DNA from: Planctomycetota bacterium
GTDB taxonomy: Bacteria; Planctomycetota; Planctomycetia; Gemmatales; Gemmataceae
DNA length: 62,946 bases
Assembly: GCA_021413735.1 (NCBI GenBank)
Contig: JAIOPV010000202.1
Coordinates: forward strand, 1 to 62,946
Reading direction: 5' to 3'
Part shown: one piece after another, positions 1 through 62,946 of the stretch
Numbering within the stretch: the first letter of the stretch is position 1
How the letters are laid out: each line of letters begins with the position of its first letter
Notes under the pieces: generated by a model
Told to the model about the DNA's origin: nothing
What the model saw: the letters and a program-made list of their open reading frames with translations, nothing else
Databases searched by the model: none
Position numbers and translations under genes: made by a program

Positions 1-118
1 GGGGGAGGTGGCGAGGCTTTGCGAGACGGTGGGGGGAAGGCCTCAACAGTTGTAAAGGTTTCACCCCCCACCCGCTCCTCGAAGACTCGGAGCGACCTCC
101 CCCACAAGGGGGGAGGTC
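1..118. repeat. Intergenic G/C-tract palindromic element, cut by the window start
   Basis: The first 118 bases hold no credible gene and consist of G-tracts facing C-tracts. A clear hairpin, GACCTCCCCC-aca-AGGGGGGAGGTC, lies at about 94-117, and a G-run at 29-38 can pair with a C-run at 62-69. It resembles in style, but is not identical to, the two in-frame elements at 3925-4011 and 11401-11490. It lies downstream of the minus-strand gene ending at 167, so it could serve as its terminator. The left boundary is outside the window. Confidence 0.5.
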
Positions 119-166
119 AACACCAAGCCATACCTTTCGGATCGGGATGTTATTTCGGACACGTTC

Positions 167-610
167 CTAACCTGGGGTCAGTCGCGCCGCGACCGCAGTC
201 CACACTTCCTCGATCACCTTGTGCGCTGAACCCTGAAGCAACCCCGACGGAACCATCTTCAGCAAGCCGGTGACCTGCGTGACGTCGCCCGTCCAGTGAA
301 CCGTCGTGCCACCAGTCGCTTCCGCGAATGTCAGGGTGACTGCAACCGTGCTGCTTGCGCCAATCGCCTTCGCCACAACCTGATACGCAATCGACTTGCC
401 GGGTTCTGATCCCGTTGTCTTCATCTCGATGCCCAGATTGCCCGAGAGGAACGCCAGTTTCGGCTTTACCTTCCACGAGGCGTGATCGGGCGCGATCTCA
501 ATGATTTGCACGTCCGGGAGACAACCGACGAGAAACTCGATGTTGGAGAGCTTGGCCGCCACCTCCGCGACCGGGAGTGGAAACGACTTATCGCCTTCAA
601 AGTGGATCAT
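167..610 (-). CDS. CoxG/SRPBCC-like small protein
   Basis: The 147-residue product has the pattern of the START/SRPBCC (CoxG, polyketide-cyclase-like) fold: an N-terminal beta strand, MIHFEGDKSFPL, then a helix beginning PVAEVAAKLSN, a VGCLPDV turn typical of CoxG-type proteins (LPG/CLPG), antiparallel strands, and a long C-terminal helix (VIEEVWTAVAARL). Such proteins bind hydrophobic ligands, and no specific ligand can be read here. I chose ATG 610 because CGGAG lies 6-8 bases upstream and the conserved fold begins there. The frame stays open to 676 but that extension does not look like part of the fold. No signal peptide, so probably cytoplasmic. It is a single gene, divergent from the desaturase gene. 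Confidence 0.65.
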   Translation of the reverse strand: MIHFEGDKSFPLPVAEVAAKLSNIEFLVGCLPDVQIIEIAPDHASWKVKPKLAFLSGNLGIEMKTTGSEPGKSIAYQVVAKAIGASSTVAVTLTFAEATGGTTVHWTGDVTQVTGLLKMVPSGLLQGSAHKVIEEVWTAVAARLTPG

Positions 611-795
611 GAATTGCTCCGGAAAATCCACCCGATTGAAATCCGGTGAACTTATCGCATTATACCGATCTTGCACGAAACCGAATTTCCGGCGAGCATT
701 CCCGACATCGGAGTCCTATCCTAATCGGGGTCTGATCGGACTCGCGTAGCCGCTTTCACGGAGTCGTTCCCATTTCGACAGCCGCACCGTCGGGG

Positions 796-1704
796 GTGCT
801 TCCTGCACTCCCCACCATGAAATTCCCCAGTCCCTCCACCGGTTGGATCGCCAGGCTTCGTGCCTTGCCGTTCATCCTGTTGCACGTCGCGGCGGTGGTC
901 GCGCCGTTCTTCGTGCCGCTCACGTGGACGTCGGTTGGGCTGTGTGTTGTCTTCTACGTCGCACGCATGTTCGGCATCACCGGAGCGTATCACCGGTACT
1001 TCGCCCATCGCGCGTACAAGACGAGCCGTTGGTTCCAGTTCGTGCTGGCCTGGCTCGGTTGCATGGCTCTGCAAAAGGGACCGCTCTGGTGGGCCGGCCA
1101 TCACCGACAGCACCACAAGCACTCCGATCAGGAAGAAGACCCACATTCGCCGATCGTGCGGTCGGTGTGGTGGTCGCACGTTGGCTGGGTGATCTCGGGT
1201 CGGTTCCGCGGTGCCCCGAAAGAAGGCATGCAGGACTTCGACCGCTACCCCGAGTTGCGGTTGCTCGATTCGTTCTTCACCTGGGTACCCGGGATCTTGT
1301 TGGCCGTGGTGTGCTACCTGATCGACGATTGGAGCGGCGTGGTGTGGGGCTTCCTGGTCGGCACCGTGGTGCTGTATCACGCGACGTTCCTGGTGAACTC
1401 GGCGTGTCACCTGTTCGGCACTCGCCGGTATGAGACAACCGATCAGAGCAAGAACTGTTGGTGGGCCGCGATTCTGACAATGGGTGAAGGCTGGCACAAC
1501 AACCACCACCATTACATGAGCTGCGCCCGTCAGGGGTTCAAGTGGTGGGAAATCGACATGAGCTACTACATCATCCGAACGCTCGGATTCGTGGGGCTTG
1601 TGTGGGATATTCGCGAGCCGACGCCCCGAGCGTTGGAGAAGAATCTGATCCAGAAACCAGCAACGGCAGAAGTGACGGAACCCGAGAAGCAGCCCGCCGC
1701 GTAA
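796..1704 (+). CDS. Acyl-CoA / fatty acid delta-9-type desaturase
   Basis: Membrane-bound di-iron fatty acid desaturase of about 300 residues. It introduces a double bond into an acyl chain using O2 and an electron donor. The three histidine boxes are visible: HRYFAH at about residues 66-71, HHRQHH at about 102-107, and HNNHHH near 235. Hydrophobic segments lie at about 24-60, 80-92 and 155-200, as expected for four membrane passes around a cytosolic diiron site. The spacing matches the stearoyl-CoA desaturase class. The start is uncertain: GTG 796 gives 302 residues and ATG 817 gives 295, and neither has a strong Shine-Dalgarno sequence. The C-terminal ~25 residues are charged and Ala/Glu-rich. 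It converges on the YbjQ-repeat gene across a perfect hairpin. Confidence 0.9.
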   Translation: MLPALPTMKFPSPSTGWIARLRALPFILLHVAAVVAPFFVPLTWTSVGLCVVFYVARMFGITGAYHRYFAHRAYKTSRWFQFVLAWLGCMALQKGPLWWAGHHRQHHKHSDQEEDPHSPIVRSVWWSHVGWVISGRFRGAPKEGMQDFDRYPELRLLDSFFTWVPGILLAVVCYLIDDWSGVVWGFLVGTVVLYHATFLVNSACHLFGTRRYETTDQSKNCWWAAILTMGEGWHNNHHHYMSCARQGFKWWEIDMSYYIIRTLGFVGLVWDIREPTPRALEKNLIQKPATAEVTEPEKQPAA

Positions 1705-1706
1705 TT

Positions 1707-1750
1707 GTCTTGGCGATGCGGAGGACATAAGTCCTCCGCATCGCCAAGAC
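1707..1750. terminator. Perfect 20-bp inverted repeat, bidirectional terminator
   Basis: Two perfect 20-base arms (1707-1726 and 1731-1750, GTCTTGGCGATGCGGAGGAC and its complement) flank a 4-base ATAA loop. It sits exactly between the convergent stops at 1704 and 1756, so it most likely terminates both genes. It has no U-run, as is common for the hairpins in this window. Confidence 0.75.
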
Positions 1751-1755
1751 CGGCG

Positions 1756-2868
1756 TCAATGACGGTCGAGCTTGCCGGTGTCGTGCGTCTGATCCAGGAA
1801 CATCGAACGGTCGCGGATGATCGCCTGCGGAATCAACGCCGCCGACTTCGTACTCATCCCTGCCATCTTCTTCACAGCCGTTCCAATCGCCAGCACTTCC
1901 ACGAAGCCGCCGCCCATCTCGTAGATGAACACCTTCACCCCAATCACGGCATCTGCGTTGATCTCGTTCGCTTCGGCCTCGATGTGAGCCAGCGCGTTCT
2001 CGCGGGCCTTGTAGATCAACTGCGTCACGGAGCTGACCTCGCCACGCGACAGCCCCTTGAAGAACGCGCCAATTCCGCCCGTGAAGCCCAGCGAATACAC
2101 CGACGTGCCGAGCAGCAACCGCTGCGGTGCGTAGCCCATCTTCGTCAGGTTCCAGAGTTCTTCGCCGGTCAGTTCCGACGTCACCGGGCGTTCAAGATTG
2201 CCGAACGCCGCATGATGCGATGCCGTGCCCACCATCAACATCTCACGCGCCCCAGCGCCAATCGGAAGGATCGCGGTCTGGATGTCCACCACTGCATTCG
2301 CCCCCATCTCGCGAGCTTCCTTCTCGATTCGTTCAAGCGCGAGGTGCCGGGTGTGGTTGTACATCTGCGAGAACTCTTTCACCTCGCCGCCCGCAAAGCC
2401 ACGCAAGAAACCGAACACTCCCCGGCTCACGCCCAACGCATACGCCACGTTGCCGATCACGAAGTGCCTTGGCTCGTAACCCGCATCCAACTGGCAGTAG
2501 AGATCCTGGCCGGAACACGCCGTCGTGAAGAAGGGGCCGTGGTAATCGAGTCCCTTCACCGATGAACCGATGGCGATGAACTCACGCATGTTTCCGAGCG
2601 TCTTGAGTTCCGACGTGACACCGGTGACGCCGTGCGCTCCATGGCCTTGGGCCTCTTTTTCGAGTCGTTGGATCGCAGCGTGTCGGCCTTCGTTGATGAG
2701 CTGCGTGAGGTTCGCGATCTCGCCGCCCGCAAGCGTTTTCAGTCCGCTCGACAAACTTCCGACGACTCCGAGCGATTGAACGCTGTTGCCGACGACGATA
2801 CTCCCCGGTGCCCAACCTTTTTCCGCGAGAACGAAGATTTCGTTGCCCGACAAACCGCTGACGATCAT
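1756..2868 (-). CDS. Triple YbjQ (DUF74) domain protein
   Basis: The 370-residue product contains three tandem YbjQ/DUF74 domains of about 105 residues each, roughly 5-110, 125-235 and 245-350. Each repeat carries the same landmarks: a G-N/T-x-x-x-x-L-G turn (GNSVQSLG, GNVAYALG, GTSVYSLG), a GGEI/GEV motif, and a helix rich in R, E and A, followed by a G/N-A-x-x-V-x-x-V strand. Single-domain YbjQ proteins form pentameric rings and were proposed to bind heavy metals. Function here is unknown. ATG 2868 is chosen because GAGGAAG lies about 8 bases upstream. The open frame to 3048 runs into a palindrome and is not part of the fold. No signal peptide. Confidence 0.8.
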   Translation of the reverse strand: MIVSGLSGNEIFVLAEKGWAPGSIVVGNSVQSLGVVGSLSSGLKTLAGGEIANLTQLINEGRHAAIQRLEKEAQGHGAHGVTGVTSELKTLGNMREFIAIGSSVKGLDYHGPFFTTACSGQDLYCQLDAGYEPRHFVIGNVAYALGVSRGVFGFLRGFAGGEVKEFSQMYNHTRHLALERIEKEAREMGANAVVDIQTAILPIGAGAREMLMVGTASHHAAFGNLERPVTSELTGEELWNLTKMGYAPQRLLLGTSVYSLGFTGGIGAFFKGLSRGEVSSVTQLIYKARENALAHIEAEANEINADAVIGVKVFIYEMGGGFVEVLAIGTAVKKMAGMSTKSAALIPQAIIRDRSMFLDQTHDTGKLDRH

Positions 2869-3004
2869 GGCTGCTTCCTCATCGCAGGGAATATTCCGCA
2901 CGTACACAGTTGTTCGCACACCGTAGCACGATGTTGAGCGACTAGCACGAGAGAATGGAGTGAAACTTGATTGGAGAGATGTGAAGTTGGTGCGGTCTGG
3001 GTCT

Positions 3005-3055
3005 TCGCCGCTTGCGGCGTAGCGCTCTGGTGGAGCGCTACGCCGCAAGCGGCGA
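3005..3055. repeat. Interspersed palindrome, family A (GCCGCTTGCGGC core)
   Basis: 23-base arms at 3005-3027 and 3033-3055 are perfect inverted copies with a 5-base loop. The same palindrome occurs at 21546-21601, 23851-23902 and, diverged, at 27576-27622. Here it follows the minus-strand gene ending at 3064, so it can act as its terminator, and it lies upstream of the YbjQ-repeat gene. Confidence 0.8.
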
Positions 3056-3063
3056 CAAACGAC

Positions 3064-3174
3064 TTACTTCTTCTTCGGAGCAACGGGCTTGGTGGTCGTG
3101 GCCTTGGCGTCCTTCTTCGGGTTCGCCTTGGCTTTCTTCTTGTCTTTGTTCTGTGCGTTGTTGCCCTTCGCCAT
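3064..3174 (-). CDS. 36-residue Lys/Ala-rich basic protein
   Basis: A short minus-strand frame starts at ATG 3174 with GAGGT 8 bases upstream and stops at 3064. The product begins MAKGNNAQNKDKKKAKANP and continues with more Lys, Ala, Thr and Pro, ending in PKKK. About one third of residues are lysine and there are no acidic stretches, so it should be disordered and strongly basic. A nucleic-acid or ribosome-associated role is possible by composition only. The clean start, good ribosome-binding site and the palindrome right after the stop argue that it is a real gene. It lies between hemY and the YbjQ-repeat gene on the same strand. Confidence 0.65.
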   Translation of the reverse strand: MAKGNNAQNKDKKKAKANPKKDAKATTTKPVAPKKK

Positions 3175-3305
3175 GATTCGGACCTCACTGTAAGAGTTCT
3201 CAAGCGACGTGCTTGATCTCGCTAGTGTAGCTCACGTTATCAATTCGTCGCGCCCGAAACACACAGACATTGCGAAGGTCAGCGACACCGCAAGCAGCAT
3301 AATCG

Positions 3306-4781
3306 TCAGCGTGACTCGGTGAACGCCGCCACGCGAGCCGCCACGAGTTCGCCCTGTTCCGCGCAGTCGCCCATCGCGATCCCGTGATAAGCGTTGCCCG
3401 TCAGGAACAAGCCCGGATGCATTGCGACAAGAGCTTCGATTTGCGAAACGCGGTCGATGTGGCCGAGGTTGTACTGCGGGATCGCTCGCGGCCATCGCAC
3501 GATCTTGCGGAACACAGGTTCGCCACGAACACCCATCGCCAGTTTCATCTCGGCGTGAACGGCTTTCCCCAATGTGTCGTCGTCCCAGTCAGCGACCTCG
3601 GCACGGTTCACGCCACCGCACAAAGCTCGCCACAAGACGTACCCCGGCGGCGCACGATCCGGGAAGATCGCCGAACACCACTGTACGCCGAGCGCATCAC
3701 GTCGCGTGTTCTGCGGAGCAATGTAGCCGAAGCCGTCGGGCGTCCACGAACAATCGGTCTGTCGATATCCGAGCGCAACGACAGCGATGCGGTTGTACGC
3801 GATGCCAGCAGCAAGATCCGCGAGCTTCGCATCGAGATCGCCGAGGATCGCCGCCTGTTCGTATGCCGGACACGCCAGCACCACGGCATCAGCAGTGAGC
3901 GGTTCGGTGTCGGTGTCGATGAAGAACCCCTCCCCAACCCCTCCCCCAAGGGGAGAGGGGCTTAAATCTTGCTCCCCCTTCCTTTCCAGGGAAGGGGGTT
4001 GGGGGGTTAGGTTTCTTCCGCGGGCCCGTCGGACTGATTTCACACGCACGCCGGTTCGCACGCAATCGCCGACGCTTGCCAACAACCCATCGACCAGCAC
4101 TTGTAGCCCTTCACGGAACGACCACATTCGCATCGGTCCTGGCAACGGTTCGCCACGGCTCATCGCATCTTGCTTGCGTTTCTTCGCGGCTCGCATAAAC
4201 CCACGGATGATGCTGCCCGCTTCGCGTTCCATGAGCGGCAACCTGGGAAACGCAGCTGCGACGCTGAGCTTCGCCGGGTCACCTGCGTGGATGCCAGTTA
4301 CGAGCGCATCGGCGAAGATGTCCGCGGCTTCCTTCCCCGCACGACGGGTCACGAACTGCGAGATGGACTCCTCGGCGGACGCATCAACTCGCCGTTTCCG
4401 CCAGGGTTCCGTGAAGAGTTGCCATTTACCGCGAGGCGAAAGCAGACCCGACGTGAGCAGCCCGAACGGTCCTGATGGCATCTTGCGAAGTTTGCCGCGC
4501 AGGAAGAGGTAGCGGTTCTTACGGCTCCCTTCGCTCGCGGCAACGAGACGACCCGACAAGCCCAGGTCGCGAACGAGATTCGGCACGGACGGCGTGCGGT
4601 CGAGGAAGCCGTTGGGGCCACATTCGACGCGGAATCCATCGTGGTCTTCCGTGCGAATGTTGCCGCCCGCTCGGTCGCGCGGTTCGAGGACCGTGATCGA
4701 CACGGTTGGGCGGATCTGCTTCAAGCGGAAGGCAACCGATAGCCCCGTCAGGCCACCACCAACAATGACAACATTCGGCAT
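3306..4781 (-). CDS. hemY: Protoporphyrinogen oxidase (HemY/PPOX type) with in-frame repeat insert
   Basis: FAD-dependent oxidase that converts protoporphyrinogen IX (or coproporphyrinogen III in the coproporphyrin branch) to the porphyrin in heme synthesis. The 491-residue product opens with the dinucleotide-binding motif VVIVGGGLTGL, followed by the LEPRDRAGGNIRT loop, GPNGFLDR and a C-terminal FAD motif region, LTGNAYHGIAMGDC, as in HemY/PPOX. ATG 4781 is preceded by AGGGAAGGGA. Residues about 257-285 (NLTPQPPSLERKG ... PLGGGVGEG) are encoded by a palindromic repeat (3925-4011) and are not part of the PPOX fold. They sit between two beta strands of the FAD domain, before TADAVVLACPA. No other heme gene is adjacent. 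Confidence 0.85.
   Translation of the reverse strand: MPNVVIVGGGLTGLSVAFRLKQIRPTVSITVLEPRDRAGGNIRTEDHDGFRVECGPNGFLDRTPSVPNLVRDLGLSGRLVAASEGSRKNRYLFLRGKLRKMPSGPFGLLTSGLLSPRGKWQLFTEPWRKRRVDASAEESISQFVTRRAGKEAADIFADALVTGIHAGDPAKLSVAAAFPRLPLMEREAGSIIRGFMRAAKKRKQDAMSRGEPLPGPMRMWSFREGLQVLVDGLLASVGDCVRTGVRVKSVRRARGRNLTPQPPSLERKGEQDLSPSPLGGGVGEGFFIDTDTEPLTADAVVLACPAYEQAAILGDLDAKLADLAAGIAYNRIAVVALGYRQTDCSWTPDGFGYIAPQNTRRDALGVQWCSAIFPDRAPPGYVLWRALCGGVNRAEVADWDDDTLGKAVHAEMKLAMGVRGEPVFRKIVRWPRAIPQYNLGHIDRVSQIEALVAMHPGLFLTGNAYHGIAMGDCAEQGELVAARVAAFTESR
3925..4011. repeat. In-frame palindromic repeat inside hemY (family C)
   Basis: An ~87-base element built of two hairpins (CCCCTCCCCC/AAGGGGAGAGGGG and CTCCCCCTTCC/GGGAAGGGGG), with outer C- and G-tracts that can also pair. 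A closely similar copy lies at 11401-11490 inside another gene. Here the gene reads through the complementary strand without a stop and gains about 29 residues. Confidence 0.85.
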
Positions 4782-4898
4782 CAGTCCCTTCCCTGTGGAG
4801 AATCCTCTTAATGTCTTATCCGGGAACACCTAAGCACGAAGTCGAATTGCGTTCTACAATGGCCATAGCCCAGCCGTAGGTAGAATCCCGGAAACGAT

Positions 4899-5981
4899 AT
4901 GCTTCTATTCTGCCCCGCCTGCCAGGCCACGTTTCCCGGCGCGTCGCGTTGCCCGCGCTGTGGCGGCATTCTGCTGATGCCTCACGAAGTCGCGCCCAAT
5001 TCCAAGCGCCGCATCAAAAACGAACCCGCGACAACACGCCCAACGTTCGTCAGCCGGCTGATCGTCGGCGTCGTGCTGTCGTTGGCATGTTACCTCGCCG
5101 TGCGAAAGCTCGCAATTGGCGTGGTGTGTTCCGTCAATCCCGATCCGAGCGAGTGGTGGCTGACGCCCACTGGAATGATGGCCGTGCAGGCAGTTCAAGC
5201 CGCGGCAGTTGTTTTTGGTGCGATGATCGGGGCAGCGGGCCAGTCCAAGGGCGGAACCCTCGGTGGCATCGTCGGGGTGGTCTGTGGCGGTTTGTTCATC
5301 GGCTACGAGTTGATGGCCGGCGTTCCTGTGCAAACCCTCGGCTTGTATCTCCAGCTTCCCGTTCTTGCTGCGTTTGGGTTAATCGGTGGCCTGGTTGGGG
5401 GAAAACTTTGGGGCGCACCACCAACGCTCATGTTGGGGATTCCAGGGTCGGGCAAACTGAGTTCGCTTCAATTGAATGAAGTCGTGGAAGCAGAACGCCG
5501 ACGGCCCACGGACTGGGCTCGTGTGCTGATCGGAACAACGATCATGGTTGCGGGCGTCACTGCCGCAGAAGACATTCGGCTATTTGTTCAGAGGTATTCG
5601 GGCGGCATCTTCCATTCGCGAATGGGCCCCGAGGGGGATTTCCTCACGTGGCAACTCGCGACGCTGATCGCGTTGGTTGGTGCGATGGTGGCGGGCGCTG
5701 GCACGGGCGCCGGTGCTCGGCACGGGCTCATTGCAGGAATGTTCGGAGCGCTGGGCGTTTATGGGTTGTGTTCGCAACGGGGTGACGTGTTCCCGGCGCT
5801 GAAATACTGGCTCGAAAAGCTCTCGATTCCGCTCAAACCGATCACGACGCCGGAGACGATTGCGGTCATCGTGGGAACGGTGGCCCTCCTCGGCCTGATC
5901 GGTGGTTGGATGGGTGGTTCACTGTTCCAGCCGATTGTGCCAGAGCACATGCGGCGGGGTCGGCACTACGGTTTCGATTGA
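4899..5981 (+). CDS. Zinc-ribbon membrane protein, function unknown
   Basis: I do not recognise a family. The 360-residue product begins with a rubredoxin-like zinc ribbon, CPACQATFPGASRCPRCG (two CxxC knuckles, residues 5-22), then a basic linker and about eight hydrophobic segments. These include FVSRLIVGVVLSLACYLAV near 50, paired glycine-rich segments near 105-165, and further ones near 205, 255-300 and 320-345. Glycine-rich paired helices repeat (GGTLGGIVGVVCGGLF, ALLGLIGGWMGGSLF), suggesting internal duplication. The zinc ribbon is predicted cytoplasmic. The start ATG 4899 is the only one ahead of the ribbon. It converges with the amidohydrolase gene (17 bases apart). Confidence 0.6.
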   Translation: MLLFCPACQATFPGASRCPRCGGILLMPHEVAPNSKRRIKNEPATTRPTFVSRLIVGVVLSLACYLAVRKLAIGVVCSVNPDPSEWWLTPTGMMAVQAVQAAAVVFGAMIGAAGQSKGGTLGGIVGVVCGGLFIGYELMAGVPVQTLGLYLQLPVLAAFGLIGGLVGGKLWGAPPTLMLGIPGSGKLSSLQLNEVVEAERRRPTDWARVLIGTTIMVAGVTAAEDIRLFVQRYSGGIFHSRMGPEGDFLTWQLATLIALVGAMVAGAGTGAGARHGLIAGMFGALGVYGLCSQRGDVFPALKYWLEKLSIPLKPITTPETIAVIVGTVALLGLIGGWMGGSLFQPIVPEHMRRGRHYGFD

Positions 5982-5998
5982 GCCGTGCGACGGACCTG

Positions 5999-7207
5999 TT
6001 AATCACGCCATTCACCGCGGAACATCGTTCGGCGTTCGCCGGGATGGTCCGCGAATAGCAACTCGTGCGAATCCGCCGCCTCTCGATCTGGCAGCGGCAC
6101 CGCAACCAGATCAGCCGACTTCCCAACTTCCAGACTGCCCGTTTCGCTACCCCAGCCGAGCGCCTCAGCTCCAGCAATGGTCAGCATGCGCAACAACTGA
6201 TCGCCGGGGAAATCCGGATAGCTTGCGTGAACGAAACGCGCTTCGGCGAGAATGTCGAGATCGGGGTTCGACGCGAGGCTGTCGGTGCCAAGGCAAACGC
6301 GAACGCCCCGCTTCATGAACTCACGAAACGGATGTGGCGAATGCCCGAAAGCTGTATGCGTGCGTGGGCAGTAGGCGACCGACTGATTCGGGGCGAACGC
6401 CGTTTCGGGTGGCAGGTAATTGCAGTGGGCATACAGAGCGTGCTTCGCGGCGCGGGTGGCATCGAGGATCTGCGTCGGTCCCAGGGCCAAACCGCTGGGA
6501 TCCCACGCGCCGAGTTCCGTCAGGAACTCCACGAACGGCCCCGAGAACTTCGTCAGTAGTTCCAGTTCGGCTTTCGTCTCGGCGAGGTGAACCGTGATTC
6601 TGTTCCCGAGCAGCGGGAGAGCGGCGGTGAGGCTCGGCAAACGATCCGCACAGACGCTGTATGGTGCGTGTGGGCTCACTCCCGGAGAACACGTCGCCGT
6701 TCCCGGGTGACCATTGCAGATCCAACGAACGGCGGTGGCAGCAGAGTGCTGAAATCGTTGGCTTGAGAGGCCGAGCACTTCGTGAAACACCACAGCTCGC
6801 GTCTTCGCAGCGGCAACCGCATCCCAACTCGCTCCATCGGATGAGATGTCGCCCAGCAGCGTGGTGCCGGCGTTCAAACACTCCGCGAGACCGAAGCGGA
6901 TGTGAGCTTTCACTTGCAGCTGTGTGCAGTCTTTGCGGAACGCGATCACACCGCGTAGCCAGTCGGTGAATTGGTCGGCACTTGTCGGCGGAATCTGACC
7001 GCGTGCGCCGCTCAGATCGAGATGCGTGTGGGCGTTCACCAGGCCCGGAATGATCGCGACGTTCCCCAGATCTTCATCAGCAGCGCGAACGCCGTGGGCC
7101 TCAACAGCGGTGATCGTGTTGCCTTGAACCGTGACGGTTCCGTTTGGCAACGGCGGACCGGTCACGGGGAACACACACCGTGCGGTAAAGGTGCGGGAAT
7201 CAGCCAC
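5999..7207 (-). CDS. Amidohydrolase, COG0402 (SAH/chlorohydrolase-like deaminase)
   Basis: Metal-dependent hydrolase with a TIM-barrel core flanked by the beta-sandwich of the urease superfamily. Visible signatures: NAHTHLDLSG (first metal ligands) at about residue 61, SPHAPYSV, HLAET, HCNY, and GTDSLASNPDLD (catalytic Asp). The GTDSLASN motif and overall layout match the S-adenosylhomocysteine, guanine and aminofutalosine deaminase group. Which substrate is used cannot be decided from sequence. I place the start at GTG 7207, with GCAGG about 8 bases upstream. The longer frame starting at 7276 would overlap the tRNA gene and is rejected. Cytoplasmic, about 402 residues. Confidence 0.8.
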   Translation of the reverse strand: MADSRTFTARCVFPVTGPPLPNGTVTVQGNTITAVEAHGVRAADEDLGNVAIIPGLVNAHTHLDLSGARGQIPPTSADQFTDWLRGVIAFRKDCTQLQVKAHIRFGLAECLNAGTTLLGDISSDGASWDAVAAAKTRAVVFHEVLGLSSQRFQHSAATAVRWICNGHPGTATCSPGVSPHAPYSVCADRLPSLTAALPLLGNRITVHLAETKAELELLTKFSGPFVEFLTELGAWDPSGLALGPTQILDATRAAKHALYAHCNYLPPETAFAPNQSVAYCPRTHTAFGHSPHPFREFMKRGVRVCLGTDSLASNPDLDILAEARFVHASYPDFPGDQLLRMLTIAGAEALGWGSETGSLEVGKSADLVAVPLPDREAADSHELLFADHPGERRTMFRGEWRD

Positions 7208-7249
7208 GGAGTGAACCTGCGATGTGTGGCGGCTGTCTCTTTGAAAGCC

Positions 7250-7321
7250 AGGTCGGTCGCCAAATGGTAAGGCCATCGTCTGATAAGCGATGAATCGTGA
7301 GTTCGATTCTCACCCGACCTA
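7250..7321 (+). tRNA. tRNA-Ile, anticodon GAT
   Basis: A complete 72-base cloverleaf: 7-bp acceptor stem AGGTCGG/CCGACCT with discriminator A, a 3-bp D stem (GCC/GGC) with AAATGGTAA loop, anticodon stem ATCGT/GCGAT with loop CTGATAA (anticodon GAT), 5-base variable loop and T arm GTGAG-TTCGATT-CTCAC. CCA is not encoded. The A1-U72 pair and A73 fit isoleucine. It is divergent from the amidohydrolase gene. Confidence 0.85.
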
Positions 7322-7334
7322 CTGCAAAAGCATA

Positions 7335-7381
7335 TTAGCCGCTTGCGACTTCGCACAATGTGCCAAGTCACAAGCGGCTAA
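7335..7381. terminator. Inverted repeat downstream of tRNA-Ile
   Basis: Arms TTAGCCGCTTG (7335-7345) and CAAGCGGCTAA (7371-7381) with further inner pairing (GACTT/AAGTC). The core is related to family A. It lies 14 bases after the tRNA and just beyond the minus-strand stop at 7395, so it could terminate both. Confidence 0.6.
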
Positions 7382-7394
7382 TCTTTAGGATCAA

Positions 7395-8165
7395 TCACTT
7401 CCCAGATTTATGCGCCAATCCGGCGAGCTTCGCAGGTTGCAATCGTGGCTGGCAACCCTCTGGCAGCGTTCGCTCGAACAACTCGCTTCCGGGTTCGTTC
7501 CGGTACACTTCGCTGTGCAAGCCCGCAACTACCTGCTTCAAGCGGTCAGCGTCGAAGGCACCAGCCGATTCGTTCATCGGCTTGATGAAGAGCTGCAACG
7601 GCACCGGATCGCCGGTCTCGTCGTCACTCGCGAAGTTCGGCGACCAGAAATCGACGCCTTCCACCCACAAGCCGCCCGCACGGTCAAACAACTTTGTGCG
7701 AGCCGCCCAGATATCCCATTCCGCCGCCGGAGCCGCCGGAGCCGGGCGGTGGCTCTCCCAAATCACGAACGGCAGCGGCGCACCGAGTTCGCCCGAATCG
7801 ACCGACATCTGACGGTAGAACTGGTCGAACAGCCTCGTGCCAACGCCCAGACGGCGAGCCCAGTCCGCGACGCCGATGTAGCAGAGATAGCCGCCGAAGT
7901 TCGGAATCAGGGCACCGTAAACGTAACCCGCGAGGCCAGCGGGATCGTCGGCCCGGTCTTCCGGTGCGGCAAGGAGCAGGTGTTTTGTCCACCCGTCGGC
8001 CTTGCCCGGCTTCGTTTTGGTTCGACTTTCAACCGATTTTTCGATCCAGTACCAGGGAATGCGCTCGTCAGCGGCCAGCGTTTGCTCGTAAAGCCGACCG
8101 GCGGCCCGTGTCATCGGGTCTGCCGCGTCGAATGCCTCCCAAACGACGATTTTATTGACCTGCAC
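7395..8165 (-). CDS. GNAT-like acetyltransferase-fold protein
   Basis: The 256-residue product shows a weak GNAT signature. The segment GGYLCYIGVADWARRLGVGTRLFDQFY matches the beta4-strand and acetyl-CoA pyrophosphate loop (R-x-x-G-x-G), and the N-terminal part has the E-x-IPWYWIEKS type segment seen in uncharacterised acetyltransferases. Substrate unknown. GTG 8165 is chosen because AGGAGAGG lies about 7 bases upstream. The C-terminus (about 220-256) is charged and repeat-free. Residues around 140 carry a low-complexity PAPAAPAAEW linker. Single gene, divergent from the Nudix gene. Confidence 0.55.
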   Translation of the reverse strand: MQVNKIVVWEAFDAADPMTRAAGRLYEQTLAADERIPWYWIEKSVESRTKTKPGKADGWTKHLLLAAPEDRADDPAGLAGYVYGALIPNFGGYLCYIGVADWARRLGVGTRLFDQFYRQMSVDSGELGAPLPFVIWESHRPAPAAPAAEWDIWAARTKLFDRAGGLWVEGVDFWSPNFASDDETGDPVPLQLFIKPMNESAGAFDADRLKQVVAGLHSEVYRNEPGSELFERTLPEGCQPRLQPAKLAGLAHKSGK

Positions 8166-8400
8166 AAAGCACCTCTCCTCGCTCAACGTCGGGGGGAATC
8201 CCGGCCACACGCACAATCTGGCAACTATCCACGACTCGTGCGGGCCACTGGAAGGACACCACGACGCGGTTTTTCGTTCATCGACATTGTACCGCGCCCT
8301 TCAAAAATCCTTCTGTTGGCAACGCGCCGGCTCGTAGGTAAGTTCATCAAGGGAACTCTGGAACGTCCGCCCCAAGTCTTTACCCTGACGGAGTCCTCTC

Positions 8401-8859
8401 ATGGCGACCGAAACCCCTCGTCGGTTCAGTTACGATTATCCCCGACCGGCCTTGACAGTGGATATTGTGATCGCGACCCGTGAACCTCGACCTCGCGTGT
8501 TATTGATCCGCAGGAAAAAAGACCCATTCGCCGGAAGTTGGGCACTGCCAGGGGGTTTCGTCGAGGAGAACGAACGCATTCCGGATGCTGCCCGGCGAGA
8601 ATTGGTGGAAGAAACGGGGGTCACGGTCGTCGATTTAGAACAACTGTATACCGTGGGAGATCCTGGCAGAGATCCGCGTGGCTGGACGGTATCCGTGGCA
8701 TATCTGGCGCAGGTGAACCTCGCTGATGTGAAGCCGGTGGCAGCCGACGACGCCGGCGAGGTGGGCTGGCATCTGCTCGACGAATTGCCCGCACTGGCGT
8801 TCGATCACGCGATGATTCTCGGTCGAGCACGGACACGGCTCGCGGACCGGATGGGGTAA
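8401..8859 (+). CDS. Nudix hydrolase
   Basis: Cytoplasmic 152-residue Nudix protein that hydrolyses a nucleoside diphosphate linked to another group. The Nudix box is complete at residues 52-74: G52, x5, E58, x7, R66-E67, L68, E70-E71, G73. The preceding RRKKDPFAGSWALPGG segment is typical of the ADP-ribose pyrophosphatase and NrtR-like N-terminal Nudix group. Its length fits a stand-alone enzyme with no DNA-binding tail. The natural substrate cannot be named. It is followed by a 414-base gene-free region. Confidence 0.88.
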   Translation: MATETPRRFSYDYPRPALTVDIVIATREPRPRVLLIRRKKDPFAGSWALPGGFVEENERIPDAARRELVEETGVTVVDLEQLYTVGDPGRDPRGWTVSVAYLAQVNLADVKPVAADDAGEVGWHLLDELPALAFDHAMILGRARTRLADRMG

Positions 8860-8877
8860 CCGACATCATTCTGACGG

Positions 8878-8981
8878 TATTTCTTACGGACGAGAGAGAT
8901 GGTTCCGGAGCTGAAATGGGTCTTTCCGGGCCTGAAATGGATGGTTCCGGACGTGGGGTGGGGAAGTCGCCCGGAACCAAT
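8878..8981 (+). repeat. Interspersed repeat family D, copy 1
   Basis: Contains several TTCCGGA/TTCCGGG units, including GGTTCCGGACGTGGGGTGG at 8943-8961. Related copies occur inverted at 23147-23228 and in the same orientation at 55589-55650, all in intergenic DNA. The common order is TTTCTTCCGGACGA, then a GAAATGGATGGTTCCGGA unit in two of three copies, then GTGGGGTGGG and CCCGGAACC. Confidence 0.7.
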
Positions 8982-9001
8982 GGGGTGGCCGGGAACAGGG
9001 G

Positions 9002-9118
9002 AAGACAGAAATTCGGGCACGGGCAAGGGCACCTACAAAACCGGGGAAAGGAGAACGGTGGTTGCCTTTTCCCTCTTTGTCCGTGCCCGTGCCCTTGCCC
9101 GTGCCCGAATTTCGTCTT
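9002..9118. repeat. Long inverted repeat with GGGCAC/GTGCCC units
   Basis: The left arm 9002-9032 (AAGACAGAAATTCGGGCACG...) is repeated inverted at 9083-9118 (...GTGCCCGAATTTCGTCTT), with about 50 bases between. The arms contain short tandem GGGCAC/GGGCAA units. Only one copy is seen in this window. Confidence 0.7.
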
Positions 9119-9273
9119 TTGTCTTCCCCGCTTCCCCTCTGCTTGCCCTGGTGTCCGCGAACGGGAGTCCGTGGCACCCATCTTTCGCGTTTCTGCTCGC
9201 GCGAGTCTTTCGACACTACCCGAGATGGGGTATTCTGGACTCCCTGCCACCGTCCTCCCGTCGAGGGTTCTCC

Positions 9274-12141
9274 GTGTCGTTTTCGTCTCGACTCCTCGTC
9301 GTGTTTCTCCTCGGGTTCACAGGAATCGCTCCAGCCACCGCAGCGGAACCGGACTTCGTCCGCGATGTGCGACCGATCTTCGCGGCTCACTGCGTGAAGT
9401 GCCACGGTCCCGACAAACAACGCGGCGACCTCCGACTCGACCGCAAAGCCGACGCACTCAAAGGCGGCGATTCGGGTGCGGTGATCGTTCCTGGGAAACC
9501 CGCCGATAGCCTTCTGCTCAAGAAGGTGACGAGCAAGGCGCCCAGGGAACGGATGCCGCCGGCGGGCGATCTGCTCACAGCCGAGCAAATTCGCATGCTC
9601 ACGGCGTGGATCGAAGCCGGGGCGAAGTGGCCTGCCGACGCCGAGATCGCGGATTCGCACTGGTCGTTCCAACCGCTGAAGCGTCCCGCTGTGCCGGCAA
9701 TTCCCAATTCACAATCCGCATGCAATGACATCGACCGTTTCATCATCGCGAAGCTCAGTGACAAGGGGTTGTCACTATCTCGTGAAGCCGATCGCCGCAC
9801 GCTCATTCGGCGACTCAAGTACGACCTGCTCGGACTGCCACCAACACCAGAGGAAGTCGATGAGTTCGTGGCGGACAAGTCACCCGACGCTTACGAAAAG
9901 CTCGTGGAGAAGTATCTGGCATCGCAGCACTACGGGGAACGCTGGGCACGTCACTGGCTCGATGTGGTGCGGTTCGCCGAGAGCAACGGCTTCGAGACGA
10001 ATCAACCGCGACAGAATGCGTGGCCGTACCGCGATTGGGTCATCAAGAGCCTGAACGACGACAAGCCATACGATCGGTTCGTGCGCGAACAAATTGCTGG
10101 CGACCAACTCGGCGCGGACGCCGCGACCGGCTTCATCGTTGGCGGTGCGTGGGACGCTGTGAAAAGCCCCGACATCACGCTGACGGCGCAGCAGCGAGCC
10201 GATGAACTGCACGACATGGTCAGCACGACGGGTTCGGCGTTCCTCGGGCTGACGGTGGGTTGTGCCCGCTGTCACGCTCACAAGTTCGACCCGGTTCCGC
10301 AGCTTGATTACTACCGATTCAAGGCGGTGTTCTCGGGCGTGCAGCACGGCGACCGCCCGCTGCGAAACAGCGACACCGGAACTACGCTCGCCGAACGCCA
10401 GCAATTGCGTGACCGTCTCGCAATGCTCGAATCACAACTCGCGACGCTCGAACCGCTCGCTGATCCCACGGCAACCGATGCCCGCCGCGTTCCAGTCAAC
10501 GCGAAGCAAAACACCGAACGCTTCACACCGGCGAAAGCCCGCTTCGTGCGATTCGAGATCAGCGCAACGAACACGACAAACGAACCGTGCATCGACGAAC
10601 TGGAGGTCTTCACCGTTGGTCCGAAGTCCGTGAATGTTGCGACGACTCCGGGCACGAAGGTGCGTTCGAGCGGCGACTATCCCGGCGCGACGAACATTCA
10701 CCGGTTGGAGTTCATCAACGACGGGAAGTACGGCAACAGTCGCAGTTGGATCTCGAACACGAACGGCCGTGGCCGAGTGGAAATCGAACTGAAGGAAGTG
10801 GCCGAAATCGACCGCATCGTCTGGGCCCGCGACCGCGAAGAGAAGTATGTCGATCGCCTCGCGACTCGCTACCGCATCGAAGTTTCGCCAGACGGCGCGG
10901 CGTGGTCGGTGGTGGCAACGTCGAACGATCGCGTGGCGTTTGGCACTCCCATCGCGGGCAGAACCTCGACGGGTTTGTCGCTGAGCGAACGGCTTGCATG
11001 GCAAGTGCTGACGAAGCACGCCAGTGAGGTTCGCAAGCGGCTCGGCGTCGTTGAAAGCTCGCAGAACGTGTACGCGGGTCGGCTCACGTCACCCGAACCA
11101 ACCTATCGGTTGCACCGTGGCGATCCGCTTCAGAAGAAGGAGCTTGTTGGCCCCGGCGTGCTGAGCGACATCGGCCCGAAGCTGACGATTCCCGAGAACG
11201 CGACCGATCCACAGCGTCGGGAGGCGTTCGCGAAGTGGCTGACCGATCCTGCGAATCCGCTACCGGCTCGCGTGATCGTGAATCGACTGTGGCAGTACCA
11301 CTTTGGCACGGGCATCGTTGACACGCCCAGCGACTTCGGTCGCAATGGCGGCAAGCCGACACATCCGGAACTGCTCGATTGGCTGGCAAGCGAGCTCCAG
11401 AACCCCTCCCCCAACCCCCTCCCCCAAGGGGAGAGGGGGCTAAATCCAGCTCCCCCTTCCTTCGTAGGGAAGGGGGCTGGGGGGGTAGGTTCTTCGCAGC
11501 CTTGGTCGTTGAAGCATCTTCATCGGCACATGGTGCTGTCGGCGGCATATCGCCAATCGTCGGCGGTGAACGCAGATGGTCTCGCCAAGGATGCTCAATC
11601 GCGGTTGCTGTGGCGATATCCGCCGCGACGAATCGAAGCCGAGGCACTTCGCGATTCGATCCTGTCGATCACGGGAAAGCTCGATCTGCGAATGGGTGGC
11701 CCCGGCTTCGATCTGTTCCAGTCGAATGGCAACTACGTCAAGGTTTACACGCCGCGAACGGAGTTCGGGCCAACCGAGTTTCGCCGCATGATCTATCAGC
11801 AGAAGCCGCGAATGCAACTCGATGACACGTTTGGTGTGTTCGACTGCCCCGACGCGGGCCAGATCGCCCCACGGCGAAACGTCTCGACGACGCCATTGCA
11901 GGCATTGAACCTGCTGAACAGCACATTCGCGTTGCAGCAGGCCGGTTTCTTCGCGGAACGAGTGACGAAGGAAGCTGGCAGCGATGTGTCCGCACAGTTG
12001 AAGCGAGTGTTCGCGCTGACCTTCCAGCGAGTACCCACCGAGCGCGAACAGAACGCGGCCGAGAAGTTGGTGCGTGAACACGGACTCGCGGCGTTGTGCC
12101 GCGCCGTGCTGAACGCGAACGAATTCGTGTTCGTGGATTGA
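9274..12141 (+). CDS. PSCyt1-DUF1549-DUF1553 cytochrome protein with F5/8-type insert and in-frame repeat
   Basis: A 955-residue exported protein of the planctomycete cytochrome family, function unknown. Order: signal peptide (about 1-24, ending PATAA), PSCyt1 heme domain with HCVKCH and MPPAG, DUF1549 (residues about 135-345) with a second heme-like CARCHAHKFDP, a discoidin/F5-8 type C-like segment (about 410-560: FVRFEISATN..., YRIEVSPDGAAW), and DUF1553 to the C-terminus (NRLWQYHFGTGIV, RRIEAEALRDSIL, ALNLLNS). GTG 9274 is chosen because GAGGG precedes it and the signal peptide starts there. Residues about 710-739 come from a palindromic repeat inserted between HPELLDWLASELQ and WSLKHLHRH, a site where relatives normally have only a few residues. 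It forms a gene pair with the following DUF1501 gene, 20 bases away. Confidence 0.88.
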   Translation: MSFSSRLLVVFLLGFTGIAPATAAEPDFVRDVRPIFAAHCVKCHGPDKQRGDLRLDRKADALKGGDSGAVIVPGKPADSLLLKKVTSKAPRERMPPAGDLLTAEQIRMLTAWIEAGAKWPADAEIADSHWSFQPLKRPAVPAIPNSQSACNDIDRFIIAKLSDKGLSLSREADRRTLIRRLKYDLLGLPPTPEEVDEFVADKSPDAYEKLVEKYLASQHYGERWARHWLDVVRFAESNGFETNQPRQNAWPYRDWVIKSLNDDKPYDRFVREQIAGDQLGADAATGFIVGGAWDAVKSPDITLTAQQRADELHDMVSTTGSAFLGLTVGCARCHAHKFDPVPQLDYYRFKAVFSGVQHGDRPLRNSDTGTTLAERQQLRDRLAMLESQLATLEPLADPTATDARRVPVNAKQNTERFTPAKARFVRFEISATNTTNEPCIDELEVFTVGPKSVNVATTPGTKVRSSGDYPGATNIHRLEFINDGKYGNSRSWISNTNGRGRVEIELKEVAEIDRIVWARDREEKYVDRLATRYRIEVSPDGAAWSVVATSNDRVAFGTPIAGRTSTGLSLSERLAWQVLTKHASEVRKRLGVVESSQNVYAGRLTSPEPTYRLHRGDPLQKKELVGPGVLSDIGPKLTIPENATDPQRREAFAKWLTDPANPLPARVIVNRLWQYHFGTGIVDTPSDFGRNGGKPTHPELLDWLASELQNPSPNPLPQGERGLNPAPPSFVGKGAGGVGSSQPWSLKHLHRHMVLSAAYRQSSAVNADGLAKDAQSRLLWRYPPRRIEAEALRDSILSITGKLDLRMGGPGFDLFQSNGNYVKVYTPRTEFGPTEFRRMIYQQKPRMQLDDTFGVFDCPDAGQIAPRRNVSTTPLQALNLLNSTFALQQAGFFAERVTKEAGSDVSAQLKRVFALTFQRVPTEREQNAAEKLVREHGLAALCRAVLNANEFVFVD
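11401..11490. repeat. In-frame palindromic repeat inside the DUF1549/1553 gene (family C)
   Basis: An ~90-base element nearly matching that at 3925-4011 (CCCCTCCC..., CTCCCCCAAGGGGAGAGGGG, CTCCCCCTTCCTT, GGGAAGGGGG, GGGGGGTAGGTTCTT). Here the gene reads the strand opposite to the one read in hemY and again meets no stop, yielding NPSPNPLPQGERGLNP and then PPSFVGKGAGGVG. Confidence 0.85.
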
Positions 12142-12161
12142 ACCCACACCGGAACCCACCA

Positions 12162-13622
12162 ATGCGCTCGAACATACTGAATCGTCGCGGCTTTCTCGAA
12201 CACGCCAGCACCGGCCTCAGCAGCATCGCGCTCGCGGCACTCCTCGCAGAGCAGGGGTTGCTCCCCGCCGACGATACCTCGCCGATTCGCCCCGAAATCA
12301 AGCCCGACGCTCCACTCGCACCCCGGAAGCCGCACTTCGCACCGAAGGCCAAGCGTGTCCTCACGATCTTCTGTTCGGGGGCCGTCAGTCATGTCGATAC
12401 GTTCGACTACAAACCGGAACTCGTGAAGCGTGACGGCAAGCCGCTGCCAGGCTCCGAAAAGCTCGTCACGTTCCAGGGGGCACAGGGGAATCTGGTCAAA
12501 CCGCTGTGGCAATTCAAACCACGCGGGCAGAGCGGCAAGATGGTTTCGGAACTGCTGCCGAAGCTCGCCGAACTCGCCGACGAGATGTGCTTCATCCATT
12601 CGATGACAGCCAAGAGCAACACGCACGGCCCCGCCGAGAACCAGATGAGCACCGGCTTCACGCTCGACGGCTTCCCAAGCGCCGGGGCATGGGTCACGTA
12701 TGCACTCGGCTCCGAGTGCAAGGATTTACCGGCGTTCGTGGCGATTCCTGATCCGCGTGGTGTGCCGCAAGTTGGGCCGAACAACTGGGGTAGTGCGTTC
12801 CTGCCAGCCGTGTGTCAGGGTACGCCGTTCACCGCCGACAAGCCCATCCCGAATCTGACGCGACCGCCGACGCTTTCCGACAAGACCGACACCGACACCC
12901 GCGACTTCCTGAAGTTGCTGAACGACGAGCACGCAAAGGCCCGTCCCGGTGACAGCGAACTTGCCGCTCGCGTTTCGAGCTACGAGCTTGCCGCGAAGAT
13001 GCAGCTTCGCGCTGCGGAGGTCGCGGACTTATCCAAGGAAACAAAGGCAATTCACGAAGAGTACGGCACCAACGACAAGAATAAGGTGAAGGCCGGCTTC
13101 GCCCGAAACTGCCTGCTCGCGCGGCGATTGCTGGAACGTGACGTGCGGTTCGTGCAACTCTTCAACGGCTCATACGCGATGGGCGAAGGCGTCGGCAACT
13201 GGGACGGTCACAAGACGCTGCAAAAGCAGTACGACATTCACGGGCCGGTGCTCGATCAGCCGTGTGCGGCGCTGCTCACCGACCTGAAGCGGACTGGCTT
13301 GCTGAAGGATACGCTGGTGGTGTGGGTGACGGAGTTCGGTCGGATGCCGACGTTCCAGAAGGACGCGAGCGGTCGTGATCACAACCCAAAGGGCTTCACC
13401 GTGTGGCTCGCGGGGGCGGGTGTGAAACGTGCATTCAGCTACGGAGCGACCGACGACTACGGATATCAGGCGACCGAGAAGATCTCGACGATCTACGATC
13501 TGCACGCGACGATCTTGCACATCCTCGGGCTTAACCACGAACGGCTCTCGTTCTACCACAACGGCATCGAACGCCGCCTGACCGACGTTCACGGCCACGT
13601 CATTGAGGAAGTGCTGGCGTAA
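12162..13622 (+). CDS. DUF1501 family protein (alkaline phosphatase superfamily)
   Basis: A 486-residue exported protein. The leader NRRGFLEHASTGLSSIALAALLAEQGLLPAD has an RR-G-F-L Tat-like motif and a hydrophobic core. DUF1501 belongs to the alkaline phosphatase/sulfatase-like superfamily. Visible signatures are LTIFCSGAVSHVDTFDYKP, KTHGPAENQMS-like HGPAENQMSTG, LARRLLERDVRFVQLFNG, VVWVTEFGRMP, GRDHNP and the tail LTDVHGHVIEE. The substrate is unknown. ATG 12162 is used. The frame extends upstream into the neighbouring gene but the Tat leader fixes the start. Likely co-transcribed with the DUF1549/1553 gene just upstream. Confidence 0.88.
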   Translation: MRSNILNRRGFLEHASTGLSSIALAALLAEQGLLPADDTSPIRPEIKPDAPLAPRKPHFAPKAKRVLTIFCSGAVSHVDTFDYKPELVKRDGKPLPGSEKLVTFQGAQGNLVKPLWQFKPRGQSGKMVSELLPKLAELADEMCFIHSMTAKSNTHGPAENQMSTGFTLDGFPSAGAWVTYALGSECKDLPAFVAIPDPRGVPQVGPNNWGSAFLPAVCQGTPFTADKPIPNLTRPPTLSDKTDTDTRDFLKLLNDEHAKARPGDSELAARVSSYELAAKMQLRAAEVADLSKETKAIHEEYGTNDKNKVKAGFARNCLLARRLLERDVRFVQLFNGSYAMGEGVGNWDGHKTLQKQYDIHGPVLDQPCAALLTDLKRTGLLKDTLVVWVTEFGRMPTFQKDASGRDHNPKGFTVWLAGAGVKRAFSYGATDDYGYQATEKISTIYDLHATILHILGLNHERLSFYHNGIERRLTDVHGHVIEEVLA

Positions 13623-13640
13623 GTGACGCAGGCAACCAAG

Positions 13641-13702
13641 TCAGAGCCCGAGCGCCAAGCGAGGGGCAAAGTGTACCCTCGCTTGGCGCTCGGGCTCTGA
13701 CA
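13641..13702. terminator. 26-bp perfect inverted repeat between convergent genes
   Basis: Arms 13641-13666 (GTCAGAGCCCGAGCGCCAAG...) and 13677-13702 are perfect complements with a 10-base loop. It lies between the stops at 13622 (+) and 13724 (-) and is a likely bidirectional terminator. Confidence 0.75.
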
Positions 13703-13723
13703 AATCAGCAACCCTCTTCTCGA

Positions 13724-16087
13724 TCATCCGAATGGGTTGCGGTTCGTCTTCTGGTAAGGCAGCCGCACACCGCGATAGAACACCTGATCGGCACGCAATA
13801 CCGTCGCCGGCACCTCGTAGCCCACCTGCGAGCCAATTGTCACCACGTCGTCCTGATCCACCCCGTCGCCGCTCACGCCAAGGCCGCCGATCAGTCTCAC
13901 CGGGCCACCCGGATACAGCGCCTTGTACAGCGGGGCGCTGCCGGGGAAGAACACGACGCCGTTCTGATTCAGCGGGTTGAACGGATCGTGGAAGTTGGTG
14001 CCCGGGTTGAACGCATCGTACCCCACCGCAGTCTGAAACGCCGACGCAGGCAGACGCGGGCCAATCTGCAACCCCGTCAGTAAATTCGAGCCGCCGTCGT
14101 TGAGCTGCGAGAACGGGCCGGGCGGCGTACCGTCGATGCCTTCCGGGAATCGCGGGTCAGCGACATAGCGGAACGTGCGTGACTCAAACGCTGTGCCCGC
14201 TGGAATTCCCTGGAGTTTATCGACAGCCTGCAACTTCGCCGCGTTCGCGTAGTACGCCACGTTCCGAGCCTTCGCCACTGCCACATCCAGCGAGAAGACT
14301 GTCGCGTCCGCCATCCGATACAGCCCGAGCAGGTTGCCGTTGAGGTCGGTGACTGCGAACGACATCTTGGTTCGCGAACCAATCGGTAAGCGGATCGCAG
14401 CCCGTGCGAGGTTGGCCGTGTTGATGCCCTGCGTCACGAGTTGCACGACATCCGCGGCGGTCACGCCGTTGCCATCGTGCGGGGTCACCAGCCAACCTTC
14501 CGGCACCGGCAAGCCGTCGCGGGTGAGATTCGGATTCCCGGCTGCGATCACTTGATTCGTGCCGTCGTTCGGCGACCCACGGCCAACAATCGCTCCTTCT
14601 TGTGCAACCACGTTGAGCCCGGCAGTGCCACCAGGCCCGAAGATGTTCAGCGTCACGCCCACGAGATCAATGCGACCGCTCGGCAAACCAAAGCCTGCCG
14701 GAACCGGTACGCCCGAAAGCGTTCCGACTGGCAGCGTCCCGACTCCGCCGATGGAAGTTGTCGCACCGCCGACCGCCGCGAACGCGATCCACTCGGCTTC
14801 GAGCGAACGGTCTGGCAGCGTCGGGTTGTAGTTCGTGTTGAGCGCCGAGTTCTCTTCCGAAGCGTAGCCTGTGAAACCTGGGAAGAATACACCGATGCCG
14901 CCGACGGACTGCCCGTTCTTGAAGATCGGAATGCCGCCAGGCAGTGTGGCAATGCCACGACTCACGGCGATCGGAATGCCGTTCGCCGTTCGCGGGGCAA
15001 CCCCAGACTCGACGCCGTACGAATCCGGCGGGAAGAGTTCTTGCCCCGACGGCACATACGCGGGGTTGGCGTTAAATCGCTCGGCACGTTTCACGTCGTC
15101 GGTGGTGCCGATGATGCCATCGGGGCCCGGGGCGTAGGTGCCGTCGCGGTTCGAGTGTTCGATCTCGAACAGGTCGACTTGCGGCGTGTTCTGCACTCCT
15201 GGCGGGAAGTGAGCGTTGATCCCAATCGGAGCGACGAAGCCGGGTCCACGAACCGTCGAGTTGCGATACGGCAGATTCGGGTTCGATTCGACTTCCCGCT
15301 GCGTGATCGTGGACTGACTCAGCGATTGAACCGTGCGGCTCGTCAGCGGTGCCTGATTGTTGCCGAAGAACGCGCCCGTGCGAGCCAACGACACCGCTCC
15401 GTCGATGGCGAACACCAATCGCGATGGCGTGCCTGTGATAACCGACGAAACGCCGCTTTCGACGCGAACACCGAGGATGCGACCATTGCGGTCGGTGATG
15501 GCGATGATGGCGTCGGTACTTGCAGACGCGGCCGCGGCTCGCTGAAGTAATGTGCTCACTTCGGCCGCGGTGAGCGTTTGCTGCGAACTTGTCACTGCTG
15601 CTGGCAACGCTGCTGCGGGGTTCGAATCGGCCGCATCCGAAACAACCGAATCCGTCGGCTGCACGTTCTGGAAGCTGTCGGTCCCTGGGCCACCATCGAA
15701 CGCAGTTCCACCAAGCCCACCGACGAGCGTGTCGTTGCCGGGGCCACCTCGGAGTGCTGCTGCGCCGCCGCCTGCCGTCAGGGTGTCGTTGCCGTAGCCA
15801 CCGGTGATATCGACGGGTTGCGTAACCGTGTTGCCAACGGTGACAGTGTCGTTGCCGTCTCCCGCGTGAATGGCGATGTTCGTGATCGCTGCCGAGAGGA
15901 ATGCCCCGAGATTCGCTGTGTTGTCGGTGACGCGAACCTGCCCGGCGCTGAGTTTCACGCTGATGAGGTCGTCGGTGGGGTCGCCGATGATGTTGAGGGT
16001 GCTGCCGGTGAGGTACGCGACCGCAAGCATGTCGCGGCCTTCAAGCGATTCGCAGCGGAGGATCGTTCGGCGATTCGCGATGTGCAT
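13724..16087 (-). CDS. Secreted GlcG/HbpS double-domain protein with RTX-like repeats
   Basis: A 787-residue protein. The N-terminus RTILRCESLEGRDMLA is the planctomycete-type motif found at the start of many of their exported proteins. Residues about 70-135 carry GxGNDT repeats like RTX calcium-binding nonapeptides (AGDGNDTV, GGYGNDTL, GGPGNDTL). Two regions resemble the GlcG/HbpS heme-binding domain: about 170-260 (LTAAEVSTLLQRA ... IIAITDRNGRILG) and about 545-640 (VTAADVVQLVTQG ... FAVTDLNGNLLGLYRM). Between them is a long loop-rich region. Function is unknown; heme or small-ligand binding is an inference. ATG 16087 follows an 18-base hairpin rather than a normal ribosome-binding site. 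It follows the ThuA gene on the same strand. Confidence 0.7.
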   Translation of the reverse strand: MHIANRRTILRCESLEGRDMLAVAYLTGSTLNIIGDPTDDLISVKLSAGQVRVTDNTANLGAFLSAAITNIAIHAGDGNDTVTVGNTVTQPVDITGGYGNDTLTAGGGAAALRGGPGNDTLVGGLGGTAFDGGPGTDSFQNVQPTDSVVSDAADSNPAAALPAAVTSSQQTLTAAEVSTLLQRAAAASASTDAIIAITDRNGRILGVRVESGVSSVITGTPSRLVFAIDGAVSLARTGAFFGNNQAPLTSRTVQSLSQSTITQREVESNPNLPYRNSTVRGPGFVAPIGINAHFPPGVQNTPQVDLFEIEHSNRDGTYAPGPDGIIGTTDDVKRAERFNANPAYVPSGQELFPPDSYGVESGVAPRTANGIPIAVSRGIATLPGGIPIFKNGQSVGGIGVFFPGFTGYASEENSALNTNYNPTLPDRSLEAEWIAFAAVGGATTSIGGVGTLPVGTLSGVPVPAGFGLPSGRIDLVGVTLNIFGPGGTAGLNVVAQEGAIVGRGSPNDGTNQVIAAGNPNLTRDGLPVPEGWLVTPHDGNGVTAADVVQLVTQGINTANLARAAIRLPIGSRTKMSFAVTDLNGNLLGLYRMADATVFSLDVAVAKARNVAYYANAAKLQAVDKLQGIPAGTAFESRTFRYVADPRFPEGIDGTPPGPFSQLNDGGSNLLTGLQIGPRLPASAFQTAVGYDAFNPGTNFHDPFNPLNQNGVVFFPGSAPLYKALYPGGPVRLIGGLGVSGDGVDQDDVVTIGSQVGYEVPATVLRADQVFYRGVRLPYQKTNRNPFG

Positions 16088-16095
16088 AATGATTT

Positions 16096-16113
16096 GGGGT
16101 TCTCTCGAACCCC
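16096..16113 (-). promoter_or_regulatory. Hairpin in the leader of the GlcG/HbpS gene
   Basis: GGGGTTC-tctc-GAACCCC forms a 7-bp perfect stem, and on the transcribed strand the loop is GAGA. It ends 8 bases before ATG 16087, where a Shine-Dalgarno sequence would be expected, so it may present GAGA as a weak ribosome-binding site or terminate the upstream ThuA transcript. Interpretation is tentative. Confidence 0.35.
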
Positions 16114-16132
16114 CAGGCAGCGTTCGGGCGAA

Positions 16133-17008
16133 TCACTTCTTCGCGGGCGGTGTCGCGAGGTACTTCGGCAAAGTTGCCGTGTCGAGAGCGACCGGTGCCC
16201 CACCCTTGGGGATGTCCACACCCGCAGCCCACAGTATCGCATTCGTCTCGAAGCGCCGATACCCCTCCTCCGCAAAACTCTTGTGCAGGTGACCGCCCGT
16301 GAACACCACCGCTCGCCCGCCTTCCGGTCGGTCGAACGCCCACGCCACGATCGCGTCGTCAGCCTTCGGGTCGTCCTTGCTCTTCGGGTTCACGGTTCGC
16401 AACAACGGCGTCACGCCCTTCATTCCCGCGACGAATTTGTGCTTCCAGAGGTAGCCGTCGTCGATGGTGAACGGCGTCACGCCTCGGAAGATCGGGTGAT
16501 CGGGGAAGTCCTTGAACTCCGAAACCCAGTGCGCCCGCTGCGAGTGCTTCGCTTCCCACGCTCCGCCAACGAGTCCGCGAGCGCGATCACCCAAATCCTT
16601 CGGATAGTCGGCAGTTTGGTGAAGTTGCACGAGCCCTGCTCCGCCGTCGAGCATCTTCGTGATCTGTGCGAGTCGGTCACCCTTGAGGATGCCGTGCTTG
16701 TCGCCACCGTCGAACAGGAACACAACTGCCTTCGCGCCGGTGAGCGTTTCGGGTTTCGTCGGCCAGTCGATGGCGATGACGGGAGCCACGCCGGAAGTTT
16801 GCTTCAGCATGTCGGCGAGAACCGTAACCCCCGCGACGTATTCGTGTTCCCCGGCCTTGTAGTAGTTCGACCCGGCAATCAGCACGATTTTCGTGGCTTT
16901 GGGGTCGGTTGGCGGTTCTTCAAGCTTCCAACCGCCAGGCAAAGCAGGCGGGTCGGCAGCAACAGCAACCTGTGCGAACGCGAGAACAATCAGAAAAGCG
17001 CAACGCAT
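16133..17008 (-). CDS. ThuA-like domain protein, exported
   Basis: A 291-residue protein with a signal peptide (MRCAFLIVLAFAQVAVAAD). The rest matches the ThuA/glutamine-amidotransferase-like fold found in planctomycete trehalose-utilisation-related proteins: KIVLIAGSNYYKAGEHEY, VVFLFDGGDKHGI, GLVQLHQTADYP, a loop with WVSEFKDFPDHPIFRGV, AWAFDRPEGGRAVVFTGGHLHKSF, and FETNAILWAAGVDIP at the end. Such proteins are often joined to cytochrome or sugar-acid dehydrogenase genes. The reaction is not established. ATG 17008 has GGAG 7 bases upstream. It is divergent from the next DUF1549/1553 gene, sharing a 142-base upstream region. Confidence 0.8.
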   Translation of the reverse strand: MRCAFLIVLAFAQVAVAADPPALPGGWKLEEPPTDPKATKIVLIAGSNYYKAGEHEYVAGVTVLADMLKQTSGVAPVIAIDWPTKPETLTGAKAVVFLFDGGDKHGILKGDRLAQITKMLDGGAGLVQLHQTADYPKDLGDRARGLVGGAWEAKHSQRAHWVSEFKDFPDHPIFRGVTPFTIDDGYLWKHKFVAGMKGVTPLLRTVNPKSKDDPKADDAIVAWAFDRPEGGRAVVFTGGHLHKSFAEEGYRRFETNAILWAAGVDIPKGGAPVALDTATLPKYLATPPAKK

Positions 17009-17150
17009 TGAAGACTCCGCGGAGGGTATGGGGTTCAACACTCAAGAGCCGACGCGGGATCGGTTGGACCGAAAAATCGTGTCCAAACTTCGTCCGTGCT
17101 GCTATTCTCTTGTACCCGCCGCCCGCCGAAATGCGACGAGAACTCTCCAT

Positions 17151-20015
17151 ATGTCACGCCCCTTCGCCGTAGTGCTGGCCGTCCTTGCCATCCCGACAGG
17201 CCCATCCCGCGTCACTGCTGCCGACCTGACCCCGAAGGAAGTCGACTTCTTCGAGAAGAAGATTCGACCCATCCTCACCGAACACTGCTACTCATGCCAC
17301 TCTGCGGAAGCCGAGGCGAAGAAAAAGCTCAAGGGCGGGCTTTCGCTCGACACCCGCGACGCCGTTCGCAACGGCGGTGACAGCGGACCGTCACTCGTTG
17401 CCGGGAAGCCTGCCGAGAGTCTGCTTCTCAAGACGATGAAGTACGACGGCGACGTGAAGATGCCCCCGAAGGGTAAACTGCCCGATGCCGTGATCGCCGA
17501 CTTCGAAGCGTGGGTGAAGATGGGTGCCCCGGACCCGCGAACCGCTGGCGATCGCAAGAAGCAAGTCGGGCTGACCATTGAGGAAGGCAAGAAGTTCTGG
17601 GCGTATGTGCCGCGTGCCGAGCCGAACGTTCCCGCCTTGTTAGATGTAGCGTGGTCGGCTGGCGACATCGACCGCTTCGTGCTATCGCGGCTCGAAGCAA
17701 AAGGGCTGAAGCCGGCACCCGATGCGGACAAGGTTACGCTCATTCGGCGAGTCTACTTCGATCTGATCGGGCTGCCACCGACGCCGGAACAGATCGACGC
17801 CTTCGTGCAGTCCACCGACCCGAAGGCTTACGAAAAACTGGTCGATTCGCTGCTGGCGTCTCGCGGGTTCGGCGAACGCTGGGGCCGGCACTGGCTCGAC
17901 GTCGCCCGCTACGCCGAGTCGGTCACGCTCCGCGGCTTCATCTACAAGGACGCCTGGCGTTACCGCGATTACGTCATCGACAGCTTCAACACGGACGTGC
18001 CCTTCGATCGTTTCGTGCGAGAACAACTCGCGGGGGATCTGCTGCCGGCTGCCGACCACACGGCACGCAAACGTCAGCTGGTCGCCACGTCGTTCCTGGC
18101 GCTCGGCAACACGAACCTCGAGGAACAAGACAAGAAGCAGCTTCGCATGGATATGGTCGATGAGCAGCTCGATGTCGTCGCGAAGGGGTTCCTCGCTCAA
18201 ACCGTGACGTGTGCCCGCTGCCACGATCACAAGTTCGACCCGATTCCGACCAAGGATTATTACGCACTCGCGGGCATCTTCCGGAACGCGAAGTCTCTCG
18301 AACACTCGAACGTCTCGAAGTGGATCGAGGTTCCGCTGCCGGTCGAACCTGAGGCCGAAGCCGCGTTGAAGAAGCATAACGAAGCGGTGGCCGCGTTGCA
18401 GGCGAAGATCAAGGCTGCGAAAACCGTGGCCAGCGTGAAGCCCGTACCGAACAAGGGAGCGGTCGCGATCAAGGACGTGCCCGGAATCGCCGTCGATGAT
18501 GCCGCCGCGAAGAAGGTTGGCGAATGGAAGTTCTCGAAGTTCAACCCGACGTATGTCGGCGAGGGCTACGTTCACGACGACAACGCGGGCAAGGGCGAGA
18601 AGACGATCACGTTCGACCCGCACATCGAGAAGACTGGCAAGTATGAGGTGCTGTTCGCGTACAGCCCCGGCACCAACCGCGCCGACAACGTGCCCGTCAC
18701 CGTGTTCAGTGCTGAGGGCGAGAAGCAGATCACCATCGACATGCAGAAGACGCCGCCGATCGACGGGCACTTCGTGTCGCTCGGAACCTACCGCTTCGAG
18801 AAGGACGGGCAGAGTTTCATCATCGTTGCGAACGAGGGCACAAAGGGTCACGTTACGGCTGATGCGGTCACGTTCGTTCCGGTGACTGGCGACAAGAAAG
18901 AGACTGCGAAGACGCCTGGCGACAAGAAAGAAACCGCGAAGGCCGACAAGGCGGCACCGCCCGCGAAGGCTGAAGAATCTCCGGCACTGAAGGAACTGGA
19001 AGCAGAGTTGAAGAAGCTCGAAGCGAGTGGCCCGCAGCGACCGATGGCGATCAGCGTGGTCGAGGAAAAGGCGATTGAAGACGCGAAAATTCACGTTCGC
19101 GGAAGCGTTCACAATCTCGGAGCGTTGGCACCGCGTGGCGTGCTGCAAGTCGCGACCATCGGATCGACCCCGGTATTCCCGAAGGATGCGAGCGGTCGCA
19201 AGGAACTCGCGGAATGGATTTCGTCGGCTGAGAATCCGCTGACGGCACGAGTGTATGCGAACCGAACGTGGCACTGGCTATTCGGCAGCGGCATCGTTCG
19301 CACGGTCGACAACTTCGGCACGACGGGCGAGAAGCCTTCGAACCCCGAGTTGCTTGAGTATCTCGCGTCGCGGTTCGTGAAGGACGGTTGGAGCACGAAG
19401 AAGCTCGTTCGCGAGATCGTGTTGAGCCGCACGTATCGCCAATCGTCGGTCGGCGTTGCCGAGACGGTCGCAGCCGACGCGGACAACTTGCTCTTCGGGC
19501 GAGCGAATCGTCGTCGTCTCGAAGCGGAGTGCATCCGCGACGCGATGGTTTCCGTGACAGGCAAGCTGACCGAGCACACCGGCGGCCCGACGTTTCCGAT
19601 GACCACCGCGGCCGACTACTCGTTCAAGTCGAACCTGGATGTGCGGAGCGTGTACTTGCCGGCGTTCCGCAACAGCATCCCGGAAATCCTCGAAGTGTTC
19701 GACATGGCCGACACGAGTATGGTCACCGGCAAGCGAAACGCGAGTACGGTGGCACCGCAGGCGTTGTTCTTGCTGAACAACCCGTGGGTAAACGAGCAGG
19801 CCAAGAACACCGCAACGAAGTTGCTTGCCATGAAGATCGACGATGACGCTCGATTGACCCGTGCGTATCGCGAGATTCTCGGCCGCGAGCCGACCATGGG
19901 TGAGCGTGCCGTGGCGACGAAGTATCTGAAGGCGAACGTGGCGAATCCGTCGGCCGCGTGGGCGGGCGTGGTTCACGCGCTGTTCGCGTCGGTGGACTTC
20001 CGGTTCACGAACTGA
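17151..20015 (+). CDS. PSCyt1-DUF1549-DUF1553 cytochrome protein with golvesin-like insert
   Basis: A 954-residue exported protein built like the one at 9274. Order: signal peptide (MSRPFAVVLAVLAIP...VTAAD), PSCyt1 with HCYSCH and MPPKGKLP, DUF1549 (about 165-375) with CARCHDHKFDP, then a golvesin/xanthan-lyase-like beta domain (about 455-580: WKFSKFNPTYVGEGYVHDD ... DGHFVSLGTYRF), a charged linker with two DKKETAK units, a coiled-coil-like helix, and DUF1553 (NRTWHWLFGSGIV, RRRLEAECIRDAM, QALFLLNNPW). The inserted domain differs from the discoidin-like one in the paralogue. ATG 17151 begins the signal peptide. Paired with the DUF1501 gene 110 bases downstream. Confidence 0.88.
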   Translation: MSRPFAVVLAVLAIPTGPSRVTAADLTPKEVDFFEKKIRPILTEHCYSCHSAEAEAKKKLKGGLSLDTRDAVRNGGDSGPSLVAGKPAESLLLKTMKYDGDVKMPPKGKLPDAVIADFEAWVKMGAPDPRTAGDRKKQVGLTIEEGKKFWAYVPRAEPNVPALLDVAWSAGDIDRFVLSRLEAKGLKPAPDADKVTLIRRVYFDLIGLPPTPEQIDAFVQSTDPKAYEKLVDSLLASRGFGERWGRHWLDVARYAESVTLRGFIYKDAWRYRDYVIDSFNTDVPFDRFVREQLAGDLLPAADHTARKRQLVATSFLALGNTNLEEQDKKQLRMDMVDEQLDVVAKGFLAQTVTCARCHDHKFDPIPTKDYYALAGIFRNAKSLEHSNVSKWIEVPLPVEPEAEAALKKHNEAVAALQAKIKAAKTVASVKPVPNKGAVAIKDVPGIAVDDAAAKKVGEWKFSKFNPTYVGEGYVHDDNAGKGEKTITFDPHIEKTGKYEVLFAYSPGTNRADNVPVTVFSAEGEKQITIDMQKTPPIDGHFVSLGTYRFEKDGQSFIIVANEGTKGHVTADAVTFVPVTGDKKETAKTPGDKKETAKADKAAPPAKAEESPALKELEAELKKLEASGPQRPMAISVVEEKAIEDAKIHVRGSVHNLGALAPRGVLQVATIGSTPVFPKDASGRKELAEWISSAENPLTARVYANRTWHWLFGSGIVRTVDNFGTTGEKPSNPELLEYLASRFVKDGWSTKKLVREIVLSRTYRQSSVGVAETVAADADNLLFGRANRRRLEAECIRDAMVSVTGKLTEHTGGPTFPMTTAADYSFKSNLDVRSVYLPAFRNSIPEILEVFDMADTSMVTGKRNASTVAPQALFLLNNPWVNEQAKNTATKLLAMKIDDDARLTRAYREILGREPTMGERAVATKYLKANVANPSAAWAGVVHALFASVDFRFTN

Positions 20016-20104
20016 TTGAGCGTCGAGCCGTCAGGCCGACGGTTGTTGCTCTAATTGAAACTGGTTTGACTTCGCACCGTCGGGCTAACGCCCCGACGCT
20101 CACA
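20016..20104. repeat. Interspersed palindrome, family B
   Basis: GAGCGTCG...CCGACGGT and ACCGTCGG...CGACGCTC are inverted arms separated by about 30 bases. Related copies are at 24687-24776 and 52689-52760. It lies between the paired genes at 17151 and 20126 and could partly terminate or protect the transcript. Confidence 0.7.
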
Positions 20105-20125
20105 AACACCTGATTCGGAACACCA

Positions 20126-21541
20126 ATGCTGCATACCCTCTCTCGACGCGAATGGCTCGCTCGCACTGGCTGCGGGTTCGGCGGACTCGCGTTCGCCGGG
20201 CTTGCGAACGCACACGCTGCCAGCACCAACCCGCTCGACCCGAAGCCGACGCACTTCCCCGCGAAGGCCAAGCGAATCATCTTCCTGTTCATGCAGGGCG
20301 GCGTCAGCCACGTCGATTCCTACGACAACAAGCCGCGTCTCACCAAAGACGACGGCAAGCAGTTCGCCTTCGACGACGCCCGCGTGATCGCCAATACCGG
20401 TCAACGGGGCAGCTCGCAGCGAGTCATGAAGCCGCTGTGGAAGTTCGCTCAGCACGGCAAGTCGGGCATGTGGGCGTCGGACCTGTTCCCGCAGGTCGCG
20501 AAGCACGTCGACGAGTTGTGCTTCATCAAGTCGATGCACACGGAGGGGGTCGCACACGGCCCGGCGACGCTGTTCCTCCACTGCGGCAGCACGAACTTCG
20601 TTCGCCCCAGCTTCGGCTCGTGGGCACTGTACGGACTTGGCACGGAGAACCAGAACTTACCCGGCTTCGTGTCGATTGCTCCCTCGTCGGGCAACGGCGG
20701 TCCCCGCAACTATGGCAACGCCTTCCTGCCGGCCGTTTATCAGGGAACGGCTCTGGGTCGTGCGGGTCGGCCTGCCAGCGAATCGACCATCCGCAACCTG
20801 TCGCCGACGCTGTCCGCATCCGAAGCGAAGGGACAGTTCGAGCTGCTGCGGGAATTGAACGCGGAGCAGTTGAAGCGGAACCCAGGCGATACGGAGTTGG
20901 AAGCGGTCGCGAACTCCTACGAACTCGCGGGCCGCATGCAGTTGAACGCCCCTGACGTGCTCGATCTGTCGAAGGAATCGGCCGAGACCAAGAAGGCTTA
21001 CGGCATCGGCGAGAAGGCGACCGACACGTTCGGTCAGCAGTGCCTCATGGCCCGGCGACTGTCGGAGCAGGGCGTGCGGTTCATTCAGGTGACCTACGGC
21101 GACAGTTCCGCGAATCCGGCGTGGGATCAGCACTCGAACATGCCGAAGCACGGCGACCACGCCTTCGCGGTGGATAAGCCGATCGCGGGGCTGCTCGAAG
21201 ACCTGAAGAAACGCGACTTGCTGAAGGACACGATCGTGTGGTGGGGTGGCGAGTTCGGCCGCACGCCATACGCACAGGGGAACGGCACCGGTCGCGATCA
21301 CAACCCGCTCGGGTTCACGACGTGGGTCGCGGGCGGCGGCTTCAAGGCGGGGTTCTCACACGGAGCGACCGACGAGTTCGGAGCGCTCGCGGTCGAGGAC
21401 AAGGTTCACATGCACGACCTGCACGCGACTCTGCTGCACCAGATGGGTCTCGATCACGAGAAGCTGACGTTCGAGTACGCGGGCCGACCGTTCCGGCTCA
21501 CCGATGTGCACGGGCATGTTGTGAAGGAAGTGATTGCGTAA
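20126..21541 (+). CDS. DUF1501 family protein
   Basis: A 471-residue Tat-type exported DUF1501 protein: leader LSRREWLARTGCGFGGLAFAGLANAHA (RR-E-W-L), then KRIIFLFMQGGVSHVDSYDNKP, MHTEGVAHGPATLFLH, LMARRLSEQGVRFIQVTYGD, IVWWGGEFGRTPYAQG, GRDHNPLGFTTW and the RLTDVHGHVVKEV tail. The pattern, including a histidine after the GRD and a conserved tail, agrees with the paralogues at 12162 and 22988. The start ATG 20126 is at the Tat leader. Its partner is the DUF1549/1553 gene upstream. It converges with another DUF1501 gene across a family A palindrome. Confidence 0.88.
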   Translation: MLHTLSRREWLARTGCGFGGLAFAGLANAHAASTNPLDPKPTHFPAKAKRIIFLFMQGGVSHVDSYDNKPRLTKDDGKQFAFDDARVIANTGQRGSSQRVMKPLWKFAQHGKSGMWASDLFPQVAKHVDELCFIKSMHTEGVAHGPATLFLHCGSTNFVRPSFGSWALYGLGTENQNLPGFVSIAPSSGNGGPRNYGNAFLPAVYQGTALGRAGRPASESTIRNLSPTLSASEAKGQFELLRELNAEQLKRNPGDTELEAVANSYELAGRMQLNAPDVLDLSKESAETKKAYGIGEKATDTFGQQCLMARRLSEQGVRFIQVTYGDSSANPAWDQHSNMPKHGDHAFAVDKPIAGLLEDLKKRDLLKDTIVWWGGEFGRTPYAQGNGTGRDHNPLGFTTWVAGGGFKAGFSHGATDEFGALAVEDKVHMHDLHATLLHQMGLDHEKLTFEYAGRPFRLTDVHGHVVKEVIA

Positions 21542-21545
21542 ATGA

Positions 21546-21601
21546 TTTTGCCGCTTGCGGCGTAGCGCTCGCTCAAGAGCGCTACGCCGCAAGCGGCAAA
21601 A
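21546..21601. terminator. Family A palindrome at convergent gene ends
   Basis: 25-base perfect arms (21546-21570 and 21577-21601, TTTTGCCGCTTGCGGCGTAG...) with a 6-base loop. T- and A-runs on both outer sides make it look like an intrinsic terminator in both directions, and it lies between stops at 21541 and 21615. Confidence 0.8.
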
Positions 21602-21614
21602 CCAAACACCAATC

Positions 21615-22988
21615 TCACATCAGTTCTTCGATGGGCTTGCCGCTCGGGAGCACCACGATCGGCCGACCGTTGTTCATGTAGTTCGCTTCGGTGTCCACGC
21701 CGAGGTGCTTGTACACCGTCGCCAGCACATCCTGCGGCGTCTTCGGGTTGGTCTTCGGGAACGCTCCAATCGCGTCCGATTCGCCAACCACGCGGCCGCC
21801 CTTGATCGGCCCGCCTGCCATCACGCCGCTGAACACGTTCGGGTAGTGGTCACGGCCCGCGTTGTTGTTCACCTTCGGCGTGCGGCCGAACTCACCCCAT
21901 GCCAGGACCAGCGTTGTGTCCAGCAAGCCGCGTGTGTCAAGGTCTTCGATCAGCGCCGTGAACGCCTGATCCCATCGCGGCAAGAAGCCCAACCGCAGCG
22001 ACTCGAAGCCCTTCACGTGCGTGTCCCACCAGCGACAGTCAACTGTGACCAACCGAACGCCAGCCTCCACGAGCCGGCGTGCCAGCAGGATTCGCTGTGC
22101 CCAGTTCGGCGCCCCGCAACGGTCGGCGGCCTTCGGGTCGAACGCCGGCATGAACCCGTAACGTTCGCGGAGTTTCATCGGCTCCTTGTCGAGATCGAAC
22201 GCATCGCGAGCCGCCTCGGAGGTCAGAATCTCCCACGCCTTCGCCTGGAACTTGTCCGCAGCGTCAACCTGCCCGGTGCGGTCGGCATCTCGCCGCATGT
22301 TGTCGAAGTCCTTCAGCAGCGACTTGCGATCGCCGACCTGCTCCATCGTCACGCCATCGGCGAGCTGGAAGTTCGGCAGCTTGAACGGGCCTTCCGCGGC
22401 AGGGTCGGCCTGCGTCTCGAACGGCTTGTGCGCCACGCCGAGATACGCCGAGCCGGTGCCGGGGTTCATCTTCGGAATCATCACGTAACTGGGCATCGAC
22501 AGGTTCTGATGACCGAGTTGCTTCGACACAATCGAGCCGATGCTCGGGTGGATGTTCGTGTCGGGGCTGGGGCCGGAGTTGTAGCCGGTGAAACAAATCT
22601 GGTCGCCGGCGGAGTGGCCCGCGTCGTGGTGGTGCAGGCTGCGAATGATCGACCACTTGTCCATGATCGCCGCTTGCTTCGGCATCATGTCGGAGAGGCG
22701 AATTCCCGGCACTTTCGTGTTCATCACGCCAAATTCGCCGCGAACCTCGACCGGGGCGTCGGGCTTCGGGTCCCACATATCGTGGTGACTCGGTCCGCCA
22801 CGCATCCAGAGGATGATGACGTTGTTGGTCTTCGTCGGGGACGTCAACGGAATGCCGGGGCTCGCCTGGGCCTTGAGCAGTTCGCTGAGCGAAAGGCCAG
22901 CAGCGCCGAGGATGCCGGCTTTCACGAAGCTGCGGCGATCGGGCATGGCAAGGTTTCGGCGGAAGTCGGCACAAGTGCGGGCGGGCAT
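21615..22988 (-). CDS. DUF1501 family protein
   Basis: A 457-residue exported DUF1501 protein. The leader RTCADFRRNLAMPDRRSFVKAGILGAAGLSLSELLKAQA carries an RR-S-F Tat-type motif. Signatures: VIILWMRGGPSHHDMWDPKP, HHHDAGHSAGDQICFTG, LARRLVEAGVRLVTVDC, LVLAWGEFGRTPKVN and GRDHYPN. The C-terminus GRPIVVLPSGKPIEELM replaces the tail seen in the other subfamily, so this gene is closer to those at 37368 and 40167. ATG 22988 has GAGGG upstream. It has no DUF1549 partner next to it. Single gene, followed upstream by about 300 gene-free bases. Confidence 0.88.
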   Translation of the reverse strand: MPARTCADFRRNLAMPDRRSFVKAGILGAAGLSLSELLKAQASPGIPLTSPTKTNNVIILWMRGGPSHHDMWDPKPDAPVEVRGEFGVMNTKVPGIRLSDMMPKQAAIMDKWSIIRSLHHHDAGHSAGDQICFTGYNSGPSPDTNIHPSIGSIVSKQLGHQNLSMPSYVMIPKMNPGTGSAYLGVAHKPFETQADPAAEGPFKLPNFQLADGVTMEQVGDRKSLLKDFDNMRRDADRTGQVDAADKFQAKAWEILTSEAARDAFDLDKEPMKLRERYGFMPAFDPKAADRCGAPNWAQRILLARRLVEAGVRLVTVDCRWWDTHVKGFESLRLGFLPRWDQAFTALIEDLDTRGLLDTTLVLAWGEFGRTPKVNNNAGRDHYPNVFSGVMAGGPIKGGRVVGESDAIGAFPKTNPKTPQDVLATVYKHLGVDTEANYMNNGRPIVVLPSGKPIEELM

Positions 22989-23288
22989 GTGGTGCCCTCT
23001 GGCGGGATGGTGGAGGCGGGAACACCCTGAATCGAGTGTTGGTTGAAGATTACCACGCCGCATTCGAGAAGGCCAGCGCCTTTCGATCAGAGCCGACAAA
23101 TGATTGTTGCTGTGTCAAGGAAGTCGGCAACACTTCAACGTTTCTCATTGGTTCCGGGCCAGATACCCACCCCACCTCCGGAACCATCCATTTCACGTCC
23201 GGAAGAATCTCACTCGTCCGGAAGAAACTACATGAGAGTATTTGCCGCCTCGCAGGATGGGAAACGCATCTCTTTCTGACGTGGGTCT
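22989..23288. other. Gene-free 300 bases with a family D repeat
   Basis: No gene seen. Contains the inverted family D copy and little else. Confidence 0.6.
23147..23228 (-). repeat. Interspersed repeat family D, copy 2 (inverted)
   Basis: Reads on the minus strand TTTCTTCCGGACGAGTGAGA, then a TTCCGGACGTGAAATGG unit, then GGTTCCGGAGGTGGGGTGGG and CCCGGAACCAATG. Same unit order as the copy at 8878-8981. Confidence 0.7.
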
Positions 23289-23828
23289 TTAGACTGTTTC
23301 GCCCATCAGTTCCCGGACGAACGCGACGCAGTTCGGGTAGCGGTCCTCGGGATTCTTGCTCAACGCACGGCCCACAACTGGCTGATCGCTTTCCGGAAGC
23401 GGGGTCAGGTTTGGCGTGCCGGTCAGATGCTGCATCACCAGCTCCTGCAATGACGAAGCGGCAAGCGGACGCACTCCCGTCAGCAATTCCTGATACACAT
23501 TCGCGAGGCTGTACTGATCGGAGGAGCTTGAAAGACGGGCTTCGAACGTTTCGGGGGCTCCATAAGCCGAGGTGACGCACTCGGACAGCTTCACCATACC
23601 GCCTTTCACGAGCGGAACCGCAGTATCCGGATCACGCAGGGTCGCACTTCCCCGGTCCAACAAGATCGTTTGCGGGCTCACGTTGCGGTGTTGCTTTTCG
23701 TCTTCTTGAAGCTGATCGAGAGCGCGAGCGACGTCGACCAGATAGTACAGCAACTCGGCGCGAGGAATACCCGGCAACCCCAGTTCACGGCATGCTTCGA
23801 AACGATCATGGAGCGTGAATTCCGTCAT
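23289..23828 (-). CDS. Degenerate kinase C-lobe protein (pseudokinase-like)
   Basis: A 179-residue product with only a kinase C-lobe. It begins in the region of helix E (LLYYLVDVARALDQLQEDEK), has HRNVSPQTILL where active kinases have HRDxKPxN, an APE-like YGAPETF, SDQYSLANVYQELLTGVRP in the position of helix F, and a helix I region (RALSKNPEDRYPN). The N-lobe, VAIK lysine and HRD aspartate are absent, and the DFG position reads RDPD. So it cannot be a normal kinase. It may be a scaffold or a decayed remnant. The start ATG 23828 has no good ribosome-binding site, and a family A palindrome begins 23 bases upstream of it. Confidence 0.6.
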   Translation of the reverse strand: MTEFTLHDRFEACRELGLPGIPRAELLYYLVDVARALDQLQEDEKQHRNVSPQTILLDRGSATLRDPDTAVPLVKGGMVKLSECVTSAYGAPETFEARLSSSSDQYSLANVYQELLTGVRPLAASSLQELVMQHLTGTPNLTPLPESDQPVVGRALSKNPEDRYPNCVAFVRELMGETV

Positions 23829-23850
23829 GGTGAAGTCTTTGGTCCGCTGG

Positions 23851-23902
23851 TTTTGCCGCTTGCGGCGTAGCGCTCACGAGCGCTACGCCGCAAGCGGCAA
23901 AA
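23851..23902. repeat. Family A palindrome upstream of the kinase-fragment gene
   Basis: 25-base perfect arms (23851-23875, 23878-23902) with a 2-base loop. Unlike the other copies it sits between two divergent starts (23828 and 24072), that is, in a promoter or leader region. Confidence 0.8.
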
Positions 23903-24071
23903 TTCCCTCTATCGGTCAAAACGATGACACAGTTTGGCTGAACCGACCTGCGACCCATCCTGTTCTGGCTGCCGTATCGTAAAATGATTCACATCTCAAA
24001 GCCGTCTACCGAACCGGTCGGCCGTGTAAGTCGTCCACTGTGTTGCTGGTATCCTCAACGGGAAGCCCTGC

Positions 24072-24683
24072 ATGGCCGAGGCTCCGCTCACGCGGGTTAC
24101 CCTGCTCACTCGCATCCGCGATGGTCATGATACCGTTGCGTGGCGCGAGTTTGTGCAGCTTTACGGCCCAGTTGTGTATCGGTTCGCCCGGAATCGCGGC
24201 TTGCAGGACGCCGACGCCGCTGACTTGATGCAAGACGTGCTGCGAAGCGTTGCCCGCAATGCGCACAAGATGGAGTACGACCCCAAACGAGGCACTTTTC
24301 GCGGGTGGCTGTATACCGTCACCCGAAACAAAATTTACAACTTCCTCAGCAGTCAACGTAACCGCCCACGCGGCACCGGCGACACCGACGCTCAGGAACG
24401 ACTCGAATCCACGCCCGCCCGTGAAGAAGACGGCCCCGACGCCGAATGGGAGAAAGAGTACCAACGCCGCCTCACCGCCCAGGCAATGGAGCGAGTGAAG
24501 GATGAGTTTCAGCCCGCGACCTGGAAAGCGTTCTGGGAAACAGCCGTGGAAGGCAATTCCGCTGCGGATGTCGGGGCCGGGTTAAAGATGACGGCCGGAG
24601 CGGTATACGTGGCCAAGAGCCGCGTGCTGGCTCGACTTCGCGATGAAGTGAAGAAGTTGATGGAAAACGAAGACGGAGAATGA
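24072..24683 (+). CDS. ECF-type RNA polymerase sigma factor
   Basis: A 203-residue sigma-70 family ECF factor. Region 2 is visible as AWREFVQLYGPVVYRFARNRGLQDADAADLMQDVLRSVARN...RGTFRGWLYTVTRNKIYNFL (about 23-95), with the planctomycete-type DLMQDV. Region 4 lies near 155-200, RVKDEFQPATWKAFWE ... AVYVAKSRVLARLRDEV. The linker is charged and variable. It should direct RNA polymerase to promoters under control of the kinase encoded next. ATG 24072 is used. Downstream 123 bases contain a family B palindrome before the kinase gene. Confidence 0.88.
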   Translation: MAEAPLTRVTLLTRIRDGHDTVAWREFVQLYGPVVYRFARNRGLQDADAADLMQDVLRSVARNAHKMEYDPKRGTFRGWLYTVTRNKIYNFLSSQRNRPRGTGDTDAQERLESTPAREEDGPDAEWEKEYQRRLTAQAMERVKDEFQPATWKAFWETAVEGNSAADVGAGLKMTAGAVYVAKSRVLARLRDEVKKLMENEDGE

Positions 24684-24686
24684 ATT

Positions 24687-24776
24687 TTGTGAGCGTCGAG
24701 GCGTAAGCCCGACGGTGCTGCCCGGAACCCGTTCAATCGCAAACTCACCGTCGGCCTAACGGCCCGACGCTCACAA
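24687..24776. repeat. Family B palindrome between sigma factor and kinase genes
   Basis: TTGTGAGCGTCGAGGCGTAA... and ...CCTAACGGCCCGACGCTCAC are inverted arms with about 30 bases between. It lies between two co-directional genes. Confidence 0.75.
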
Positions 24777-24806
24777 TCTGTCGTTCTGATCGTCAGGTAA
24801 ACACCT

Positions 24807-27092
24807 ATGCCATCGAACACAACCACAAGCGTTTGCCCGCCAGCCGGCGATCTCGAACGTCTCGTTCGCGGACGCTTGACCGAGGCCCGAGCGGCTGCGC
24901 TTGCGGATCACGTTGGGGTCTGCGTCGGTTGCCAGATTCGGCTCGATGCTCTCGCAGGCGGCAACGCCAACGAACTCACAACGAACCTGCGGATTTGCCA
25001 GAAAGACACCCCGCCAACCGACTCGGCCTACTGGAAAGCCATTTCCGCTGTCGAAGCGGAAGTGCGCACCACCGGCGTGTTCGCGAATGCTCCATCCGAT
25101 TCGCCGGATGGCGGACTGCCACTCGATTTCCTGCAACCTGCCAATGAAGTTGGCCGACTCGGAACGCTCGGTTCGTTCGGCATCATTCGTGTCGTCGGTC
25201 GCGGCGGGATGGGCGTCGTGTTGCACGCCTACGATCCGTGCCTGGCCCGCGATGTGGCCGTCAAGGTAATCGACCCGAAACTCGCGAACAACGAAGTCGC
25301 ACGTCAGCGATTCTGCCGCGAAGCACGCGCTGCCGCTGCGGTCACGCACGATAACCTCGTCGCGGTTCACCAGGTCGATGAAGACGAGGCATCGGGTTTG
25401 CCATACCTCGTGATGCAACTCATCAACGGCGAATCGCTCGAACAACGTCTGAAGCGAGTCGGGAAGTTGCCGCCCGTGGAGGTCGCACGCCTCGGAATGC
25501 AAGCCGCTGCTGGCCTTGCTGCGGCTCACGCGGGCGGCCTCATTCACCGCGATATCAAGCCCGGAAACATCCTCCTCGAAGCTCCGTCGGATCGCGTAAA
25601 ACTCACCGACTTCGGGTTGGCCCGGGCCGTCGAGGACGTGAAGCTCACTCGCACCGGATTCGTTGCTGGCAGTCCGCTGTACATGGCACCGGAGCAAGCT
25701 CGCGGCGACGACGTCGATCATCGCGCCGACCTGTTCAGCCTAGGGAGCGTTCTCTACGAAGCCGCGACGGGCACGCCTCCGTTCGAGGCCAAGACGCCGC
25801 TCGCGGTGTTGCGTCGCGTGTCGGACGAGATTCCGCGATCACTCGCCGAAGTCGATCCCGAGATTCCGGACTGGCTGTCGGAGATCGTCGATAAGCTGCT
25901 CGCCAAAGATGCGGGGAATCGCCAGCAGACAGCCGCCGAAGTCGCTGAAGCGTTCGCGGGTGAACTTGCTCGTTCGCACGGCTTATCACCGCTCGACGTG
26001 CCAGCGGATCTGTGTTCGGGGTCGTCTCGCAGCGGAACGGCCACTCACCGCAAACGCATTTGCTGGAAGGGTGTCGCATACCGCGGAACGCCGTGGATCG
26101 GCGGCATGGGTCTCGGCGCTTTGGCGCTCGCACTGGTGTGGTCTCCAAGCGGTGTCGAAAAAGTGATCGAGAAGCCCGTCGAAGTTCACGCTTCGCCGAG
26201 TCCCGCTGAGACGGGACCGACGCCCAAGGTGGTACTGCAAGGCGAACCCGGAACCGTCTGGACGATCGCGTTTCTCGGCGAGGATCGGCTCGTCGTCGGC
26301 ATGGACGACGGGCAGGTGAAAATCTGGGACATCAAGAAGGGAGCGGTGTCGAAGGCGCTCGAACCGCGGCAGGGCGGCACCGTGTGGTCCGTGGATGTTT
26401 CCGCTGACGGCAAACGGCTCGCGACCACCTGCGACGCCTCGGTTGTGACCGTGTGGAACCTGGAGACTTACAAGGTCGAGAACTCGTTCCCGCAGCCGAC
26501 ATCGACGAAGGCCGCAGTGTTCAGCCCAGACGGGTCGAAGGTCGCGACGGGAGATCGAAACGCCACAATTCGCGTGTGGGATATCGCCGCCCAAATTCCG
26601 GTGGAACTGCGTGGTCACCACGGCACGGTCCACAGTTTGGCGTTCAGTCCAGACGGAACGAAACTGGCGAGCGCCGGTTCAGACGGCACCGCGAAGGTCT
26701 GGAACTGGGCCGATCCGACTGCGGAGCCCGTGGGCTTGGGCGAACACAAGGGGCCGGTGTATGGGATCGCATACAGCCCGGACGGCACGAAGCTGGCCAC
26801 GACCGGTTGGGATGGCACCGTGCGAATCTGGAACGCGGCTCTTGGGTCGGTGATTCAGACGATCAAGGCCCACGATGGCGATGCGTGGTCGGTGGCGTTT
26901 GGCAACGGTGGGAAGTGGGTCGCGAGTGCGGGTCAGGATGGGGTGAAGGTGTGGGACGTGGACACGGGCAACGAGGTATTCGCGTACCGTGGCAAGCGTG
27001 CGTTCCATGTGGTGCGGTTCGCGAAGGATGGCACGACGCTCGCCGCTGGTGGCCGCGACGGAACCGTGCGAGTGTGGGAACTCACCAAATAA
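24807..27092 (+). CDS. Zinc-finger / Ser-Thr kinase / WD40 membrane protein
   Basis: A 761-residue protein joining three parts. Residues 10-42 carry the zf-HC2 anti-sigma zinc-finger pattern (C10, then H35-x3-C39-x2-C42). Residues about 120-400 are a Hanks-type Ser/Thr kinase: GRGGMG loop 131-136, K153 in VAVK, HRD 247-249 with KPGN, DFG 268-270, APE 294-296. One membrane segment follows (about 431-448, GGMGLGALALALVW), then about seven WD40 repeats outside (FSPDGxKxA, WDI). It sits immediately downstream of the ECF gene, so it most likely senses through WD40, phosphorylates and controls that sigma factor. Kinase catalytic residues look intact. Confidence 0.85.
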   Translation: MPSNTTTSVCPPAGDLERLVRGRLTEARAAALADHVGVCVGCQIRLDALAGGNANELTTNLRICQKDTPPTDSAYWKAISAVEAEVRTTGVFANAPSDSPDGGLPLDFLQPANEVGRLGTLGSFGIIRVVGRGGMGVVLHAYDPCLARDVAVKVIDPKLANNEVARQRFCREARAAAAVTHDNLVAVHQVDEDEASGLPYLVMQLINGESLEQRLKRVGKLPPVEVARLGMQAAAGLAAAHAGGLIHRDIKPGNILLEAPSDRVKLTDFGLARAVEDVKLTRTGFVAGSPLYMAPEQARGDDVDHRADLFSLGSVLYEAATGTPPFEAKTPLAVLRRVSDEIPRSLAEVDPEIPDWLSEIVDKLLAKDAGNRQQTAAEVAEAFAGELARSHGLSPLDVPADLCSGSSRSGTATHRKRICWKGVAYRGTPWIGGMGLGALALALVWSPSGVEKVIEKPVEVHASPSPAETGPTPKVVLQGEPGTVWTIAFLGEDRLVVGMDDGQVKIWDIKKGAVSKALEPRQGGTVWSVDVSADGKRLATTCDASVVTVWNLETYKVENSFPQPTSTKAAVFSPDGSKVATGDRNATIRVWDIAAQIPVELRGHHGTVHSLAFSPDGTKLASAGSDGTAKVWNWADPTAEPVGLGEHKGPVYGIAYSPDGTKLATTGWDGTVRIWNAALGSVIQTIKAHDGDAWSVAFGNGGKWVASAGQDGVKVWDVDTGNEVFAYRGKRAFHVVRFAKDGTTLAAGGRDGTVRVWELTK

Positions 27093-27207
27093 GACAGATT
27101 CACAAGTCGGCTGTTTAGCGTCGGTATCCCATCCATCGTGCCATTGTCGTTGTATGCTGTCTTCACGCCCCTGAGCATTCCGCTCAAGCGTTGGCGATGG
27201 AGGCAGC

Positions 27208-27555
27208 ATGGAACCGCGATTCGATCAGGTCGTCCGAGTCCACGGGGTCAGTTCCCCCGGACTGCTCACGTGCGTGGCACAATCCTTCTCTTCCGTGAAC
27301 ATTGCCGTCGATTCGTTGCGTCTCGAACGCAACCGATGCGACAATTCCACGGCGACGATTGAGATTGCGTTCCACACCGACAAACGGAGCGCTGACCTGA
27401 TTCGCGGTCGCCTGTCTCGCCTGATTGACGTGCTGGAGATTATTCCGGTCACGGGATTCGAGGCCGACGCCGAGGAAGTGGAAGCGGACGATTCCGACGA
27501 ACCCGCGATTACGCTCGGCTTCGGGAACGCGGAACCGGCCGTGCTTGTGCGCTGA
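27208..27555 (+). CDS. ACT-like small protein
   Basis: A 115-residue protein with the outline of an ACT domain (as in the acetolactate synthase regulatory subunit): VRVHGVSSPGLLTCVAQSFSSVNIAVDSLRLER, then TATIEIAFHTDKRSADLIRGRLSRLIDVLEI. The acidic loop (EADAEEVEADDSDEP) and GFGNAEPAVLVR tail are unlike normal regulatory subunits. No biosynthetic gene is adjacent, so the ligand and partner are unknown. ATG 27208 has GGAGG 5 bases upstream. Cytoplasmic. Confidence 0.6.
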   Translation: MEPRFDQVVRVHGVSSPGLLTCVAQSFSSVNIAVDSLRLERNRCDNSTATIEIAFHTDKRSADLIRGRLSRLIDVLEIIPVTGFEADAEEVEADDSDEPAITLGFGNAEPAVLVR

Positions 27556-27575
27556 GTATTTGGGGTTTCCTTTTT

Positions 27576-27622
27576 GCCGCTTGCGGCGTTGCACAAAGTG
27601 GGAGTGCAACGCCGCAAGCGGC
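27576..27622. terminator. Family A-related palindrome after the ACT-like gene
   Basis: 19-base arms (GCCGCTTGCGGCGTTGCAC at 27576-27594 and its complement at 27604-27622) with T-run before and weak T-run after. The outer half is the family A core, the inner half differs, indicating a diverged or recombined copy. Confidence 0.7.
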
Positions 27623-27739
27623 GAATTCTTTTGGGTCTTCGCTACCTCCGTCAGATGTGAGGGTTAAGTGTCATAGAGGTGCCCGATAACGGCTTCTCAA
27701 CCTCTCAACTTCAAAACTCATAACTCGCGGAGAAATCAG

Positions 27740-28114
27740 ATGATACGCTTGATGTCTGGTGCGGTCCTGGCACTGTTCGTCAGCGTGGCGGCCAGCTCCG
27801 CTGAGGAAGTCAAGGGAACCGTCAAAAGCGTCGATGCGACGAAAAACACGATCGTCGTGACCGTGGCCGGCAAGGACACGACGTTGCCTGTGAGCAAAGA
27901 CGCGAGCGTCGTCACGGTGACCATCGTTCCCGGCAAGAAGAACAAGACGACCGAAAAGCTCACGCCAATCGAGAACGGCCTGACGGGTGTGAAGGCAGGC
28001 GCGAATGTCACGCTGCTCACCGACAAGGTGGAAGACAAGGACACGGTGACTTCGGTGAAGGTTTCCGATGGCAAAGCCGCAGTTCCGCCGAAGAAGAAAA
28101 AGAAGAAGACCTGA
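27740..28114 (+). CDS. Small exported protein, Lys-rich C-terminus
   Basis: A 124-residue protein with a signal peptide (MIRLMSGAVLALFVSVAASSAEE) and a short beta-rich region (VKGTVKSVDATKNTIVVTVAGKDTTLPV), typical of small OB/KOW-like or DUF5666-type exported domains. It ends in a Lys-rich tail (KKKKKK). ATG 27740 has GGAG 7 bases upstream, with ATG 27752 as an alternative. Function unknown. It lies at the 5' side of the large co-directional cluster, separated by a 127-base region. Confidence 0.6.
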   Translation: MIRLMSGAVLALFVSVAASSAEEVKGTVKSVDATKNTIVVTVAGKDTTLPVSKDASVVTVTIVPGKKNKTTEKLTPIENGLTGVKAGANVTLLTDKVEDKDTVTSVKVSDGKAAVPPKKKKKKT

Positions 28115-28142
28115 GTGGTGCTTCGTCCAAGTGCTTTGCGAG

Positions 28143-28163
28143 CCACGGGGTTCACCCCCGTGG
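28143..28163. terminator. Short GC hairpin
   Basis: CCACGGGG (28143-28150) pairs with CCCCGTGG (28156-28163), a short hairpin between the gene ending at 28114 and the one starting at 28242. Confidence 0.45.
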
Positions 28164-28241
28164 GTTCGGGTTCACGTCAGGAAAAGACAGCAAAACCAAA
28201 CCCTTCTGTTCGCATCACGTTGATTCGCGAGAGGCGTTACC

Positions 28242-30194
28242 ATGAGCGTCGGGGCATCTCCATCGAATCACGTTCGCATCTCGCCGGTTGTCCTCGGGGT
28301 CTTCCTGCTGCTGTTCGTCGGCACTGGCTGGGCGGCATTTCGCGCACTGACCAGGACGAAAGAAGCGGTTCCCGTCGAAAAGCCCGTCGCAGCCGTGACA
28401 CCGCCGCCCCCTTCGACTCCGACACCGCCAGTTCCAGCACCGCCAACCGCAACAACAACGACGAAGCCGGTCGCACCCGAACCACGCCCCACCACGGGAA
28501 CGCCAGACGAAACGCCACCCGAGATGCCGGTTGCGGTCGCGGCACCACCCGAGCCGGACCTCGATAACCTCGTCAAGAAAGAAGCCCCGAAGTACGGTGC
28601 CGACGACAAGCCGAAGGGCGAGTTGGTCGCCGTCGTCGTGAAGGCAACCAGCGCACGCGAGCCGAAAGCGGTCGCGGCCGAAATTGATCGCATCATCGAC
28701 GCCAAACTGACCGAAGCGAAGATTCCCGCATCGCCGCAAGCCGACGACGCAGAGTTTCACCGTCGAATCTACCTCGACATCACCGGCTGCGTGCCGCCGA
28801 TCGCGAAGGTGCAATCGTTCCTCGCCGATCGCTCGCCGGATAAGCGTGCGAAGCTCATCGACGAACTTCTCGCTTCCCACGACTACGGCGACCACTTCGC
28901 GCACTACTGGCACGAACTCATCGTGAAGCGCGACCCCGAGAGCAACAACACGATCCAAACACACGACGTCTTCCTGAAGTGGATGACGCGTCAGTTGAAC
29001 CAGAACCGGCCGTGGAACGAAGCCGTGCGAGCGCTGCTCACGGCGGAAGGCGATCAGGCACTCGCAGGGGAAACGTTCTTCATCCTCGCGAACTCGGAGA
29101 ATGGTCAGCCGTCGCCGAACAAGCTTGTTGGCACGGCAGCGGCGTTGTTCCTCGGCAATCAGCTTCAGTGTGCCGAGTGCCACATTCACCCGATGGTTTC
29201 GACCTGGAAGCAGAAGGATTTCTGGGGGCTGGCGGCGTTTTTCGGCAAGACGCACGCGGTCCGTAACGGCAATGCCAAGAACCCCAACGACCTGATCGCT
29301 CGCATCGTTGAAGGCGGTCCCGCGAAGGGCAAAGGTGCCGCTCTCGCGACGCTGCCGGATGGCTCGATTGCGATTCCCGATCCTCGAAACGAAGGCAAAA
29401 CCATCGGTGTCGCGAAAGCGAAACTCTTCGGCGATGGTTTCACACCCGTGGCCGCGAACTCCGTGAGTCGCGGGTTCGTGGGAGACTGGTTCGTGTCGCC
29501 AACGAACCCGTACTTCCCGCGAGCGTCGGTGAATCGCATCTGGTCGGTGTTCCTCGGTCGCGGACTCATCAACCCGCTCGACGACATCCGCCCGGAAAGC
29601 AAAGCGAGTCACCCCGAACTGCTGGAAATGCTCTCGGCCGAGTTCATCGCGTCGAAGTTCGACGTGAAGCACATGATCCGCAGCATCTGCAACTCGGCCG
29701 CATATCAGCGGACGAGCAAGGCCGACGCGAAGAACAAAGACGACGAGGACCATTACAGCCACATGGCGTTGAAGGTGATTCCGCCGCGAGCGTTGTTCGC
29801 GTCGCTGGCGCAGGTGACCGATCACGTAGTGAAGTCGCCACGCGAGGACCACGGCGGAAAGAAGGGCGAACCGGCCAACGGCTTCGGCTTCTTCGACAAT
29901 CGCGAGTACGACGAAAGCCCAACCGAGTACACCTACGGCGTGCCGCAACTGCTGCGACTGATGAACACGCAGTTGCCGCCGGCGTGCGATGCTGTGGCGA
30001 AGTCGCTGCCGAAGCTCGGTAGCAAAGAAAAGACGATCGAGCACCTGTATTTGCTGGCGTTGGGCCGCCTGCCAACTGCCGCCGAGACCGAGAAGATGGG
30101 TTCGCTGGTGGCGAAGTCGTCCGATCCGGCGAAGGGCTATTCCGCGGCGCTGTGGGTGCTGTTGCACACGGCCGAGTTCTTCACGAACCACTGA
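28242..30194 (+). CDS. Membrane-anchored DUF1549-DUF1553 protein
   Basis: A 650-residue protein without PSCyt1. A membrane anchor lies at about 13-34 (VVLGVFLLLFVGTGWAAF), then a Pro/Thr-rich linker, DUF1549 (about 145-335, EIDRIIDAKLTEAKIP, DDAEFHRRIYLDITGCVPP, and a heme-type CAECHIHPMVSTWKQKDFWG) and DUF1553 (NRIWSVFLGRGLINPL, ELLEMLSAEF). The missing PSCyt1 is encoded separately two genes downstream, so the system is split here. ATG 28242 has GAGAGG upstream. It starts the co-directional cluster running to 43764. Confidence 0.87.
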   Translation: MSVGASPSNHVRISPVVLGVFLLLFVGTGWAAFRALTRTKEAVPVEKPVAAVTPPPPSTPTPPVPAPPTATTTTKPVAPEPRPTTGTPDETPPEMPVAVAAPPEPDLDNLVKKEAPKYGADDKPKGELVAVVVKATSAREPKAVAAEIDRIIDAKLTEAKIPASPQADDAEFHRRIYLDITGCVPPIAKVQSFLADRSPDKRAKLIDELLASHDYGDHFAHYWHELIVKRDPESNNTIQTHDVFLKWMTRQLNQNRPWNEAVRALLTAEGDQALAGETFFILANSENGQPSPNKLVGTAAALFLGNQLQCAECHIHPMVSTWKQKDFWGLAAFFGKTHAVRNGNAKNPNDLIARIVEGGPAKGKGAALATLPDGSIAIPDPRNEGKTIGVAKAKLFGDGFTPVAANSVSRGFVGDWFVSPTNPYFPRASVNRIWSVFLGRGLINPLDDIRPESKASHPELLEMLSAEFIASKFDVKHMIRSICNSAAYQRTSKADAKNKDDEDHYSHMALKVIPPRALFASLAQVTDHVVKSPREDHGGKKGEPANGFGFFDNREYDESPTEYTYGVPQLLRLMNTQLPPACDAVAKSLPKLGSKEKTIEHLYLLALGRLPTAAETEKMGSLVAKSSDPAKGYSAALWVLLHTAEFFTNH

Positions 30195-30206
30195 CCGAAC
30201 CCGTGA

Positions 30207-30252
30207 AGCGGTCGCCCCAGCGGGGCGACGCGGACCCGTTGGGGCCGCCGCT
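30207..30252. repeat. Palindrome of the CCCAACGGG type
   Basis: AGCGGTCGCCCCAGCGGG (30207-30224) and CCCGTTGGGGCCGCCGCT (30235-30252) are imperfect inverted arms. A related element lies at 44725-44791. It separates the DUF1549/1553 gene from its DUF1501 partner. Confidence 0.6.
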
Positions 30253-30302
30253 ACACATGAACCGAAATGCGTTCCACGTCACCGAACCAACGGAGCTTCC
30301 CG

Positions 30303-31550
30303 ATGAACGATAAACCCGGCATCTCGCGTCGCGATATGTTCCGCCTCACGTCGGCGGGCTTCGCCACAACCTGCGCCGCACCGTGGTTCCAGACGCTCAT
30401 CGGTCACGCGGCCGACGCCCCCGCTGCAAAGCCCAAGAACTGCATCCTCCTCTGGCTCATCGGCGGGCCACCGCAAACTCTCACCTTCGACATCAAAGCG
30501 CACAGCCCGTTCAAGGGAATCGGCGGTGGCGTGCCGGGCGTGAAGATCAGCGAACACCTGCCGAAGATGGCGTCCGCGATGAAAGACATCGCCCTGCTCC
30601 GCGGGATGCAGACCGCCGACTCGAACCACGCCACCGCTCGCTATCTGATGCACACTGGCTTCCGCAAAGGGCAGAACGGCGTGAACCATCCGGTTCTCGG
30701 TTCATCTGTCGCGAAGGAGCTGGCAAGCCACGATGCGGAGTTGCCAGCGTTCGTCTCGGTCGGTAGCCCGAAGTACGGCGGTTACGGTCCCGGACACCTC
30801 GGGCCGAAGTTCGCTCCGATTCGCGTCGACGACACCTCCGGCGGCCTGAAGGATCTCGCGCCTTCGGTGGGCAAGAACGAGTTCGACACGCGAGCGGCGC
30901 TCGTGCAAGACCTGAACGCCGACTTCCTCGATAGTCGGCAGTCACGCACGGCACACGCACACGAGGTCACGTTCGAGTCGGCGGTGCGGTTGATGCACTC
31001 GCCCAAGAGCAAGGCGTTCGACGTGTCGGCGGAACCGCAGGCAACCCGCGACGCCTACGGCAAAGGACAATTTGGTCAGGGCGTGCTGCTCGCTCGTAGG
31101 TTGATCGAATCCGGCGTGCGGTTCGTGGAAGTTCGACAAGACGGCTGGGACGTTCACAAGGACACCGCGAACCGCACCAAGAAGTTGAGCGAAGAACTTG
31201 ACCCTGCGTTCGCGACGTTGGTGAGCGATCTGAAGACACGCGGCCGTCTTGATGATACGCTGGTGGTGGTGATGGGTGAGTTCGGGCGTAACCCGGCGAA
31301 CGGGTCGAGTCACTTCTCACGGGCGTGGTCGGTGGTGCTGGCCGGTGGCGGCCTCAAGACTGGGCAGGCGATCGGTGACACCGGCGCGAGCGGGGGAACG
31401 GTCGAAAACCGTCCGATTTCGCCGGGCGACTTCATGGCGACAATGTGCAAGGCGCTCGGCATGAACCCCGCGAAGGAATGGGAAGCGAGCAACGGCCGAC
31501 CGTTACCGCGAGTGGCGAAGGGCGCTCAGCCGATCGCGGAACTGTTCTGA
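30303..31550 (+). CDS. DUF1501 family protein
   Basis: A 415-residue exported DUF1501 protein, the shortest of the six. Leader: ISRRDMFRLTSAGFATTCAAPWFQTLIGHA (RR-D-M-F). Signatures: ILLWLIGGPPQTLTFDIKAHSP, GMQTADSNHATARYLMHTG, LARRLIESGVRFVEVRQ, LVVVMGEFGRNP. The usual SHxDTFD is replaced by PQTLTFD and the HxxGHG by SNHATA, so metal or substrate residues differ from its paralogues. ATG 30303 has GGAG 7 bases upstream. It lies 108 bases after its DUF1549/1553 partner and 23 bases before the cytochrome-domain gene. Confidence 0.86.
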   Translation: MNDKPGISRRDMFRLTSAGFATTCAAPWFQTLIGHAADAPAAKPKNCILLWLIGGPPQTLTFDIKAHSPFKGIGGGVPGVKISEHLPKMASAMKDIALLRGMQTADSNHATARYLMHTGFRKGQNGVNHPVLGSSVAKELASHDAELPAFVSVGSPKYGGYGPGHLGPKFAPIRVDDTSGGLKDLAPSVGKNEFDTRAALVQDLNADFLDSRQSRTAHAHEVTFESAVRLMHSPKSKAFDVSAEPQATRDAYGKGQFGQGVLLARRLIESGVRFVEVRQDGWDVHKDTANRTKKLSEELDPAFATLVSDLKTRGRLDDTLVVVMGEFGRNPANGSSHFSRAWSVVLAGGGLKTGQAIGDTGASGGTVENRPISPGDFMATMCKALGMNPAKEWEASNGRPLPRVAKGAQPIAELF

Positions 31551-31573
31551 TTCACGAGGACGGAGATTGTCGC

Positions 31574-32239
31574 ATGGCGAAGTCACGCCAACCGACCGCA
31601 CCCGAAGAGCTGGCGATTCCGCTGTGGCTCTGGTGGCCCGCGGTTGGCGTCACCGCGGTGTTGCTGATCGTCACGTTCGAGTTCGGATACGCGGTCGGTG
31701 AAAAGCGAGCGAAAGCGAAAGCGGAAGCCACCGAGGTCGCAGCACTCGCGAAACCATCCACAGAAACGCCCTCAGTTCCCAAGACAACCCCGAAGCCACC
31801 GGTCGCGGCTCCCGTCCCGGTGAAGGTGCTGCCACCAACCACACCCAAGGCCGAACCCGAACCACCAATCGTTCCGAAAGCGAAAGAGCCATCCGTCGAA
31901 GTCATCTCGCCGAAAGTCGAACCCGCGAAGCCGCCAGTGCCACCCGAACCTGTTCTCGTGGCAAAGCCGACGTTCGTCGCGAACATCCTGCCGGTGTTCC
32001 AGACGAAATGCGTTTCCTGTCACGGCGGGCTATCGAAGAAGGCCGGGCTCGACGTCCGCACCCTTGAAGCCCTCGTGCGTGGCGGCAAGAACGGCACCGT
32101 GTTGAAGCCGGGCAAACTCGAACAGAGTTCGTTGTGGGCGTCGGTTGAATCGGGTGAGATGCCTCCGTCGAACAAGCCACAGCTCACCGCCGACGAGAAG
32201 AAAATGATCCGCGACTGGATCAACAGCGGTGCCAAGTGA
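31574..32239 (+). CDS. Membrane-anchored c-type cytochrome domain (PSCyt1)
   Basis: A 221-residue protein with one membrane segment near residues 20-42 (WPAVGVTAVLLIVTFEFGYAV), a long Pro/Lys/Glu-rich linker (about 50-130) and a C-terminal PSCyt1 domain: FVANILPVFQTKCVSCH (heme CVSCH), LDVRTLEALVRGGKNG, a GEMPPSNK loop with the likely axial Met, and MIRDWINSGAK. It is the part that is fused to the front of DUF1549/1553 at 9274 and 17151. ATG 31574 has GGAG upstream. 32 bases later the sensor kinase gene begins. Confidence 0.85.
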   Translation: MAKSRQPTAPEELAIPLWLWWPAVGVTAVLLIVTFEFGYAVGEKRAKAKAEATEVAALAKPSTETPSVPKTTPKPPVAAPVPVKVLPPTTPKAEPEPPIVPKAKEPSVEVISPKVEPAKPPVPPEPVLVAKPTFVANILPVFQTKCVSCHGGLSKKAGLDVRTLEALVRGGKNGTVLKPGKLEQSSLWASVESGEMPPSNKPQLTADEKKMIRDWINSGAK

Positions 32240-32271
32240 ATCGGGCGTGATCTGTTCGGTTCGGATTCGTC

Positions 32272-33594
32272 ATGTCGCTGCTCCATTACCCCGGTCGTCT
32301 GCTCATTGTCACGACTGCCAGCAGTCTTTTGCTGCTCGTCGCGTCGGTTGGCGTTGCCATGTACGTGAAGAGCGAGCAAGCACGCACCGCCAACATTCTC
32401 GGCGAGGATGTCGAAAGCCGACGAGCCGCCGCAAACCTTGAAGAAACGCTCCTCGATCTGATCGCACTTCACGCCAGCGGAGTGACCACCGTTCAGCCGC
32501 TACACGATCGAATCGCTCGCCACCTCCGCACGATTGAAGAATTCGCGGATAAACAGGATGAACGCGAGATGGCCTGGCGAGTCGCCGACAGCTTCGCGGA
32601 GTATCGCTCGCAGTGGCAGAAGCACGGCAGCGCCTGGGCAACGCAACAACTTCGGACTCAAATCCTCCCGGCCTGTGAGCAACTGCGAGAGTTCAACGCC
32701 ACACAGATCGAGGAATCGGAACGCAACCACCGACAAGCCCTCAGGTGGATGGGGTGGGGCTTCGTGGCCGTCGGAGTGCTGGGCTCGGTCGCGGGCGTCG
32801 TGCTTGGGTACGGGTTGGCTCGTGGGTTGCGGCGAGCGGTGAACTCGTTACTCGTTCGCGTTCAAGGTGCGTCGGATTTGCTCGGGCAGGAACTCGCCAC
32901 GGTGCGAGTCGAACGCGATGGAGCTGCTGTCACCGATGGGGTTGAGGATCTGGTCGCCAGGGTCGAACACGCGGTCGAAACACTGCAGCAACGTGAGCGA
33001 GAAGTTCGCCGATCCGAACGCCTCGCGGCTGTGGGACAACTGGCCGCGGGCGTCGCACACGAAATTCGCAATCCGCTAACTTCCGTGCAGTTGCTCATTC
33101 AGACAGCGCGAAAAGATCCGACCGTCGGCGGGCTCAATCCCGAGGATCTGAGCCTGATCGACGACGAACTCGGCCGCATTGAACGCTCGCTGAAGGTGTT
33201 CATCGACTACGCCCGACCGCCGAAACTGGAACGCATCAGTTGCGATCTCGGAGCGGTGCTTGAAGGTAGTCTGAAACTGGTTCGCGGTCGTGCCAGTCAG
33301 CAAGGGGTGACGCTACGATTCTCGCCGCCGAGCAGCCCGATCATCTTCGATGCAGACGTCGGGCAACTTCGCCAGGTTATTGTGAATCTTCTATTAAACG
33401 CGCTGGATGCGATGCCGAATGGCGGTACTCTCGAAGTCATCGCTCGCCGGAATGGCTCGTCGGCCGAGTTTGAAGTGAGCGACTCGGGCAAGGGGATATC
33501 GCCTGAAATGCTGCCACGACTGTTCGAGCCATTCGCGACGGGAAAAGAAACCGGCCTGGGCGAGGAGAGTGCTGGATGCCGACGCTTCTGCTGA
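32272..33594 (+). CDS. Sensor histidine kinase, C-terminally truncated
   Basis: A 440-residue two-component kinase. Membrane segments at about 10-31 and 158-182 enclose a sensor region of about 125 residues. After a juxtamembrane helix comes HisKA with the phospho-acceptor His in GVAHEIRNPLTS (about residue 263), then HATPase_c with NLLLNALDAMPNGG (N box), DSGKGIS (G1) and FEPFATGKETGLG. The G2 box should continue GLGLGL plus ~45 residues, but the frame ends in [10 protein letters not shown], 19 bases into the next gene. ATP binding is probably weakened or lost. Start ATG 32272. It overlaps the regulator gene. Confidence 0.8.
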   Translation: MSLLHYPGRLLIVTTASSLLLLVASVGVAMYVKSEQARTANILGEDVESRRAAANLEETLLDLIALHASGVTTVQPLHDRIARHLRTIEEFADKQDEREMAWRVADSFAEYRSQWQKHGSAWATQQLRTQILPACEQLREFNATQIEESERNHRQALRWMGWGFVAVGVLGSVAGVVLGYGLARGLRRAVNSLLVRVQGASDLLGQELATVRVERDGAAVTDGVEDLVARVEHAVETLQQREREVRRSERLAAVGQLAAGVAHEIRNPLTSVQLLIQTARKDPTVGGLNPEDLSLIDDELGRIERSLKVFIDYARPPKLERISCDLGAVLEGSLKLVRGRASQQGVTLRFSPPSSPIIFDADVGQLRQVIVNLLLNALDAMPNGGTLEVIARRNGSSAEFEVSDSGKGISPEMLPRLFEPFATGKETGLGEESAGCRRFC

Positions 33595-35048
33595 TCGACG
33601 ACGAACCGGTGATTCAGCACGCTTTCCGCAAGGCGTTCCACCCACCCGAATATCACACGATCACGGCCCGAACCATCGGCGAAGGACTGACGCTCATCAC
33701 CGATCAGAAACCCGACGTGATCGTTCTCGATGTCAATCTCCCCGACGCCAGCGGCCTCCAGGCCTTCGATCGCATCAAGCAAGTTGAAGCCCGCACGCCG
33801 ATCATCCTCATCACGGGGCACGGCACAACCGAACTCGCCATTCAAGCGATGAAACGCGGGGCGTTCGACTACCTGCTGAAGCCCCTCGCCTACGATCAAC
33901 TGCGTGAACTGATCGCTCGCGCTGCGGCGGTCAGTCGGTTGATGAGCGTGCCTGCCGTGGTCGCGGAATCGGGCACGGCACCCGCCGATTCCGATGCGCT
34001 CGTGGGTCGCTGCCCGGCGATGCAGGAGGTGTACAAGGCGATTGGCCGCGTTGCTGGCACCGATGCCACCGTGCTGATTCTCGGCGAAAGCGGCACCGGC
34101 AAGGAACTCGTGGCGCGTGCGATCTATCAGCACGGCAACCGCGGCGAGAAGCCGTTCCTCGCGGTCAACTGCGGTGCGATCCCGGAACCGCTGCTCGAAA
34201 GCGAACTCTTCGGTCACGAGAAGGGAGCGTTTACGAGCGCTGACCGCAAGCGAATCGGTCGCTTCGAGCAGGCCGACGGCGGCACGCTTTTCCTCGATGA
34301 AGTCGGCGAGCTTCCGCTGCTTGCGCAGGTGAAACTGTTGCGGGCACTTCAGGAGCAGCGGTTCGAGCGGGTCGGCGGCAGCGAAACGGTTCAGACCGAT
34401 GTGCGGGTCATCGCGGCCACGAACGCCGACCTCGAAAAGCTCGTCGCGGCCGGTCGGTTTCGCTCCGACCTGTACTTCCGATTGAACGTCTTCACACTGG
34501 TGTTGCCGCCGTTGCGGAACCGTGGCGACGACCTCGATCTGCTCACCGACTTCTACCTGTCGAGGTTCGCGAAGGAGTTCAATCGCCCGGTGCCGGTGGT
34601 TCCGCAAGAGACGCGGCAGCAGCTTCGACAGTATCAATGGCCGGGCAACGTGCGGGAGCTTCAGAGCGCTCTGAAGCAGGGGTTGCTGCAGATGAGCGGC
34701 GGCGTTCTGCTGCCGGAGTTTCTACCCGTGCTGCGGAAACTCAGCGGCGGTGCGACTGACCAACCCGAAGCGGCTCCAAGCACTCCGATGGCGGCGGTGG
34801 GTCCGGCGCTCGACTGGAGCCGGTTCGTCACGGAGCGATTGGAAGCGGGGTCGCGAGAACTGTACGCCGAGTGCCTTGCGATCATGGAACGCCAGTTGCT
34901 AATTCGGGTGCTGGAGCGTACTGCCGGCAACCAACTCCGTGCGGCCGAACTTCTGGGAATCACTCGCGGAAGTCTGCGGCACAAACTGCGGGCATTGGGC
35001 CTGACCATTGAACGTGGGCTGAGTTCGGACGACGATCAAGCTGATTGA
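33576..35048 (+). CDS. NtrC-family sigma-54-type response regulator
   Basis: A 490-residue regulator. REC (1-115) has acidic D8-D9, phospho-acceptor D52, T80 and K102. The AAA+ domain (about 140-370) has Walker A GESGTGKE (170-177), GAFTSA at 217-222 in place of the usual GAFTGA, and Walker [10 protein letters not shown] Fis-type helix-turn-helix lies near 450-482 ([25 protein letters not shown]). It should activate sigma-54 promoters, partnered by the kinase gene that overlaps it. ATG 33576 has GAGGAGAG upstream. The GAFTSA variant contacts sigma-54 in this family. Confidence 0.9.
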
Positions 35049-35245
35049 AACCCAAACACAACTGGCACGCGGGGTTCGCCAACAACTCAAAACTCATGGC
35101 ACCTGAAAGTCGGCGGTTGCTCCGACCCACGGGACGTGGTAAAAGAAAGGGGTTGGAACCCACCGTCCATCCACCGGGATAATCCCGGCTTGCCATCAGA
35201 ACAGTCGGCTCACACCGACCGCTCGCCACCCCCGGAGCCGCCCAC

Positions 35246-37336
35246 ATGCGGTTCTGCCTCACTCTCCTGATTATTACATCTCCGAGCGTTGCCTCGGCCG
35301 CCGATGCGTTCCATTTCGAGAACGACATTCTGCCAATCCTTGGCCGCTACGGCTGCAACTCATCCGGTTGTCACGGCAAAGCCGAAGGGCAAGGCGGGTT
35401 CAAGCTTTCCGTGTTCGCGTCCGACCCCGAGGCCGATTACAACACGCTCATCAAGGAAGGTCGCGGTCGCCGCACGTTCCCCGCTGCCCCCGATGAGAGC
35501 TTGCTTCTGCGGAAGGGCACGGGTCGTCTCGCCCACGGCGGCGGCACGAAACTCCCCTACGGCGAAGAAGATTATCGCCTGATTCGCGCCTGGATCGCGG
35601 CCGGAATGCCGTTCGGTGCCCACGATGCCCCGCACGTTGTTTCGCTGCGAGTCGAGCCACGCGAACGGGTGATGGGTCAGATGGCGACCCAGCAACTCAA
35701 GGTGACCGCCAAGTATTCCGATGGTGCGGAAAAAGATGTCACGCGACACGCTCGCTTTCAGTCGAACTCGGACGCGATCGCTTCGGTTGCCGCGACGGGC
35801 TTGGTGACGACTCGCGACGTTCCCGGTGAAGCGACCGTGATGGCCGCGTATCTCGGCGAAGTCGGCATCTTCAGCGTGATGGTGCCGCGACCGGGCGAGA
35901 TCGCGAAGAACACACAGCCTCAGTTCAACTTCATCGACAAACTCGTCGATGCGAAGCTCGCCAAGCTGAACGTCGCGCCGTCTGGGTTATGCGACGACGC
36001 CGAGTTCCTGCGTCGTGTGTTCCTCGATCTCACGGGCACGCTTCCCACTGCCGACGAAGCCCGCAAGTACCTCGCTGACACCAGTAAGGACAAACGCGCG
36101 AAGTTGGTGGCGTCGTTGCTGGAACGGCCCGAATTCGCGGACCTGTGGGCGATGCGTTGGGCCGACCTGCTTCGCGTGGATCGTCAACCACTCGGGCACC
36201 AGCGAGCGCACCTGTACTACAAGTGGATTCGCGACTCGATCAGCACCAACAAGCCGTTCGACGAGTTCGCACGCGAACTCATCACGGCCGAAGGGCCAGT
36301 AAATGAAGTCGGCCCGGTGAACTTCTTCAAGGTCGTCACGAAGCCCGGTGAAGTCGCTGGCACGGTGTCGCAGGTGTTCCTGGGCATCCGCATCGCGTGT
36401 GCGGAGTGTCACCACCACCCGTTCGACCGCTGGAAGCAGTCCGACTACTACGGCATGACGGCGTTCTTCACCACGGGCGGCACAACTCACCCGCGAACGA
36501 ACAAGCCCGTGTACGCTCACCCGCTCGGCGGCGAAATGCCAGCCGAGAACCCGCTCGGTGATCGGCGAGTGCCGCTCGCGGACTGGATGACGAAGCCCGA
36601 CAATCCGTTCTTCGCACGCAATCTGTCGAACCGCGTTTGGGCCTGGCTGCTCGGTCGCGGGCTGGTCGATCCGGTGGACGACGTGCGAGCCACGAACCCG
36701 CCGAGCAACCCCGAACTGCTCGACGCTCTGGCCAAGTTCAACATCGAGAACAAGTACGACGTGCGGAAGCTGATCGTGGCGATTACGGCTTCGCGTGTCT
36801 ATCAGACATCTGTGACGCCGAATGCGACCAACGAGAAGGACGAACGCAACTTCTCGCGGGCATACTTCAAGCGGCCCGACGCCGAAGTGCTGCTCGATAT
36901 GCTGTGCCAGTCGCTCGGCGTGCCCGAGAAGTTCCAGGGGTCGCCGGGCGTGACGCGAGCCGTTCAACTGTGGGACAGCAAGGCCCGCAGCGACTTCTTG
37001 AAGCTGTTCGGTCGTCCGAACCGCGTGACAGCCTGCGAGTGCGAACGCACCAAGGAACCGTCCGTGAGTCAGGTGTTGAACCTGTTGAACTCGACCGACA
37101 TTCAGGCGAAACTGACACACGAGTCCGGCACGGTTGCACGGCTCGTTCGCGAACAGAAAGACGACACGAAGCTGGTGGAAGAACTGTACCTGACGTTCTT
37201 CTCGCGGATGCCGACCGCAGACGAGAAGACCGTGGGGTTGAAGCATTTGCAGAAGTACCCCGCGAACCGTCGCGCCGCGACCGAGGATTTAGCCTGGGCG
37301 TTGCTGAACAGCACGGAGTTCCTGTTCAACCACTAA
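35246..37336 (+). CDS. DUF1549-DUF1553 protein with Ig-like domain and CX4CH heme motif
   Basis: A 696-residue exported protein. Signal peptide MRFCLTLLIITSPSVASA, then a cytochrome-like domain with CNSSGCH (C-x4-C-H), a bacterial Ig-like (BIG2) domain (about 130-215, VSLRVEPRERVMGQ ... VTARY-like KYSDGAEKDVT), DUF1549 (about 230-420, CAECHHHPFDRWKQSDYYG) and DUF1553 (NRVWAWLLGRGLVDPV, QVLNLLNS). ATG 35246 has GGAG upstream. It follows 197 gene-free bases after the regulator gene and lies 31 bases before a DUF1501 gene. Confidence 0.87.
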   Translation: MRFCLTLLIITSPSVASAADAFHFENDILPILGRYGCNSSGCHGKAEGQGGFKLSVFASDPEADYNTLIKEGRGRRTFPAAPDESLLLRKGTGRLAHGGGTKLPYGEEDYRLIRAWIAAGMPFGAHDAPHVVSLRVEPRERVMGQMATQQLKVTAKYSDGAEKDVTRHARFQSNSDAIASVAATGLVTTRDVPGEATVMAAYLGEVGIFSVMVPRPGEIAKNTQPQFNFIDKLVDAKLAKLNVAPSGLCDDAEFLRRVFLDLTGTLPTADEARKYLADTSKDKRAKLVASLLERPEFADLWAMRWADLLRVDRQPLGHQRAHLYYKWIRDSISTNKPFDEFARELITAEGPVNEVGPVNFFKVVTKPGEVAGTVSQVFLGIRIACAECHHHPFDRWKQSDYYGMTAFFTTGGTTHPRTNKPVYAHPLGGEMPAENPLGDRRVPLADWMTKPDNPFFARNLSNRVWAWLLGRGLVDPVDDVRATNPPSNPELLDALAKFNIENKYDVRKLIVAITASRVYQTSVTPNATNEKDERNFSRAYFKRPDAEVLLDMLCQSLGVPEKFQGSPGVTRAVQLWDSKARSDFLKLFGRPNRVTACECERTKEPSVSQVLNLLNSTDIQAKLTHESGTVARLVREQKDDTKLVEELYLTFFSRMPTADEKTVGLKHLQKYPANRRAATEDLAWALLNSTEFLFNH

Positions 37337-37367
37337 CGGTTTCACTGGGTTCAAACCGGAGCCAAAC

Positions 37368-38741
37368 ATGCTCCACCGCCGCGATGCGATGATCCGCCTG
37401 GGGCAACTGGGAGCCAGCGCGCTCACGTTGCCGGCGCTCGCGCAGTCGCACGCGAGCACCCCCACTCAAAAAGGCTCCGCTGACTCCTGCATTTACCTTT
37501 TCCTCTGGGGCGGACCGCCACAACACGACACCTTCGACCTGAAACCCGATGCCCCCGACGACATTCGCGGTGAGTTCAAGCCGATCCGCACCAACGTGCC
37601 CGGAATCGACATCTGCGAACGGCTGCCACGACTCGCACGACTTGCCGACAAATACTCCCTCGTCCGGTCGCTGACGCACCCAAGCAACAATCACGAGCCG
37701 AGCGTTCAGCACATGCTCTCCGGTCGGCCGGGTGCTCCGAACCTGGCCGTGCCGATGAACCAACGGAAACGGTCCGACTTCCCGAACATCGGTTCGGTGC
37801 TGTCACACTTCCGCCCGTCGAACGACATGCCAACAGCGGTCACTGTGCCACGCCCCATCGGGCACAGCGGCGTGACCTACACCGGAACCCACGCGGGATT
37901 CCTCGGTCCCAAGCACGACCCGCTCGAACGTGCCCCTGCACGAGACACGCGAGAAAGCGCATCGCACACGCTCGACCCGTTCCCGGATTTGCCGGAAGAT
38001 CGGCTCGCGGGCCGTTCCGGGTTGCTCAAACGACTTGAACGGCAAGATGAGGCTCTCCAGAAATCCGGCGGTGGCAGCCTCGACGATTACCGCGATCGAG
38101 CCATGCGAATGCTCGCGAACCCGGCTGTGCGCCGAGCGTTCGACCTGACGCAAGAATCAACGCATGTTCGCGACCGTTATGGCCGCTCGGAGTACGGCGA
38201 GAGTTTTCTGCTGGCCCGTCGGTTGGTTGAAGCGGGCGTTTCGCTGGTCACGATTTCCTGGATGTACATCTTCCCCAGCGGCACGGTGTCGAACGTCTGG
38301 GATAATCACGCTGGTTATGGCATACACGGCGCGAAAGCCGGGTATGATTTACTGCGAAGCCCCGTGTGCCTGCCGCCGCTGGACCAAGGATTATCCGCTT
38401 TAATCGAAGACCTCGAAGACCGCGGGTTGCTCGGCCGAACGCTGATCGCTGCGGCGGGTGAGTTCGGTCGAACGCCAAAGGTGAACAAGGAAGGCGGCCG
38501 CGACCACTGGGGAGCGTGCCAGTCGGCGCTCTTCGCGGGCGGCGGCATCCGTGGCGGTCATGTTTACGGAAAGAGCGACAAGATTGCGGCCTACCCCAGT
38601 GACAATCCGGTGTCACCCGCCGATTTCCTCGCCACGATTTATCACGCGATGGGTGTCGATCCCGCCGACGAAATTCGAGACCGTGAGAATCGCCCGCACC
38701 GCCTTTGTGATGGCACGCCTGTGACTTCGCTTTTTGGATGA
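37368..38741 (+). CDS. DUF1501 family protein
   Basis: A 457-residue exported DUF1501 protein with an RR leader (MLHRRDAMIRLGQLGASALTLPALAQSHA). Signatures: CIYLFLWGGPPQHDTFDLKP, HPSNNHEPSVQHMLSGRPG, LARRLVEAGVSLVTISW, IAAAGEFGRTPKVN, GRDHWGACQSALFAGG. It lies 31 bases after its DUF1549/1553 partner and its last codons overlap the next gene by 4 bases (ATGA), which indicates translational coupling with the serine-hydrolase gene. Confidence 0.88.
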   Translation: MLHRRDAMIRLGQLGASALTLPALAQSHASTPTQKGSADSCIYLFLWGGPPQHDTFDLKPDAPDDIRGEFKPIRTNVPGIDICERLPRLARLADKYSLVRSLTHPSNNHEPSVQHMLSGRPGAPNLAVPMNQRKRSDFPNIGSVLSHFRPSNDMPTAVTVPRPIGHSGVTYTGTHAGFLGPKHDPLERAPARDTRESASHTLDPFPDLPEDRLAGRSGLLKRLERQDEALQKSGGGSLDDYRDRAMRMLANPAVRRAFDLTQESTHVRDRYGRSEYGESFLLARRLVEAGVSLVTISWMYIFPSGTVSNVWDNHAGYGIHGAKAGYDLLRSPVCLPPLDQGLSALIEDLEDRGLLGRTLIAAAGEFGRTPKVNKEGGRDHWGACQSALFAGGGIRGGHVYGKSDKIAAYPSDNPVSPADFLATIYHAMGVDPADEIRDRENRPHRLCDGTPVTSLFG

Positions 38742-40105
38742 CGGCGTTCATGACCCACCTGCTCACAGCCCTGTTCCTACTTCTCGCAACCGCACCGGCG
38801 GTTCACGCTCAGGCTGCGCCGAAGGATGTCGATTTCACGCCCCTCGAAGCGGTCGTGAAGAAGGAACTTGTCGATAGCGATGTCCCCGGTGCGGTGGTCG
38901 TGATCGTGCAAGGCGATCGCATCGTTTACGCGAAAGGCTTCGGCCTGTGCAGCGTTGAAGGCACCGAAGTTCCCACGCCGGACCACCTGTTCCGCATCGG
39001 CTCCACCACCAAGATGTTCGTCGGCATGGTGCTGGTGAAGCTCGCGGAAGCCGGCAAACTCAAGCTAACCGACCCCGTTGGCAAGCTCATCGACGGGTTG
39101 CCCCCCGAACTCGCGGCACTCACGCCGCACCAACTGTTGACGCACACCGCAGGGCTACCCGACGAGAGCGCGATGTTCGGGAAGCACGACGACAGCGCCC
39201 TCGGCGAGAGCATCAAGACGTGGAAGGCCGACAAGCTCTTCACGAAGCCCGGCGACGTGTATTCGTACTCCAGCCCCGGTTACTGGATGGCGGGATATGT
39301 CGCGGAGCGAGCTGCGGGCAAGCCGTTCGCCGACGTGATGGCTGCGGAACTCTTCGCGCCGCTGGGCATGAAACGAACAACGTTCCGCCCAACCACGGCG
39401 CTGACGTATCCGCTGGCACACGGTCACGAGGTGGTCGGGGGCAAGCCGGTCGTGGTCCGCCCCGCAGCCGACAACGCCGCGACGTGGCCGGCTGGCTCGA
39501 TGTACACCAGCGGCAACGACATGGCCCGCTTCATGATCGCGTTCATGAGTGAAGGCAAACTCGACGGGAAGCAAGCACTGACTGCGTCGCTCGTGAAGTC
39601 GGTGACCATGCCGCACGTCGAGGTTCCGAACCAGGGGCACTACGGTTATGGCATTCACGTCGAAAAGTTTCGCGGCGTGGACATCTGGACGCACAACGGC
39701 TCGCGGGTCGGTCACGGCAGTCGGTTGACGATGGCCCCGAAGCACGGCTTCGGCGTCTTCATCATGGCGAACCGCAGCGGCGCGAGCCTTCCCAAGACGG
39801 GTGCGAAGGCGTTGGAGTTGGCGTTGCCGTTGGAGCCGGTCGTGAAGGCTGAACCCGGCGCGAAGCCGACAGCCGAGGAGTTGGCGAAGGTCGCGGGCGT
39901 GTACCGTAACGGGAAGCGTTCGCTCGATCTGGAATGGGCTGACGGCAAGTTGACTCTGTTGGAATCGAAGAAAGGCGGGCCGGTGGAGCCGCTCGGCGGT
40001 AGTCGATACCGGGCCGAGGATGGCGACCGATTCGAGGCGATCACGGGCCACGACGGGAAGACGGCCTACCTCTTCCGCAGCGGCCGAGCGTTCAAGAAAC
40101 AATGA
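38738..40105 (+). CDS. Exported serine hydrolase, class C beta-lactamase fold
   Basis: A 455-residue exported protein. The signal peptide ends at AVHAQA. Three active-site elements of the penicillin-binding/serine esterase fold are visible: S89-T-T-K92 (SxxK), Y177-S-S in place of YxN, and HNGS followed by GHG near 325-332. The C-terminal ~100 residues resemble the extra domain seen in beta-lactamase-related D-aminopeptidases and esterases. Such proteins may be peptidases or esterases, not necessarily antibiotic-degrading enzymes. Start ATG 38738 overlaps the previous stop. Confidence 0.85.
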   Translation: MTAFMTHLLTALFLLLATAPAVHAQAAPKDVDFTPLEAVVKKELVDSDVPGAVVVIVQGDRIVYAKGFGLCSVEGTEVPTPDHLFRIGSTTKMFVGMVLVKLAEAGKLKLTDPVGKLIDGLPPELAALTPHQLLTHTAGLPDESAMFGKHDDSALGESIKTWKADKLFTKPGDVYSYSSPGYWMAGYVAERAAGKPFADVMAAELFAPLGMKRTTFRPTTALTYPLAHGHEVVGGKPVVVRPAADNAATWPAGSMYTSGNDMARFMIAFMSEGKLDGKQALTASLVKSVTMPHVEVPNQGHYGYGIHVEKFRGVDIWTHNGSRVGHGSRLTMAPKHGFGVFIMANRSGASLPKTGAKALELALPLEPVVKAEPGAKPTAEELAKVAGVYRNGKRSLDLEWADGKLTLLESKKGGPVEPLGGSRYRAEDGDRFEAITGHDGKTAYLFRSGRAFKKQ

Positions 40106-40118
40106 TACGGTCTCAGTT

Positions 40119-40144
40119 CGCCGCATGCGAAGCCGCAAGCGGCG
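40119..40144. repeat. Degenerate family A element
   Basis: CGCCGCATGCGAAGCCGCAA followed by GCGGCG: a shortened, imperfect version of the family A core, just after the stop at 40105. Confidence 0.45.
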
Positions 40145-40166
40145 AGGATCACAGAAGAGGAATTCG

Positions 40167-41483
40167 ATGAGCACATTCTGCGATGGACTGACGCGACGCG
40201 ACGCCATTCGCCTCGGTACCGCGTCCCTGTTCGGTTCGAGCATCGGGTTGCCGCAGTTGCTCAAAGCCGAGGGTGCCGCGAAGCCCAAGAAAGAAGTGTC
40301 GCTGATCTTCATCTTCCTGCACGGCGGGCAGAGTCACATCGACACGTTCGACCTGAAGCCCGACGCACCCGCCGAGTTCCGCGGCGAGTTCAACCCGACG
40401 CAGACGAAGATTCCCGGCCTCATCATGTGCGACCTGCTGCCGCGAGTCGCCACGCAGCTCGACAAGTTCTCGCTCGTGCGGTCGTTCCGCCACCACAACT
40501 CCGACCACGGCCCAGCCGACCACTACATCCTCACGGGCTTCTTCCCCACGGCCGGCTTCAACCCGAGCGTGACGCCGAACAACCAGAAGCCGAGCGTCGG
40601 GTCGGTCGTGTCGAAACGACTCGGGCCGAAGGGTTCGGTGCCCGCGTATGTGGCGTTGCCGAAGATGCACCCGAGCGGCGGCTCCGCTTACCTCGGCGCT
40701 CTGCACGCTCCGTTCGTGATCGACGCCGACCCCAGCGCCCCGACGTTCTCGGTGCCCGATCTGGTGCCACCGCCATCAATCGCAAGCGACCGCCTCGATG
40801 ATCGCCGCAAGTTGCTCGCCACCGTGGACAAGTACCACCGCAGCGCGGAAGCGAAGGCGAACACGCACGCGGGAGCGGTCGCCACGTTCCGCGACAAGGC
40901 GTTCGACCTGATGACCTCACAGCAAGCGAAGAAGGCGTTCGACATCGCCGCCGAATCGGACAAGATGCGAGACGAATACGGCAGGCACTCGCTCGGGCAG
41001 AGCTGCCTGATGGCTCGTCGATTGGTGGAAGGCGGCGTGCGCTGCGTGACGGTCGATCACAGCAACTGGGACACGCACGACGGTAACTTCGCGGTGCTGA
41101 AGAACACGCTTCTGCCGTCATACGATTCAGCGATCAGCACGTTGTTTCGCGACCTCGCCGACCGTGGCATGCTCGACAGCACGCTCGTCGTGGTGACGGG
41201 TGAGTTTGGCCGCACGCCGCGTATCAACAAGAACGCGGGTCGCGACCACTGGGGCCCGTCGTTCACGGTGTTGCTGGGTGGTGGCGGCGTGAAGGGTGGC
41301 GTTGTGGTGGGCAAGTCGGATGCACGAGCCGAACGCCCCGCGACCGATCCTTACGGCCCCGAGGATCTGTACGCGACGATGTTCACGCTGATGGGCATTG
41401 ACCCGAAGGGCGAGTTCCACACGCCAGACGGCCGCCCAACCGCGATGGTGAACAACGGCAAGGTGATGAACGAGTTGATGTGA
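40167..41483 (+). CDS. DUF1501 family protein
   Basis: A 438-residue exported DUF1501 protein with leader CDGLTRRDAIRLGTASLFGSSIGLPQLL (RR-D-A). Signatures: LIFIFLHGGQSHIDTFDLKP, HHNSDHGPADHYILTG, MARRLVEGGVRCVTVDH, LVVVTGEFGRTPRIN and GRDHWGPSFTVLLGG. It ends in GRPTAMVNNGKVMNELM, like the one at 21615. ATG 40167 has AGAGG upstream. It follows the serine-hydrolase gene by 61 bases and precedes the PPC-domain gene by 76. Confidence 0.88.
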   Translation: MSTFCDGLTRRDAIRLGTASLFGSSIGLPQLLKAEGAAKPKKEVSLIFIFLHGGQSHIDTFDLKPDAPAEFRGEFNPTQTKIPGLIMCDLLPRVATQLDKFSLVRSFRHHNSDHGPADHYILTGFFPTAGFNPSVTPNNQKPSVGSVVSKRLGPKGSVPAYVALPKMHPSGGSAYLGALHAPFVIDADPSAPTFSVPDLVPPPSIASDRLDDRRKLLATVDKYHRSAEAKANTHAGAVATFRDKAFDLMTSQQAKKAFDIAAESDKMRDEYGRHSLGQSCLMARRLVEGGVRCVTVDHSNWDTHDGNFAVLKNTLLPSYDSAISTLFRDLADRGMLDSTLVVVTGEFGRTPRINKNAGRDHWGPSFTVLLGGGGVKGGVVVGKSDARAERPATDPYGPEDLYATMFTLMGIDPKGEFHTPDGRPTAMVNNGKVMNELM

Positions 41484-41490
41484 GTTGGAA

Positions 41491-41624
41491 GAGAAGAGGA
41501 TTCACCGCAGAGGGCGCGGAGAGCGCAGAGAAAGATAAGACACGAGAGTGAGTTGAATCATGAAGCAGCGTCTTTGGTTTTCTCTCTGCGTTCTCTGCGT
41601 TCTCTGCGGTGAGTCCTCTTTCGT
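41491..41624. repeat. Interspersed inverted repeat whose right arm encodes a signal peptide
   Basis: The left arm (about 41491-41534, GAGAAGAGGATTCACCGCAG... with GCAGAG units) is complementary to the right arm (about 41576-41624, CTCTGCGTTCTCTGCG... to GAGTCCTC). The right arm is within the PPC gene and encodes SLCVLCVLCGESS. Peptides of the LCVLCVLC / AENAENAE type are a known trace of a widespread intergenic repeat. Confidence 0.75.
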
Positions 41625-43764
41625 TCGAGCCAATCCGCCGACGGCAAGCTACATCTTCCCCGCTGGCGGGCAACGCGGCACCACGGTTCCCGTTCGCGTC
41701 GGCGGGCTGTTCCTCCACGACAAATGCATGTTCGACATCGCCGGGCCGGGCGTGAAAGCGTCGCCGGAGCTGGTTCGCGATAAGCGCCTTTGGTTCGAGG
41801 GGCCAGTTCTTCCGCTGCCCGATTCGCAACGCCAGGAAGACTACCCCGCCGACATGCGAGGTTCCGTCAGGCTCGACGCCAACGCGATACTCGGGCCAGT
41901 TCGCGGTCGGGTGTTCACGGCACAAGGCGGCGCTGGCGGGCTGGTGTTCGTCGTCGGTGATTTACCCGAGGTCATCGAGCATGAGGTCGAAGGCGCCCCC
42001 GTGCCGAAGCCGTTGAAGTTGCCGGTCACTGCGAACGGCCGCATCTTCCCGCACGAAGACATCGACCTGTGGGAGTTCGACGGCGAGCCAGGCAAGACCG
42101 TCACGGCGTATGTCCACGCTCAGTCGCTCAACTCGCTGCTCGTGCCGCAACTCGACATCTTGGATACGAAGGGAAATGTCGTCGCGGAGCAGATGCTGCA
42201 CCCGTGCGTCGGCACCGACGGCAGCGTCAAGTTCACTCCGAAGGTTGCGGGCAAGTATCACGTTCGCATCACCGACGCCCGCACGCTCGGCGGTCAGGCA
42301 TACGTGTATCGCCTCACGATCACGACAGCCGATGTGCCTGCGTTTCACTTCCCCATCAAGGTGAAGGCCGACGGCTTGAAGGACGTAACCGATGCGAAGG
42401 ATGTGCAGCAAGTGCCGGTCGCGTTGAATGGCCGCATCGAGAAATCGGGCGTCGTGAATGAGTGGAAGCTCGATCTGAAGAAGGGCAATCGCTACATCCT
42501 CGACCTCACCGCACGCCGTGCTGAATCGCCGTTGTGTGCGGTGATCGCCGTGACGGATGCGACCGGGAAAGACGTGGCGAAGGGTGAAAGCACCGAAGTC
42601 GCCGATCCGGCTGTTATCGCGGTCACGCCGACAGCCGACGGGATTCACACCGTTCGCGTTTCAGAGAAGTATCGCGGTCGTGGCGGCCCGAACTTCGTGT
42701 ATCGGCTTGCAGTCACGGCCGCGGCAACTGAAGGCACAACAGCCGAACCTGGGTTCAGGCTCACGCTCGCGTCGGAAGTGTTCACGGTTCCTCGCAGCGG
42801 TAGCTTCAAGGTGAAAGTCACGGCCGAGCGCTCGGGCGGGTTCGCTGGGCCAATCGTCGTGAGAGTCACAGATTTGCCGAAGGGCGTGACCGCCGTTCCC
42901 GTGCTGATTCCGAAGAACCAACCGGCTGCCGACATCACGCTGACCGCTGCCGCCGACGCCGCGATTGCGACGCATCCGCTGAAAATCGAAGGCGTCGGCA
43001 TCGCTGGTATTCGCACAAGGCTCCTTGGGACAGCAGTGGTTCCCGGCACGAAGTTTCTGCCCGAGTCGTCGGATGTGCGGTTCACGGTCGGGTTCCCGAC
43101 GCCGTTCAAAATCATCGACCAGTATGTGATGACGTCCGCACCACGTGGCGAAATCTACCGCCGAAAGTACAAGGTAGACCGCGCCGGCTTCGAGGGCGTC
43201 ATCGAGATTCAACTTGCCGACAAGCAAGCCCGGCACCTTCAGGGCGTGACCGGGCCAGTGATGACGCTCAAGGCTGGCGAAACGGACTTCGACTATCCCG
43301 CGTACCTGCCGCCGTGGATGGAGTTGGGCCGAACGTGTCGGGCGTGCGTAATGGCCACCGCCAAGGTGAAGGATCCTGTCGATGGCCGCGAACACACCGT
43401 CAGCTTCAGTTCGGTGGAGCAGAATCAGCAGATGATTGTGGTCGTCACACCGGGGCGACTCGACATGAGCATCGACCGCACGAGCCTGCGAGCGGAACCC
43501 GGCACTGAACTGCGATTGCCCATCCGAGTGCATCGCGGGAAGAACCTGACGGGTGCCGCGAAGGTGGAGGTTGTGCTGCCTGAACACTGGAAGGGCGTCA
43601 CTGCTGCGCCCATCGTGATCGCTGCCGATGCCGATGTGGGCGAACTCGTGTTGAAGTTCGCGAAGGAGTGCGGCCCGTTTAACGCGCCGCTGCTGGTGCG
43701 GGCCACGGTCGAAACGAAGGAAACGCCAGTGACCGCCGAGGCGAAGGTTGAATTGGTCCGGTGA
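41560..43764 (+). CDS. Exported PPC-domain beta protein with repeat-derived signal peptide
   Basis: A 734-residue secreted protein of the kind often found next to DUF1501 genes. Mature part begins NPPTASYIFPAGGQRGTTVPVRVGG and contains two pre-peptidase C-terminal (PPC)-like domains (about 145-250, FPHEDIDLWEFDGEPGKTVTAYVHA; about 280-390, KSGVVNEWKLDLKKGNRYILDLTA), then Ig-like strands to the end. The only start with a ribosome-binding site is ATG 41560, giving the leader MKQRLWFSLCVLCVLCGESSFVRA. Its hydrophobic core is encoded by the arm of an interspersed repeat. Probably a surface-exposed adhesin or binding protein. Confidence 0.8.
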   Translation: MKQRLWFSLCVLCVLCGESSFVRANPPTASYIFPAGGQRGTTVPVRVGGLFLHDKCMFDIAGPGVKASPELVRDKRLWFEGPVLPLPDSQRQEDYPADMRGSVRLDANAILGPVRGRVFTAQGGAGGLVFVVGDLPEVIEHEVEGAPVPKPLKLPVTANGRIFPHEDIDLWEFDGEPGKTVTAYVHAQSLNSLLVPQLDILDTKGNVVAEQMLHPCVGTDGSVKFTPKVAGKYHVRITDARTLGGQAYVYRLTITTADVPAFHFPIKVKADGLKDVTDAKDVQQVPVALNGRIEKSGVVNEWKLDLKKGNRYILDLTARRAESPLCAVIAVTDATGKDVAKGESTEVADPAVIAVTPTADGIHTVRVSEKYRGRGGPNFVYRLAVTAAATEGTTAEPGFRLTLASEVFTVPRSGSFKVKVTAERSGGFAGPIVVRVTDLPKGVTAVPVLIPKNQPAADITLTAAADAAIATHPLKIEGVGIAGIRTRLLGTAVVPGTKFLPESSDVRFTVGFPTPFKIIDQYVMTSAPRGEIYRRKYKVDRAGFEGVIEIQLADKQARHLQGVTGPVMTLKAGETDFDYPAYLPPWMELGRTCRACVMATAKVKDPVDGREHTVSFSSVEQNQQMIVVVTPGRLDMSIDRTSLRAEPGTELRLPIRVHRGKNLTGAAKVEVVLPEHWKGVTAAPIVIAADADVGELVLKFAKECGPFNAPLLVRATVETKETPVTAEAKVELVR

Positions 43765-43779
43765 GGTTCGGGGCGAGTC

Positions 43780-43893
43780 AAAACGGAACGCGGATGACGC
43801 AGGATCAAAGCACGCGGATCAACGCAGGATCAAAGACAGGATTTTTGTCTGATCCGGTTTTCATCCTGCGACATCCGCGTTCCGTTTTTGATC
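43780..43893. repeat. Interspersed inverted repeat at convergent ends
   Basis: AAAACGGAACGCGGATG at 43780-43796 and CATCCGCGTTCCGTTTT at 43872-43888 are perfect arms; internal CGCAGGATCAAAG units repeat twice in the loop. It lies between stops at 43764 (+) and 43897 (-) and can terminate both. Confidence 0.75.
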
Positions 43894-43896
43894 CAC

Positions 43897-44706
43897 TCAC
43901 ACCAGCTTGCGGAACGATTCGATAGTCTGCTTGGCCGCTGCGTCCGAGTCGGGCAGCGGCAACACTTCGGCCGACAGATACCCCTCGTAACCGATCTCGC
44001 GCAGCGCCTTCATCACCGGCACGAAGTCCGTGTGGCCCATGCCGGCCGCCCGGCGATTCGAGTCCGCGAAGTGGACGTGCCCCACATACTCGCCCGCGGC
44101 GAGTAACGCATCGGCGAGGTTCACTTCCTCGATGTTCATGTGGTAGAGGTCGCACAGCAACTTCACACGCTTCACGCTCAAGCCGCCGAGCAACGCGACG
44201 CCGTCGGCCTGCGTGTGGACGAGGTTCGTTTCGTAGCGATTCAGCGGTTCGTACAGCACCGAAGATTCGTAATCGGCCGCGTGTTCGTCGAGCTTGAAGA
44301 GGGCGTTGCCGAGATACCGTAGTGCGATCGGCTTCGTGACAGCGCCATCGGCGCGACCTTGCATTGAACCGATGATAGCCGGTGCTCCGAAGTGAGCGCC
44401 GAACTCGATCATTCGCTTCACGAAGTCGAGTGCCTTGTCGCGGATGGTTTCGTCGGGTGAAGTGAGGCTCAGTTTGTGCTTCACCCAACCGGCACCAGTG
44501 CCGACCGCCGCGAGTGACAGCCCGTTGTCATCGAGCAGCGTTCGCAGTTCGCTGACCTCAACTGCATCGGGAGCAGGTGGGAACAGCTCGATCGCGTCGA
44601 AGCCGAGTTCTTTCGCTTTGCGGCACGCGGCAGGGAGATCGTCCCAGAACACGAACGGACCACCGCGTGCTTCCGGAACGAGAGAAATGGTGATGGCGGA
44701 TTTCAT
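43897..44706 (-). CDS. Sugar phosphate isomerase/epimerase (AP endonuclease 2-like TIM barrel)
   Basis: A 269-residue xylose-isomerase-like TIM barrel. Signatures include KELGFDAIELFPP near the N-terminus, APAIIGSMQG, and EPLNRYETNLVHT, which is the metal-binding glutamate motif of the tagatose 3-epimerase/hydroxypyruvate isomerase group. Further conserved parts are CDLYHMNIEE and VGHVHFADSNRRAAGMGHTDF, and the end EGYLSAEVLPLPD. The substrate is not determined. ATG 44706 has a weak ribosome-binding site. It follows ilvE on the same strand across a palindrome, and converges with the PPC gene. Confidence 0.82.
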   Translation of the reverse strand: MKSAITISLVPEARGGPFVFWDDLPAACRKAKELGFDAIELFPPAPDAVEVSELRTLLDDNGLSLAAVGTGAGWVKHKLSLTSPDETIRDKALDFVKRMIEFGAHFGAPAIIGSMQGRADGAVTKPIALRYLGNALFKLDEHAADYESSVLYEPLNRYETNLVHTQADGVALLGGLSVKRVKLLCDLYHMNIEEVNLADALLAAGEYVGHVHFADSNRRAAGMGHTDFVPVMKALREIGYEGYLSAEVLPLPDSDAAAKQTIESFRKLV

Positions 44707-44724
44707 GTTTCACGTTTATGGTTC

Positions 44725-44791
44725 TTTAGCGGCAGTCCCAACGGGACTGCGTCCCCGCGATTGGCGCAGCCCCGTTGGGGCTGACGCTAAA
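44725..44791. terminator. Palindrome of the CCCAACGGG type after ilvE
   Basis: TTTAGCG at 44725-44731 and CGCTAAA at 44785-44791 form the outer arms, and AGTCCCAACGGGaCTGCG with CGCAGcCCCGTTGGGgCT the inner arms. It abuts the ilvE stop at 44793 and so probably terminates it. Related to 30207-30252. Confidence 0.7.
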
Positions 44792-44792
44792 A

Positions 44793-45653
44793 TCAACCTC
44801 GCACGAGCGCCGCATATTCCGCCTGCAACTTCTTGGTCACGGGGCCAACGGGGTATTCCTTGCCGTCAATCGAACCCACGGGCTGAACCTCGACTGCTGT
44901 GCCCGTCAGGAAAATTTCGGTCGCCTTCGCAAGCTCATCAGGCCAGATCTCGCGTTCGACAACCTTGATGCCACCCTTGCGAGCCAGTTCCATCACCGTT
45001 TGCCGCGTGATGCCGTTCAGAATCGTCTCGGTTGTCGGCGTGTGCAGTTCGCCATTGATGAGCAGGAACAGATTCGCGCCGGTTGCTTCCGAGAGCCGAC
45101 CCTTGTAGTCGTGCATCAACGCATCCTGTGCCCCGGCGACGAGTGCTTCGTCCTTCGCGAGCGTGCAGATGATGTAAAGCCCCGCTGCCTTGCTTCCCGC
45201 CGGCGACGACTCGGGACTGGGTCGTTTCCACCGACTCGTGACGAGCTTGATCGCCTGCTGTTCGTAGTACGCGCCCCACGGGAACGCCGCGATTGCAACG
45301 TGAATCTTCGTGCCCTTCGCCGACACGCCAATGACTTCAGCGCCCCGCCACGCAATCGGACGAACGTAGCCCGAGTCGAGCTTGTTCTCGGCAATGACGA
45401 GCTTCGTGGCAGCGTCGAGTTCCGCAACCGAATACGGCAACTCATACGCCAGCATGTTCGCGGACTTGTGCAACCGCTGCGAGTGTTCGGTGAGCTTGAA
45501 CGCTTTTCCGTTGTAGATTCGCAGGCCCTCAAACACGCCGTTGCCGTAGTGGAGGCTGTGCGTAAGAACGTGGAATTTCGCCTCTCGCCAGGGGAGGAGT
45601 TTCCCGTTGTACCAGATCACGCCGTCACGGTCGTCCATCGCCGGGCTGCTCAT
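44793..45653 (-). CDS. ilvE: Branched-chain amino acid aminotransferase
   Basis: A 286-residue class IV aminotransferase (PLP fold type IV), the last step in valine, leucine and isoleucine synthesis. Visible: VLTHSLHYGNGVFEGLRIYNG near residue 30, YVRPIAW, SPAGSKAAGLYIICTLAKDEA (PLP lysine in the SK segment), and GRLSEATGANLFLLINGEL, ILNGITRQTVMELA, EIFLTGTAVEVQPVGSIDG toward the end. This pattern fits IlvE better than D-amino acid transaminase or aminodeoxychorismate lyase. ATG 45653 has GGAG about 6 bases upstream. Cytoplasmic. No other branched-chain gene is adjacent. Confidence 0.9.
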   Translation of the reverse strand: MSSPAMDDRDGVIWYNGKLLPWREAKFHVLTHSLHYGNGVFEGLRIYNGKAFKLTEHSQRLHKSANMLAYELPYSVAELDAATKLVIAENKLDSGYVRPIAWRGAEVIGVSAKGTKIHVAIAAFPWGAYYEQQAIKLVTSRWKRPSPESSPAGSKAAGLYIICTLAKDEALVAGAQDALMHDYKGRLSEATGANLFLLINGELHTPTTETILNGITRQTVMELARKGGIKVVEREIWPDELAKATEIFLTGTAVEVQPVGSIDGKEYPVGPVTKKLQAEYAALVRG

Positions 45654-45768
45654 AACCGACTCCAGAAAAAGGTCCTGGCATCAGTTTATTATGAGCGGGC
45701 GTCCGTGGCGTTAAACCGTCTGGTGTCGGTGGTGCGAAAGGGGTAAATTTTGAGCAGGAGGAATCACG

Positions 45769-46377
45769 ATGTCAGCCACACTTACCGCACCACCAGCCAC
45801 AACAGCGGGGCCACAACCGCTCGTGATGAGATGGACCGCCGAGCAGTTCAACCAGATGGGCGACATGGGTTGGTTCGAGGGGCGACGGGCATTTCTTCTC
45901 GATGGAGTCATCTGGGAGCAAGGACCGATGAACCCACCACACGCGACCGCTCTGGAGCTTCTCGACATCGCGCTTCGTGCAGCGTTCGGAGTTGGTTGGC
46001 GGTTTCGCAATCAAACGCCGCTCACCGTGGACGAATACAACGACCCATTTCCGGATTACGCCGTCGTCCGGGGAACACCACGAGATAGCAACGCAACCCA
46101 CCCAGCAACGGCATCACTGATCGTTGAGGTTTCCGATACGACACTTCAGACGGATCTGACTGTGAAAGCCGAGCGGTATGCTACAGCAGGCGTCACGGAT
46201 TACTGGGTTCTCGACATCGTGAATCGCCAACTGATCGTTCTTCGCGATCCGGCCCCGTTGCCAGAGGGTTTGGGAGCGACCGCATACCGCGACCAGAAGA
46301 CCTACGCCCCCACCGAGCGCATCTCTCCGCTGGCTGCGCCGCAAGCTTCGATTCTGATAAGCGATCTGCTGCCGTAG
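45769..46377 (+). CDS. Uma2 family (DUF820) PD-(D/E)XK-fold protein
   Basis: A 202-residue protein with the Uma2 pattern: WTAEQFNQMGDMGWFEGRRAFLLDGVIWEQGPM, then HATALELL, PDYAVVRG, LIVEVSDTTLQTDLTVKAERYATAGVTDYWVLDIVNRQLIVLRDP. The PD, E-V and K positions fit the restriction-endonuclease-like catalytic core. Uma2 genes are numerous in planctomycetes and cyanobacteria, with no established role. ATG 45769 follows a strong AGGAGG. Cytoplasmic. Single gene. Confidence 0.88.
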   Translation: MSATLTAPPATTAGPQPLVMRWTAEQFNQMGDMGWFEGRRAFLLDGVIWEQGPMNPPHATALELLDIALRAAFGVGWRFRNQTPLTVDEYNDPFPDYAVVRGTPRDSNATHPATASLIVEVSDTTLQTDLTVKAERYATAGVTDYWVLDIVNRQLIVLRDPAPLPEGLGATAYRDQKTYAPTERISPLAAPQASILISDLLP

Positions 46378-46399
46378 GGTTCAGCCGTACAATGTCCCC

Positions 46400-47395
46400 A
46401 TGTCTGACGAAGAACCCAAGAAAAAGAAGCGACGGCCGTTCTGGCGGAAACGCATCAGGCGTTCCACCACGGGAGGCGAACACAAACCCGTTCTGCTCGC
46501 GGAAGTACTCGACGCACTCAAGCCGCAGCCCGGCCAAACCCTCGTCGATTGCACGCTCGGATTCGCGGGGCACTCCCTCGAACTGCTGAAGTGCGTCAGC
46601 CCCGATGGATTGCTCATCGCCACCGATCTCGACCCCGCGAACATCGAGCCTGCTCGCGTGAAGCTCGAAGAAGCTGGCGGGTTGTTCGCACTGCATCACA
46701 CCAACTTCGCGGGGTTGGCTGGCGTTCTCGCAACCGAAGGCGTTTCGCAAGTCGATGGCCTGCTCGCCGACCTCGGCATGTCGAGCATGCAAGTCGATGA
46801 CCGCAACCGCGGCTTCTCCTTCATGCGAGATGGTCCACTCGATATGCGGATGGACCCGAGTCGTGGTCGCACCGCGGCGCAATTGCTGAACACGCTGCCG
46901 ACCGAAGAACTCACGGCCTGCTTCAGTGAGTTGGGAGATGAACCGCGAGCTGAGACAATCGCGGTCGCCATCGTTGTGGGGCGTGCGATCAAGCCCATCG
47001 AACGCACGAAGGAACTGCGTGAACTGATCGAACGTGCGGCACCCGTGCAAGTGCTGCGTGGCCCCGGCGCTCCCCCGGAACGCAAGCAACTTCTCGGACC
47101 AACGACGCGGGTATTTCAATCGCTGCGGATTCTCGTGAACCGCGAACTCGCCAACCTCACGCATCTGTTGCGAGTGCTGCCCACGATCCTGAAGCCTGGC
47201 GCGACGGCCGCGATCATCAGCTTCCACAGCGGCGAAGATCGACTCGTGAAGGTGGCGTTCCGCGATGGGTTGCGGAGTGGCATTTACGAGGCGGTCAGTG
47301 CCGATGCCGTGCGGCCGACCTTCGAGGAACGCCGCGAGAATCCCCGATCGCGGTCGGCGAAACTACGCTGGGCACGTCGCAGCACATCAGGGTGA
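46400..47395 (+). CDS. rsmH: 16S rRNA (cytosine1402-N4)-methyltransferase RsmH
   Basis: A 331-residue SAM-dependent methyltransferase that modifies C1402 in the decoding site of 16S rRNA. After a basic N-terminal extension (KKKKRRPFWRKRIRR) come HKPVLLAEVLDAL, DCTLGFAGHSLELL (SAM motif), ATDLDP, GLLADLGMSSMQVDD, RGFSFMRDGPLDMRMDPSRG, FQSLRILVNRELANLTHLL, and AIISFHSGEDRLVK. This is a full RsmH. In most bacteria it lies first in the division/cell-wall cluster, but here no dcw genes adjoin. The start ATG 46400 is used. Its last 9 bases overlap the convergent kinase gene. Confidence 0.92.
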   Translation: MSDEEPKKKKRRPFWRKRIRRSTTGGEHKPVLLAEVLDALKPQPGQTLVDCTLGFAGHSLELLKCVSPDGLLIATDLDPANIEPARVKLEEAGGLFALHHTNFAGLAGVLATEGVSQVDGLLADLGMSSMQVDDRNRGFSFMRDGPLDMRMDPSRGRTAAQLLNTLPTEELTACFSELGDEPRAETIAVAIVVGRAIKPIERTKELRELIERAAPVQVLRGPGAPPERKQLLGPTTRVFQSLRILVNRELANLTHLLRVLPTILKPGATAAIISFHSGEDRLVKVAFRDGLRSGIYEAVSADAVRPTFEERRENPRSRSAKLRWARRSTSG

Positions 47396-50300
47396 TTTCG
47401 GCTGCGGGCGCTCTTGCGGTGAAACCGTGTCCCAGATTCGCAAGGTGCGGTCGCCAGAGCCAGACACCAACCTCGTGCCATCCTGGCAGAATGCGATCGA
47501 GTGAACATACGCCTCGTGCCCGCGCAATTCCGCAATCTCGTGGTGAGTCTTCACGTCCCAAAAACGAATCGTGCTATCCGCACAGGCTGTCGCCAGTCGC
47601 ATGTTGTCTCGCGAAAATGCGACACTGTAGACATTCGCTCCGTGCTTCAGAACGGCCTCTTCCTTCCACGTCGTCGTGTTCCACAACCGAGCCGTGCCGT
47701 CAGTTGATCCAGACGCGAGCCACTTACCATCCGGGCTGAACGCGACCGTGTAGATTTCCTGTGCATGCCCGTAAAGCGTGTGCACGAGCTTGCGTTCCGC
47801 GACGTCCCATATCTGAACCCCCAGGACGTGCTCCCACATGCTCGCCGCGAGCCACTTGCCGTCCGGGCTGAATGTCACGTCGCGAACCGGGCTCTTCCCG
47901 ACTTTCAACTGGGCAACCTCGTCCTTGGTGTTCACGTCCCACAGCCGAACGACGCCTTCGTAATTGCCTGCCGCGAGCAGATCCCCCTGGGGTCGAATCG
48001 CCACGCGGCAGTCTTGCCAGTTGGTCGGTATCTCCCAGCGATGCACCTCACGTCCCGTCTGCACGTCCCAGAGGCGAACAGTGCCGCGTCCCGCGGAGGG
48101 ATGAGTGTGTCGCCCCACACTCGCGAGCAACTTCCCGTCAGGGTGGAACGCCACCGACACGACAATTTGACCTTCGCCGTAATTGCTCGCCCAGAGTTGC
48201 TTCCCGGTGGTTGCTTCCCACATGCGAACGGTTCCGTCCCAACTCGCCGAAGCAACCCGTTCGTTGTCGGGATGGAACGCGACCCCGTACACGAAGTTCC
48301 CGTTCCCGCGAATTACCCCATTTCGCTCGACCAGATCCGGATCCCAGAGTCGCACTGTCCCGTCGCTGGAAGCGGAGCCGATCATCGATCCATTCTCAAG
48401 GTAACTGGCCTTCAACACGTTTCCCGTGTGTCCGCGAAGGACTGCCACGGGAGAGCCGTCCGTTGCATTCCAAAGGCGGAGCGTCTGGTCTTGCGACGCG
48501 GTCAGAATTCGCGTGTCGTCGGGGCTGAACTTCACGTCGTTCACCCAACCCTTGTGGTCGCGCATCGTGGCGAGCGGCTTCAAGTTCGTCGCGTCCCAGA
48601 GACGCGCCGTTTGATCCATTGAGGCCGAGGCCAGGCGGGTGTTGTTGGAATTGAACGTGTAGGCTTGCATCTCGTTGGTGTGCCCGGTCGCGATTCCGAG
48701 CGACTTGAACTCGACGACGTCCCAGACCTCAAGTTTCAATGACGGGAAGGTACTCCCCGTTGCGAGTCGGGTGCTATCGCGACTGAACACCGCACCGTAA
48801 TTCTGATACTCCGGCCCGTTCAGCGGATGCACCTGCTTCGTCTTCAAATTCCACAGACTGAACTTATTCGGGCTAAAGTACCCGGCGGTCATCAGGTTCA
48901 CGTTCGGGCTGAAGTTGGCTCCGAGTGGCGGACGTTCGTCCCCAAAGTGCACGATATTCAGCAGCCTGCCGGTCGCCGTGTCCCACGTCCGGACGCACCC
49001 ATCCTCCGATGCCGAGACGATCTGCGTAGAATCCGGGCTGAACCTCGCCATGAGAACCCGCTTACCGTGATCGGCAAGCCTGAGCGTCTTGTTCGCGGCG
49101 AGTTGCCAAAGAACGACTTCTTTTTTATCCGGTTCGAAGCCGGCGAACGTCTTCCGGTCGGGGCTGAGGATACCGCGGCCTGGGAATTCGTGGGGGGCCG
49201 ACGTGCGGACTTCCGTTCGTTCCTTCAGGTCCAGAATGCGAAGGAAGTGGTTGGTGTTCCAGATCACAACCGCGTTTCCATCATCCGTGAACGCCGCCTG
49301 TCGGATGATTTTGTCGGGCCAACGGAACACGAACGAGGAGCCATCGAGTTGCTGGTGGAAGTAACGCCATTCCCAGCCGCGGTATTCCTCGGGAGCAGTG
49401 TCCAACGCCTGCCGTGCCACGACAACGTTGTTCAATTGAAGTGCGTTCGACGCTGCGACGAGGTGCGATCGGTAACGTTCCCACCGCTCCGCACGGGTTG
49501 CTTCTTTTGCCTTTTCTGCCGCGTCCTCGGCACGTTTTGCGGCAGTGTCGGCGGCGTCGGCGTGCTGTTGAGCTTCCTGCCACTTCCAGATAATGCCGCT
49601 GATGCCGACAATCGTGATGAGCACAAGCGCGATCGACAACGCCGCAACTGCCGGGTTTCGTCGGGCAGCTCGCAACGTGCGTTCGACAAACCCCACTGGT
49701 CGCGCGAGGATCGGGCGGCCTGCACGCCAGTTCGCGAGATCGTTGGCCAGTGCATCGGCGGAGGTATAGCGATTGCCGACTTGTTTTTGCAGGCACTTCA
49801 AGCAGATCGTTTCGAGGTCTCGCGGCAGCTTCGGCTGAAGTTGTCGCGGCGAAACGGGTTCCTGATCTCGCACGAGATACATCGTCTCGACGGGCGACGT
49901 TCCCTGGAACGGAACGCGAGCTGTGAGCAGTTCGTACAGGATGACGCCGAGCGCGTAGATGTCGATGGAGTACGAAATCTCTTCGCCAGCCGCCTGCTCG
50001 GGAGCCATGTACGCGGGCGTTCCCATCACGACGCCGGCCCGCGTGAGAAATCGGCCAGCACTATCGACCTCAGAACCAAAGTGTTTCGCCAGCCCGAAGT
50101 CCGCGACCTTCGGTTCACCATCGCGTGTGAGCAACACATTCGCCGGCTTCAAATCCCGATGGATGACCCCAAGCCGATGGGCTGCGTGGACAGCGCGTGC
50201 AACTTTCTCGATGATCTCAGCCGCGTACTTTGGCGACTGCGGAGCTTCGGTGCGGGACATCAAGCTGCCGCCATCCACGTACTCAAACGAGATGAACGGG

Positions 50301-50710
50301 CTTGGGTACTTTTCCCCATCTTGCGGTTCGACCGTGCCAATCTCGAAGACTTGGATGATATTGGGATGCTGCAATTTCGCGACGGTCTCGGCTTCGGCCC
50401 GCAAGCGTTCGCGATATTCCGAATCCATCTGCCCGAGGCCGCGGAGCATCTTCAGCGCGACCGTTCGGTGAAGGTCGCACTGCCGGGCCATGTACACGAT
50501 GCCCATGCCGCCGGTGCCGATGACGGTGAGGAGTTCGTAGCCACGAACACGCGGCCAGTTGTCATCGTCGAGTTCGGGACGAGGAACGGGGATGCCCGGT
50601 TGCAGCAGCACAATATCTGTTGGCACACCGCGAGGAATCGCTGCTGTGATCGGGGAAATGCGAATTGGGGAAGACGATTCGGGTCCGTTGGGCGCGTTGG
50701 AAGGCTGCAA
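47387..50710 (-). CDS. Giant Ser/Thr kinase with C-terminal WD40 repeats
   Basis: About 1107 residues. After a Pro/Ser-rich N-terminus the kinase domain starts with YELLTVIGTGGMGIVY, has VALKML, HRDLKPANVLL, ADFGLAKHFG and MAPEQAAGE, all active-site residues present. One membrane segment follows (VAALSIALVLITIVGISGIIW) with a heptad-like helix (EEAEKAKEATRAERWERY), then about 14 WD40-type units (SPDxxxxAS, WDxxT) filling the second half. I place the start at TTG 50710, with GAGAGG 6 bases upstream and a promoter-like TATGAT about 40 bases upstream. ATG 50797 is the alternative (1136 residues). Its sigma factor partner, if any, is not adjacent. Confidence 0.85.
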   Translation of the reverse strand: MQPSNAPNGPESSSPIRISPITAAIPRGVPTDIVLLQPGIPVPRPELDDDNWPRVRGYELLTVIGTGGMGIVYMARQCDLHRTVALKMLRGLGQMDSEYRERLRAEAETVAKLQHPNIIQVFEIGTVEPQDGEKYPSPFISFEYVDGGSLMSRTEAPQSPKYAAEIIEKVARAVHAAHRLGVIHRDLKPANVLLTRDGEPKVADFGLAKHFGSEVDSAGRFLTRAGVVMGTPAYMAPEQAAGEEISYSIDIYALGVILYELLTARVPFQGTSPVETMYLVRDQEPVSPRQLQPKLPRDLETICLKCLQKQVGNRYTSADALANDLANWRAGRPILARPVGFVERTLRAARRNPAVAALSIALVLITIVGISGIIWKWQEAQQHADAADTAAKRAEDAAEKAKEATRAERWERYRSHLVAASNALQLNNVVVARQALDTAPEEYRGWEWRYFHQQLDGSSFVFRWPDKIIRQAAFTDDGNAVVIWNTNHFLRILDLKERTEVRTSAPHEFPGRGILSPDRKTFAGFEPDKKEVVLWQLAANKTLRLADHGKRVLMARFSPDSTQIVSASEDGCVRTWDTATGRLLNIVHFGDERPPLGANFSPNVNLMTAGYFSPNKFSLWNLKTKQVHPLNGPEYQNYGAVFSRDSTRLATGSTFPSLKLEVWDVVEFKSLGIATGHTNEMQAYTFNSNNTRLASASMDQTARLWDATNLKPLATMRDHKGWVNDVKFSPDDTRILTASQDQTLRLWNATDGSPVAVLRGHTGNVLKASYLENGSMIGSASSDGTVRLWDPDLVERNGVIRGNGNFVYGVAFHPDNERVASASWDGTVRMWEATTGKQLWASNYGEGQIVVSVAFHPDGKLLASVGRHTHPSAGRGTVRLWDVQTGREVHRWEIPTNWQDCRVAIRPQGDLLAAGNYEGVVRLWDVNTKDEVAQLKVGKSPVRDVTFSPDGKWLAASMWEHVLGVQIWDVAERKLVHTLYGHAQEIYTVAFSPDGKWLASGSTDGTARLWNTTTWKEEAVLKHGANVYSVAFSRDNMRLATACADSTIRFWDVKTHHEIAELRGHEAYVHSIAFCQDGTRLVSGSGDRTLRIWDTVSPQERPQPKSP

Positions 50711-50746
50711 GGGCGACCTCTCCGGCGAGGAGTACTGAACGCGGCC

Positions 50747-50775
50747 ATCATAACAGGATATTGTGGCAGGCAAAG
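50747..50775 (-). promoter_or_regulatory. Candidate promoter of the giant kinase gene
   Basis: Minus-strand TATGAT (-10, at 50747-50752) sits about 37 bases before TTG 50710, with TTGCCT/TTTGCC 15-16 bases further upstream as a weak -35. It fits the chosen start but is one motif only. Confidence 0.3.
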
Positions 50776-50950
50776 TGGCGCAAACCGCGCTTCTCATCAA
50801 TCGGGGTTCGTCGAGTGGCGGGTTTCGGGTGACCAACTTCGGGACGCAGACGAGATGAATTCCCCCTGAGAATCCGCCCACGCCCCTTCCGCGATCATCA
50901 CCACTGCGGTAAACTTTCCTTGACATCCTGCCTGTCGGAGTTGGCTCACC

Positions 50951-52684
50951 ATGCGCCGCCTCATCGGTTGCTTCACGTTCCTTCTCACCGCACTGGCCGT
51001 CACTTCGGAGGCCGCACAACCTCCCGGAATCGCACCGCCACGCGAGAAATCTCCGGTCGTTGCCGCGGGCAACTCGACGCAGGCCGCGAAGATGCCGTTC
51101 ACCGGTCTCACGCCCGCCAAGCCGATGTTCGATGCGTGTCTGTATCGCTACGGCGTTGGCACTTCGAGCAAGCAGTGTCAGGCGTTCGTCGATCAGGCGC
51201 TGGGCATGTACTACTCGTATGTCTGGATCGAAGCCGCCCGTGCCGCCGAGACCGCACTGTCGCACGATCCCGATTGCGCTTACGCCTGGCTCGTGCTGCA
51301 CCGTTCGCTCGAAAAGTGGGGCAAAGGTGCGGTCACTCCCAAAACGGCTGCGCTCTCAGGTGTCCTCGGTGCGCCGGCGTTCGCGTCGATGTCCGACAAG
51401 CAAACGAAATCACCGCTCGATTACACCCTGGAAATGGCTCGCAAGCTGATGCCCAAGGCCAGCCATCGCGAGCAGCTTCTCATTCAGTCGCGGCTGCAAG
51501 AGAAGGGCATGTGGCCAGGCGTCGGCCCTGACGAACGCAAGAAGAAGGCACAGCAATCGCTCGACGAACTGCTCACGCTCTACGAAGACGACGAGGAAGG
51601 TTGGTTCTGGCGTGCCCAACTCGCGGCCGGCGATGGACCGAACGCCGCCGCCACGTTCTACAAGGCGTTGCTCAAGGTGAACCCCATCCATCCGGGGGCG
51701 AATCACGAACTCGTTCACTTCTTCGAGAACATCCGTCGGCCGGCACTCGGCTGGCCATACGCGGAAGGCTACATGAAATCGTCGCCGGGCATTCCACACG
51801 CGTTCCACATGCAGGCGCACCTCGGCATGCGAATCGGCAAATGGGGCACGACTTCCGACTGGTCCGCGAAGGCAGTGGAACTTCAGATCGCGTACCACAA
51901 GTATCAGGGCGTGACGCCGGGCGAGGATCACCAGTTCAATCACCACCTGGAAACGCTGACTCGCAGCCTCGTTCACGATGGCCGGTTCGCGGATGCGAAG
52001 GACATCAAGGTGAAGGCCGAGGGATACAAGTATGCGTTCCGCCCCGAGTGGTTCCGAATGGCGCTCGCGGAGCAGGATTGGTCGGAGTGTCAAAAGCAGA
52101 TCGAGCAGTTCCGCAAGACCGACAAGGCAAGTGGCGCATATCACGCTGCACTGGTGTGTCTGAACAAGGGTGAAACCGAACAGGCTGGCCGCGAGGTTGA
52201 CACGCTTCGTGCGCTGCAACAGGCCAAGAAATCAGACAAGACCCTCGAACGCCGGTTGTTGGAAGTGCAGGGTCGTTACCTGTGTCAGAAGGGCGACGGC
52301 GAAGCCGGGCTGAAGTTGCTCAAGAAACTGGTGGACAGCACGAAGAACGATTTCAGCAGTCACGCATGGGGTCACGGAGCCGTTCCGATGGAAGCGTGGG
52401 GCATCGGCGCTCTTGAGGCCGGCAACGCGGTTGACGCCGAGGAAGCGTTCCAGGAGGCGTTGGCTCACGATGCGGGGAGTGTTCGCGGGGCGCTCGGGTT
52501 GTGGGCATTGTGCGAACGCCTTGGCCGCACGGAGGAAGCCGCGAGTTGCCTGAAGTTGGCTCAGCGTCTCTGGGCGAAGGCAGCACCGAAGGACTTCGAG
52601 ATGCTGAAGGCCGACATGGCGAAGCGTGCGTCGAAGATCGCGAAGCCGATGGCTGCCGCGACCGCCGCCAACGAAGGAATGTAA
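50951..52684 (+). CDS. Exported TPR-like repeat protein
   Basis: A 577-residue protein with a signal peptide (MRRLIGCFTFLLTALAVTSEA), then helical repeats of the tetratricopeptide type (AARAAETALSHDPDCAYAWLVL, AAATFYKALLKVNPIHPGANHELVH, AEEAFQEALAHDAGSVRGALGLWALCERLGR). A histidine-rich segment near 290-330 (HAFHMQAHLGMRIGKW, EDHQFNHHLETL) is unusual for plain TPR proteins. A scaffold or binding role is likely; enzymatic activity is not excluded. ATG 50951 is used, divergent from the giant kinase. It precedes a thioredoxin-like gene on the same strand after a family B palindrome. Confidence 0.7.
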   Translation: MRRLIGCFTFLLTALAVTSEAAQPPGIAPPREKSPVVAAGNSTQAAKMPFTGLTPAKPMFDACLYRYGVGTSSKQCQAFVDQALGMYYSYVWIEAARAAETALSHDPDCAYAWLVLHRSLEKWGKGAVTPKTAALSGVLGAPAFASMSDKQTKSPLDYTLEMARKLMPKASHREQLLIQSRLQEKGMWPGVGPDERKKKAQQSLDELLTLYEDDEEGWFWRAQLAAGDGPNAAATFYKALLKVNPIHPGANHELVHFFENIRRPALGWPYAEGYMKSSPGIPHAFHMQAHLGMRIGKWGTTSDWSAKAVELQIAYHKYQGVTPGEDHQFNHHLETLTRSLVHDGRFADAKDIKVKAEGYKYAFRPEWFRMALAEQDWSECQKQIEQFRKTDKASGAYHAALVCLNKGETEQAGREVDTLRALQQAKKSDKTLERRLLEVQGRYLCQKGDGEAGLKLLKKLVDSTKNDFSSHAWGHGAVPMEAWGIGALEAGNAVDAEEAFQEALAHDAGSVRGALGLWALCERLGRTEEAASCLKLAQRLWAKAAPKDFEMLKADMAKRASKIAKPMAAATAANEGM

Positions 52685-52688
52685 ACTT

Positions 52689-52760
52689 GTGAGCGTCGGG
52701 GCGTAAGCCCGACGGTGCCATTCGCACTTCACCGTCGGGCTTACGCCCCCCGACGCTCAC
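52689..52760. repeat. Family B palindrome after the TPR gene
   Basis: Arms GTGAGCGTCGGGGCGTAAGC... (52689-52717) and CACCGTCGGGCTTACGCC... (52730-52760) are inverted copies with a 12-base spacer, close to perfect. It lies just after the stop at 52684, so it may also terminate the TPR gene. Confidence 0.8.
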
Positions 52761-52774
52761 TGACTCAACCCACC

Positions 52775-53332
52775 ATGACCCGTATTTTTCTTGGCTTTTG
52801 CCTCACACTCATACTCGCACTCACACTTTCCGCCGCCGATCCGTGCGTCTCGGGCGTGCCGGTGGGAAAGCGACCGGGACCGTACAGCTTCCTCGTTGCC
52901 ACCGGTCCGCAGCGAGGTCAGCAAACGTGCTACATCTGCGAACAGCACGAGAACAACAAACCCGCGGTCGTCGTGTTCACGCGCACGCTATCGGAACCGC
53001 TGGGCAAGTTGCTCGGTCAACTCGAAGCAGCGGGCGCAACCGCGAAAGACTCGGGCTACAAGGTGTGGTGTACGCAACTCGCGGAGAAGGCCGATCTCGA
53101 CACGCTGGCAAAGTGGGCCCAGAAGCAAGGGCTGAAGACGGTGCCGGTAGGTACGTTCGAGGATGCTGACGGCCCGCCGTCGTACAAGTTGCACAAAGAC
53201 GCCGACGTGACCGTGCTGCTGTTCACGAAGCAAAAAGTGGTCGCGAACTTCGCGTTCCGCACTGGGGAACTGACCGACAAGAAAATCGACGAGATCGTGA
53301 AGACCGTGCCAACGCTTTTCGAGAAGAAGTGA
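52775..53332 (+). CDS. Exported thioredoxin-fold protein
   Basis: A 185-residue protein with a signal peptide (MTRIFLGFCLTLILALTLSA). After the cleavage site comes SFLVATGPQRGQQTCYICEQHENNKPAVVVF, where CYIC is a possible redox CxxC, and the C-terminal half has the KADLDTLAKWAQKQGLKTVPVGTF and GELTDKKIDEIVKTVPTLF segments. The fold looks thioredoxin-like but the CxxC is not in the WCGPC context, so redox activity is only possible. ATG 52775 is chosen at the signal peptide. It converges with the DUF1559 gene, 11 bases apart. Confidence 0.6.
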   Translation: MTRIFLGFCLTLILALTLSAADPCVSGVPVGKRPGPYSFLVATGPQRGQQTCYICEQHENNKPAVVVFTRTLSEPLGKLLGQLEAAGATAKDSGYKVWCTQLAEKADLDTLAKWAQKQGLKTVPVGTFEDADGPPSYKLHKDADVTVLLFTKQKVVANFAFRTGELTDKKIDEIVKTVPTLFEKK

Positions 53333-53343
53333 CAGCCGCCACT

Positions 53344-54201
53344 TCACGGCGGCGGAACTTCTTCGCCACCTGCGACAGTCGCAAGCGCAGCCAGCACAGC
53401 GGGAGAAATCGTGTCCTTCGTTTCACGCACGGATGCGTCGGCAAGCAAGATGTGAAACGCGACCCCAGATGGTGGTCGGAACACGTTCGATTGCCGAAAG
53501 TGCGTGCCGCCGAAGGGCAATCCTTCTCCCGTGAGTTGGCCGCCGTTCAGTTCAATTCCGCGAGCCGTGCTCGGACCGCCCCGCATCCACGGGCCAACTT
53601 CGTAACCCGTTTCGATGAGCATGATGGTGTTGTCGAGGCCATCCTTTACATCTTCGGTCTTCAGGGTGCGATCGTAGCCGAACATGCCGATGCCCGGCGA
53701 GTCGTCGGCTCGTGTCGCGGCATCGGCACCGATGCCAGCCATGCCAACGTAGTTCGTAATGCTGACGTCGCCGCCCGTCGGATACGCGATACTCGCCTGC
53801 GTGTGTCCCCGTTCCTGCCTCCAGTCAGGACACGTGAACCCCAGCCCAGTGCAGCCTCCCACTGCGGTCACGTTCTTCGCGTTCGTAGCCGAATCCCACG
53901 GCTCCGCGAGCTTGAACTTGGCGTAGAGGTTGCCATGCTCGAGGTACGGCAACAGAGTCACGAAACCGCTCAGTCGCTGGTCAGGTGAAAGCGTGGTGTC
54001 GGGAACGGTGCCTGTCGGAAAGTGGCCGAACGTGTCGCGGTAGTTGTGGATGCCGAGACCGAGAAACTTGAGGTTATTGGCGCACGACATACGGCTCGCG
54101 GCCCGCTTCGTGTTGGCGATAGCCGGCAAGAGCAGCGAAACCACGCCGAGCAAGACAACGATAACGATGAGCAGTGTAAGTACCGTGATGCCGCGACGCA
54201 T
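53344..54201 (-). CDS. DUF1559 pilin-like protein, atypical leader
   Basis: A 285-residue DUF1559 protein. These planctomycete proteins look like type IV pseudopilins, usually with GFTLIELLVV at the start. Here the start reads MRRGITVLTLLIVIVVLLGVVSLLLPAIANTKRAASRMSC, keeping the hydrophobic helix but losing the Phe and Glu5 of the processing site. The DUF1559 core follows: NNLKFLGLGIHNYRDTFGHFPTG, LLPYLEHGNLY, TNYVGMAGIG, MLIETG and a final DASVRETKDTISP region. ATG 54201 has GGAGG upstream. It follows the esterase gene by 58 bases on the same strand. Confidence 0.82.
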   Translation of the reverse strand: MRRGITVLTLLIVIVVLLGVVSLLLPAIANTKRAASRMSCANNLKFLGLGIHNYRDTFGHFPTGTVPDTTLSPDQRLSGFVTLLPYLEHGNLYAKFKLAEPWDSATNAKNVTAVGGCTGLGFTCPDWRQERGHTQASIAYPTGGDVSITNYVGMAGIGADAATRADDSPGIGMFGYDRTLKTEDVKDGLDNTIMLIETGYEVGPWMRGGPSTARGIELNGGQLTGEGLPFGGTHFRQSNVFRPPSGVAFHILLADASVRETKDTISPAVLAALATVAGGEEVPPP

Positions 54202-54259
54202 GGAGAACCTCCGGCGGATGTGACCCACACCGTGAGGACGCTCGCGGAGTGATGCAATT

Positions 54260-55348
54260 TCACCGGCCAGCCGCCGGAAACAAGAATTGGAGCACGCGGT
54301 CGAAACGACTGCTCCACGCGGCCTCATTGTGCATTCCGCCGTCAACCTCCTCGTAGTGAAGCCCTTCGCGATCCTCCATGCCGCGACGTGCGAACTGAGT
54401 CGCCAGCCGCCGAGTCCGGTTCAGCATCGCAGACATGCCAACTTCCGAGGCTCCCTCTCGCGTGCCCATGTCGAGCCACACCCGGCAGCGTTTCATCCAC
54501 TCGGGTGCAACGTGAACGTTCTGCAAGAAGTATTCCTGATCCCACCAGATCGAAGGCGACATCGCCGCGCACCGCCCAAACACCGCGGGATACCACTTGC
54601 ACAAATGCAGCGAGATCAGCCCACCCATCGACGAACCGCCGATGCCGGTGTGTTCCGCTTCCGGTCGCGTTCGGTAACACGCATCAACGAACGGCTTCAC
54701 CTCTTCAACGAGGAACCGCCCGTAGTCGCGCGACCAGTCGCCGGCGCGATCCTTGCCACAGCGCCGCGGTCCGTACTCACGCAGTCGATCCACCGAGTTC
54801 GCGATGCCGACGATGATGAGCGGTTCCGCCTGTGAGGCACGAATCGTTCGTTCCGCGACCTCGTTGGCCCACCAGGGATTCCCGGCAAACGCTGTCTCGG
54901 GGTCGAACAGGTTTTGACCGTCGTGCATGTACAGAACGGGGTAACGTCGGCGTGGGTCGAGTTCGTAGCCTGGTGGAAGCCAGACCGAGATGGTTCGCGG
55001 GTGCGGCACGAATCGCGAAGTGAAATCGTAATGGTACTCGATGCTGCTGCGGCCCCATCCGGCGACGTGAACCTCCTGGAAGTCGTTGTGGTTGACGTGC
55101 AGTTCGCGTGGGGCGAGTTCGTGCCCGCGACCATCGGATTCGGCCTCACGCCAGCGGCCGAGCGTGACGAGAAACTGGCCGCGAAAGCCGGTCGGCAGGT
55201 CGAGGCGAGCGTAGCGAGTGCCGTCGTCCCAGCAGTCGAGGCGCACGCGATCGGCGAACCAGTCCCCGAGAATGGGACCGTCGCCGGCAAGGAACACGGG
55301 TTGCCACGGCGGGGTGATGTCCGGCACCCGCACGACGAACTCGAACAT
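54260..55348 (-). CDS. Putative esterase with N-terminal starch-binding-like domain
   Basis: A 362-residue protein. The first ~110 residues look like a CBM20/48-type beta domain (FEFVVRVPDITPPWQPVFLAGDGPILGDW...), the rest an alpha/beta hydrolase of the esterase D family: SVWLPPGYELDPRRRYPVLYMHDGQNLFDP, GIANSVDRLREY, the nucleophile elbow GGSSMGGLISLH with Ser, and a likely catalytic His in GGMHNEAAW. The Phe-Asp-P-x segment near DGQNLFDP is also typical. No signal peptide, so cytoplasmic. Its substrate is unknown. ATG 55348. Confidence 0.83.
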   Translation of the reverse strand: MFEFVVRVPDITPPWQPVFLAGDGPILGDWFADRVRLDCWDDGTRYARLDLPTGFRGQFLVTLGRWREAESDGRGHELAPRELHVNHNDFQEVHVAGWGRSSIEYHYDFTSRFVPHPRTISVWLPPGYELDPRRRYPVLYMHDGQNLFDPETAFAGNPWWANEVAERTIRASQAEPLIIVGIANSVDRLREYGPRRCGKDRAGDWSRDYGRFLVEEVKPFVDACYRTRPEAEHTGIGGSSMGGLISLHLCKWYPAVFGRCAAMSPSIWWDQEYFLQNVHVAPEWMKRCRVWLDMGTREGASEVGMSAMLNRTRRLATQFARRGMEDREGLHYEEVDGGMHNEAAWSSRFDRVLQFLFPAAGR

Positions 55349-55766
55349 GGGAACTACCTGAGCGAAGCGTCGATTGGGGTATTATTCGTCTCGGGAACTG
55401 CGGCAAGATGAGCAGACGTGGCCAAATGCGTCGTTTCGGATCAAAAAGTGCGTGATGCCCGTGGTTCCGGATGGTTCCGGAGTCGCCCCAATCTCAGTGT
55501 AAGTTCATCGAGTTTGTGATCGAATGCCGCAAGATGTTTGTCACGAACGAGATGTATTCACGATCCAACTGCCAGTAGATGCTCTAACGATATTTCTTCC
55601 GGACGAATCGAATGGTTCCGGACGTGGGGTGGGGATGTGGGCCGGAATCAAGTAACGACTTCGTTATACCCACGGAAGAAGGCCACTGACTCGGGGTTGT
55701 GCGGTCAACCTGGATTGCCTATAGCCCGGGAGCGTTTCTGAAATCGTTCGTTGGCGAAGGACCGCC
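55349..55766. other. Gene-free 418 bases with a family D repeat
   Basis: No credible gene. It holds a full family D copy (55589-55650) and a short TTCCGGA-rich fragment near 55470-55485. The rest shows nothing recognisable. Confidence 0.6.
55589..55650 (+). repeat. Interspersed repeat family D, copy 3
   Basis: TATTTCTTCCGGACGAATCG at 55590-55609 followed by ATGGTTCCGGACGTGGGGTG and GGGCCGGAATC. Same order as the other two copies, shorter by one unit. Confidence 0.7.
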
Positions 55767-58556
55767 ATGATGTCGGAGAAGAGTCCCGACTTCCTCGCTC
55801 GATCCGTGGCAGGCGTTGTTGCCTGGATCGTCCGTCATCCGTGGGCTGTGCTCGCGGTTGCTGGCGTTTTGACAGCCGTGGCCGTGGATGTGGCGTATGC
55901 GCGTCTCGATTACCACACCCAGCGCAATGATCTCCTCAGCGCCGACAAGCCGTGCCAGCAGCGTTGGCAGCGCTACATTGATGCATTCGGCGACGACGAC
56001 GACATGGTTGTCGTTGCCGAGGGAACGAATCACGCACAGATGCAGGCAGCGCTCGATGCTGTCGCCGCGAAGGTGAAACAGCAACCGGACCTGTTCGACC
56101 GCGTGTTCTACAAGGTCGATGTGAGCCATCTCCGCGACCGTGGATTGATGCACCTTCCACCCGAACAACTGGAAGCGGTTTCCGCACGGCTCGACCGCAT
56201 GGGTCCGCTTCTCGGGGCGATTGGCCCGGTTGCGTGGCGAATGCTCTCGGTTCAATCACTGCTCGGGAACGCCGCGCTGACGCTGGAAGCACAGCATGCG
56301 GGCCGTGAAGTGTCCGCTGCCGACCGCGATCTGCTGACACAACTTCCCGCGATTGCGAACTCGGCAGCGGAGTCGCTGAAGAACCCCGACGCATACCGCA
56401 ATCCGTGGGCGCTCGCAGCCGTCACGCCGAGTCTGGCACAAAAGGCTCACGAAGCCGAGGCACTCACGGGGCCGCAGTATTTCTTCACGCCCGACGGCTC
56501 GCTGGCAATGCTGACCTGCCGACCGCGGAAGGCAACCGAATCGTTCACGCCAGCGAAAGAAGCGAACGCCGCGATGCGTGCGATTCTCGCTGATGTGACG
56601 CCGCAGTTTCCAGGCGTTTCGCTCGGGCTGACGGGCTTGCCGGTCCTCGAAACCGACGAAATGGAGCTTTCGGACAACGACACGCAGCGGGCTTCTTGGC
56701 TCGCGTTGCTTGGCGTCGCGGTGCTGTATTTGGTGGTGTATCGCGGCCCACGTTATCCGTTCCTGACGATCGTGAGTCTGGTGATCGGCACGTTGTGGGC
56801 GCTCGGTTGGGCGACGATCACGGTGGGTCACCTGAACATTCTCTCGGCCACGTTCGCCGTGATGCTGATTGGCTTGGGCGACTACGGCGTGCTGTGGATC
56901 GCCCAGTATGACGAAGCCCGTCGACGCGGTGAAGGTGTCGAAGAGGCACTGCGAAGCACGGCGTTGCACGCCGGCCCGAGCATCATTACGGCAGCGGCAA
57001 CGACGGGCCTGGCGTTCTTCGCGGTGATGCTGGCTGACTTCAAGGCGGTGGCTGAACTCGGCTGGATTGCTGGCTTCGGCGTGCTGTTCTGTGCCGCGAG
57101 TTGCGTGCTGGTGATGCCCGCGTTGATCGTCGTCATCGAACGCCGACGAACGATTCCCGTTGCTGGCACGATCAGGCCGAACAGCAACATCATGGCTGCC
57201 GCATCTCCGGAAACGCTGCTGTTCCCGACCGTGTGGGTGCCACGTTTGGCTCGTCATCCGTGGCTCGTGTTGGTTGGCGGTGCGGCGTTGTTGCTGGTGT
57301 GTGGTGTGTTTGCGACGCGGCTGGAATACGACCACAACCTGCTGAATCTGCAACCCCGTGGCCTCGACTCCGTGACGTGGGAACACAAACTGATCGACAA
57401 GGCTGCCGGTGCTTCGTGGGACGCGTTGAGCATCGCTCATTCGCGTGAAGAAGCACTCGCATTGAAGGCAAAGTACGAAGCACTTCCCGAAGTCGGCCGC
57501 GTGGTGGAAGTGGCGTCGATGGTGCCCGCCGATCAAGACCGAAAGTTGCCGATCGTGCGTGCGATTCACGACCGCCTGAAGAACTTGCCGGCCGTCGATC
57601 AACTACCCGCTCCGGTAGGATCGGAGCCTGTGCTGGTTCGAGCAACGGCCACTCGCGTGGCGCAACTCGCAGGCAATGACACCGCGTTGTCACTCGCGGC
57701 AACCTCACTCCGGGAAGCACTCGACACTTGCCCGGACGCCGCGATTCGCCTCCGTGCGTTCGACCGCCGACTCGCTGCCGACCTCGCTGGCGAACTGCAC
57801 AAACTCAAGTCGGTGTCGCGGCCAGCACTGGTGACTGTGGCGGATGTGCCGGTCGAACTTCGCGAACGCTACATCGGGGCACACGGCGAATTCCTGGTGC
57901 GGGCGTTCGCCAAGGATAGCCTGTGGGATTATCCAGCTCTGAAGCGATTCACCACTGCGGCGAACACGGTTGATGCGGACGCGACCGGCAAAGCGTATCG
58001 CACGCTCGAAGGATTGCGGCAGATGAAGGTTGGCTTCGAGTGGGCCGCCGCTTACGCTCTGGCTGCGATCGTGCTCGTGCTGTTCCTCGATCTGCGGCGA
58101 GTGCAGGAGTTGTTGCTTGGCTTGTTCCCGTTGGCGGTTGGCGTCGTGATGACGCTCGGCGTGATGGGCATGTGTGGCGTGGCGTTGAACCCGGCGAACA
58201 TGATTGCGTTGCCGTTGATCGTGGGCGTCGGCGTCGATAACGGCGTGCATGTGCTGCACGATTATCGCGGTCGAAACCGGAGGCGTGCGTATCGCCTTGG
58301 TTCGGCGACGGGTCGCGGCGTGCTGGTCGCAGCCCTCACGACAATCCTGGGTTTCGGCACACTTATGACCGCCCGACATGCGGGAATGGCGAGTCTGGGT
58401 CTGGCGCTGACGCTCGGGGTGACGTTCTGCATGGTCGCGGCGCTCGTGTGGCTGCCGGCCGTGCTGCACCTGCTCGATGTGCGATCTCAGAAACGCGATG
58501 CTGAGGCGAAGCCGTCGCCGATCCTGTTGCCGTTGCCTGCGAAACAAGCGGCGTGA
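55767..58556 (+). CDS. RND-family transporter, HpnN/MMPL-like
   Basis: A 929-residue inner-membrane protein with two halves. Each has an N-terminal hydrophobic segment (HPWAVLAVAGVLTAVAVDVAYARLD near 25; HPWLVLVGGAALLLVCGVFATRLEYD near 495), a large periplasmic domain and a block of about five helices (WLALLGVAVLYLVV...; WAAAYALAAIVLVLFLDLRRVQELLLGLFPLAVG...). The ANLNLLSADKPCQQRW-like and HNLLNLQPRGLDS segments fit the hopanoid-transport HpnN group. It probably moves lipids to the outer membrane, but hopanoids in this organism are not shown here. ATG 55767 is used. Confidence 0.82.
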   Translation: MMSEKSPDFLARSVAGVVAWIVRHPWAVLAVAGVLTAVAVDVAYARLDYHTQRNDLLSADKPCQQRWQRYIDAFGDDDDMVVVAEGTNHAQMQAALDAVAAKVKQQPDLFDRVFYKVDVSHLRDRGLMHLPPEQLEAVSARLDRMGPLLGAIGPVAWRMLSVQSLLGNAALTLEAQHAGREVSAADRDLLTQLPAIANSAAESLKNPDAYRNPWALAAVTPSLAQKAHEAEALTGPQYFFTPDGSLAMLTCRPRKATESFTPAKEANAAMRAILADVTPQFPGVSLGLTGLPVLETDEMELSDNDTQRASWLALLGVAVLYLVVYRGPRYPFLTIVSLVIGTLWALGWATITVGHLNILSATFAVMLIGLGDYGVLWIAQYDEARRRGEGVEEALRSTALHAGPSIITAAATTGLAFFAVMLADFKAVAELGWIAGFGVLFCAASCVLVMPALIVVIERRRTIPVAGTIRPNSNIMAAASPETLLFPTVWVPRLARHPWLVLVGGAALLLVCGVFATRLEYDHNLLNLQPRGLDSVTWEHKLIDKAAGASWDALSIAHSREEALALKAKYEALPEVGRVVEVASMVPADQDRKLPIVRAIHDRLKNLPAVDQLPAPVGSEPVLVRATATRVAQLAGNDTALSLAATSLREALDTCPDAAIRLRAFDRRLAADLAGELHKLKSVSRPALVTVADVPVELRERYIGAHGEFLVRAFAKDSLWDYPALKRFTTAANTVDADATGKAYRTLEGLRQMKVGFEWAAAYALAAIVLVLFLDLRRVQELLLGLFPLAVGVVMTLGVMGMCGVALNPANMIALPLIVGVGVDNGVHVLHDYRGRNRRRAYRLGSATGRGVLVAALTTILGFGTLMTARHAGMASLGLALTLGVTFCMVAALVWLPAVLHLLDVRSQKRDAEAKPSPILLPLPAKQAA

Positions 58557-58561
58557 AGTGG

Positions 58562-59380
58562 TCACGCTCCTGGTGGCTTGGCCCGTGCGAGTTGCTCACG
58601 CATCTGAGCTAACTCCGCTTCCAACGCTTTCGCTCGCTGTTCCGCCTCGACTCGCGCCGCTGCCTCAGCGGTAAGTTGCCCTTGGGCCGCAGTGAGCTGT
58701 GCTTCAGTCGCCGCGAGTTCGCTGTTGACCGCTGCCAACTGTGTTTGGGTCGCGTTGAGTTGTCGCAGCAGGTCACCGGGGAGCGGAAGCAACTCGCCAC
58801 GGAACCAGAACCGCACCCAGCCTTCAAACAAAGCCACTTCGAGTTCGAGTTCCGGAATCGCAAAGCGTTGCGATCTGTTCGGCAACACCGTTCGATAATC
58901 TCCGTCGCGGAGATGAAAGAGGCTCAACTCGTCGGCATCCGGGTAGAAGACAAGATAGTACGGGACCTTCAACTCCTTCTCATACTTCTCGTAACTGATC
59001 TCGTAATCCTTCCGGACGCTGTGCTTCGAGACATATTCCAGCACGAGGAATGGGCCGGTTGGTTGAAGAATGGTCGTGAAGTTCGTGTTCGCTTTGATGG
59101 GTTCCGGGTGAACGACGATCATGTTGTCGGGCACTATCTGCCCAGGTTTGTCGGGGTGTTCGCCCGCCCTCGGGTACTGAACCAGGAGTTCGTTGAAGCA
59201 CTGAATATCCGGCCGTGAAACCCGGATCAGTTCAAAGCTCGCGACCGTGATTTTTCGCTGTGTGGATTGGGAGATGGCTTCCATGAAATGTTCCATGGGC
59301 AGGGAACGGAGGTAGCGATCAGCCGCGTAGTCGTACACCAGCTTGGTTCGACCGCGGTCGAATGTGGTTTGCGTATCCAT
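58562..59380 (-). CDS. Uma2-type protein with C-terminal coiled coil
   Basis: A 272-residue protein of the DUF820/Uma2 group. Core: RPDIQCFNELLVQYPRAGEHPDKPGQIVPDNMIVVHPEP, FLVLEYVSKHSVRKDYEISYEKYEKELKVPYYLVFYPDADELSLFHLRDGDY (the LEYVS...K...Y catalytic-type stretch). The last ~55 residues form a heptad-rich coiled coil (QLNATQTQLAAVNSELAATEAQLTAAQGQLTAEAAARVEAEQRAK...). Such tails may promote oligomerisation. ATG 59380 has GAGGG upstream. It converges with the HpnN-like gene, 5 bases apart. Confidence 0.85.
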   Translation of the reverse strand: MDTQTTFDRGRTKLVYDYAADRYLRSLPMEHFMEAISQSTQRKITVASFELIRVSRPDIQCFNELLVQYPRAGEHPDKPGQIVPDNMIVVHPEPIKANTNFTTILQPTGPFLVLEYVSKHSVRKDYEISYEKYEKELKVPYYLVFYPDADELSLFHLRDGDYRTVLPNRSQRFAIPELELEVALFEGWVRFWFRGELLPLPGDLLRQLNATQTQLAAVNSELAATEAQLTAAQGQLTAEAAARVEAEQRAKALEAELAQMREQLARAKPPGA

Positions 59381-59454
59381 GCTGAAACCCTCGACAGGAT
59401 TGATCTGCGAAGTGTACCGCAACGACCACGGCATCGGGAAGATGAGATGAACGC

Positions 59455-61044
59455 TCACCCGTAGCGAAGAGCTTCGATGGGATGAACCTTCGCGGCGCGG
59501 CGAGCCGGGTAGTACGCGGCTGCGGTCGTTAGCAGAACGGCGAACACCACGGAGCCGATCCACAGCCACCACGGGAACACGAAGATTGTCGAACTCTTCA
59601 GCGTTTCTTCTTCCATCTGCGCCTTCATGATGTCCTGCACCCACACATCAGCAGGAACCGCCAGCCCGCGTGCGAGCGCCAATCCGAGGACGCTGCCAAG
59701 CAACCCGATGAACGCACCTTCGGTCAGGAACATTCCGAGCACCTGACCGCGTGTTGCGCCGATCGCTCGCAGGATGCCGATTTCTCGCGTGCGTTCCACT
59801 ACGCTCGTCACCAGTGTGTTCGTAATGCCTATGGCCGCCACGAACAGCGCGATCAACGCGAACAGGTTCAACCCCATTGCGATGAGTGTCACTTCTCTCT
59901 TGGCGCTGGCGAACCACTTCGCCGCGGAGAACGTGCGATAGCCCATCGCTTCGATCTCCTTGACGGTGCCCTGCAAGTCGCCGCCAGGCCTTACTCGCAC
60001 ATCCGCGACGTAAACCACGCCATCCTTCGCCCACGGCAAGCGGCCGAACAACTGCGAACCCGTTGCGGCGGGCATGAAGATGTTTGCCCGGTTCATCTCC
60101 CATGAACTCAGCGGCCCGGCCTTCTTGCGGTCTTCGCGAGTCAGCAACTTCACGACCCCGCAGATGCGATACTCACCCGTCGCGGTCGCACCCGAGGCGA
60201 GCTGACGTTCATCGTCCGGGTCGTGTTTCGCTTCGAGGAGCCGCTTCAATTCCAGGCGTTCGGGCAATGTCAGGTCGAACGAATCGATCTTCTTGGGCAA
60301 CGCCGCAACGAGCTTTTCCAGCACGGCAACTTGAGCCGCGGTCAGTTCGTCGCCGGGTAAGTGACCGGTCAGCGCCCGTGCCAGCGCCAGCGGTGGCGCA
60401 TTCCGGATACCGCCGACTTCGAGCTTCACCGGCAGGCCAAGCGAACGCTCCAAGTCGGCATCATCGCCGCGACCGAGATCGTACAGCACGAGTTCCGAGA
60501 CAACGATTTCCTTGGAGTCGGGCGACGGTAGCCGACCCGCGATGAGCCTGTATTGCAGATCCGATACCGGCCCACTGACCGTGAATCCAATGACGGGCTT
60601 CTCGGAACCGGGGGCCGTGATGCGGCCTTCGGCGCTGCGATATGTGCGAACTTCACCGACATCAGGAAGTGCCGCAATCGCGGCGAGTTTCTCAGGCGTC
60701 AGCGGTATCGGTGGCTTCCGCTGCTTCAGCGAAACGTAGCGATCAAGGAGCGCTTCGCGGATGCGTTCTCTTCGTGCTTCGGACACGTCGCCGCGCACGG
60801 CAACCTTTTCCGGCGGGGCGTCTTTCGGGTCCGCGGGCGGTTCATCGACGTGGACCGAGATTCGCCAGAAGTCGTCGCGGCCTTTGAATTCGTTCTCGAT
60901 GAACTGCCGCATTCCGAGGCCGAGAGCCAGGCTGAACGCCATCGCGCAGGTGCCGACCGTGACCCCGATCAGGGTCAGAGCCGTTCGCACCTTTTGCCGC
61001 CACAGCCCGCCAATGGCGAACCTGGTTAGCTCGCGAACCGTCAT
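59455..61044 (-). CDS. ABC transporter permease, MacB/FtsX type
   Basis: A 529-residue integral membrane permease. The N-terminal membrane helix RQKVRTALTLIGVTVGTCAMAFSLALGLGMRQ is followed by a periplasmic MacB-like domain of about 340 residues, and then the FtsX domain: LIAMGLNLFALIALFVAAIGITNTLVTSVVERTREIGILRAIGATRGQV, LTEGAFIGLLGSVLGLALARGLA and a final YPARRAAKVHPIEALRYG. No ATP-binding subunit or membrane-fusion gene is in view, and ndk is 10 bases upstream on the same strand, perhaps co-transcribed. ATG 61044 is used; a longer start would run into ndk. Confidence 0.85.
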   Translation of the reverse strand: MTVRELTRFAIGGLWRQKVRTALTLIGVTVGTCAMAFSLALGLGMRQFIENEFKGRDDFWRISVHVDEPPADPKDAPPEKVAVRGDVSEARRERIREALLDRYVSLKQRKPPIPLTPEKLAAIAALPDVGEVRTYRSAEGRITAPGSEKPVIGFTVSGPVSDLQYRLIAGRLPSPDSKEIVVSELVLYDLGRGDDADLERSLGLPVKLEVGGIRNAPPLALARALTGHLPGDELTAAQVAVLEKLVAALPKKIDSFDLTLPERLELKRLLEAKHDPDDERQLASGATATGEYRICGVVKLLTREDRKKAGPLSSWEMNRANIFMPAATGSQLFGRLPWAKDGVVYVADVRVRPGGDLQGTVKEIEAMGYRTFSAAKWFASAKREVTLIAMGLNLFALIALFVAAIGITNTLVTSVVERTREIGILRAIGATRGQVLGMFLTEGAFIGLLGSVLGLALARGLAVPADVWVQDIMKAQMEEETLKSSTIFVFPWWLWIGSVVFAVLLTTAAAYYPARRAAKVHPIEALRYG

Positions 61045-61054
61045 GTTGGGTCCA

Positions 61055-61501
61055 TCAACCGACCCAGGTGGCATCGGTCGGCGTGAATGCGACCAGTTCC
61101 TCGGGCTTGAACCACAAACCGATCTCGATGCTGGCGTTCTCGGTGCTGTCGCTGCCGTGAACGAGATTGTTCTGCACGCTCAGGCCGAAGTCTCCGCGAA
61201 TGGTTCCGGGCGGCGACTTGGCACCGTCGGTAAGCCCCATCAGCAATCGACACGCGGCGACAGCTTCGCGGCCTTCCCACACCATCGCGACCGTTGGGCC
61301 GCTGGTGAGGAACGACAGCAGGCTCTCGTAAAACGGCTTACCTTTGTGGACCGCGTAGTGCTTCTCGGCGAGGTCGCGGCTCGGCTTCACGAGCTTGAGC
61401 CCGACCAATCGCAAACCCTTCTTCTCGAACCGCCCGATCACTTCGCCGACCAACCGACGCTGCACCGCGTCTGGCTTCAACAGGATCAACGTCTGCTGCA
61501 T
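61055..61501 (-). CDS. ndk: Nucleoside diphosphate kinase
   Basis: A 148-residue NDP kinase that transfers the gamma-phosphate of ATP to NDPs through a phosphohistidine. Visible: LILLKPDAVQRRLVGEVIGRFEKKGLRL, KPFYESLLSFLTSGPTVAMVWEG, and LTDGAKSPPGTIRGDFGLSVQNNLVHGSDSTENASIEI, with the active-site His in NLVHGSDS. All conserved residues are present. It normally forms a hexamer or tetramer in the cytoplasm. ATG 61501 has GAGG 7 bases upstream. It lies 10 bases before the permease gene. Confidence 0.95.
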   Translation of the reverse strand: MQQTLILLKPDAVQRRLVGEVIGRFEKKGLRLVGLKLVKPSRDLAEKHYAVHKGKPFYESLLSFLTSGPTVAMVWEGREAVAACRLLMGLTDGAKSPPGTIRGDFGLSVQNNLVHGSDSTENASIEIGLWFKPEELVAFTPTDATWVG

Positions 61502-61586
61502 GGTTCAACCTCGTCGCTTGGATTTGGCGTGTTGGGTGTGCGTCGTGTTCATGGTGCGGAAGTATGGTCGGAACGTCCACCGCTTC

Positions 61587-61674
61587 GGAAGGATGAATGG
61601 GGAAGGATGAAGGATGAAGAGAACTCAAACGCACCCCGTTAATTCATCCTTCGTCCTTCATCCTTCATCCTTCC
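61587..61674. repeat. Interspersed GAAGGATGA inverted repeat
   Basis: GGAAGGATGAATGGGGAAGG... on the left and ...CATCCTTCATCCTTCC on the right are inverted arms made of GGATGAA units (61587-61619 and 61643-61674). It lies between the ndk and M20 peptidase starts. Peptide traces such as KDEGRMKDE or HPSSFIPHPSS come from this widespread repeat type. Confidence 0.7.
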
Positions 61675-61720
61675 AGACCTAGACTGTTCCAATCGACAAA
61701 CCGCCCCACGAGTTCAATCC

Positions 61721-62946
61721 ATGCCTGCAACTGCTGCCCCACCCACTACGTTCCAACTCGATACACAAGCCAGCATCGCACGACTTCTCCGGTTGCTCGC
61801 CGTGCCGGGGATCACTGGCCAAGAAGCCGCCATCGGGAAGGAGATCATCGCCGTTCTGAAGGAAGCCGGCGTTCCCGCATCGGCCATCTCGTTCGACGAC
61901 GCACAAACCCGCATCCCGGAGCCGACGCAAACCGGCAACTTGATCGTCAAGATTCCGGGCACCGGCAAGAAGGCCACGAAGCCCGTGCTGTTCATGACGC
62001 ACATGGACACGGTACCGCTGTGCGCTGGCGCTGTGCCCGTTGTGAAAGGCAAAAGAGTCGTGAATGTTCACGAGGGAACCACTGCTCTAGGCGGCGACAA
62101 CCGAACTGGCTGTGCTGTTCTCACGACGCTCGTTGCGGAGCTGTATAAGCAGAAGTTGCCGCATCCGCCGCTGACGCTGCTGTTCACGGTTCGCGAAGAA
62201 AGCGGGCTGTTCGGAGCGAAGCATCTGAACCCGGCGGACCTCGGCGGTCCCGTGGTGGGCTTCAACTTCGACGGTCGCAACGCCGCGGATGTGATCGTCG
62301 GCGCGATCGGAGCGGATCGCTGGACCGTGGACATCAAGGGCAAGGCATCGCACGCCGGAGTCGCACCCGAGAAGGGCATTTCCGCGAGCATGGTTGTCGC
62401 GCTGGCGATGGCCGAAGTCTACGCCGGCGGCTGGTGGGGAAAGGTCGTGAAGGATGGGAAAGTCGGCACCAGCAACATCGGACCCATTGGCACAGCCGAC
62501 GGACGCAGCGCTGGCGACGCGACGAACGTGGTCACCGATTTCGTGCAAGTGAAGGGCGAGAGCCGCAGTCACGACGCGAAGTTCGTGCGTGAAATCAGTG
62601 CCGCATACAAGTCCGCGTTCAACAACGCTGGTTGTCGTGTGAAGGATCACGAAGGACGCACGGCGAAGGTGAAGTTCACATCGCGACTCGACTACCTGCC
62701 GTTCCGCATGAAGGACGACGCACCCGTGGTGAAGCGTGCCGCAGCGGCGGTGAAGTCGATCGGTCGCGAGCCAAACCTGCGGGTGACGAACGGCGGCCTC
62801 GACGCGAATTGGATGGTGAAGCACGGCATTCCAACGGTCACGTTCGGAGCCGGACAGAACGAGATTCACACGGTGAAGGAGTTCGTGGATTTGGTCGAAT
62901 TCGAGAGCGGTTGCCGATTGGCGTTGGCGCTGGCGACCGGCGAGGT
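61721..62946 (+). CDS. M20 family peptidase (tripeptidase-like), truncated by the window end
   Basis: A frame that starts at ATG 61721 and stays open to the last base, giving 408 residues so far. It has the M20 zinc peptidase pattern: VLFMTHMDTVP (first metal ligand), GGDNRTGCAVL, TLLFTVREESGLFGAKHL (catalytic Glu-Glu and metal), a lid domain (GAIGADRWTVDIKGKASHAGVAPEKG), NGGLDANWMVKHGIPTVTFGAG and a HTVKEF end. The order matches PepT-like aminotripeptidases. The end of the gene is outside the window. No signal peptide, so cytoplasmic. Its upstream partner is not clear; ndk is divergent. Confidence 0.85.
   Translation, partial: MPATAAPPTTFQLDTQASIARLLRLLAVPGITGQEAAIGKEIIAVLKEAGVPASAISFDDAQTRIPEPTQTGNLIVKIPGTGKKATKPVLFMTHMDTVPLCAGAVPVVKGKRVVNVHEGTTALGGDNRTGCAVLTTLVAELYKQKLPHPPLTLLFTVREESGLFGAKHLNPADLGGPVVGFNFDGRNAADVIVGAIGADRWTVDIKGKASHAGVAPEKGISASMVVALAMAEVYAGGWWGKVVKDGKVGTSNIGPIGTADGRSAGDATNVVTDFVQVKGESRSHDAKFVREISAAYKSAFNNAGCRVKDHEGRTAKVKFTSRLDYLPFRMKDDAPVVKRAAAAVKSIGREPNLRVTNGGLDANWMVKHGIPTVTFGAGQNEIHTVKEFVDLVEFESGCRLALALATGE

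Follow-up and report, generated by a model that had tools for sequence, protein, structure and literature searches.

An in-frame two-hairpin palindromic repeat in hemY and in many other genes of a Gemmataceae planctomycete

The protoporphyrinogen oxidase gene (hemY) of this Gemmataceae planctomycete contains an in-frame palindromic insert. Analysis of the host genome showed that this insert is one copy of a repeat that is read in frame in many unrelated genes, is missing from relatives, and occupies the same loops in two species. The insert is very probably one copy of a mobile REP/MITE-type palindrome that is non-autonomous, can land inside genes, and persists in tolerant loops, that of HemY included. 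Transposition is the likely route of arrival. The insert peptide would be translated with its carrier proteins, which presumably retain their activity, and the loops that hold it are probably exposed.

The hemY element and its absence from HemY orthologues

The features below are given in positions of the window, which is the whole 62,946-nt stretch of DNA that was analyzed.

3306-4784, minus strand: hemY (protoporphyrinogen oxidase, 492 aa) with in-frame insert, from its ORF and profile matches
3921-4017, plus strand: palindromic element, two hairpins enclosed by a short outer stem; about 29 HemY residues on the minus strand
3938-3960, plus strand: hairpin 1, CCCCTCCCCC..GGGGAGAGGGG
3961-3973, plus strand: inter-hairpin spacer, one base longer than the commonest spacer
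3974-3998, plus strand: hairpin 2, CCCCCTTCCTT..AGGGAAGGGGG
3999-4013, plus strand: 3′ tail, TTGGGGGGTTAGGTT; its G-tract forms pairs with the C-tracts of the 5′ side
8899-12141, plus strand: ORF of a PSCyt1/PSCyt2/PSD1 (DUF1549/DUF1553) protein with a second insert, from Pfam
11399-11495, plus strand: second element copy, in frame (NPSPNPLPQGERGLNPAPPSFVGKGAGGVGSS) following LLDWLASELQ

The original prediction of an ~87-base, two-hairpin element inside hemY was borne out, with the element proving slightly longer: its body spans 3926-4012, and the unit including its ends spans 3921-4017. The predicted gain of about 29 residues without a stop or frameshift also held, as the ORF begins with an ATG at 4784, ends with a stop at 3306-3308, and is stop-free through the element, with NLTPQPPSLERKGEQDLSPSPLGGGVGEGFF beginning at HemY residue 258. 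The insert had been placed between two recognized segments of the FAD domain, and both reference matches indeed came in two stretches. The TIGR00562 (protoporphyrinogen oxidase) match fell into two stretches, the best covering residues 4-253, and the solved PPOX structure 2IVD aligned to residues 4-256 and 296-487.

Folding alone was modest evidence for the structure (z = -1.9, -1.4, and -3.3). The named structure had 98.1% of its cells paired, compared to 53 to 79% when it was slid along the sequence. Most of its pairs hardly vary among copies; a change on both sides was seen at just one apex pair, where 5 of 31 copies have U-A in place of C-G, and further pair types were fewer than in shuffles. 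Terminal inverted repeats, a feature expected of a MITE, are present as an outer stem of 6 pairs (helix 1) that is short and has 97.8% of its cells paired.

The orthologues of HemY were drawn from a sample of 41 genomes, 40 of which gave a HemY match (39 besides the host's own). The alignment took in 29 of these 39, namely those whose loci were returned, and the insert was absent from all 29. Sharing of the 29 residues by orthologues from unrelated planctomycetes, which had been named as what would refute the original prediction, was thus seen in none of those aligned. The insert lies between VKSVRR and ADAVVLACP, in a segment of variable length that is occupied in two distant orthologues by longer, unrelated sequence. 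The segment is called a loop here because its length varies among orthologues; a single-sequence AlphaFold model of HemY reached a mean pLDDT of 33 and was discarded.

Copies, frames, and lengths in the host genome

A near-identical element had also been claimed for a gene on the other strand, and this second copy was found in frame in the plus-strand DUF1549/DUF1553 gene listed above. Across the whole host genome (G000, 9.8 Mb), the repeat occurs far beyond chance. BLAST gave at least 40 places, the core pattern gave 53 compared to 0 for its reversed control, and the two combined with a covariance model gave at least 67 non-redundant loci, a lower bound because 150 of 2,124 first-look candidates were scored by the model. 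Thirty-seven of the 67 copies were called in frame within coding ORFs. For this call, each of the two flanks had to have an open frame of 40 codons or more and to score as coding by codon bias (180-bp flanks; codon table trained on the element loci themselves). Most of the remaining 30 copies look intergenic by the ends of their flanking ORFs, which was the sole basis of judgment for 25 of them. The other five were judged by Pfam, and none of these five breaks a gene, all lying between different or complete genes. Three non-frame copies are at contig ends (L137, L143, and L154).

The in-frame carriers are diverse. By Pfam, they include GidA/MnmG, a PP-loop protein (which we take to be TilS-like), MutL, a polyprenyl synthetase, a flavoprotein, an E1-E2 ATPase, SNF2 and AAA helicases, glycosyltransferases, an exosortase, a sulfatase, a chalcone-synthase-like enzyme, and six DUF1553 proteins; no Pfam match was obtained for 3 of the 37 (L096, L122, and L152). 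In the six DUF1553 paralogues (L097, L102, L115, L127, L129, and L141), the element is at the same place, after LLDxLAxEF/L. A PurA-family carrier was considered as an argument from essentiality and dropped, as its close relatives were found only in G008, a relative described below.

The consensus is stop-free in four of its six frames, two on the plus strand and two on the minus strand. When labeled by motif matches, 16 of the 37 in-frame copies used frame A (NPSPTPPPRGEGL..PPSFLGKGVGGLG), 11 used frame B (EEPNPPTPFPKKEGG..SPSPLGGGVGEG), and 8 used frame C (NLTPQPPSLRRKGE..LPLGEGLGRG). The HemY copy is a C-to-B hybrid, and one further copy has another build. Frame D (EEPLPNPSPKGRGAKSGSPFLLREGGWGVRFF), which encodes a hydrophobic, tryptophan-containing peptide, was used by none of the 37, though it is stop-free in 22 of 28 canonical copies (0 of 36 given equal chances, p ~5e-5). 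This avoidance may be an insertion-phase preference.

With four of the six consensus frames free of stops, an open frame by itself says little about function, and the carrier genes might instead be dying, with HemY inactivated by its insert and its frame open by chance. This reading is hard to credit, since hemY is the single match in its own genome, both halves of HemY keep their family scores and coding bias, and the same pattern recurs in 37 genes. HemY with its insert most likely still works.

The element might also be removed from the message by splicing or skipped by the ribosome, which would leave a protein without the insert. Mitochondrial byp elements are a precedent for ribosome bypassing, and known bypassed elements also have stable hairpins inside an ORF. 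However, 37 copies keep the gene frame stop-free (which is partly a selection criterion), and one stop-free frame is avoided. Moreover, a removed element could sit out of frame, whereas the five non-frame copies tested all leave genes uninterrupted. Removal or bypass is thus very improbable.

The dominant body lengths are 86, 89, and 98 nt, which differ by multiples of three. They are the same inside genes and between them, so the coding-compatible length belongs to the element itself. Among the 46 of 67 copies measured, the body length was 2 mod 3 in 23 of 26 in-frame copies and in 15 of 20 others (p = 0.27). As the two groups are alike, length gives no evidence of selection within genes. The three in-frame exceptions (HemY, L093, and L116) each change frame inside the element.

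Shared loops and probable movement among relatives

The nearest sampled relative is G008, whose HemY is 87% identical to that of the host, and the core pattern had no match in its genome. It was searched with the joined flanks of 36 sites, and the genes at 25 of these plus HemY were compared as proteins. Twenty-five of the 26 G008 genes continue without the element, with identities above 80% in 23 of the 25 and of 68 to 75% in L125 and L096; the exception, L118, sits just upstream of a start codon. The absence was read from protein alignments because nucleotide alignments were messy at the junctions.

Other repeat-like sequence was seen in frame in some of the same loops of G008. The sites L172, L165, and L183 include an GCCGCTTGCGGC palindrome in the PP-loop gene, REGEAPAEPKP, which we take to be a repeat, and a GAGTCAGGAGTC run in frame. 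The loop of the L150 helicase holds an GAGTCAGGAGTCGGGAGTC run that looks repeat-derived.

A second genome of the host's genus, G007, is a single 10.1-Mb contig with 70 core copies. Fifty-eight regions, covering the 64 core matches listed of the 70, were fetched, and 29 of the 58 loci were in frame, or 25 under stricter limits. A sequencing or annotation artefact had been named as what might undo the original prediction. An assembly artefact is unlikely because the 37 of 67 host copies, on many contigs, and the 25 to 29 of 58 loci in the one-contig G007 behave alike. Among the 25 G007 carriers, L334 alone opens in frame D and then switches to frame A. In some G007 carriers (L302, L322, L331, L341, and L346), a further C-rich repeat lies beside the element (peptides like PSPLPEGKGE and FPSGRGDGGVG); one loop can therefore hold several repeat-derived peptides.

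G000 and G007 have the element in eight of the same loops. BLAST between carriers identified six orthologous pairs in which the element occupies the same position (L111-L347, L129-L334, L132-L329, L139-L330, L148-L316, and L152-L301); the remaining two pairs were recognized by eye and then aligned (L150-L331 and L091-L317). The number of shared genes expected by chance is 0.19 (37 and 25 carriers, with 5,000 genes assumed). In four of the eight loops (L139, L148, L150, and L091), the element is in the opposite orientation and a different frame, which suggests repeated insertion into permissive loops. The other four agree in orientation and frame.

Probable movement was also seen between close relatives. 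When four sites of G007 were compared with G009, one was cleanly empty: a 105-bp, 35-codon insert in G007 L299, a gene that is presumably ParA-like, is absent from the 96%-identical G009 (L394), and no clear target-site duplication was found there. Two other sites retain a shorter remnant of a repeat in G009, and the fourth has repeats in both genomes.

The four same-orientation loops could reflect common descent, and G000 and G007 belong to one genus. Nevertheless, it is unlikely that the shared-loop repeats as a whole were inherited once from a common ancestor and then lost in G008. First, the other four loops differ in orientation and frame, though in-place inversion may explain these. Second, the core is absent from G008, whose HemY is closer to that of G000, and several of the same loops hold other sequence there. 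Third, one site is polymorphic between the 96%-identical genomes.

The sharing of loops by two species and the avoidance of a stop-free frame would also fit inserts that are useful additions, for instance, disordered linkers under positive selection. However, the carriers are many and unrelated, presence among species is patchy, and all 29 aligned HemY orthologues do without the insert; such a benefit seems quite improbable.

As a mobile repeat, the element, two hairpins closed by short C-tract/G-tract arms, would land both within and between genes. A landing in a gene could add a Pro/Gly/Lys/Glu-rich peptide of ~29 to 33 residues and leave the gene readable, because the common lengths differ by multiples of three and four frames are stop-free. 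Selection would then retain the copies in loops that accept such a soluble peptide, and HemY would carry its insert in the length-variable segment before the conserved ADAVVLACP stretch. A further possibility, offered with somewhat less than even confidence, is that a common set of permissive loops is filled independently by different palindromic families in different species, and that this repeat is suited to translated genes by its length steps of three, its four stop-free frames, and its unused hydrophobic Trp frame. If this is true, the insertions would chart naturally the sites at which proteins can take up an extra 30 residues.

Distribution and relation to known repeats

The core was present in 12 of the 19 sampled genomes of the genus (0 to 86 copies across the 19) and in none of the 22 sampled genomes outside it. 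A strict pattern matched only the host's own genome among 392 planctomycete genomes, a sample in which the host is the sole member of its order, and a plasmid tblastn search with the frame-A peptide gave three weak Rhizobium matches (E 0.4 to 0.7). A cross-phylum scan of named genomes with the hairpin 2 portion of the element found at least 95 stretches. Among the 80 loci listed, the hosts were mainly Gemmataceae, the others being a Singulisphaera MAG, Nostoc, Amazonocrinis, Anaerolineae, and another Chloroflexi MAG; the full two-hairpin unit was recognizable in one Nostoc and several Chloroflexota genomes. Fifteen of the named genomes carry 1 to 128 core matches. With 10 matches at locus ends dropped, L229 counted twice, and a score limit above that used for G000, 1 of 52 scored copies was in frame in the MAG palsa_1347, compared to 13 of 34 in the other named genomes. 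The in-gene habit is therefore not fixed.

Two side observations were made in the named genomes. In the Singulisphaera MAG, the copies at L229 and L254 each consist of a pair of hairpin-2 units inverted relative to one another; hairpin 2 can thus behave like a REP by itself. In Anaerolineae MO66, a Chloroflexota MAG, the element at L271 is in frame just before VGFDAIVGNPPYIR, presumably a DNA methyltransferase motif.

An association with RAYT (Y1) transposases was considered and rejected. Y1_Tnp (PF01797) was searched over the 41 genomes, and its counts did not follow core copies in the 19 genomes of the genus (rho -0.06); G007, with its 70 core copies, gave no Y1_Tnp match. A past or very divergent RAYT may have been involved.

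Three known systems resemble the repeat. First, Rickettsia palindromic elements (RPE) are palindromic repeats of ~105 to 150 bp that lie in frame in unrelated conserved genes as well as between genes, and the passages cited describe them and the Wolbachia palindromic elements from Rickettsia and Wolbachia (PMC10969869, PMC2229807); one RPE-type carrier protein, gmk, is reported to be still active (PMC2229807). Like these elements, as they are portrayed there, the present repeat is read in frame in numerous unrelated conserved genes whose orthologues lack it. Unlike them, it is found mainly in Gemmataceae and also in one Nostoc and in Chloroflexota. The original prediction saw here the RPE phenomenon in a planctomycete. 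The behavior agrees, with 37 of 67 copies in frame and the element absent in 25 of 26 G008 and 29 of 29 HemY comparisons, which supports RPE as a fair analogy of behavior. The same sequence family is not claimed: host range and end motif differ, a distinction drawn from the cited descriptions of RPE rather than from their sequences.

Second, intragenic REPs of the GTAG/CGTC superfamilies are small hairpins, often dimers, that lie in ORFs and encode 20 to 30 residues. According to the passages cited, most are in O. terrae and R. conorii, two Xanthomonas species have REPs in recB at about the same site, neutral insertion in loops has been suggested, and such REPs are reported from Planctomycetes, with further untagged families expected (PMC3733652). 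Among the 52 copies measured here, the end motif GTTAGG was found in 49, GTAG near the 3′ end in 2, and CGTC near an end in 0. Compared to the REPs described there, the present repeat thus is without the tag, is a two-hairpin unit of steady length, and has several loops common to two species.

Third, bacterial MITEs with translated ORFs, such as ERIC/RU and the 107-bp Correia element, have been reported in in-frame fusions (PMC2229807). The present repeat is likewise short, non-autonomous, and fused in frame; unlike the MITEs in that account, it has no clear target duplication, and no parent transposon was found in a search that covered Y1_Tnp. Judging from the passages cited, the phenomenon has precedents and is not itself new. 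No paper was found in literature searches for the element peptides or for palindromes of Gemmata or planctomycetes, and Gemmata was unmentioned among the matches listed in a broader search; within the literature searched, both the repeat family and its shared loops appear to be new.

The idea of protein-coding palindromes, which comes from Rickettsia, Wolbachia, and a scatter of REP cases, would with this repeat reach the large genomes of planctomycetes. In one of these, over half of the detected copies are in frame, and the same loops are used across species. It offers a natural experiment on the insertion tolerance of proteins and is possibly a selfish DNA element shaped by translation. For annotation, inserts such as PPSFLGKGVGGLG or PPTPFPKKEGG should be taken as repeat-derived and not as domains.

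Two other palindromic families are present in the window, and none of their tested copies lies in an open coding frame. One (GCCGCTTGCGGCGTAGCGCTC..) is at 3004-3055, 21540-21604, 23848-23902, and 27573-27624, and the other (GTGAGCGTCGGGGCGTAAGCCCGACGGTGC) is at 20014-20105, 24687-24776, and 52687-52760.
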